From the IMG/VR virus record IMGVR_UViG_3300033273_000067, positions 1 to 28,193 of that record: a stretch of DNA of 28,193 nucleotides; one strand, written 5' to 3'. This DNA is from a virus. Each line of letters begins with the position of its first letter. Positions within the stretch are counted from its first letter, which is position 1. Positions 1-28,193 of this stretch are shown here, one piece after another. Both the position numbers and the translations under genes were made by a program. The notes under the pieces were generated by a model. It was given only the letters and a program-made list of their open reading frames with translations. It searched no databases and was not told the origin of the DNA.

Positions 1-1
1 C

Positions 2-628
2 AAGATGTATCTGTCTGGTACTCCTCTCAATGAAGCGCTGTTAGTTCAGCACCAGTTGATCAAGCAGTTCCAAGCACAGAGCAAGGCAGAGAAAGTCCAC
101 GTCATTGTTCTTACCGACGGTGAGGGTTGTCCTCTCCTTCGCTGGCAAGAGTGGCAGCACCCCAATGGTGACAAGCGTATTGTTCGCAAGCCATGTGGCA
201 ATTCTAGTCTCCGTGATCGTAAGACTGGTCGGGTGTACTCTGTCTTCAGGGGTGGTTACTATGGTGCTGAGAATCAGACTGATGTTCTGGTTCAAAACCT
301 GCGGGATAATTTCCCTCAGTGTAACTTCATCAGCATCCGTCTCTGCTCTACCTCTGACTTCACTAGCGTCAAGCGTTACTCGATTACCTTTGAGGATCGC
401 ATGAAAGCGGAGACCCAGTGGAAGAAAGAGAAGTGCTACGTTGGAAACATTTCTAACTACAGTCGTTCTCTCTTCATTCACAGTAAGTCTCTTAGTGATA
501 GTGGCAACTCCTTTGAAGTTGCTGACGACGCAAGCAAGGCTCAGATCCGTAGTGCTTTTAAGAAGGCACTCGGCAATCGGAAGACCAGCAAGCGTATCCT
601 TTCTGAATTCATTAGTATGATCGCATGA
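2..628 (+). CDS. VWA-domain protein, CobT/MoxR-associated type (5' truncated)
   Basis: The reading frame is open to the left edge, so the ATG at 5 is probably internal and the N-terminus lies outside the window. Two von Willebrand A features are visible near the start: SGTPLNEAL, containing the Thr typical of the metal-binding (MIDAS) site, and VHVIVLTDGEG, the beta strand ending in its last Asp. The first MIDAS motif (DxSxS) is missing because of the window edge. The C-terminal third is Lys/Arg rich and not recognisable. VWA proteins commonly work with MoxR/CobS-type AAA+ ATPases, and one is encoded at 1311-2378, so a chaperone or chelatase-like pair is likely. Whether it takes part in cobalt chelation like CobT cannot be judged from sequence. 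It overlaps the next gene by 4 bases (ATGA). Confidence 0.72.
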   Translation, partial: KMYLSGTPLNEALLVQHQLIKQFQAQSKAEKVHVIVLTDGEGCPLLRWQEWQHPNGDKRIVRKPCGNSSLRDRKTGRVYSVFRGGYYGAENQTDVLVQNLRDNFPQCNFISIRLCSTSDFTSVKRYSITFEDRMKAETQWKKEKCYVGNISNYSRSLFIHSKSLSDSGNSFEVADDASKAQIRSAFKKALGNRKTSKRILSEFISMIA

Positions 629-1254
629 CACCACGTCCACAGATTCATTCTTTGTTTCCCACTCCAGTATTTGAGAGTGTGATTCCTGTACAGAAGAAAT
701 GGATAGAAGCGGTGGAGAAACTCAACTACCACCGCACAGCCACTGATAACGGATGGATCTCTTACGATAGAAATATCTGGGAGATTCCTGAGTTGAAGGA
801 TCTCAAACTAGAGATCAAAGACGCAATCAAATACTTCGCTCACGAATACCTCAACGTCTCACACAATGTCTATATGGACGTGGTGAGGGGTTGGGGTGTT
901 AAGCATGGTGCTAATGACTGGGCACAGAACCATTGTCATATGAATGCTGTATTCAGTGGTGTGTACTATCTTGATGTAACTTCCGAGAGTGGAGATCTTA
1001 TCTTCGAGAAAGGTCAGCATGGAACTAATTGTTTTATGCCAACCCTTGAGCCAGATGTAGATGGATTTAATATGTTCACTGCTAAGTCCTGGCGGTGGAG
1101 ACCAGAGACAGGAAAGATCATTGCCTTCCCTAGTCAGTTGATCCACAACGTAGAGAAGAACCTCTCAGGGAGAACTAGATACTGTATTGGATTTGATGTC
1201 TTCCCTAGGGGCACCTTTGGCTACGGGGCAGGCAGTGGTCTAACTGTCCACTAG
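625..1254 (+). CDS. 2OG-Fe(II) oxygenase-like protein (LFPTP family)
   Basis: This 209-residue protein fits the family of putative 2-oxoglutarate/Fe(II) oxygenases abundant in marine phages. It opens with the family signature LFPTPVFES (about residues 10-18). The first metal ligands are probably H103 and H105 in NHCHMNAVFSGVYYL; the usual HxD appears here as HxH, as often in this family. The distal histidine is H174 in GKIIAFPSQLIHNV, and R183 or R185 could bind 2-oxoglutarate. Enzymes of this superfamily hydroxylate proteins, nucleic acids or small molecules; the substrate here is unknown. The ATG overlaps the upstream stop (ATGA), which suggests translational coupling. It is one of ten oxygenase-like genes in the window. 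Confidence 0.8.
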   Translation: MTPRPQIHSLFPTPVFESVIPVQKKWIEAVEKLNYHRTATDNGWISYDRNIWEIPELKDLKLEIKDAIKYFAHEYLNVSHNVYMDVVRGWGVKHGANDWAQNHCHMNAVFSGVYYLDVTSESGDLIFEKGQHGTNCFMPTLEPDVDGFNMFTAKSWRWRPETGKIIAFPSQLIHNVEKNLSGRTRYCIGFDVFPRGTFGYGAGSGLTVH

Positions 1255-1262
1255 GGGTCGAT

Positions 1263-1297
1263 GGGGGTCGGTATGCCCCCTATACTTAGTACATACC
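1263..1297 (+). promoter_or_regulatory. possible H-type RNA pseudoknot in the cobS leader
   Basis: GGGGG (1263-1267) can pair with CCCCC (1276-1280). The loop contains GGTATG (1270-1275), which is exactly complementary to CATACC (1292-1297). This gives stem 1 of 5 bp, a 2-base loop, stem 2 of 6 bp, no junction base and an 11-base third loop, which is a feasible H-type geometry. It ends five bases before the GAGG ribosome-binding site (1302-1305) of the gene at 1311. An alternative reading is that TATACT (1281-1286) is a promoter -10 box, although no good -35 box was found; then only the 3' end would be transcribed. Confidence 0.35.
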
Positions 1298-1310
1298 AAA
1301 CGAGGTCACA

Positions 1311-2378
1311 ATGTCCCACAACTTTGCTGCTGAACTCTCCGCACAATTCGGCACCACGATCGATGCTGCTCAGGTCAAAGCATATGCCAAGGTGACTGGC
1401 GTGTCTTACAACACGATCACCCGCCACCTTGAGCAGTACAAAGTCAAGCGTGGTACCTGGGACTTGACTGTCAAGGAGCGTCTTGAGCAGACCTTCAACG
1501 CTTCTGCTCCCTCTGTTGCTGTTACCGCTCGGGAAGATCAGAACCTTGTTCCTGAGAAAGATACTTCCTTTGTCCCGTACGGGAACTTCACTGACCTGAA
1601 GAAGATCATCAAGTCTAACTTCTTCTACCCTGTGTTCATCACTGGTCTGTCTGGCAACGGTAAGTCCTTCGGTGTTGAGCAAGCATGTGCCGCTCTAAAT
1701 AAAGAGTTGATTCGGGTGAACATTACCATTGAGACTGACGAGGATGATCTTATTGGTGGTTTCCGTCTCGTTGATGGCAGCACCGTTTGGCATAACGGTC
1801 CAGTTATCGAAGCTCTGGAGAGGGGAGCTGTGCTGCTTCTAGACGAAGTTGACCTGGCATCTAACAAGATCTTGTGTCTCCAGTCCATCCTTGAAGGCAA
1901 GGGTGTCTTCCTGAAGAAGATCGGTAAGTGGGTCAAGCCTGCTGCTGGATTCACTGTGATCGCCACCGCTAACACCAAGGGTAAGGGCTCTGACGACGGT
2001 CGCTTTGTTGGCACCAACGTGCTCAATGAAGCATTCCTTGAGCGCTTCCCTGTGACCTTCGAGCAGGAGTATCCCACCCCTAGTGTTGAGCAGAGGATCT
2101 TGTCCCACCACTGTGAGGATGAGATGTTCAACCGCAACCTCTGCGATTGGGCAGACATCATCCGCAAGACCTTTGCTGATGGTGGCATTGATGAGATCAT
2201 CTCCACTCGTCGCCTTGTCCACATCGCTCGTGCCTATGCTATCTTTGGTGATAAAGCAAAGGCAATCAAGGCATGTATCTCTCGCTTCGATGATGAGACC
2301 AAGCAAGCCTTTCTGGAGTTGTATGACAAAGTTGACGCTGAGGTGAGCATCGATGGCAACGAAGAGTCTATGGAGTGA
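1311..2378 (+). CDS. cobS: CobS/MoxR-type AAA+ ATPase
   Basis: This 355-residue protein matches the AAA+ ATPase annotated as CobS in T4-like cyanophages. A short N-terminal region (about 1-90) precedes the ATPase core. Walker A is GLSGNGKS at about 112-119 and Walker B is LLLDEVD at about 175-181. Sensor 1 is probably the Asn of VIATANTKG, and an arginine-finger region follows at NEAFLERFPV. Bacterial CobS works with CobT and CobN in cobalt insertion during B12 synthesis. The phage protein could modulate the host's chelatase or act as a MoxR chaperone with the VWA protein upstream. The ATG at 1311 is preceded by GAGG at 1302. No CobN large subunit is seen in this window. Confidence 0.85.
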   Translation: MSHNFAAELSAQFGTTIDAAQVKAYAKVTGVSYNTITRHLEQYKVKRGTWDLTVKERLEQTFNASAPSVAVTAREDQNLVPEKDTSFVPYGNFTDLKKIIKSNFFYPVFITGLSGNGKSFGVEQACAALNKELIRVNITIETDEDDLIGGFRLVDGSTVWHNGPVIEALERGAVLLLDEVDLASNKILCLQSILEGKGVFLKKIGKWVKPAAGFTVIATANTKGKGSDDGRFVGTNVLNEAFLERFPVTFEQEYPTPSVEQRILSHHCEDEMFNRNLCDWADIIRKTFADGGIDEIISTRRLVHIARAYAIFGDKAKAIKACISRFDDETKQAFLELYDKVDAEVSIDGNEESME

Positions 2379-2824
2379 GTACTGCCTATTTACAAGCGTA
2401 CAAAGAAATGCTAGAATTAAAGAAACCTAGTGGGTTTGCTGTTTCTTCTACTTCTGCTATGGTTAACGCTTGGTCTCTGCTCTATGACGAGATTACCTCT
2501 AATGATGAATTTACTGTGACCCTATCTTCTAAGCCAAACTATCGGTACAATGAGGATGCTGTTCTTCAAACAGCACAAGAATATATTTCCTCTACATATC
2601 GTCAGCACTATACGTCTGACAAATCTCCCACTCAGACTCTGGATCTGATTGAATCTATTGGTGATGCTGAGCCATTCTGTCGCAGCAATGCCATTAAGTA
2701 TTTAAGTCGCTATGATAAGAAGGGTAGCGCCAAGCGTGATATCCTGAAAGCGATTCACTACTGCGTTCTGTTGTATAATTTTGTTGACCAATCCACTGAG
2801 ACTGAAACCTATGAGACTTTCTAA
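2375..2824 (+). CDS. DUF3310-like small protein
   Basis: A GTG start at 2375 overlaps the cobS stop (GTGA); the first in-frame ATG is at 2408. The 149-residue product is unremarkable in its first half. Its C-terminal part, FCRSNAIKYLSRYDKKG followed by RDILKAIHYCVLLYNF, resembles the DUF3310 pattern of phage proteins (GNAIKYL.R...K....DL.KA..Y...L). The biochemical role of that family is unknown; the helical pattern loosely recalls nucleotide-handling all-alpha proteins. Placement between cobS and the clamp gene suggests early or middle expression. The family call rests on the C-terminal motif only. Confidence 0.6.
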   Translation: MSTAYLQAYKEMLELKKPSGFAVSSTSAMVNAWSLLYDEITSNDEFTVTLSSKPNYRYNEDAVLQTAQEYISSTYRQHYTSDKSPTQTLDLIESIGDAEPFCRSNAIKYLSRYDKKGSAKRDILKAIHYCVLLYNFVDQSTETETYETF

Positions 2825-3491
2825 TCGAACTGTACAGATCCTGAAGACGTTCGTTAATATCAACAAGTCTATTCAGTTCAGGAAAGGTAGTGAGATCTCT
2901 ACTCTGGCAATCCAGAAGAACGTTCTTGCTCGTGCTCCTGTGGAAGAACAATTCCCTCAGGACTTTGCTATCTATGATCTGGGTGAGTTTGTACAGGTTC
3001 TAAACCTGTTCCAAGATGGTGAACTGTCCTTTGATAGTCCTTCTTATGTAACTATCTCTTCGGGACGTAACAAGGCTCGGTACTTCTTTGCCGACCCTAC
3101 TATCATTACCTCTCCTCCTACTAAGGCACCTTCTCTTCCCAGCACTGAGGTTGAGTTTGACCTGAGTCGTGAGGACTTCCAGCGTGTGATTCAGTCTATC
3201 AACATCTACAAGGTTGAGGATCTCTCCATTGTGGGTGAGCCTGGTGGTCACGTTTCTATCGTTGTTCGAGATCGTAAGAACGATTCTTCCAACACCTACT
3301 CTGTGGATGTTGGTGAAGCAGACGCAAACTTCTGTTTCAATCTCAAGGCAGAGAACCTTGTCGGTAAGTTGATCCCTGGTGATTACTCTGTTAAGATCAG
3401 TGCCAAGGGTGCTAGCACCTGGCGTTGTACTTCTGACAACCTTGAGTACATGATTGCTCTAGAGCCAGATTCTAAGTATGAGGCAGGTTGA
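2811..3491 (+). CDS. 45: DNA polymerase sliding clamp (gp45-like)
   Basis: The 226-residue product fits the length of T4 gp45 (228 residues) and its place just upstream of the clamp loader. The clamp is a ring-shaped trimer that tethers gp43 to DNA and, in T4, also activates late transcription with gp55 and gp33. The start was set at ATG 2811 (MRLSNRTVQILKTF), because the longer frame from 2781 lies almost wholly inside the previous gene. Clamp-like features include LSNRTVQILKTFVNIN at the start, the FDLSREDFQRVIQS start of the second domain half and the late strand GDYSVKISAKG. The gene overlaps its upstream neighbour by 14 bases. Confidence 0.88.
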   Translation: MRLSNRTVQILKTFVNINKSIQFRKGSEISTLAIQKNVLARAPVEEQFPQDFAIYDLGEFVQVLNLFQDGELSFDSPSYVTISSGRNKARYFFADPTIITSPPTKAPSLPSTEVEFDLSREDFQRVIQSINIYKVEDLSIVGEPGGHVSIVVRDRKNDSSNTYSVDVGEADANFCFNLKAENLVGKLIPGDYSVKISAKGASTWRCTSDNLEYMIALEPDSKYEAG

Positions 3492-4077
3492 TATTGAGGT
3501 TATAGATGACTTTGTTTCTCCTTCTTATCTGAAGGAGTTACAGACTCTTCTGACTAGCACTGACTTCCATTGGCATTTCCAGAGTTCTCAATCTCTGAAT
3601 TATAGTTCTGAGAAGTTAGAAGACTTTGGGTTCTCACAGGGCATTGTCCCTCCCTGGGAACCCAATCGGTTTTTGGATACTGGTTGTGCTTTCTTTATTG
3701 CTCCGTTGATCTATCAGATCAAAGACAATCTACAAGCAGATAACATCATGCGCTGTAGACTGGACATGACTGTCCTCCACAAGCCACCATATCTCCATCC
3801 ACCACACATTGACATTGGTGAGGACCACGTTGCCTGTATTGTGTACATCAATGAGACTGATGGTGACACTGTGATCTATGATAAGAAATTATCTAACATG
3901 GAACTGGAACAGTGGAAGCTTGATATGACTCTGGACCTTCCTCCAGATGTTAAAGTTAAGCAACGTATTTTACCTAAGCCTGGACGTGTGGTATTATTTA
4001 ATGGAAGGTACGCCCACACTGGGCACTCTCCTAGCGAGCATCAGTCTCGCATTTTGATTAACTCTGTCTTTACTTGA
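3478..4077 (+). CDS. 2OG-Fe(II) oxygenase-like protein
   Basis: This 199-residue protein carries a canonical oxygenase triad. H110 and D112 lie in LHPPHIDIGEDHVACIVYIN, H180 in VVLFNGRYAHTGHSP, and R191 in SRILIN is the likely 2-oxoglutarate ligand. The segment RCRLDMTVL before the HxD is the usual preceding strand. It belongs to the broad prolyl-hydroxylase-like group; the substrate is unknown. It is inserted between gp45 and gp44, which are adjacent in T4, and overlaps the end of gp45 by 14 bases, so the two may be translationally coupled. It differs clearly in sequence from the LFPTP-type oxygenases in the window. Confidence 0.8.
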   Translation: MRQVDIEVIDDFVSPSYLKELQTLLTSTDFHWHFQSSQSLNYSSEKLEDFGFSQGIVPPWEPNRFLDTGCAFFIAPLIYQIKDNLQADNIMRCRLDMTVLHKPPYLHPPHIDIGEDHVACIVYINETDGDTVIYDKKLSNMELEQWKLDMTLDLPPDVKVKQRILPKPGRVVLFNGRYAHTGHSPSEHQSRILINSVFT

Positions 4078-4079
4078 TT

Positions 4080-5027
4080 ATGAGTGACTTTCTTTGGGTT
4101 GAGAAGTATCGACCTAAGACCATTGATGAGTGTATTCTTCCTCAAGAACTCAAGGATACATTCAACTCCTTTGTCGCCAAAGGAGAACTGCCCAACCTTC
4201 TGATGTCTGGCTCTGCTGGTATTGGTAAGACCACGATTGCTAAAGCATTGTGCGAAGAGTTGGGTCTAGATTATATTGTTATTAACGGATCCGATGAAGG
4301 AAGATTTCTTGACACGGTACGGAACACAGCGAAGTCCTTCGCTTCGACCGTCTCACTACTTGGAGCTGACAACAAGCACAAGGTCATCATTGTTGACGAA
4401 GCTGACAACACGACCCACGATGTACAACTCTGCCTACGGGCGTTTATTGAGGAGTTTCATCGCAACTGCCGATTCATCTTCACTTGTAACTACAAAAACA
4501 ACATCATTCCAGCGCTCCATTCTCGCTGTACAGTATTCGATTTCGCAATCAAAGGCAAAGCAAAAGCCAGTCTCGCAGCACAGTTCTTCAAGCGTGTCGG
4601 GACTATACTTGAGGGAGAAGGCATCCCGTATGATCCAAAGGTTGTCGCAGAAGTTATCCAGAAGCACTTCCCTGACTTCAGGAGAGTCCTTAACGAACTC
4701 CAGCGATACTCTGCCTCGGGATCCATCGATTCTGGCATTCTGGCGTCGCTGAGCGAGGTACACATTGGTAACCTTGCTTCCTACCTGAAGGGCAAACAGT
4801 TCAGTAAAGTCCGACAGTGGGTAGTTGACAACCTTGACAATGACACTAACACTATTCTGAGATCGCTTTATGACAACCTTTATCAAACGCTTGAGCCCGC
4901 TTCCATTCCTCAAGCAGTGCTCATCATCGGCAAGTATCAGTATCAGTCTGCTTTCGTTGCCGATCAAGAGATCAACCTTCTGGCAGCTTTGACGGAGATG
5001 ATGTGTGAGTGTGATTTCAAAGCTTGA
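4080..5027 (+). CDS. 44: Clamp loader large subunit (gp44-like AAA+ ATPase)
   Basis: The 315-residue product corresponds to T4 gp44 (319 residues), the ATPase subunit that with gp62 opens the gp45 ring and places it on primer ends. The N-terminal WVEKYRPKTIDECILP is diagnostic of clamp loader subunits. Walker A is GSAGIGKT at about 44-51, Walker B is VIIVDEADN at about 102-110, and the SRC motif is at about 148-150. The C-terminal third is the helical collar domain. ATG 4080 was chosen over a TTG at 4074 because MSDFLWVEKYRP matches the family's N-terminus; it starts two bases after the preceding stop. Confidence 0.95.
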   Translation: MSDFLWVEKYRPKTIDECILPQELKDTFNSFVAKGELPNLLMSGSAGIGKTTIAKALCEELGLDYIVINGSDEGRFLDTVRNTAKSFASTVSLLGADNKHKVIIVDEADNTTHDVQLCLRAFIEEFHRNCRFIFTCNYKNNIIPALHSRCTVFDFAIKGKAKASLAAQFFKRVGTILEGEGIPYDPKVVAEVIQKHFPDFRRVLNELQRYSASGSIDSGILASLSEVHIGNLASYLKGKQFSKVRQWVVDNLDNDTNTILRSLYDNLYQTLEPASIPQAVLIIGKYQYQSAFVADQEINLLAALTEMMCECDFKA

Positions 5028-5550
5028 TAATCCTCTCACGGATGCTTACTACACACTGAGGGATCTTGTCAACGGACAAGATTTCCCTTGGTATTACTTT
5101 GATCATAGTGTAGAAGGTGTTAACGATGAGTTTGAGAACTGTCCTTTTTATGGACATACTATCTTGGCTCGTCCTGGGTATGGAGGATTTCTCCATTCAA
5201 CGCAACAATCTCCACACTTAGACTTAGCCAACCTTGTGCTTTCGGAGATCTTCGACTATAATAAAATCGATGTGAACGTAGTGTATCGCATCAATGTCAA
5301 CTGTACTCACTGGTCTAGTCCTCTACCATCAGTGCCACATGTTGACCATGATTTCCCTCATAAAAATCTGATTATGTACCTTAGTCAGTTCGATTATGGA
5401 GATACATGTTTGTGGGATGAAGAGACAATGGAATGTATTGATAGGTATATACCCAATCGAGATGATATTGTCACCTTTGAAGGACTACATAACATAGAAC
5501 AACCTCGTCTTGGTTGTAGAAGAATCGTTCTAGTTGCTACTTATTCATGA
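5005..5550 (+). CDS. 2OG-Fe(II) oxygenase-like protein
   Basis: A GTG start at 5005 gives 181 residues and overlaps the end of gp44 by 23 bases. The oxygenase signature is H112 and D114 in VPHVDHDFPHKNLIMYLSQF, H162 in VTFEGLHNIEQP, and R172 or R173 in CRRIVLVATY as the 2-oxoglutarate ligand. The layout resembles prolyl-hydroxylase-like phage oxygenases that have a GDTCLW-type strand after the HxD. Substrate is unknown. It separates gp44 from gp62, which are adjacent in T4. No other in-frame start gives a better N-terminus, so the GTG is moderately secure. Confidence 0.75.
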   Translation: MSVISKLDNPLTDAYYTLRDLVNGQDFPWYYFDHSVEGVNDEFENCPFYGHTILARPGYGGFLHSTQQSPHLDLANLVLSEIFDYNKIDVNVVYRINVNCTHWSSPLPSVPHVDHDFPHKNLIMYLSQFDYGDTCLWDEETMECIDRYIPNRDDIVTFEGLHNIEQPRLGCRRIVLVATYS

Positions 5551-6407
5551 AATCTTTGAAGACGCCATTGCGATATCCTGGTGGTAAGTCTAGGGCAGTA
5601 CCCAAACTGTTTCGGTACCTACCAGAAAAAATCTCAGAGTACAGAGAGCCATTCCTCGGTGGTGGTTCTATGGCTATTGCTATGACCAAGGCTTACCCAG
5701 ATATTCCTATCTGGGTGAATGATCTATACGAACCTTTGTATAACTTCTGGGTCAACCTGCGTGAGTATGGCAACAGTATGACCGAAGAACTTCGTACTCT
5801 AAAAAAGGAGAACCAGAATACAGAGACTGCTCGTGCCCTCTTCGACTTTTGTAAGGTACAGGTAAATGACAAGGACGTGGATCCTCTTCAACGTGCTGTT
5901 GCTTTCTACGTTGTTAATAAGTGTTCGTTTAGTGGGCTCACTGAGTCCAGCTCCTTCTCGGGACAAGCCAGCAACAACAACTTTACGATGAGAGGTATTG
6001 AAAAACTTCCCGAGTACAGCGATCTAATTGCTGACTGGAAGATTACTAACCTCTCTTACGAACAGGTAGTCCATGACACTACGGTCAAGGCACCTATTGG
6101 ATCAGTAGATGTTGACGCTTTCATCTACGCCGATCCTCCCTATGACATTAAGGATGTTCTCTACGGTAAGAAGGGGAACATGCATAAAGGATTTGATCAC
6201 AGCACTTTTGCTGAGGTCATGGATGGTGTCATCGCAAACGTGATGGTGTCGTACAACAACCATCCTGACATCCGTCAACGGTTTGAGGAGTGGCATCAGT
6301 ATGACTGGGATCATACATACACGATGCGATCCACTGGTAATTACATGAAGAACCAGCAGGGACGCCGTGAATTGCTTTTGACGAACTATGGATGGTGTTT
6401 AGACTGA
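5547..6407 (+). CDS. dam: DNA adenine-N6 methyltransferase (Dam/D12 class)
   Basis: This 286-residue enzyme shows the order of Dam-type D12 methyltransferases. LRYPGGKSRAVPKL (about 8-21) and EPFLGGGSMAIAM (about 34-46) form the S-adenosylmethionine site, the acidic NDLYEPLYNFW follows, and the catalytic motif DPPY is at 196-199. It should methylate adenine at N6 in a short site, probably GATC-like although specificity cannot be read here. Possible roles are protection from host restriction or marking of phage DNA. It overlaps the upstream gene by 4 bases (ATGA) and the next one through TGATG. Confidence 0.93.
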   Translation: MKSLKTPLRYPGGKSRAVPKLFRYLPEKISEYREPFLGGGSMAIAMTKAYPDIPIWVNDLYEPLYNFWVNLREYGNSMTEELRTLKKENQNTETARALFDFCKVQVNDKDVDPLQRAVAFYVVNKCSFSGLTESSSFSGQASNNNFTMRGIEKLPEYSDLIADWKITNLSYEQVVHDTTVKAPIGSVDVDAFIYADPPYDIKDVLYGKKGNMHKGFDHSTFAEVMDGVIANVMVSYNNHPDIRQRFEEWHQYDWDHTYTMRSTGNYMKNQQGRRELLLTNYGWCLD

Positions 6408-6619
6408 TGGGTGGAAGTTTAGGCGTACGGGTAAAGAATGGCTATGTCTCCCTCTATCACACGAAGAGAGGAGTCCTGAGCACCTTCTGCCCTAACTCAC
6501 AATCCGCCATCATCAATGGCGATGAGATCCATGTCACTCTGAACAGTGGCAGCATTGCGATCTATGAAATCAATTCAAACGGAACTGGTGTCCGTGGTCC
6601 AGTAAAGATTATTACATGA
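6407..6619 (+). CDS. Small protein of unknown function
   Basis: ATG 6407 overlaps the dam stop (TGATG) and gives 70 residues, MGGSLGVRVKNGYVSLYH and onward; an ATG at 6392 would add five residues. The sequence is short alternating hydrophobic stretches (GVRVKNGYVSLYH, DEIHVTLNSGSIAIYEI), suggesting a small all-beta protein. No cysteines beyond one, no membrane segment and no signal peptide are visible. It ends in an ATGA overlap with the next gene. I do not recognise the family. The tight overlaps on both sides are the main evidence that it is real. Confidence 0.6.
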   Translation: MGGSLGVRVKNGYVSLYHTKRGVLSTFCPNSQSAIINGDEIHVTLNSGSIAIYEINSNGTGVRGPVKIIT

Positions 6620-7215
6620 AGTATGTCAACATTAGTGCGCCAATCTTATTTAAGGATCGCTTTGAGTTTGACGACTCCTATGTTGGAGTGGCGGACAGGC
6701 TCTTCCGAATGGTTAACGAGTACAGCGTTACTACACCTGTAGAGCATGGTGGTCTATCTACAGCAAACCTGATTGGCATTCCTGGGCATGTGATGCCCCA
6801 CACAGATCCTGAGTTTGAACCATTCCTTGAGTGGGTAAGTGCGAGGGTTGTTTATCTCCAGAAGCAATGGAAGTATGAGAGATCGTTCTCTAACTTCATC
6901 TCTAACAGTTGGTTCAATGAACACTGGAAGGGTGACTGGACAGATGAACATGCTCACGGTCCCTGTATCGTGTGTACCGCATACATCCGTAAACCAGATA
7001 ACTCTGGCAACCTACTGGTTAGGGATCCTATGACTGAGATCAGGACTATGGAACCCATGGACATCAATCCTTGGAAGACTATCCCTGTTCAAGAGGGAGA
7101 CGTTGTATTCTTCCCTGGTTGGTTGAGACACAAGACTGAAGCCAGTGATTCAACCGAGAGACGGTTGACCTTTACTATGAACATTACACCTAACTATGAG
7201 CGGCGAGCTTTCTGA
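6616..7215 (+). CDS. 2OG-Fe(II) oxygenase-like protein
   Basis: The 199-residue product has the oxygenase pattern with H112 and H114 in DEHAHGPCIVCTAYIRKP, a strand GNLLVRDP, and H172 in GDVVFFPGWLRHKTEASDS. R182 or R183 in ERRLTFTMNI is the likely 2-oxoglutarate ligand. The HxH in place of HxD resembles the genes at 625 and 13243. The substrate is unknown. It overlaps the small gene upstream by 4 bases and gp62 downstream by 20 bases, so it is embedded in the clamp loader operon. The N-terminus lacks the LFPTP signature of its relatives. Confidence 0.8.
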   Translation: MKYVNISAPILFKDRFEFDDSYVGVADRLFRMVNEYSVTTPVEHGGLSTANLIGIPGHVMPHTDPEFEPFLEWVSARVVYLQKQWKYERSFSNFISNSWFNEHWKGDWTDEHAHGPCIVCTAYIRKPDNSGNLLVRDPMTEIRTMEPMDINPWKTIPVQEGDVVFFPGWLRHKTEASDSTERRLTFTMNITPNYERRAF

Positions 7216-7573
7216 TTATTTGAACTCCATCAATCAAACTAAGGAGCACCTTGGTGATGATGCGATGAAGAAATACCCAGCGTACATTGTTAACCGCTGT
7301 CTGTCTGGACATCTCGATGCTATTTTGTTTGCCAATGAGATGAACAAGATGAGCCATTTGGACAATAGACTCCAATATGACTTTTTTATAAATACATTGA
7401 GAAAACGCAAACGTTTTTCACCTTGGTTGAAGAAAGAACAGATCGCTGATCTGGATCTTGTCAAACGTCACTATGGTTATAGTAACGAAAAAGCAAAGAT
7501 CGCTCTCACTCTTCTCACCGAAGAACAACTTGAATTTATTAGATCCAGACATGAGATGGGAGGACGAAAATGA
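7196..7573 (+). CDS. 62: Clamp loader small subunit (gp62-like)
   Basis: The 125-residue product sits where gp62 is expected, between gp44 and regA, and has the hydrophilic all-helical character of cyanophage gp62. T4 gp62 is longer (187 residues). The N-terminal half (SDYLNSINQTKEHL, then YPAYIVNRCLSGHLDAILFANEMN) resembles the gp62 region where an essential host-like helix packs on gp44. It has no ATPase motifs, as expected for the subunit that completes the gp44 pentamer. The stop overlaps the regA start (ATGA). Assignment is based on position plus these motifs. Confidence 0.82.
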   Translation: MSGELSDYLNSINQTKEHLGDDAMKKYPAYIVNRCLSGHLDAILFANEMNKMSHLDNRLQYDFFINTLRKRKRFSPWLKKEQIADLDLVKRHYGYSNEKAKIALTLLTEEQLEFIRSRHEMGGRK

Positions 7574-8019
7574 CAGCAACCTTTGCTGACCAGGAGGTTA
7601 AATGGACTCCTGAGGATATGGTCGAAGTGAGTTTGACCGAACCTGATGATTTCCTAAAGGTACGTGAGACACTGACCCGCATTGGTGTTGCCTCGCGTAA
7701 AGAAAAGAAGCTGTATCAGTCCTGCCACATCCTTCACAAGCAAGGTAGGTACTATATTGTTCACTTCAAAGAACTGTTTGCCCTCGATGGTAAGAAGGCT
7801 AATCTTTCTCTGAATGATGTACAGCGTCGCAACAGAATCATTCAACTGCTGTCCGATTGGGGACTGGTTGGTATTGTTGACGCCACTGATGTTGTGGATG
7901 TAGCACCTCTGAGCCAGATCAAAGTTCTTTCTTACAAGGATAAGAACGGTTGGACGTTGGAATCAAAATATAACATCGGCAAAAAGAGAACAAATTCTGT
8001 AGAAGCACCCTCTGCTTGA
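7570..8019 (+). CDS. regA: RegA translational repressor
   Basis: The 149-residue protein matches RegA, which in T4 binds the start region of several early mRNAs and lowers their translation. VEVSLTEPDDFLKVRETLTRIG (about 18-39) is the conserved N-terminal region, and YYIVHFKELFALDGK and RRNRIIQLLSDWGLV are the expected core segments. T4 RegA has 122 residues; the extra length is at the C-terminus. It has the T4 neighbours, gp62 before and gp43 further on. GGGAGG at 7558-7563 is a strong ribosome-binding site, and the ATG overlaps the gp62 stop. Confidence 0.93.
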   Translation: MTATFADQEVKWTPEDMVEVSLTEPDDFLKVRETLTRIGVASRKEKKLYQSCHILHKQGRYYIVHFKELFALDGKKANLSLNDVQRRNRIIQLLSDWGLVGIVDATDVVDVAPLSQIKVLSYKDKNGWTLESKYNIGKKRTNSVEAPSA

Positions 8020-8025
8020 TAAATA
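8018..8025 (+). promoter_or_regulatory. T4-type late promoter box GATAAATA
   Basis: GATAAATA fits the NATAAATA late-promoter box read by the gp55 sigma factor in T4-like phages. It overlaps the regA stop. Transcription would begin near 8031 and meet the terminator at 8077-8105 after about 75 nucleotides, so it would make either a short RNA or low read-through into hsp20. Confidence 0.45.
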
Positions 8026-8030
8026 ATTCC

Positions 8031-8105
8031 GTCGCCTCTCGTGCGCGGCACGCTACATACGGAAAACGCTACCTATGGGGATCGGTTATCCGATCCTCTT
8101 TTTTT
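8031..8105 (+). ncRNA. possible short structured RNA between regA and hsp20
   Basis: The segment lies between a late-promoter box (8018-8025) and a terminator (8077-8105) and contains no reading frame of note. It can fold a CGTGC-GCG-GCACG hairpin (8040-8052), which is enclosed by TTCCGT (8027-8032) and ACGGAA (8059-8064) on a longer transcript. It could equally be only the regA 3' untranslated region. Confidence 0.25.
8077..8105 (+). terminator. Intrinsic terminator after regA
   Basis: A 9-bp stem (8077-8085 with 8090-8098, one G-T pair, core GGATCGG/CCGATCC) with a TTAT loop is followed by seven T (8099-8105). It would end the clamp-clamp loader-regA transcript. A TATAAT at 8120-8125 lies just downstream and might start hsp20 transcription, but no convincing -35 box is present. 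Confidence 0.85.
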
Positions 8106-8179
8106 ATAGATTTTAGCTATATAATAGTGGTTGCCTTCGGGGACCTCACAACGCAATCTCGCTTTTAGGAGAGCTAAAG

Positions 8180-8626
8180 ATGACTGGAATTTCCAAGTGG
8201 ACATCGAAAGATGCTGACAAATTTTTTGATGCCGTTAACAGATACAGTGTAGGTATGGATGACATCATCCACAGACTACATTCATACGGCTTCAACCAAC
8301 CAGGCGGTCAATACCCACCCTACAACATTGTGAAAGAGTCCAATGTAAAGTGGCGTATTGAAGTAGCACTTGCTGGATGGGCTAAGGACGACATTGAGGT
8401 TAGTACAGAAACGAACGTCCTACTCATTCGGTCCAAGGCAGCGAAGGACACGATGGAGGAAGAGTATATGCATCGTGGTGTAGCGACAAGAACCTTCGCT
8501 AGAGGATTCAACTTGGCTGACGATGTTGAAGTAGGAGATGTAACTTTCAAAGATGGTCTCCTCACAATCCCACTGAGGAAGATCATTCCAGAGCATCAGG
8601 CACTAAAGGTGTATGACATCAACTAA
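8180..8626 (+). CDS. hsp20: Hsp20-family small heat shock protein
   Basis: The 148-residue product is the Hsp20-like protein typical of T4-like cyanophages. The alpha-crystallin domain runs from about residue 46 to 138: YNIVKESNVKWRIEVALAGW, the DIEVSTETNVLLIRSK strands, RTFARGFNLADDVEV and FKDGLLTIPLRKIIP. It likely holds unfolded proteins during infection or helps virion assembly, in the host cytoplasm. AGGAG at 8167-8171 is a strong ribosome-binding site with good spacing. The gene stands alone between two terminators, so it is regulated apart from the replication genes on either side. Confidence 0.93.
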   Translation: MTGISKWTSKDADKFFDAVNRYSVGMDDIIHRLHSYGFNQPGGQYPPYNIVKESNVKWRIEVALAGWAKDDIEVSTETNVLLIRSKAAKDTMEEEYMHRGVATRTFARGFNLADDVEVGDVTFKDGLLTIPLRKIIPEHQALKVYDIN

Positions 8627-8656
8627 ATAATTCTGCCCAAATATCGTCGGCGCACG

Positions 8657-8697
8657 GGGGCGGCTTGACAAAGACCAAGCCGCCCCTTATAATTTTT
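8657..8697 (+). terminator. Intrinsic terminator after hsp20
   Basis: An 11-bp perfect stem GGGGCGGCTTG/CAAGCCGCCCC (8657-8667 and 8676-8686) with an 8-base loop is followed by TTATAATTTTT. It should efficiently end hsp20 transcription. The same bases hold the promoter described at 8665-8693. Confidence 0.85.
8665..8693 (+). promoter_or_regulatory. Consensus sigma70-type promoter overlapping the hsp20 terminator
   Basis: TTGACA at 8665-8670 and TATAAT at 8688-8693 are separated by exactly 17 bases, a perfect match to the bacterial housekeeping promoter. Transcription would start near 8700, about 16 bases before the gene at 8716, and drive the small paralogues, gp43, uvsX and gp41. The -35 box spans the end of the terminator's left arm and the loop; the -10 box is in its T tract. 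Confidence 0.8.
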
Positions 8698-8715
8698 AAG
8701 GACTTGTAGTTAATC

Positions 8716-9084
8716 ATGGTTGAAGCAGAACGCATTAGACTTATTCTCACACGACAAGGTGAGCATGTAATCGCTGATATTCAAGAAGCAGTAGACAAGG
8801 AATCTGGTGAGCGCAAGGCTTATATCTTGACCGTCCCTTATACGGTACAGATTGCTGAACAGCCTGATAACCCAGTTGATCTTGACACCTTTGAAGATCA
8901 GGAAGTAAAGATTAGATATCGTCCTTGGATTCCTTTCACTATTGATCAGCGCATCGCTATCGAAACTGACTATGTGGTTTCCATCATGGAGCCAGCACCT
9001 AGTCTTCTCCAAACGTACCTAACTAATGTACGTGCCAAGAGTGGCGATCGTTTCGTTGGTGATGACAAGGTAACTGAAGAATGA
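8716..9084 (+). CDS. Conserved small protein, tandem paralogue 1 of 3
   Basis: The 122-residue product is the first of three related proteins placed head to tail before gp43. Shared features are ILTRQGEHVIADIQEA near the start (the L..TGE.V...V pattern), a central PY or PF pair, RPWIPFTIDQ and a C-terminal IMEPAPSLLQTYL. The alternating pattern suggests a small beta-barrel followed by a helix, but no family function is known to me. It is the first gene after the consensus promoter at 8665-8693. AAGG at 8698 is a rather distant ribosome-binding site. The position suggests an early role tied to replication, which is inference only. Confidence 0.72.
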   Translation: MVEAERIRLILTRQGEHVIADIQEAVDKESGERKAYILTVPYTVQIAEQPDNPVDLDTFEDQEVKIRYRPWIPFTIDQRIAIETDYVVSIMEPAPSLLQTYLTNVRAKSGDRFVGDDKVTEE

Positions 9085-9563
9085 GTATTAAGCTAATCTA
9101 CATGAGGACGGGTGAAGAAGTAATCTCTGAAGTAAAAGAGATTGCTCACCCTGACAGTGGTGAACCCATTGGTTACCACATGCATAAACCTTTTAGGTTG
9201 GAAATTGTTCAGCAGAACATTGAGTTCAACAGCGACAAAGGTTATCAATTGGAGTGGTTCCCTTGGGCACCTCTCAGTAAGGATAGAGATTTCTTTATCC
9301 CAGGATCTCAGGTGATCACGGTCTATGAACCGCTAGATTCTCTGGTCTCCCAATATATTTCTGCCATTGATGAGACTAGGTATGAAGAGAACTTCCGTAA
9401 GCATGAGGCAAGATTCAATCTCAGTTACGAAGACTTAGATCTCGATGACATGTTTGATCAAGCCGAAAAAATGCTAAAAGAATTGGAGGAAGAAGGTGAT
9501 GGAGACAGTCCTGTTGCTGCTGAAGACGGGCGAGTACATCCTGAGCCAAGTGGAAACACTTGA
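9081..9563 (+). CDS. Conserved small protein, tandem paralogue 2 of 3, with acidic tail
   Basis: This 160-residue paralogue of the preceding gene repeats the pattern YMRTGEEVISEVKEI, then KPFRLEI, WFPWAPLSKDRD and VYEPLDSLVSQYI. After about residue 100 it has an extra tail absent from its relatives. The tail holds an acidic stretch (YEDLDLDDMFDQAEKML, KELEEEGDGDS) like those used to contact basic proteins or mimic DNA. It starts in an ATGA overlap with paralogue 1, and its last 65 bases overlap paralogue 3. Function unknown. Confidence 0.72.
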   Translation: MSIKLIYMRTGEEVISEVKEIAHPDSGEPIGYHMHKPFRLEIVQQNIEFNSDKGYQLEWFPWAPLSKDRDFFIPGSQVITVYEPLDSLVSQYISAIDETRYEENFRKHEARFNLSYEDLDLDDMFDQAEKMLKELEEEGDGDSPVAAEDGRVHPEPSGNT

Positions 9564-9735
9564 CGAAGAACCTGCTTGCCACCTGTATCGACCCTTTAGG
9601 ATCGTAAACGGGGTTCTCGAACCTTGGCCAGAATACACACTGGACCAAGACGTGTTGCTTTACACCTCATTCATTGCTACAATACTGGAACCCGACCCCG
9701 CGTTGGTGGAAAAGTACAAGAGCCTTGTTGAATGA
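9499..9735 (+). CDS. Conserved small protein, tandem paralogue 3 of 3
   Basis: At 78 residues this is the shortest of the three paralogues. It keeps VLLLLKTGEYILSQVE, YRPFRIVNG, EPWPEYTLDQD and the ending ILEPDPALVEKY. ATG 9499 is supported by GGAGG at 9486-9490; a GTG at 9496 is less likely. The gene begins 65 bases inside the coding sequence of paralogue 2, in another frame, so one stretch encodes both an acidic tail and this N-terminus. It ends in an ATGA overlap with gp43. Function unknown. Confidence 0.7.
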   Translation: METVLLLLKTGEYILSQVETLDEEPACHLYRPFRIVNGVLEPWPEYTLDQDVLLYTSFIATILEPDPALVEKYKSLVE

Positions 9736-12233
9736 GTTTTTATACTAATGTACAACTGGTCGGTGATGACCTTCTCTACCTTGGATACCAAGAAGGACCA
9801 GGCGGTTTGCTCGAACGTATCCAACGTCGGATGAAGTTCTCACCGACTTTGTTTGTCTGTACTGATAAGCAAACTAAGTTCAAGACTCTCGATGGTCGGT
9901 ATGCCAAACCCGTGAGGTTTGAGAGTGTTCGTGAAGCACGCGGCTTCGTGGATAAGTATAAAGATGTAGATGGGTTTGATGTCCATGGATATGACCGTTA
10001 CCTCTATCAATACATCTCCGAGGAGTTCCCAGGAGAAGTGGACTACGATCTTAAAACTCTTAAGATTACGTCTCTTGATATTGAGGTTGCGTGTGAAAAT
10101 GGCTTCCCTAACGTGCGTGAATGCGCTGAACCTCTTCTATCGATTACAATCCAAGACTATACTAGCCGTCGGATTAAAGTATGGGGGACTAAGCCATACC
10201 GCAATGATCGCACGGACGTTGAGTATATCTTGTGCGACGGTGAGGAACATCTGCTCCGTTCTTTCCTGGCTTATTGGCAGACTTCGTTCCCAGATGTTCT
10301 TACAGGGTGGAATGTCGAACTGTATGATGTGCCTTATATTTGTGGACGTTTGGAACGTCTGTTCGGGGAAAAGGAAATGAAGCAGATGTCCCCATGGGGC
10401 ATCGTTCACCGCGAAGAGATGGAGATTAAGGGTCGTCAGCAGATCCTGTACAATATGTACGGTATCAATGTGCTGGACTACCTAGACCTCTACAAGAAAT
10501 TCACTTATACTAACCAGGAGTCTTATCGTCTTGACCACATCGCCTTCGTGGAGTTGGGTCAGAACAAATTGGATCACAGTGAGTTTGAGAACTTCAAGGA
10601 GTTCTACACTCGTGACTGGCAGAAGTTCATCGACTATAACATCAAGGACGTGGAGCTTGTTCTGCGCCTTGAGGAAAAGATGAAGTTGATTGAACTCGCC
10701 ATTGCTTTGGCTTATGACGCCAAGGTGAACATGAAAGATGTGTACTATCAGGTACGCATGTGGGATACGCTCATCTACAATTATCTGAGGGGCAAGAACC
10801 TCGTAGTTCCTCCTGCGAAACGTAGTTCTAAGAATGAGAAGTATGCTGGTGCGTATGTTAAAGAGCCTGTTCCTGGGCGATACGAATGGGTCGTCTCATT
10901 TGACCTCAATTCGCTATACCCTCACCTCATCATGCAATACAACATCTCTCCCGAGACGTTGGTTGATACAAAGCATCCTTACGCGACGGTAGATAAGTTA
11001 CTCAACCAAGATGTTGAGCCTGATCCTCGCTACGCTCTGTGTGCTAACGGTTCACAATACCGTAAGGACATCCATGGTTTCCTGCCTCAGATGATGCAGA
11101 AGATCTACGATGAACGTGTACAGAGTAAGAAGTTGATGCTTGCTGCTAAGCAGGAGTATGAGAAGAATCCTTCCAAGGAAATCGAGAAGGCAATCAGTAA
11201 GTACAACAACATTCAGATGGCTCGTAAGATCCAACTGAACTCTGCTTATGGTGCCATCGGTAACCAATACTTCCGCTACTACAACCTTGCTAATGCTGAG
11301 GCAATCACCTTGTCTGGTCAGGTGTCGATCCGCTGGATCGAAAATAAAATGAACCAGTACCTAAACCAATTACTTAAAACGGAGAACCAGGACTATGTTA
11401 TTGCCAGTGATACTGACAGCATCTATCTCTGTCTTGATTTACTTGTCAATCGCGTATTTGATGTACAAGATGTTCCTAAATCGCGCATCGTCAGCTTTCT
11501 CGACAGAGCCTGTCAGGATCAAATCGAACCCTTCATCACACGAGCATATCAGGAACTAGCCACCTACGCTAATGCTTACGATCAGAAGATGTTCATGAAG
11601 AGGGAGAACATCGCTGACCGTGGTATCTGGACTGCTAAGAAGCGGTATATCCTTAATGTCTGGGACAGTGAGGGTGTCCGCTATAAAGAACCCAAGCTTA
11701 AGATGATGGGTATCGAAGCAGTCAAGTCATCTACCCCTGCTCCTTGCCGCAAAGCAATTAAGGAAGCCCTGACAATCATGATGTCTGGAAGTGAAGATGA
11801 TCTGATATCGTACATAGATAGATTTAGGGATGAATTCGATTCGTTACCGCCCGAGGATATTGCTTTTCCGAGGAGTGTTAATGGAATTTCTAAATTCAAA
11901 GCGCACGGTACCGTGTATTCAAAGGGATGCCCTCTACATGTTCGTGGAGCGTTGCTTTATAATTTTCATGTCGGTCAGAAAAATTTAGAAAGCAAGTACC
12001 CACTCATCCAAGAGGGTGAGAAAATTAAATACCTCTATCTTAGGAAGCACAACAAGATTGGCGAGAATGTTATCTCCTTCCTCAATACGTTTCCAAGAGA
12101 ACTGGGTCTAGAGACCGCCATTGATCGCACTACCCAGTTTCAAAAAGCCTTTCTCGATCCTTTACAGATCATTACTGACGTGATAGGATGGAAGACCGAG
12201 AAAGTATCTAACCTAGAATTTTTGTTCGCATGA
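9732..12233 (+). CDS. 43: Family B DNA polymerase (gp43-like)
   Basis: The 833-residue enzyme copies the phage genome and proofreads it. The exonuclease domain has Exo I TSLDIEVA (D116, E118), Exo [13 protein letters not shown] (about 192-202) and Exo [14 protein letters not shown] (Y302, D306). The polymerase domain has motif [20 protein letters not shown] (D391), motif [10 protein letters not shown] (about 499-507) and motif [10 protein letters not shown] (D560, D562), then KKRYIL of the thumb border. It is shorter than T4 gp43 (898 residues), as usual in cyanophages. It is intact, without intron or split. It overlaps both neighbours by 4 bases. Confidence 0.98.
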
Positions 12234-13246
12234 ATTTTTTACATGATGTTGTCAAAGAGATTGACAATGACTACGCGGGACTCCTCTCTGAAGGATCGGT
12301 TGGTGATATTGGAGGCTATATTGACTCTGGTTCTCATATCTTCAACGCCCTTGTTAGCGGTAGTATTTTTGGTGGAATTCCCTCAAACAAAATTACCGCA
12401 ATTGCGGGAGAATCTTCGACAGGCAAGACATTCTTCTGCCTGGGTATGGTATCAAGCTTCCTTTCTTCCAACCCTGAGGCAGGCGTTGTCTACTTTGAAA
12501 GCGAATCAGCCATCTCCAAGTCGATGATTGAAGAGAGAGGTATTGATTCCTCTCGCATGATCCTGGTCCCTGTGACTACGGTACAGGAGTTCCGTACTCA
12601 AGCCATCAGGATCCTTGATAAGTACATGGAACAGAAGGAAGATGATCGCAAACCCCTGATGTTTGTGCTTGACTCTCTGGGTATGCTCTCTACCACCAAG
12701 GAGATTGAAGACTCTGAGGCAGGTAAGGAGACTCGTGACATGACACGAGCACAGGTTACTAAATCTATCTTCCGTATCCTGACCCTCAAGTTGGGTAAGG
12801 CGAACGTTCCCATGATCGTGACCAACCACACCTATGATGTGGTGGGTGCCTATGTGCCAACTAAAGAAATGGGCGGTGGTAGTGGACTGAAGTACGCTGC
12901 TTCGACTATCATATATTTGTCCAAGTCGAAGGAACGCGATGGCAAAGAGGTGGTGGGTAACATCATCAAAGCAACAGCAGCGAAGTCTCGTCTCACTAAA
13001 GAAAATTCTAGGGTAGAAACGAGGTTGTTCTATGACTCAAGGGGACTTGACAAGTATTACGGCTTACTGGAACTGGGTGAGAAGTACGGAGTATTCCAGC
13101 GCAAGGGCAATCGCATCCTTGTTGGGGAATCTTCCGTTTATCCTTCTGTTATACTTAGTGATCCAGAGAAGTATTTCACGCCCGAAGTAATGGAACAGCT
13201 TGACTGGGCTGCTGGTCAAGAATTTAAGTATGGATCTGAAAAATGA
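12230..13246 (+). CDS. uvsX: UvsX recombinase (RecA-like)
   Basis: The 338-residue protein is the phage RecA homologue, which forms filaments on single-stranded DNA and drives strand exchange for recombination-dependent replication and repair. Walker A is GESSTGKT at about 60-67 and Walker B is [11 protein letters not shown] at about 145-155. [13 protein letters not shown] and the glycine-rich [13 protein letters not shown] correspond to the DNA-binding loop region of UvsX. T4 UvsX has 391 residues; the C-terminal part is shorter here. It follows gp43 with an ATGA overlap, as in many cyanophages. Confidence 0.96.
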
Positions 13247-13851
13247 AAGTAGATTTGTTTCCCACCAGCGTCTATCGCTACCACGTAGAGGACCCTACTG
13301 ACCTTAAGAACAGGGTCATTCAATACTATAACGAGAACAAGTTCAAGGATGAAAATCCTACCCCTGAAGACTGGAACTGCCAGTTGTTCACTACCTTTGG
13401 TAGTGGATACTTCCCCATCACAGAGGCTATTGAAGTGTTCTCTCCTATCTTCGATCAGTTTCAGGAGGAGTCAAAGACCTACGGTAACGTCATTCTTACC
13501 GACCTTTGGCTAAACTGCTACGAATCTACCAACTGGCAGGAAAAACACACGCACTCTCCTGGGCAATGGTCTGCCGTGTACTATGCTATCTTTGACTCTA
13601 ACGAGCATCGAGGTACTAAGTTCATTGATCCGAACGAAAGCATCCGTGCTGCCAATGGATTCAAGGAAAACGCCGCAGAACCCTGGGTACAGGAAGGTGA
13701 TCTAATTATCTTTCCATCCTATCTTGAGCATTCCGCTCCTTTGAACAAGTCTAGCAAACTCCGTTCTACTATTTCATTCAACTTTTTTGTGGAGCAAGAG
13801 ATCTATGAAGGTGGAGACACTGATTTTGAAAAACTTGTTGTTGAGCCATGA
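13243..13851 (+). CDS. 2OG-Fe(II) oxygenase-like protein (LFPTS family)
   Basis: The 202-residue product begins [13 protein letters not shown], sharing the LFPT signature with the genes at 625 and 15791. H102 and H104 in [17 protein letters not shown] stand at the HxD/H position, H163 in [16 protein letters not shown] is the distal ligand, and R174 in [10 protein letters not shown] is the likely 2-oxoglutarate ligand. It lies between uvsX and the gp41 helicase, overlapping uvsX by 4 bases and gp41 by 47 bases. Its target is unknown; the location suggests co-expression with recombination and helicase proteins. Confidence 0.8.
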
Positions 13852-15169
13852 GTTTCTAAGGAAGACTCTGCCCTTCATCAAGACTGATTATTTTGCCGAG
13901 CACTCTGACAGGGTGCTCTTTGGCATCATCGACAATTACTACAAATCCTACAATGAATTGCCCGCAAAAGAGGCATTGAGGGTTGAAGTACAAAATCTTA
14001 GAAGCCTCAGTGATGAGCAGTTCAAGGAAGTCAACGCTAACATTGACTCTCTTGATGAGGATAAGTCTGATCACGAGTGGATTCTTGACACCACTGAGAG
14101 GTGGTGTAAGGAACGTGCTATATACTTAGCACTCATGGAGTCTATCAAGATCGCTGACGGCAGCGACGAGAAGAAGACTCCTGATGCTATCCCCTCTATC
14201 CTTAGCGAGGCTCTTAGCGTCTCGTTTGATAATCATATTGGACACGATTACATAGACGACTATGAGCAGCGCTTCGACTCCTACCACGCAGTTGAGTCAA
14301 AGATCCCCTTTGACATTGAACTCTTTAACAAGATTACAAAAGGTGGTCTCCCTAACAAGACTCTCAATGTCGCTCTTGCTGGTACGGGTGTCGGGAAAAG
14401 TCTATTCATGTGCCACATGGCTAGCGCCTGTCTCATGCAGGGAAGGAACGTTCTCTACATCACACTTGAAATGGCAGAGGAGAAAATTGCTGAGCGAATT
14501 GACGCAAACCTCCTGAACGTCAACATTCAAGATCTGGCATCTCTTCCCAAGATGATGTTTGACAACAAGATTATAAATATAGCGAAGAAGACAAAAGGTA
14601 AGCTCATCGTCAAGGAATATCCTACCGCTTCTGCTCATGCTGGACACTTCAGGGCACTTATTAACGACCTCGCACTTAAGAAGTCTTTTCGACCTGATAT
14701 CATTTTTGTGGATTATCTCAATATTTGCGCCTCTTCGCGTTACAAAGGGTCTGCCAATATTAATTCCTATACTCTTGTTAAGTCAATTGCTGAGGAGCTT
14801 AGAGGATTGGCTGTCGAAACCTCGGTCCCTATCGTTTCTGCCACCCAGACCACTCGTTCTGGTTATGGTAGCTCTGATGTTGAGCTTACTGATACAAGTG
14901 AATCCTTTGGTCTCCCTGCTACTGCTGATCTTATGTTTGCCCTTATTTCTACAGAAGAGCTTGAACAGGTTGGACAGATTATGGTGAAGCAGTTGAAGAA
15001 CCGATACAATGATCCAACCATTAACAAGCGTTTTGTTGTGGGTATTGACAGAGCAAAGATGAGACTGTATGATTGTGAACAGTCGGCACAACAAAACATA
15101 TTAGACTCAGGTCAGGAAGTAGTGTCCTTCTCAGATATGAAATCTAAATTCGGGGAGTTTCAATTTTGA
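13805..15169 (+). CDS. 41: Replicative DNA helicase (gp41-like, DnaB family)
   Basis: The 455-residue protein is close to T4 gp41 (475 residues), the hexameric 5'-to-3' helicase that unwinds the fork and partners primase gp61. The N-terminal helical domain ([18 protein letters not shown] and onward) is followed by a RecA-like core with Walker A GTGVGKS at about 193-199. Walker B is in IIFVDYLNICASS, and VSATQTTRSGYGSSD follows. ATG 13805 ([13 protein letters not shown]) was chosen because it fits the gp41 N-terminus; the longer frame from 13787 adds six residues without a match. The 47-base overlap with the oxygenase upstream is unusually long. Confidence 0.95.
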   Translation: MKVETLILKNLLLSHEFLRKTLPFIKTDYFAEHSDRVLFGIIDNYYKSYNELPAKEALRVEVQNLRSLSDEQFKEVNANIDSLDEDKSDHEWILDTTERWCKERAIYLALMESIKIADGSDEKKTPDAIPSILSEALSVSFDNHIGHDYIDDYEQRFDSYHAVESKIPFDIELFNKITKGGLPNKTLNVALAGTGVGKSLFMCHMASACLMQGRNVLYITLEMAEEKIAERIDANLLNVNIQDLASLPKMMFDNKIINIAKKTKGKLIVKEYPTASAHAGHFRALINDLALKKSFRPDIIFVDYLNICASSRYKGSANINSYTLVKSIAEELRGLAVETSVPIVSATQTTRSGYGSSDVELTDTSESFGLPATADLMFALISTEELEQVGQIMVKQLKNRYNDPTINKRFVVGIDRAKMRLYDCEQSAQQNILDSGQEVVSFSDMKSKFGEFQF

Positions 15170-15348
15170 ACGACAAACACGAAAAGCGTCGTGACGCACT
15201 CGGACTATTTTACGAGAGTGTCCTCAAGCCAGATACAGAGCTGCGACAGTGCGCTCACAACCAAAAGTGCTTCAACGAACTCATGGAGTGGCGTGGTGAA
15301 GTGCTGGAGTATTTGGACCGACGACGAAACGAAGAATTCTGGAGTTGA
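15166..15348 (+). CDS. Small charged protein of unknown function
   Basis: A TTG start at 15166 overlaps the gp41 stop (TTGA) and gives 60 residues starting MNDKHEKRRDALGLFYESVL. GGGGAG just upstream (about 15152-15157) can serve as ribosome-binding site. The protein is very rich in charged residues and predicted helical, with two cysteines (QCAHNQKCF) in the middle. No membrane segment. I do not recognise it. Its stop codon lies within the TTGACA box of the following promoter. The +1 alternative frame from 15191 looks non-coding (Ser/Thr rich, no ribosome-binding site). Confidence 0.5.
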   Translation: MNDKHEKRRDALGLFYESVLKPDTELRQCAHNQKCFNELMEWRGEVLEYLDRRRNEEFWS

Positions 15349-15374
15349 CAACTACCTCCGTTCCATCATATAAT
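15345..15374 (+). promoter_or_regulatory. Consensus sigma70-type promoter of mazG
   Basis: TTGACA (15345-15350) and TATAAT (15369-15374) are both perfect and separated by 18 bases. Transcription would start near 15381, giving a leader of about 16 bases to the mazG ATG at 15397. It is an early-type promoter for host RNA polymerase. Confidence 0.78.
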
Positions 15375-15396
15375 TTATTGATACCAAGAAAACATT

Positions 15397-15801
15397 ATGG
15401 CCATTGATTTTGATCGATACGAAGAGTTCGTTGATGCTGTAACGAGCGATGCCTCAAAAGATTTTGTCTCTCTTGCTGACCGCATGGTTGAGCTTGATAG
15501 AGAGGGTGCCAATATTGAGCGTCTTCTTACTGCTGGCGTTGGGATTAACGCTGAAGGTGGTGAGTTTCTGGAGATCGTTAAGAAGATGGTTTTCCAAGGT
15601 AAGCCTTGGAACGACGATAACCGTGAGCATCTTATCATTGAGCTCGGTGATCTTCTTTGGTATGTTGCTCAAGCAACTCAGGCTCTAGGGGTCTCCTTTG
15701 ATGAGGTCATTGAACTCAACGTGAAGAAGCTTGAGAAGCGCTACCCTGGTGGCGAGTTTGATATTTACTATAGCGAGAACCGTTCTGCTGATGATCGTTA
15801 A
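15397..15801 (+). CDS. mazG: MazG-family nucleotide pyrophosphohydrolase
   Basis: The 134-residue protein has the MazG motif set: E53, E56 and E59 in NAEGGEFLEIVKK and E82 with D85 in IIELGDLLWYVAQ, which bind magnesium. FQGKPWNDDNREHL between them is typical of cyanophage MazG. The family hydrolyses nucleoside triphosphates to monophosphates. In cyanophages it has been proposed to alter ppGpp or to recycle host GC-rich nucleotides; the substrate cannot be told here. It has its own consensus promoter at 15345-15374. Its end overlaps the next gene by 11 bases. Confidence 0.93.
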   Translation: MAIDFDRYEEFVDAVTSDASKDFVSLADRMVELDREGANIERLLTAGVGINAEGGEFLEIVKKMVFQGKPWNDDNREHLIIELGDLLWYVAQATQALGVSFDEVIELNVKKLEKRYPGGEFDIYYSENRSADDR

Positions 15802-16387
15802 TCTGTTCCCCACTTCTATCTACAAGGCAGAGATGCCTGAGTATACTAACTGGATAGAAAAGAGGTGGACTGAGCATAGATTCAACACTGATGAAGGTTT
15901 GACTGGTGAGATGGAGGGTCAGGTGCTAGTTCACCACGACTCTTATCTCACTTCTTTTTTTGTTGAGCTCAATGAGCATGTCAAAGAATACGTCAAGACC
16001 TTCTTGGTTGACTATGACATCCACTTCATGAAAACTTGGTACTCTGTGACTGATGAAAAGAGGTCTGTTCCCCACCATAATCACGATCCTGCTCATGTTT
16101 CATGGATCTACTATGTTTCTGGGGAAGACCCTCTTTGCTTTGCCAAAGAAAACTTTAACGAGTGGTTCCCTGAGGCGTTCGCGGGTTCTGAAAAGAACTT
16201 TAATAATGGGACCGTCTACCAAATGAACATCAAGCCAGGTGACCTCTTGATATTCCCATCTAAATTGTTCCATCACACCTACAACACCATGCCTAGAGTT
16301 AGTCTAGCTGGTGACATACTTCTTACAAACAAGAACCTAAATACTGAAGGAGGATTACTACATCCGAAGTATTGGAAGCAGTTCTAA
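15791..16387 (+). CDS. 2OG-Fe(II) oxygenase-like protein (LFPTS family)
   Basis: ATG 15791 gives 198 residues opening MIVNLFPTSIYKAEMPEYTN, matching the LFPT signature; the longer frame from 15731 adds residues encoded inside mazG. H96 and H98 in VPHHNHDPAHVSWIYYVSG are the likely metal pair, H161 or H162 in GDLLIFPSKLFHHTYN is the distal ligand, and R169 may bind 2-oxoglutarate. It overlaps mazG by 11 bases, so it likely shares the early mazG promoter. The substrate is unknown. It ends directly against the next start with no gap. Confidence 0.78.
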   Translation: MIVNLFPTSIYKAEMPEYTNWIEKRWTEHRFNTDEGLTGEMEGQVLVHHDSYLTSFFVELNEHVKEYVKTFLVDYDIHFMKTWYSVTDEKRSVPHHNHDPAHVSWIYYVSGEDPLCFAKENFNEWFPEAFAGSEKNFNNGTVYQMNIKPGDLLIFPSKLFHHTYNTMPRVSLAGDILLTNKNLNTEGGLLHPKYWKQF

Positions 16388-17572
16388 ATGGCAGGTCAAG
16401 GACTCACTTGGGGACAGTTTAACCGAAGTGGTAGATACGAAAACAACCTGAGGGAGATCCACAAGAAGTCTGTTGCTGGATCTCCTCTGCTTTTGACTGA
16501 ATCCGTTCCTGGCTTACAGGGCAATGGAGTCCATTTCACCTTTGATGAGATGGTCTTCAATGTAGGGGTGGAGTTTTCTTTCACTCCCTCTGATTATACT
16601 GAGGATGAGTTCGTACAGAAGGTAACTGCTAGGGTACCTGACAGTATGAAGAAGGTTTCTATAACCTTTGTCAAAGGGCAGAGAAAAATACCCAGTGGTA
16701 AAGTATTAAAAGGACCAGAGTTTGGTGGTAAACCCCCAGCTGGGGCAACGTTGACCGCAAGGTGGGGATACCTTGCCACGTTGACTGAGATTCTGGATCC
16801 GAGTTACAAGCTTGATACTCCTAGTTCTCAGGAGATGGGTGAGTTGATGTTCATCAATGACATGAACACTGCTATTGCTGAAGCCATCGATAAAGAACTA
16901 GCAGATCCCAAGTCCACAATGGATAAGGACTGCCCTGGCATTACAGTTAAGGTTGGTAGTCATGAGTTTGAACATGTTGTTGGTGTAAATAAGGTTGCTG
17001 GTACACCTAAAGCTGACCTAGCACTGGTAGCATGTGTCAATAAGAAACTGAAGAACGTTGGATTCCTGTCGCATAAGATGGGAAGCAAGGCGAAGGACTT
17101 TGGTCAGTGGTCTGGTCTTACTCTTAAGGCAGGTAGAGTCATCTCTGACCACCCTGAGGTTGTTAGATTCATTGCTGATGTCAAGGCGTGGACTGAGGCT
17201 AATCCTGAGTGGGCAAAACCATCTGGTGTTGCTGTCCGTAGGGAGATTCAGGATAGAGATTTGATGATGTATGCGGTGTATGGACCTGACTTCGGTAAGA
17301 AGTTTGGAACTGAAAATGTCCACGCTGTACTACAAGGCAATCCTAAGTTAAATAAGCAAGGGAAGGTTTATGTTATGACGGCTTCGCACGTCAATGACAA
17401 TGGTGATGACCTCACTGGTGATTTTGTCCCTGCCCTGGTAGCAATGAAGAAGGGTGCCTGGGAGAAAATTCTAGATCCTAACGCTAAGGGTGTGAGATCT
17501 GACTTTGGTATCCGTGGTATGAGAATATCCATCTACACCTACGGGGGTAGAAAGATCACAGATGAAATCTGA
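16388..17572 (+). CDS. Unknown protein, possible PD-(D/E)xK nuclease fold
   Basis: The 394-residue product belongs to no family I can name with certainty. Near residues 201-243 it has NKVAGTPKADLALV (D210), then GFLSHKMG (K230), then FGQWSG (Q240). This order of a KAD strand, an (S/H)xK strand and a following Q..SG resembles PD-(D/E)xK nuclease-like phage proteins, so a nuclease fold is possible. RWGYLATLTE (about 125-134) and the C-terminal SDFGIRGMRISIYTYGGRK are other well-formed segments. It starts immediately after an oxygenase and overlaps the next gene by TGATG, making a three-gene unit with two nucleotidyltransferases. There is no signal peptide or membrane segment. Confidence 0.7.
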   Translation: MAGQGLTWGQFNRSGRYENNLREIHKKSVAGSPLLLTESVPGLQGNGVHFTFDEMVFNVGVEFSFTPSDYTEDEFVQKVTARVPDSMKKVSITFVKGQRKIPSGKVLKGPEFGGKPPAGATLTARWGYLATLTEILDPSYKLDTPSSQEMGELMFINDMNTAIAEAIDKELADPKSTMDKDCPGITVKVGSHEFEHVVGVNKVAGTPKADLALVACVNKKLKNVGFLSHKMGSKAKDFGQWSGLTLKAGRVISDHPEVVRFIADVKAWTEANPEWAKPSGVAVRREIQDRDLMMYAVYGPDFGKKFGTENVHAVLQGNPKLNKQGKVYVMTASHVNDNGDDLTGDFVPALVAMKKGAWEKILDPNAKGVRSDFGIRGMRISIYTYGGRKITDEI

Positions 17573-18765
17573 TGGCAAATGTAACTCAACTAAAACACCT
17601 AGAGCATATTGAGGATGAGATGCTGAACCATGGCGTCGAAGGATGTCATGCGGCAGTGTCTGCTATGAGAGAACTTCTCCGTATGCTTGGTAAGAAGCCA
17701 TCTACAGGGTTTCTACAGACCAAATGGGACGGTGCTCCCTCTGTTGTTTGCGGCACAGATCCTGAGTCAGGAAATTTTTTCGTAGGTACCAAGTCTGTTT
17801 TTAATAAGACCGAGCCTAAACTGTGTTTTACTGAGGAATATATCGATACTATGTACTCTGGTGATCTCGCAGAGAAACTGAAGTTCTCTCTCAAGTATTT
17901 CTCTCAGTTAGGTATCGATGGTGTGGTTCAGGGTGACCTACTTTTCACCTCAGATAAGAAGAAAGAGAAGGTAGACGGAGAAGATCTCATCACCTTCCGT
18001 CCTAACACTATCACCTATGGGATTCCAGTCGATCATCCTATTGGTAAGGTAGTAGATAGAGCAAAGATTGGGGTAGTTTTCCACACCCATTACGTTGGCG
18101 ATGACCTACCTAGCATGGCTGCTCAGCCAGGTGCCAAGGTCAAGGGATCTGTTGACGTTGCGGTCATTGAAAACGACACACCTTACCATGATATTGCGGT
18201 AGACAGAAACACTCTTACGAAGTTTAAGAACAATGTTGATGTCATTGAGAGAATGTGCCAGATTTGTGGTCCTTTTCTTGACAATCTGGTTAGTAATATC
18301 GGTACCACTGGTGACGCTAAGTTCCACGTCGCTAGCTTCCTCAAGCAATTCTTTAACAACGAAATTAAAAACGCTAGAAACGTGGGTGATCCTACCAGAA
18401 CTCTCAAGGCTCTTGGTGAGTTCTACCACAGTAAGATGATGAAGGAGATTGACAAGGTTAAGTCCGACAAAGGTAAGACTAAGAAGAGAGAACTTCTCTA
18501 CACAGGTCTTCAATACCTAGAGGACAACGCCAAGGAATTCCGTGCGATGCTAGCCCTATATAAAAAACTACAGGAGAACAAGCAACTGGTTATCGATCAG
18601 CTTGATCACCTGGAAACTTTTAGAACTCTGGTCCAGACGGACAAAGGATATAAGCCTACGAACCCTGAAGGGTATGTGTTACATCACAATGGCGACATGA
18701 TTAAGTTGGTAAACAGAATTGAGTTCTCTTACATCAACTTTACCCTGTTGAAAGAATGGAAATAG
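17572..18765 (+). CDS. Predicted covalent nucleotidyltransferase (KxDG, DNA/RNA ligase-like)
   Basis: The 397-residue protein has the ordered motifs of the ligase/capping-enzyme superfamily. Motif I is KWDG (51-54, K51 as the possible nucleotidyl-lysine), motif III GVVQGDLLF (about 117-125), motif IIIa KIGVVFHTHY (165-174), and motif IV EGYVLHH (from 366) with K378 in IKLV as motif V. About 190 residues, mostly helical, separate IIIa from IV, far more than in ordinary ligases, so this is a divergent family with an insert. Members join nucleic-acid ends or transfer a nucleotide. It overlaps both neighbours, one of which is another nucleotidyltransferase class. Public annotations may well list it as a domain of unknown function. 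Confidence 0.75.
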   Translation: MANVTQLKHLEHIEDEMLNHGVEGCHAAVSAMRELLRMLGKKPSTGFLQTKWDGAPSVVCGTDPESGNFFVGTKSVFNKTEPKLCFTEEYIDTMYSGDLAEKLKFSLKYFSQLGIDGVVQGDLLFTSDKKKEKVDGEDLITFRPNTITYGIPVDHPIGKVVDRAKIGVVFHTHYVGDDLPSMAAQPGAKVKGSVDVAVIENDTPYHDIAVDRNTLTKFKNNVDVIERMCQICGPFLDNLVSNIGTTGDAKFHVASFLKQFFNNEIKNARNVGDPTRTLKALGEFYHSKMMKEIDKVKSDKGKTKKRELLYTGLQYLEDNAKEFRAMLALYKKLQENKQLVIDQLDHLETFRTLVQTDKGYKPTNPEGYVLHHNGDMIKLVNRIEFSYINFTLLKEWK

Positions 18766-19307
18766 TAGATTATAAATGCGTGTACTTTACGTTTGGCAGG
18801 TTCCAACCTCCAACGATAGGACACGAGGAAAACTTTAAGGCAGTCAAGGGTAAAGCAGGTTCCTGTGACTGGTATATTTACTTGTCTCAGACGGTTGATA
18901 AGAAAGGTAGCAACCCCTTGTCACCTGACAGGAAACTATTCTATGCTAAGAAGATGTTCCCGCAACTGAGGAACAACATTCGTAGTGGTCCTAAGGATCC
19001 AGTGGCTATCCTAAAAGAGTTACAAGCAGAAGGTTATGATGATGCCGTCCTAGTCGTCGGCTCTGACAGAGTACCCGCAATGCAGTGGATTAAAAAGTAC
19101 AATGGCAAGGACTTTTATTTTAGAAAACTCGAAGTTATCTCTTCAGGCGAACGCGATGCTGACGGTGACACTTTTGCTATATCTGGCACGAAGATGCGAC
19201 GCGCAGCAGTAGCAGGAGACTTCGCAACTTTCCGTCAAGGAATACCTAAAGCCCTTAGTGATAAGGATGCTCGTGCTCTGATGGAAGAGATACGAAAAAA
19301 CATGTGA
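18756..19307 (+). CDS. Nucleotidyltransferase of the cytidylyltransferase/NMNAT-like class
   Basis: The 183-residue protein has GRFQPPTIGH at 14-23, the (H/T)xGH nucleotide-binding signature of NMN adenylyl-, cytidylyl- and pantetheine-phosphate adenylyltransferases. ISGTKMR at about 142-148 is the second signature (ISxTxxR). AVLVVGSDRV at about 97-106 is the central strand. It should transfer AMP or CMP from a triphosphate to a phosphorylated acceptor; the acceptor, NMN or something else, cannot be told. No Nudix or nicotinamide-handling partner is in the window. It overlaps the KxDG nucleotidyltransferase by 10 bases and is the last gene before a late promoter. Confidence 0.85.
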   Translation: MEIVDYKCVYFTFGRFQPPTIGHEENFKAVKGKAGSCDWYIYLSQTVDKKGSNPLSPDRKLFYAKKMFPQLRNNIRSGPKDPVAILKELQAEGYDDAVLVVGSDRVPAMQWIKKYNGKDFYFRKLEVISSGERDADGDTFAISGTKMRRAAVAGDFATFRQGIPKALSDKDARALMEEIRKNM

Positions 19308-19315
19308 CATAAATA
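19308..19315 (+). promoter_or_regulatory. T4-type late promoter box CATAAATA
   Basis: CATAAATA fits the NATAAATA late box and lies just after the previous stop. Transcription would begin near 19321, leaving a short leader of about 17 bases to the ATG at 19338. This separates the likely late virion genes from the early-type cassette upstream. Confidence 0.6.
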
Positions 19316-19337
19316 ACAGTACAGTAACTTTGTATAG

Positions 19338-20426
19338 ATGAAATCTTTCAGCGACTTCAAAAAGACCAGACAAGTTGCGGAGCAAACTGTTATCCGTGAT
19401 AAATACTATCGTGAAGAAATTTATAAAGTAGGTGAGTGGGTACTCACTGAATCAGGCAACGTCGGTAAGATTGTTCGCCGTGGTCCTAACTATGTTATTT
19501 GTGTCACCGCTGAAGATACTTCGTTCCGCACCTGGGTGAAGGACATCAAAGAAGTATTTGAAATTGGAACTGACGCTTACCGCGAATATGTAATGTCACT
19601 TACTCCTGGTCAGAAAGTTCAAAAGCCTGCTGGGAGTGTCAAAGTCAAACAAGTAATTCCTACAGACCCCAAAAAAGATAAAATGGACAATCACGAGAGT
19701 CTGGTACACGCAGCTGCTGCTCACCTTAGTTCCAAATCGGAATCGTGGAGATATGATAAGTCTCCTATCGTTGGTAACAAGAACGTCAAGGGTCTTGGTG
19801 CCGCAGGTGTAGGTGGTGGCGATGCTCCTGGTATGAAACTTGCCGAACCCAAGGGTACAGAAGGTAAGCCAGCAGTGAAGAAACCACAACATGCTTGTGC
19901 TACCAAGGTTGAGCACAGTAAGTGGGGCAAGGGTAACTGTATTAAAGAGATGCATACTCTGGATGAGCAGGGTAATATCTCCCACTACGATGTCATGTTC
20001 GAGCATGGTCTTGAGCAGAATGTACCTGTTCAGGTTCTGAACGTTCTGGTCAGCGAAATGCATGAGCACGCTATCAATCATGCTAAGAACCAAGAGGTTC
20101 TGGATGAGAAGAAAAAGAAACTTGATCCCGTTGGTAAAGAAGACGGTGATGTAGACAATGATGGTGACAAGGATGCTTCCGACTCCTATCTGATGAACCG
20201 CCGCCGTGCTGTTGCTAAGGCAATGGGCAAGAAGACTAAGAAGGAAGAAGTGGAAGTTCAGGAAGGTAGCATGGCTACCGCCCGTAAGAACGTCGGTGCT
20301 GACTCCTGCTGGGATGGTTACGAAGCCAAGGGTACTAAGAAGAAGGGCGGTAAGACCGTTCCTAACTGTGTGAAGAAAGAGAGCACCTTCTCTGACTGGC
20401 GCAAGGAGATCTCCGAAAAAAAGTAA
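19338..20426 (+). CDS. Putative virion or prohead-associated protein, Lys-rich
   Basis: The 362-residue product starts MKSFSDFKKTRQVAEQ. An SH3/KOW-like beta segment follows (YKVGEWVLTESGNVGKIV and on, about 29-75), then a flexible Gly/Pro/Lys stretch. A second structured part (about 190-250) is VEHSKWGKGNCIKEMHTL and onward. A calcium-loop-like DGDVDNDGDKDASDSY (about 270-285) and a Lys-rich end complete it. Such low-complexity Lys-rich sequences with DxDxDG-type loops are common in cyanophage structural proteins. The late promoter at 19308 supports a virion role. The exact role, such as head core or internal protein, is unknown. Confidence 0.65.
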   Translation: MKSFSDFKKTRQVAEQTVIRDKYYREEIYKVGEWVLTESGNVGKIVRRGPNYVICVTAEDTSFRTWVKDIKEVFEIGTDAYREYVMSLTPGQKVQKPAGSVKVKQVIPTDPKKDKMDNHESLVHAAAAHLSSKSESWRYDKSPIVGNKNVKGLGAAGVGGGDAPGMKLAEPKGTEGKPAVKKPQHACATKVEHSKWGKGNCIKEMHTLDEQGNISHYDVMFEHGLEQNVPVQVLNVLVSEMHEHAINHAKNQEVLDEKKKKLDPVGKEDGDVDNDGDKDASDSYLMNRRRAVAKAMGKKTKKEEVEVQEGSMATARKNVGADSCWDGYEAKGTKKKGGKTVPNCVKKESTFSDWRKEISEKK

Positions 20427-20446
20427 CCTCGGCGGTCGTTGATATT

Positions 20447-21040
20447 ATGCCCGAGATCGATGATCCATCGGGCAACCCCGAGCAAGCGTCCGCCAAGAAG
20501 ATGCCCAAGGTTCCTCAACAGACTGAGGCAAAATGCAACAAGTCTGGTGAAGGTGAAGAGTGTCCTCTTCATGGCAAGCACGCTTGTCCTGAATTAAAAG
20601 AGGAAACACTTGATGAAAAGAGAGGACTGTACGCCAATATCCATGCTAAGAGAAAGCGTGGAGAGCGCCCTGCTAGACCAGGAGAAGAGGATTATCCAGC
20701 AAAAGACGCCTTCAAAAAGTCAGCCCGAACCGCCAAGAAAGAATCCATCGAACTAGATGAGGTTGCTCCTCCTGGCGCTAAGTCTGAGCGTATGGTAAAG
20801 CATATCAAGAAGTCTTACTCTAAGGATGGCAAACTCACTGCTAAGGAGAAAGCCATTGCGTATGCTACTGCTTGGAAGCATCATAATAAGATGAAGAAAG
20901 AGCATTGCGACATGGAGTTTGATGTCGTAGCACATCAGTGTGGTCACTGTAACGCCACTGGGTATCACCCAACTGGTGAGAAGTGTGATCAGTGTGATGG
21001 TAAAGGTACACTTCAAACAGCAAATGATGGAGTGAAATGA
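20447..21040 (+). CDS. Putative virion-associated protein with DnaJ-like zinc motif
   Basis: The 197-residue product is basic and probably largely disordered. It contains DEKRGLYANIHAKRKRGERP (about 56-75) and KHIKKSYSKDGKLTAKEKA (about 119-137), segments of a kind seen in cyanophage structural proteins. The C-terminal part has CGHCNATGYHP followed by CDQCDGKGT, two CxxCxxxG units as in the DnaJ zinc-binding region, so it may bind one zinc ion. A further CNKSGEGEECPLHGKHACP near 30-48 is another Cys/His cluster. It follows the previous gene by 20 bases and is likely on the same late transcript. Confidence 0.6.
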   Translation: MPEIDDPSGNPEQASAKKMPKVPQQTEAKCNKSGEGEECPLHGKHACPELKEETLDEKRGLYANIHAKRKRGERPARPGEEDYPAKDAFKKSARTAKKESIELDEVAPPGAKSERMVKHIKKSYSKDGKLTAKEKAIAYATAWKHHNKMKKEHCDMEFDVVAHQCGHCNATGYHPTGEKCDQCDGKGTLQTANDGVK

Positions 21041-21079
21041 TGCTAGAATCAATAAATCATTAAGAGCCTGGAACTGATA

Positions 21080-21775
21080 ATGCGAAAGATTTGGTTTGAG
21101 GATGAGTTAGATTTCTTGTCCTCGTTTCGTAATTTGAAACAACATTATGAACTGATAATCCCTGAAGTCTTGGCTTTTGTTGAGGCAAACAAGTTCCTCT
21201 TTGAGGAATGGGTTCTCGACAAGTGGGTAGATGATCGCAACCTAGGTAGAGTACAACTCTGGGATGGTTCCTGGAGAGTCATTCCTTTCCCCATCAATGC
21301 GGTGGGTGCTACTGCTAGCATGGAAGACTTTGAACTTAGTGAGATGGTTACATTCACTAAGTTGTTCAATACCACCACAGAAAGATGTCGTGAAGTTCTC
21401 CCTATGATTACGGAGTCCTTCCTCAAGACATGTCCAAAGACATACGAATTTCTGAAAGAGGATATAGATAATCAAGTGTTGAAGAGTGCGACGCTAAGCC
21501 GCATGTCACCTGGCACAAAGATCAATCCTCACAATGGAGACATCGATTCACTTAGGTTACATTTCCCTGTTGTTACAGATCCTGGCGCATGGATCAAGGT
21601 ACGTGCGAGACAGCGGACGTGGGAAGTTGGTGACCTTTTCGCATTCCATGACAATGATAAACATTGGGCGCAGCACAACGGCACCCATGATCGCCTCATT
21701 GTTATTTTTGATTATAGTCTCGAACAACTTCAAAGAAAATATAAATACGAGCTTGTGAAGGACTATATAGAATAG
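21080..21775 (+). CDS. Aspartyl/asparaginyl beta-hydroxylase-like oxygenase
   Basis: The 231-residue protein fits the aspartyl/asparaginyl beta-hydroxylase branch of 2OG-Fe(II) oxygenases. LSRMSPGTKINPHNGDIDSL gives H151, followed by LRLHFPV (158-164). The end WEVGDLFAFHDNDKHWAQHN has H195, and R205 in DRLIVIFDY binds the cosubstrate. Eukaryotic relatives hydroxylate Asp or Asn in EGF-like domains; phage members have unknown targets. The N-terminal 90 residues are not recognised. An imperfect late box AATAAATC (21051-21058) precedes it. It sits among probable virion genes, unlike most of the other oxygenases here. Confidence 0.82.
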   Translation: MRKIWFEDELDFLSSFRNLKQHYELIIPEVLAFVEANKFLFEEWVLDKWVDDRNLGRVQLWDGSWRVIPFPINAVGATASMEDFELSEMVTFTKLFNTTTERCREVLPMITESFLKTCPKTYEFLKEDIDNQVLKSATLSRMSPGTKINPHNGDIDSLRLHFPVVTDPGAWIKVRARQRTWEVGDLFAFHDNDKHWAQHNGTHDRLIVIFDYSLEQLQRKYKYELVKDYIE

Positions 21776-21793
21776 TCTTTCTGGAGTCCTATT

Positions 21794-21967
21794 ATGTGGG
21801 CTGTACTTTTCCCATTCGCTAAAACTGTTGTCATGAAGGCAGTTGAGAGCGAGAGCGCTAAGCGTCTCGTCGTAGAAGTTTTGAAGCGTATCGTTGCTCG
21901 CACTGACAATGATCTGGATGACCTTGCTGTGGAGCACCTGGAACGCGCTCTGTTCCCTGAAGGGTAA
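21794..21967 (+). CDS. Small protein of unknown function (57 residues)
   Basis: ATG 21794 gives a 57-residue product MWAVLFPFAKTVVMKAVESE and onward, ending in LFPEG. CTGGAG at 21781-21786 can act as ribosome-binding site. The N-terminal 15 residues are hydrophobic (WAVLFPFAKTVV), the rest is an amphipathic, charged helix (AKRLVVEVLKRIVAR, DDLAVEHLERAL). It might sit at a membrane surface, but it lacks a full membrane span. No family recognised. The frame fills the otherwise empty space before a terminator-like hairpin, and its codon use looks coding. Confidence 0.6.
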   Translation: MWAVLFPFAKTVVMKAVESESAKRLVVEVLKRIVARTDNDLDDLAVEHLERALFPEG

Positions 21968-21972
21968 TTCTG

Positions 21973-21989
21973 GGGGGCTATAAGCCCCC
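21973..21989 (+). terminator. Terminator-like hairpin
   Basis: A 7-bp GC-rich stem GGGGGCT/AGCCCCC (21973-21979 and 21983-21989) with a 3-base loop follows a gene end by five bases. The downstream run TAATTTAT is T-rich but not a clean T tract, so termination may be partial. Confidence 0.6.
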
Positions 21990-21994
21990 TAATT

Positions 21995-22002
21995 TATAAA
22001 TA
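21995..22002 (+). promoter_or_regulatory. T4-type late promoter TATAAATA
   Basis: TATAAATA is an exact match to the T4 late promoter consensus. It begins six bases after the hairpin at 21973-21989, so terminator and promoter are back to back. Transcription would start near 22008, 22 bases before the Ig-like gene at 22030. Confidence 0.75.
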
Positions 22003-22029
22003 ATAAAGAACACTGTCTGAGTTAAACAC

Positions 22030-22611
22030 ATGTCACTTTGGAGTAATACAGACGCCGCTGGATCAGTTCCCAAGTATTTCGTCTCGGGTGACGATGGCAG
22101 TGGCGCTCAAATGATCTTTGTTTCCCAAGAGGAAGCACAGCTGGCTGAGAACCGCGAGCGTGGTCTCGACTCTCCTGGTTGGTATAGATACTACACATTT
22201 ACTGATCAGCACGGCAACACCCGCCACAAGGCTCAACTTGAAGTTGCCATGATGATCCCACAAGCAACTGCTGGTGACCAGGCAGATGATGCCATCGCAG
22301 CAGATGTTTCTAACGTCATCACCATCAGCGTACAACCTGCTGACGCTTCTGTCACTGCTCCTGCTACTGCCACCTTTAGTGTTACCGCTTCGGTCACCAC
22401 AGGTACTGGTACCATTGCTTACCAATGGCAGCTCAAGACAGTTGGCGGTCGTTGGAGCAACATTGCTGGTGCTACCTCGAATGCTTACACCACTCCCGCA
22501 ACTACTGCTGGAACTCTGGATGAGAACGGTTACATGTACCGTGTTAAACTCACCACTGACACTGGTGCCCGTGAGGTAATCTCTGACGCTGCTACCCTTA
22601 CTGTTGCCTAA
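22030..22611 (+). CDS. Ig-like domain virion protein
   Basis: The 193-residue product has an N-terminal part MSLWSNTDAAGSVPKYFVSG and onward (about 1-75) and a Thr/Ala-rich C-terminal Ig-like domain (about 95-193). The domain includes ISVQPADASVTAPATATFSV, the core tryptophan and tyrosine in YQWQLK and YMYRVKLTTD, and the final strand ATLTVA. Such domains decorate heads, tails or necks of tailed phages and may bind host surface sugars. The perfect late promoter just upstream supports a structural role. It has no signal peptide. It could be a Hoc-like decoration or a head/tail accessory protein; sequence does not decide. Confidence 0.78.
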   Translation: MSLWSNTDAAGSVPKYFVSGDDGSGAQMIFVSQEEAQLAENRERGLDSPGWYRYYTFTDQHGNTRHKAQLEVAMMIPQATAGDQADDAIAADVSNVITISVQPADASVTAPATATFSVTASVTTGTGTIAYQWQLKTVGGRWSNIAGATSNAYTTPATTAGTLDENGYMYRVKLTTDTGAREVISDAATLTVA

Positions 22612-22614
22612 TGA

Positions 22615-22986
22615 ATGAGATTCTCTGAATTGAATGAAGAGAATTATATTCTCTTCGCTATCCAACATTATGATAACCCTTCGGCAGTAACTAAGGATGA
22701 TTTCTTAGAGGACTTGAGGCGTTTTAAGTATATAAAACGCCTCATCAATAAGTATCTCAAGAATGGTGATGTCAAACTACACCTATTGCTGAACCATATT
22801 ATCATCGTATATAATGTCTTTGGTGAAGCCGCTGCTCCACTCCTCTTTTATAAGATGGACAGAGAGTATTGGTCTATTATCAAGTCTATTATGATCTTCT
22901 TAGATAGGTATCCTGAAAAGGAAACTGATACTCTTAAGAAGATTCCTATTCACGAAAAGATTATAGAGGAGTTGAAACGGATATGA
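22615..22986 (+). CDS. Conserved all-helical phage protein of unknown function
   Basis: The 123-residue product resembles a protein conserved in T4-like marine phages. Its core is FLEDLRRFKYIKRLINKYL followed by LHLLLNHIIIVYNVFG, AAPLLFYKM and WSIIKSIMIFLDRYP. It is hydrophobic and helical, but the stretches contain charges, so it is more likely an assembly-related globular protein than a membrane one. It starts three bases after the Ig-like gene's stop, with no clear ribosome-binding site, and ends in an ATGA overlap. Positions 22715-22744 within it form a 12-bp perfect hairpin. Confidence 0.7.
   Translation: MRFSELNEENYILFAIQHYDNPSAVTKDDFLEDLRRFKYIKRLINKYLKNGDVKLHLLLNHIIIVYNVFGEAAAPLLFYKMDREYWSIIKSIMIFLDRYPEKETDTLKKIPIHEKIIEELKRI
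22715..22744 (+). repeat. 12-bp perfect inverted repeat within a coding sequence
   Basis: TGAGGCGTTTTA (22715-22726) and TAAAACGCCTCA (22733-22744) are exact reverse complements around a 6-base AGTATA loop. It encodes the peptide RRFKYIKRL, itself near-symmetrical. It could be an mRNA hairpin or a protein-binding palindrome. Confidence 0.75.
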
Positions 22987-23663
22987 TGGGGTCTGCTGGG
23001 ATCACTAACGTTGGTCCAATCAATACACCTGTTACTGGCACTGGTGCTATCGCAGGCTTCGATCCAATCATGTCTTGGAAGAAGGCGGCGAAGAGAAAAG
23101 CCGCAGGGAAAGCATGGGAAAAGAGAAGGAATGATCCTTCCTACATAGATGGTAGGTCTAAAGCCGCCCGCAAACTTGTTAAACGTCTCGCTAAACGAAA
23201 GAAAAAAATGTCAGAGGAATTTCTCCTAGAAAGTGGTGAAGCCACCAAACAAGCATACAAGTTCATTTCTCAGCGCCGTAAGGTACAGAAGAAGCAGGAA
23301 CGTGAGAAGCGTGCTGCTAATCGTAAGCAGGAGATCGGCACCATCGCTAGAGCTAAGGCATCTGACTACCAGAAGAAGGCAAAGGATCGCCAGAAGAAAC
23401 TGGCACTGAATCTTCAGAAGCAAAGGTCAGAATCCTTTGATGGGTTTACCTATCTGATGAGCCTGATCGAGCAGGTACAGGACACCAAGAATACTAACCC
23501 TGTAACCTATTTCTTCTCGGATGATACCGAATTGGAAGTCACCCAAGAAGCAGCGGCATACATCCTTGTCAAGTTTAATGAACTGAGTGAAGATAACAAA
23601 GATGAATTCGTCAAGTCCCTCCCTAAATCAGCCTCTTTCACCGAAGGGTTTATCGAAATCTGA
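22983..23663 (+). CDS. Putative virion-associated basic protein
   Basis: The 226-residue product begins with a Gly/Thr/Pro-rich segment (MMGSAGITNVGPINTPVTG). A strongly basic stretch follows (SWKKAAKRKAAGKAWEKRRN and ARKLVKRLAKRKKKM), then a long Lys/Gln-rich helix likely to form a coiled coil (about 85-150). A compact C-terminal part holds FDGFTYLMSLIEQV and VTQEAAAYILVKFNEL. Basic, coiled-coil proteins in this setting may be internal head or scaffold-like proteins binding DNA. It starts by an ATGA overlap with the preceding gene. The first ATG is 22983 and a second at 22986 is equally possible. Confidence 0.65.
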   Translation: MMGSAGITNVGPINTPVTGTGAIAGFDPIMSWKKAAKRKAAGKAWEKRRNDPSYIDGRSKAARKLVKRLAKRKKKMSEEFLLESGEATKQAYKFISQRRKVQKKQEREKRAANRKQEIGTIARAKASDYQKKAKDRQKKLALNLQKQRSESFDGFTYLMSLIEQVQDTKNTNPVTYFFSDDTELEVTQEAAAYILVKFNELSEDNKDEFVKSLPKSASFTEGFIEI

Positions 23664-24312
23664 ACTCCAGTGTGGGTTCCATGATATCCTAAAGTTCAAT
23701 CCTAGACTTCAACTCCTTGTGGATTCCTGGCGAGAGATCCACGAGGAGTTTGTCGCGTGTAGAGATAAGTTGGCAACCGTGAACTGGGGTGCCATGGGTG
23801 ATACTGATACTGGATACTTCGGTGAACTCACAGTAGCAGAGCATGATGGATACTGGAAGAACATCCCTCTGTATGGCAGTGGGCATGAGTATAAGCAGAC
23901 TCTGATCAATGCTCCTGGGCAAACAAGAACTGATGTGGGGTATATGGCAGAGCACAAAGAGAACTGCCAACTCTTATCCAAACTTGTTACGACTGCTAGG
24001 AAAGCCAACTGCTATCGGAGAGTTGGTATCAATCTATTAAATGCTGGTGAGCAGATCGATAGGCATACTGACAACGATCCGAACCCACCCGACGGTCTTC
24101 TGATGCGCGTTCTGTGGGGTCTAGACGTACCCACGGATGGTCGTGCTATACTTGCCCTACATAATCCTATGACGGGTAAGTTAGAACACAGACAGTTTAA
24201 GAACAATGAGTTCATTTGCTTCTGGGGTTCTCAATATCATGCGGTGTACAACACCCTTAAGTCCCCTCGGTATGTTTTAGTTATTGACCATGAGATTCGG
24301 ACGGATTTCTAA
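23602..24312 (+). CDS. 2OG-Fe(II) oxygenase/Asp hydroxylase-like protein
   Basis: The product is 236 residues from ATG 23602, or 241 from ATG 23587; neither has a clear ribosome-binding site, and both lie inside the previous gene. Numbering from 23587, the metal motif is H160 and D162 in GEQIDRHTDNDPN, with H218 in FICFWGSQYHAVYN and R228 in SPRYVLVIDHEI. VGINLLN before the HxD is the preceding strand. The layout (HxD, short strands, a late HxVxN) is like the Asp/Asn beta-hydroxylase branch. The first 25 residues may not be translated if a later non-ATG start is used. The substrate is unknown. It opens a run of three oxygenase-like genes. Confidence 0.72.
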   Translation: MNSSSPSLNQPLSPKGLSKSELQCGFHDILKFNPRLQLLVDSWREIHEEFVACRDKLATVNWGAMGDTDTGYFGELTVAEHDGYWKNIPLYGSGHEYKQTLINAPGQTRTDVGYMAEHKENCQLLSKLVTTARKANCYRRVGINLLNAGEQIDRHTDNDPNPPDGLLMRVLWGLDVPTDGRAILALHNPMTGKLEHRQFKNNEFICFWGSQYHAVYNTLKSPRYVLVIDHEIRTDF

Positions 24313-25135
24313 TGTCCTGACAGAAATAGACTGTCATTCCATTAGCGACAAAGTAAAGAAGATACATCCAGTTTGGTTGAACCGTAGTACATGTCATCCT
24401 AAGGTTCCCTTCTATACTATTGGTGCCACCACATACCTGGAAGGGTGTGATGACATCAAAAAGTATCACAAACACAAGGAATTATTGAATCCTATTCTTA
24501 GGAAACATTTTTCATATCTGTATGACATTGTATGTCAGAGGTTAAGTGATGAGTTGGATTCTCCTGTTGTTATTGACGACATGTTGGGTCACCCTGGTTT
24601 CCATATCTTTGGACTGAAACCTGGGGAGACTGGTACAGAGCAGCAACTGAAGGCGTTGGAGCAACCTCTGGCTAGCATTCACCTTGACATCCAGTATAAG
24701 GAGCACGGTGGTTACTGGAAGACCTTTGATGAGGTTGACTTCGAGAACCCACTGTCATTCACGTTGGCTATCAAACTACCTAAGAATGGTGGTGGTCTGT
24801 ACATCTGGGACTGGATGAAGTTTGATAAGGAACTCATCAAAGACTTCAACTTCCAACGGGAACATGAGAAGCAGAACTGGATCTCTAGTCAGTTCATGAA
24901 TCAAAGCGAGGAAGTTGTTAAGAGTCCAGAGATGTGGGAGAATGATTCCGCTGGGCACTACAAACCAGATGGTAATCCTGTTGTAGAGATGTACCATGAG
25001 GGAAGCATGATCTGGTTCACTGGTCACATGCTTCATCAGATTGCTCCTGGATATAAACTACAGCCAGATGACATGAGGATTACTCTCCAAGGTCATGGTA
25101 TCAAGTGTGATGGAACTTGGAGGATATACTTTTGA
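24290..25135 (+). CDS. 2OG-Fe(II) oxygenase-like protein, tandem paralogue A
   Basis: ATG 24290 gives 281 residues beginning MRFGRISNVLTEIDCHSI; it overlaps the previous gene by 23 bases. The metal ligands are H131 and D133 in ASIHLDIQYKEHGG, and the distal part is SMIWFTGHMLHQIAPGY with a His near 246 or 249. R263 in DMRITLQGHGI is the likely 2-oxoglutarate ligand. It is clearly related to the next gene over its whole length, for example TIGATTYLE against TLGATLYMD and LGHPGFHIFGL against LALPGFHIYHF. The length exceeds that of typical phage oxygenases because of an N-terminal 120-residue region. Substrate unknown. Confidence 0.75.
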   Translation: MRFGRISNVLTEIDCHSISDKVKKIHPVWLNRSTCHPKVPFYTIGATTYLEGCDDIKKYHKHKELLNPILRKHFSYLYDIVCQRLSDELDSPVVIDDMLGHPGFHIFGLKPGETGTEQQLKALEQPLASIHLDIQYKEHGGYWKTFDEVDFENPLSFTLAIKLPKNGGGLYIWDWMKFDKELIKDFNFQREHEKQNWISSQFMNQSEEVVKSPEMWENDSAGHYKPDGNPVVEMYHEGSMIWFTGHMLHQIAPGYKLQPDDMRITLQGHGIKCDGTWRIYF

Positions 25136-26007
25136 ACTTAGGTATTTTTCGAGTCCTAACACTTGATGAAGTTGATACGATCCATGCTGACATTCTGTCA
25201 CTTAAAAAGATTTGGAGACAGAGGACTAACTGGCACCCAACTAATGATGCTGGGGGAGATGAGGATCTAGAGAACTACATTCACTACCATACCCTAGGTG
25301 CCACTCTGTACATGGATGCTTCTGACTATGGGTGGAAGCACTACATGAAGTTCAAGACTCTGACCAATCAGATTCTTATGAAGAAGTTTGGTTGGTTGTA
25401 TGATGAGTTTAAGTATGCTATAAGTGAAGCACTCGGAGAAGAGTGTGAGTACGAAGGTGAACTTGCTTTACCTGGCTTTCACATCTACCACTTCGATAGG
25501 CAACCCAAACCTAAACATCACCATCGCTGTCTACACATTGACGGACAGTTCATGAACGCCCTACCTTGGCTAGCAAGAAAGTATGGTAGGGATATAGATG
25601 TACAAACACCTCTCTCGTATACATTTACTATCACAAGACCCTCTAGAGGGTCTGCTATCGCCTTCTGGGGACTCCCTGATGAGTTATATGAGAAGGCAGA
25701 GGAAGTCAAGAAAAGATATCCTCACCCTATTATAGAACGGTATGAGAACTTAGATTATGTCAAACAAATTAGAGAAGGGAACTTCATTGAACAACCCTGG
25801 AAGTACAAACTATTTGATGAGGATCCTGGGGATCTGGATTCTCACATCCCTCACGTCTTTCCTCACACTCCTGGGCATAGTTTCTTCTACACAGGGAAGA
25901 TCATCCACCAAATGATTTTGGGGGATCAGTTTGAGGACGGTGACTCTCGTATTACATTCCAAGGGCATGGATTAAAGATCAATGGTAAGTGGAAATTATT
26001 CTGGTGA
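25132..26007 (+). CDS. 2OG-Fe(II) oxygenase-like protein, tandem paralogue B
   Basis: TTG 25132 gives 291 residues beginning MNLGIFRVLTLDEVDTIH, which lines up with the MRFGRISNVLTEIDCHSI start of paralogue A. GGAGG at 25119-25123 lies at ideal distance, and the TTG overlaps the upstream stop (TTGA). An earlier in-frame TTG at 25117 lacks this support. The metal ligands are H135 and D137 in HHRCLHIDGQFMN, the distal part is HSFFYTGKIIHQMILGD with H259, and R273 lies in SRITFQGHGLKING. It is a tandem duplicate of the previous gene that has diverged strongly in the middle. Substrate unknown. Confidence 0.75.
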   Translation: MNLGIFRVLTLDEVDTIHADILSLKKIWRQRTNWHPTNDAGGDEDLENYIHYHTLGATLYMDASDYGWKHYMKFKTLTNQILMKKFGWLYDEFKYAISEALGEECEYEGELALPGFHIYHFDRQPKPKHHHRCLHIDGQFMNALPWLARKYGRDIDVQTPLSYTFTITRPSRGSAIAFWGLPDELYEKAEEVKKRYPHPIIERYENLDYVKQIREGNFIEQPWKYKLFDEDPGDLDSHIPHVFPHTPGHSFFYTGKIIHQMILGDQFEDGDSRITFQGHGLKINGKWKLFW

Positions 26008-26013
26008 TAAATA
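26006..26013 (+). promoter_or_regulatory. T4-type late promoter box GATAAATA
   Basis: GATAAATA fits the NATAAATA late box and overlaps the stop of the preceding gene. Transcription would begin near 26019, about 23 bases before the ATG at 26042. Confidence 0.6.
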
Positions 26014-26041
26014 ATAGTTGACCCGATAATTCTTACATGAG

Positions 26042-26425
26042 ATGGATGTCAACTCAGCTATTATCGAGAGGTTAGAGAGAGTAGTAGAATCCCTTCAGGA
26101 TAATAGTATTAAGATGGGTCAACTCCTGGCAGTTCACCAGGCTAAACTAGAACAACAAGAGAAGGTTGATGACGTTCTCTTCTCCAAGATCGATCACCTC
26201 CATAAAGATCTTCATGAGAAGACTGACGAGATCAAGAAAGGATGTGAGCGTGATATCCTGCTGGTTGACGGACGCATCCGTCAGCTTGAGAAGAAACTGT
26301 GGAGTATCGCAGGTGGTCTTGTGGTAGTCAGCATCATCTTCTCCAGTGGTGGACAGGCATTTCTCCGTCCACTCTTGACAAGCCCCACAGCAGCTGTTAC
26401 GATTACTGGAGACGCTGCCCAATGA
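26042..26425 (+). CDS. Coiled-coil protein with C-terminal membrane anchor
   Basis: The 127-residue product has a heptad-like helical region (about 5-85: IERLERVVESLQDN, then VDDVLFSKIDHLHKDLHEK and DGRIRQLEKKL). One hydrophobic segment follows, SIAGGLVVVSIIFSSGGQAF (about 88-107), and a short Thr/Ala-rich tail. The order of amphipathic helices, then LWSIAGGLxVV, resembles XhlA/hemolysin-like and some holin-associated phage proteins, so a role at the membrane in lysis or superinfection control is possible. The late promoter at 26006 fits a lysis-time role. A coiled-coil virion protein is the alternative. Confidence 0.65.
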   Translation: MDVNSAIIERLERVVESLQDNSIKMGQLLAVHQAKLEQQEKVDDVLFSKIDHLHKDLHEKTDEIKKGCERDILLVDGRIRQLEKKLWSIAGGLVVVSIIFSSGGQAFLRPLLTSPTAAVTITGDAAQ

Positions 26426-26426
26426 G

Positions 26427-27422
26427 ATGAGTTACATTGACATCCAATTTGTCACTACCATCTCATCAAACCTGTCTAAGTTTTCACAAAAGAAGAAAGG
26501 TCTTTACAACTTTCGTTGCCCTTACTGCGGAGACTCGCAGAAGCACAAGAACAAGGCACGAGGGTATCTCTTTGAGGTAAAGAACGATCTCGTATTCAAA
26601 TGCCACAACTGTGGTGTGGGTAGATCCTTTGGTGTATTCTTGAAGGAGAACTTTCCTCACGTCTACGATGAGTATGTGATGGAGAAGTATAAGCAGGGGC
26701 AGACTGGTAAGGGCAGATACGTTGCTAGTCCCAAGGTCACGTTCGATAAGCCAAGTTTTAAGAACACCACAAAGATAAAACTGGACACGATCGATGCGCT
26801 AAATAATTCTCACCCCGCTCGGGCTTATCTTATGGGTCGTGGTATCCCTGAGGATGCTTTTAAGGAACTCTATTACTGTCCCAAGTTTAAGTCTTGGACA
26901 AACACGTTAAAGAAAACCTTTGAGGATACAAAGCACGATGACGAAAGAATAATTATTCCCTTCAGGGATGAGTCTGGAAACCTCTTTGGTTTTCAGGGTA
27001 GATCTTTGGACCCTGACGCTAAGATGCGTTACATCACTATCATGCTAGAAGATCGACCGAAGATCTATGGTCTTGATAAGATCGACAAGACCAAGACTGT
27101 TTACATATTGGAGGGACCACTTGATTCAATTTTTATCGAGAACTCTGTTGCTATGGCTGGCAGCGACGCCGATGTTAGTAACTATGGTATTGTTGATTAC
27201 GTATGGGTCTTCGACAACGAACCCAGAAACCGTCAGATTGTTGAGAAGATTGAGCGAGCCGCCAAGCAAGGTGATAAGGTAGTCATCTGGCCAAAGACAC
27301 TACTGGAGAAGGATGTGAATGACATGTCCAATGCTGGACACAACGTATGGAACATGATAGAATCTAATGTCTATCAAGGATTAGAAGCAACCCTTAAATT
27401 AAACGACTGGAAACGAGTATGA
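26427..27422 (+). CDS. 61: DNA primase (gp61-like)
   Basis: The 331-residue protein makes RNA primers for lagging-strand synthesis together with helicase gp41. An N-terminal zinc ribbon has C31 and C34 in RCPYCGDS and C59 and C62 in KCHNCGVG. The TOPRIM domain contains VYILEGPLDSIF (E229, D233) and VWVFDNEPRNRQ (D263, E265), and later VIWPKTLLEKDVNDM. Length is close to T4 gp61 (342 residues). It begins one base after the preceding stop and ends in an ATGA overlap with nrdA. It lies well away from gp41, as in many cyanophages. Confidence 0.95.
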   Translation: MSYIDIQFVTTISSNLSKFSQKKKGLYNFRCPYCGDSQKHKNKARGYLFEVKNDLVFKCHNCGVGRSFGVFLKENFPHVYDEYVMEKYKQGQTGKGRYVASPKVTFDKPSFKNTTKIKLDTIDALNNSHPARAYLMGRGIPEDAFKELYYCPKFKSWTNTLKKTFEDTKHDDERIIIPFRDESGNLFGFQGRSLDPDAKMRYITIMLEDRPKIYGLDKIDKTKTVYILEGPLDSIFIENSVAMAGSDADVSNYGIVDYVWVFDNEPRNRQIVEKIERAAKQGDKVVIWPKTLLEKDVNDMSNAGHNVWNMIESNVYQGLEATLKLNDWKRV

Positions 27423-28193
27423 GTAACGGTATCAAAGTTATCAAGAGAGATGGCACGCAGGAATCTATCAACCTTGATAAGGTACATAAGATGGTTGACC
27501 TTGCTTGCGAAGGACTAGCAGGTGTCTCGGCTTCGCAGGTTGAAATTAACAGTGGTCTCCAGATGTTTGATGGCATCAAGACCAGCGAGATTCAGGAGAT
27601 CCTGGTGCGCTCTGCTAGCGACCTGATCGATCTGGACCATCCTAACTATCAGTTCGTGGCAGCTCGCCTGCTTCTATTTGGACTTCGGAAGGCAGTACAT
27701 GGACACCCAGAGGAGTTTCCCTCCCTGTACGAGCACGTCTTTTCTTGTGTTAACAAAGGCGTATACGACGGTGCTATCCTTCGTAAATATAGTGAAGAAG
27801 AGTGGAACAGGATTGAAAGCTGGGTGGACCATGGTAGAGACTACCTCTTCACCTATGCTGGGCTCCGCCAGGTTGTTGATAAGTATTTAGTTCAGGATCG
27901 TAGCAGCAACGTCTACTACGAGACCCCGCAACAAATGTACATTATGATTGCGGCGACACTCTTCCAAGATTATCCTAAGGAAACACGTCTCGATTATGTC
28001 CGAAGATACTACCAGGCAATCTCAAAGCACAAGATCAACATTCCCACACCTGTCATGGCGGGAGTGCGAACTCCACTTCGACAATTTGCTAGCTGTGTTC
28101 TTGTTGATGTTGATGACACCCTCGATTCTATCTTTAGCTCTGATATGGCTATTGGCAGATACGTTGCACAAAGGGCGGGAATCGGTATCAACG
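27419..28193 (+). CDS. nrdA: Class Ia ribonucleotide reductase large subunit (3' truncated by window)
   Basis: Reading from ATG 27419 gives 258 codons without a stop to the window edge, so the gene continues outside. The N-terminus IKVIKRDGTQESINLDKVH (about 5-23) begins an ATP-cone-like region. The catalytic barrel begins with RTPLRQFASCVLVDVDDTLD; Cys226 corresponds to the redox-active first cysteine (Cys225 in E. coli NrdA). SDMAIGRYVAQRAGIGIN follows. The enzyme makes deoxynucleotides from ribonucleoside diphosphates with NrdB, which is expected downstream. It supplies precursors for phage replication. The overlap with gp61 suggests joint expression with primase. Confidence 0.95.
   Translation, partial: MSNGIKVIKRDGTQESINLDKVHKMVDLACEGLAGVSASQVEINSGLQMFDGIKTSEIQEILVRSASDLIDLDHPNYQFVAARLLLFGLRKAVHGHPEEFPSLYEHVFSCVNKGVYDGAILRKYSEEEWNRIESWVDHGRDYLFTYAGLRQVVDKYLVQDRSSNVYYETPQQMYIMIAATLFQDYPKETRLDYVRRYYQAISKHKINIPTPVMAGVRTPLRQFASCVLVDVDDTLDSIFSSDMAIGRYVAQRAGIGIN

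What the first reader, a model, noticed from the sequence alone, without database searches (positions are those of the whole stretch)
16388..19307. Three-gene cassette pairing a KxDG nucleotidyltransferase with a GRFQPxTxGH nucleotidyltransferase and a possible nuclease-fold protein
Three genes overlap by 1-10 bases. The second has the ordered ligase/capping motifs (KWDG 51-54, GVVQGDLLF, KIGVVFHTHY, EGYV 366-369, IKLV) with an unusual insert of about 190 residues before motif IV. The third has the two signatures of cytidylyl/NMN adenylyltransferases. The first has a KAD...SHK...Q..SG pattern reminiscent of PD-(D/E)xK nucleases. Two unrelated nucleotide-transfer chemistries next to a possible nuclease suggest a dedicated process such as end modification, NAD-type RNA capping, nucleic-acid repair or DNA processing before packaging. 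Which one is inference.
Basis: partly seen in the sequence, partly recalled or inferred. Interest (0 to 1): 0.85.

Follow-up and report, generated by a model that had tools for sequence, protein, structure and literature searches.

The report
Restriction-nuclease and nucleotidyltransferase cassette in marine phages
A marine T4-like virus of bacteria carries a tight gene set pairing a restriction-enzyme-like DNA cutter, exchanged for unrelated cutters in its relatives, with two nucleotide-transferring enzymes, and signals in relatives suggest the set is carried inside the virus head and delivered into the host with the DNA.

Summary
In detail: three same-strand genes overlap by 1 and 10 bases (16388-19307) with the stated motifs.

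Gene 1 is CviJI-like: it matches a type II restriction-enzyme profile (E=2e-10; a homologue 4e-13), with invariant D210, S228-x-K230, Q240. Gene 2 is DUF6267 (no known function). K51, D53, G54, D122, E366, K378 are invariant in 75 diverse members, and a confident model (pLDDT 87) fits a ligase/capping-type nucleotidyltransferase with a helical insert; no homology or fold search was significant, so this stays probable. Gene 3 is a HIGH-superfamily (NMNAT/cytidylyltransferase-like) enzyme.

New here:
- Genes 2 and 3 stay linked, sometimes fused; gene 1's slot holds about ten unrelated families, most with D...(S/E)xK motifs.
- Many relatives of all three begin with T4-type capsid-targeting peptides (DUF6267 18/31 against 23/217 background, p=1e-8). 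Published mass spectrometry finds gene 3's homologue in S-SM1 and S-CREM2 virions.
- Ten of ten marine genomes searched that carry DUF6267 lack recognisable ligases.

Proposed: a head-carried, injected DNA-processing kit with an exchangeable nuclease. Packaging of genes 1 and 2, all activities, and packaging in this phage (its three proteins lack the peptide) are untested.

The parts
16388..17572 (+). Gene 1: CviJI-like type II restriction endonuclease homologue (394 aa)
   Evidence: PADLOC PDLC03459 REase_II E=2e-10 over aa 198-349; phrog_13937 E=3e-42, unknown function; AF2 model pLDDT 72, helix-strand order consistent with PD-(D/E)xK
17015..17107 (+). Predicted nuclease active site of gene 1: D210 (17015-17017), S228-H-K230 (17069-17077), Q240 (17105-17107)
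   Evidence: invariant in gene-1 relatives
17572..18765 (+). Gene 2: DUF6267 (PF19782), predicted covalent nucleotidyltransferase of the ligase/capping superfamily with a helical insert (aa 212-345)
   Evidence: Pfam E=8e-125; AF2 pLDDT 87, pTM 0.79
17722..17733 (+). Motif I KWDG (K51 predicted nucleotidyl acceptor)
   Evidence: invariant in 75 sequences
17935..17937 (+). D122 of the motif III equivalent QGDLLF
   Evidence: invariant
18667..18705 (+). Motif IV EGYV (366-369) and motif V lysine K378
   Evidence: E366, G367, V369, K378 invariant
18756..19307 (+). Gene 3: HIGH-superfamily nucleotidyltransferase (NMNAT/cytidylyltransferase-like)
   Evidence: PF01467 E=1.6e-4; phrog_3041 E=3e-63
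18795..18824 (+). GRFQPPTIGH nucleotide-binding motif of gene 3
   Evidence: sequence
19179..19199 (+). ISGTKMR signature of gene 3
   Evidence: sequence
19338..20426 (+). Gene 4: its N-terminal domain is the C-terminal part of the cytidyltransferase protein in relatives
   Evidence: aa 15-125 match phrog_395 cytidyltransferase positions 212-325 (E=1e-18), while gene 3 matches phrog_395 13-198
19338..19382 (+). Possible degenerate capsid-targeting peptide MKSFSDFKKTRQVAE of gene 4
   Evidence: by eye; V-x-E instead of the L/I-x-E cleavage motif given in PMC9026906
20447..21040 (+). Gene 5: part of the same protein as gene 4 in relatives
   Evidence: genes 4 and 5 match different parts of phrog_22379

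Best explanation
The cassette encodes a nucleic-acid-processing kit of marine T4-like phages: an exchangeable restriction-type nuclease (gene 1), translationally coupled to a DUF6267 nucleotidyltransferase of the ligase/capping superfamily (gene 2) and to an NMNAT-like nucleotidyltransferase (gene 3). In many relatives one or more members carry a T4-type capsid-targeting peptide, so the kit is probably carried in the head, trimmed by the prohead protease and injected with the DNA. Most likely the nuclease cuts host or rival DNA in the first minutes, as packaged chlorovirus restriction enzymes are reported to do, while DUF6267 adenylylates and possibly joins phage nucleic-acid ends. Gene 3 may recycle NMN to NAD+ if DUF6267 uses NAD+. 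Supported here: family membership of gene 1, linkage, nuclease exchange, targeting peptides in relatives. Published: gene-3 homologues found in two virions. Inferred: fold of DUF6267, packaging of genes 1 and 2, all enzymatic activities, targets, and NAD+ recycling (speculative).
For: Gene 1 matches a type II restriction-enzyme profile, E=2e-10; homologues 3.8e-13, 1.4e-9, 1.6e-10. The slot before DUF6267 holds families unrelated by BLAST: the four largest each have an invariant or near-invariant D, S-x-K and a nearby Q or N, and two others look canonical D...ExK by eye (L279, L290). DUF6267 motif residues are invariant; model pLDDT 87; several weak fold matches are RNA/DNA ligases or capping enzymes. 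DUF6267 and the cytidyltransferase form one polypeptide in S-PM2 and other phages. Capsid-targeting peptides: DUF6267 31/85 against 59/840 background and 2.3 expected on shuffling; replicated in other contigs DUF6267 18/31, cytidyltransferase 11/17, upstream protein 6/18 against 23/217. SSM1_190 (MKKFSAFLNEA) and S-CREM2 ORF154 (MKNFSSFLTEA) carry such peptides, and mass spectrometry found both in virions (PMC3037559, PMC10665884). Eight isolate genomes and two large marine contigs with DUF6267 have no PF01068, PF01653 or PF09414 ligase; T4 and phiM12 have ligases and no DUF6267. Chlorovirus precedent: PMC7019647.
Against: Genes 1-3 of this phage lack a targeting peptide; gene 4 has only a degenerate one. 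DUF6267 is not in the printed S-CREM2 virion table and lies apart from the cytidyltransferase there; the S-SM1 protein table (a supplement) could not be read. The S-CREM2 authors allow that the protein was a carry-over. Profile comparison with T4 ligases was negative and no Foldseek hit outside the DUF6267 family was significant. DLP6 and Vibrio phage EniLVp02 have both DUF6267 and a ligase. Many pelagiphage-like loci have no coupled gene before DUF6267. Serine replaces the acidic residue in most (D/E)xK motifs, so activity is uncertain. No cytosine-5 methyltransferase (PF00145) was found in 20 records, so self-protection is unexplained.
Confidence: 0.5

Rival explanations
1. DUF6267 is the phages' own nucleic-acid ligase working in replication or repair inside the cell; gene 1 is a nuclease for recombination or host-DNA breakdown expressed after infection, and head packaging is incidental or lineage-specific.
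For: Marine T4-like genomes with DUF6267 lack recognisable ligases; the cassette lies in the replication region near uvsX, gp41 and MazG; the window's own genes 1-3 lack targeting peptides; DUF6267 is not in the printed S-CREM2 virion table.
Against: Targeting peptides are strongly enriched on DUF6267 and the cytidyltransferase in relatives; no OB-fold or other C-terminal ligase domain is visible; two phages hold both DUF6267 and a DNA ligase.
Confidence: 0.25
2. The exchangeable upstream gene is a free-standing homing endonuclease or other mobile gene beside DUF6267 and not part of one system.
For: The slot is filled by unrelated families. PD-(D/E)xK homing endonucleases in cyanophages are known to me from memory only.
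Against: Translational coupling (overlaps of 1-10 bases) in most cyanophage loci and the same position across three large unrelated families; targeting peptides on several slot members; the similarity of gene 1 is to restriction enzymes.
Confidence: 0.1
3. Gene 3 is an auxiliary metabolic NMNAT that raises host NAD+, as suggested in the literature, and the linkage to genes 1 and 2 is not functional.
For: HIGH motifs match NMNAT-type enzymes; PMC10665884 reads the protein this way.
Against: Presence in virions; fusion with DUF6267, and in relatives apparent fusion with a Pol-beta-type nucleotidyltransferase (weak match), an AAA_33 kinase and an ATP-grasp domain, which point to a nucleic-acid or effector role.
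Confidence: 0.1

Closest known systems
Chlorovirus virion-packaged restriction endonucleases, including the CviJI family
   Same: Gene 1 resembles a type II restriction enzyme of the CviJI kind; a homologue in S-CAM7 is annotated CviJI. Chlorovirus enzymes are packaged without their methyltransferases and are thought to degrade host DNA within minutes (PMC7019647).
   Different: Here the enzyme sits in a T4-like bacterial phage, coupled to DUF6267 instead of a methyltransferase; its packaging is unproven; the slot is filled by many unrelated nuclease-like families.
T4 internal head proteins (Alt, IPI-III) with capsid-targeting sequences
   Same: N-terminal MKxFxxFLxE peptides ending in an L/I-x-E cleavage site in many relatives.
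   Different: The cargo is a predicted nuclease and two nucleotidyltransferases; this phage's own three proteins lack the peptide.
Covalent nucleotidyltransferases (DNA/RNA ligases, capping enzymes)
   Same: Ordered motifs KxDG, GDLLF, EGxV and K with matching strand order.
   Different: Long helical insert before motif IV, no OB fold seen, D instead of E in motif III, no detectable sequence homology.
Polyvalent proteins of phages (Iyer et al. 2017, PMC5512222)
   Same: Multi-domain proteins thought to be injected; cytidyltransferase fusions here show similar mixing.
   Different: The words cyanophage, NMNAT and cytidylyltransferase do not occur in that paper; genes here are mostly separate.

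Membership tests
Type II restriction endonuclease, CviJI-like (gene 1) | Significant match to a family profile | tested here: met
   PADLOC REase_II PDLC03459 E=2e-10; homologues 3.8e-13, 1.4e-9, 1.6e-10. Pfam and NCBIfam give none
Type II restriction endonuclease, CviJI-like (gene 1) | Conserved PD-(D/E)xK-type active site | tested here: inconclusive
   D210, S228-x-K230 and Q240 invariant, but S replaces the acidic residue; Foldseek hits to HinP1I and BsaWI are not significant
Type II restriction endonuclease, CviJI-like (gene 1) | Site-specific DNA cleavage | not testable with these tools
   needs the protein; palindrome avoidance does not track the nuclease family
Restriction-modification system | Cognate methyltransferase | tested here: not met
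   No PF00145 in 20 records; a D12 adenine methyltransferase lies 10 kb away in the window, and that family is found in 9 of 20 records
Covalent nucleotidyltransferase superfamily (gene 2) | Motif I KxDG and motifs IV and V invariant, in order | tested here: met
   75-sequence alignment
Covalent nucleotidyltransferase superfamily (gene 2) | Superfamily fold | tested here: inconclusive
   Strand order fits and several of the best weak matches are ligases or capping enzymes, but none is significant
DNA or RNA ligase (gene 2) | Sequence-profile homology to T4 gp30, Rnl1 or Rnl2 | tested here: not met
   hhalign no better than unrelated controls apart from a weak Rnl1 score
HIGH-superfamily nucleotidyltransferase (gene 3) | G-x-F-x-P-x-(H/T)-x-G-H and (I/S)-S-x-x-x-x-R signatures, family profile | tested here: met
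   PF01467 above cut-off
NMN adenylyltransferase (gene 3) | Substrate specificity | not testable with these tools
   no NCBIfam equivalog hit
T4-type capsid-targeted internal protein | N-terminal targeting peptide with L/I-x-E site, in this window | tested here: not met
   absent from genes 1-3; gene 4 has V-x-E
T4-type capsid-targeted internal protein | Same, in homologues | tested here: met
   enriched in two data sets
T4-type capsid-targeted internal protein | Presence in virions | tested here: inconclusive
   published for gene-3 homologues in S-SM1 and S-CREM2 only

The most novel reading that the evidence does not exclude
Marine T4-like phages inject a modular device from the head in which any of many restriction-type nucleases plugs into a conserved DUF6267 nucleotidyltransferase and an NMNAT-like enzyme that regenerates its NAD+: packaged restriction enzymes in tailed phages coupled to a new ligase-superfamily family.
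Probability: 0.25. Interest if true: 0.9.

Novelty: new variant of a known kind. Interest (0 to 1): 0.7.

Why it matters
DUF6267 is found in 468 phage records, mostly marine cyanophages, and has no described function; no paper in the library searched names it. If it is a ligase-superfamily enzyme it could explain why these phages lack recognisable ligases. If the linked, exchangeable restriction-type nucleases are injected from the head, abundant ocean viruses would share a host-takeover or rival-exclusion strategy so far described for algal chloroviruses.

Tried and rejected
Sequence searches of PDB with genes 1, 2 and 3 or their profiles: nothing relevant. Profile comparison of DUF6267 with T4 Rnl1, Rnl2 and gp30: negative; the best score, to Rnl1, was weak and outside the motif register. 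Foldseek for both models: no significant hit outside the DUF6267 family. A regular expression for D...SxK did not discriminate (8.3 of 14 on shuffled sequences), so I relied on invariant alignment columns instead. Pairwise profile comparison of slot families was weak; one pair (C with gene 1) aligned D and SxK in register at 21% probability. Palindrome avoidance as a read-out of nuclease specificity: strong avoidance exists but GCGC is missing in both B and C clades, so it does not track the nuclease. I first assumed that phiM12 genes after its gene-1 homologue were DUF6267 and cytidyltransferase because of their sizes; the sequences showed they are not, and Pfam finds no DUF6267 in phiM12. 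A weak HNH match in the L157 slot protein was not significant.

Full report
What is there. The window is a 28-kb viral fragment with T4-like replication genes (sliding clamp, clamp loader, DNA polymerase, UvsX, gp41-type helicase, MazG, primase and ribonucleotide reductase, judged from the ORFs and the same gene order in annotated relatives). The three reported genes are real, on one strand, and overlap by 1 and 10 bases.

Gene 1. Pfam and NCBIfam are silent, but the PADLOC type II restriction-enzyme profile PDLC03459 matches at E=2e-10 over residues 198-349; homologues elsewhere match at 3.8e-13, 1.4e-9 and 1.6e-10. A homologue in S-CAM7 is annotated CviJI. D210, S228, K230 and Q240 are invariant in 13-16 relatives. 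The model is only moderately confident (pLDDT 72) and its fold matches, HinP1I and BsaWI among them, are not significant.

Gene 2. It is DUF6267. In 75 sequences at 34-78% identity K51, W52, D53, G54, K74, D122, H171, E366, G367 and K378 are invariant. The model has pLDDT 87; motif I lies at the end of a strand, motifs III, IIIa, IV and V lie on strands in the order expected of the ligase/capping fold, and residues 212-345 form a helical insert. Short forms keep the motifs and lose part of the insert. Foldseek gives no significant match outside the family; 13 of the 50 PDB matches shown are ligases or capping enzymes, and several of the named viral matches after the family are RNA ligases. Profile comparison with T4 ligases fails. 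I call the fold probable, not proven.

Gene 3 and its neighbours. Gene 3 is a HIGH-superfamily enzyme. In S-PM2 and other phages DUF6267 and the cytidyltransferase form one polypeptide. Gene 4 corresponds to the C-terminal part of the cytidyltransferase protein of relatives. In other relatives the cytidyltransferase appears fused to an AAA_33 kinase, a Pol-beta-type domain (weak match) or an ATP-grasp domain.

Linkage and exchange. Of 127 non-redundant DUF6267 loci, 97 have the cytidyltransferase in the fetched stretch, 56 within 60 bases. The gene before DUF6267 is usually coupled in cyanophage loci but belongs to families unrelated by BLAST. In the four largest, the few near-invariant polar residues include D, S-x-K and a Q or N: D263/S306/K308/N320, D223/S242/K244/N253, D211/S229/K231/Q241, D96/S105/K107/Q112. 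Further slot proteins read by eye as D...SxK or canonical D...ExK. A few slots hold other genes, and many pelagiphage-like loci have no coupled upstream gene.

Head targeting. T4 sends internal proteins to the prohead with a 10-19-residue N-terminal peptide that gp21 removes after L/I-x-E (PMC9026906). Such peptides start 31 of 85 non-redundant DUF6267 proteins, against 2.3 expected on shuffling and 59 of 840 other ORFs, and 13 of 65 cytidyltransferases. A second set of contigs repeats this: DUF6267 18/31 (p=1e-8), cytidyltransferase 11/17 (p=9e-7), upstream protein 6/18 (p=0.01), background 23/217. The p-values treat related sequences as independent, the pattern was written after seeing examples, and it has false positives (UvsX, T4 ligase); it does catch T4 Alt and gp24. 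Homologues of gene 1 with such peptides include L289 (MLTFKGFISE). The cytidyltransferases of S-SM1 and S-CREM2 carry them and were found in virions by mass spectrometry (PMC3037559, PMC10665884). The window's own genes 1-3 do not.

Ligase absence. Eight isolate genomes of marine T4-like phages and two large viral contigs with DUF6267 have no PF01068, PF01653 or PF09414 match; T4 and phiM12 have ligases and no DUF6267; DLP6 and EniLVp02 have DUF6267 and a DNA ligase. DUF6267 may therefore do ligase work, but the pattern is not strictly exclusive.

Interpretation. The best reading is a nucleic-acid-processing kit with an exchangeable restriction-type nuclease, carried in the head in at least some relatives and injected. 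Chloroviruses package restriction enzymes without methyltransferases, presumably to degrade host DNA within minutes (PMC7019647). Recycling of NMN to NAD+ by gene 3 is a speculation from the pairing. No cytosine-5 methyltransferase was found in 20 records, so how phage DNA would be spared is open.

Literature. DUF6267 is named in no paper of the library, and my one search for packaged or injected phage restriction enzymes found only T4 head papers; subscription journals are mostly missing, so novelty is provisional.

Noticed in passing
window 1-28193; other phage records: Strong loss of particular 4-bp palindromes: window CCGG 0 of 27 expected, GGCC 3 of 41, TGCA 11 of 112; S-SM1 sample GTAC 0 of 278; contig G001 CATG 0 of 168; DLP6 GGCC 0 of 306. 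It may reflect host restriction.
   Followed up: partly
window 24284-25135 and 25117-26007: Two adjacent related proteins (both phrog_24927); the first has a sub-threshold match to the WelO5 2OG-Fe(II) halogenase family, E=1.2e-4.
   Followed up: no
window 3478-4077, 6616-7215, 13243-13851, 15731-16387, 21080-21775: Several 2OG-Fe(II) oxygenase-like genes and an Asp/Asn hydroxylase-like gene in 28 kb.
   Followed up: no
L100:2954-4214, L106:6064-7337, L290 and L291 downstream of DUF6267: P-loop kinase-like and phosphatase-like proteins near DUF6267 in relatives also start with capsid-targeting-like peptides.
   Followed up: no
L103, L131, L141 cytidyltransferase proteins: Fusions with a Pol-beta-type nucleotidyltransferase (weak), an AAA_33/zeta-like kinase, or RimK ATP-grasp plus a Zn-protease-like domain.
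   Followed up: partly
window 5547-6407: D12-class N6-adenine methyltransferase, about 10 kb from the cassette.
   Followed up: partly
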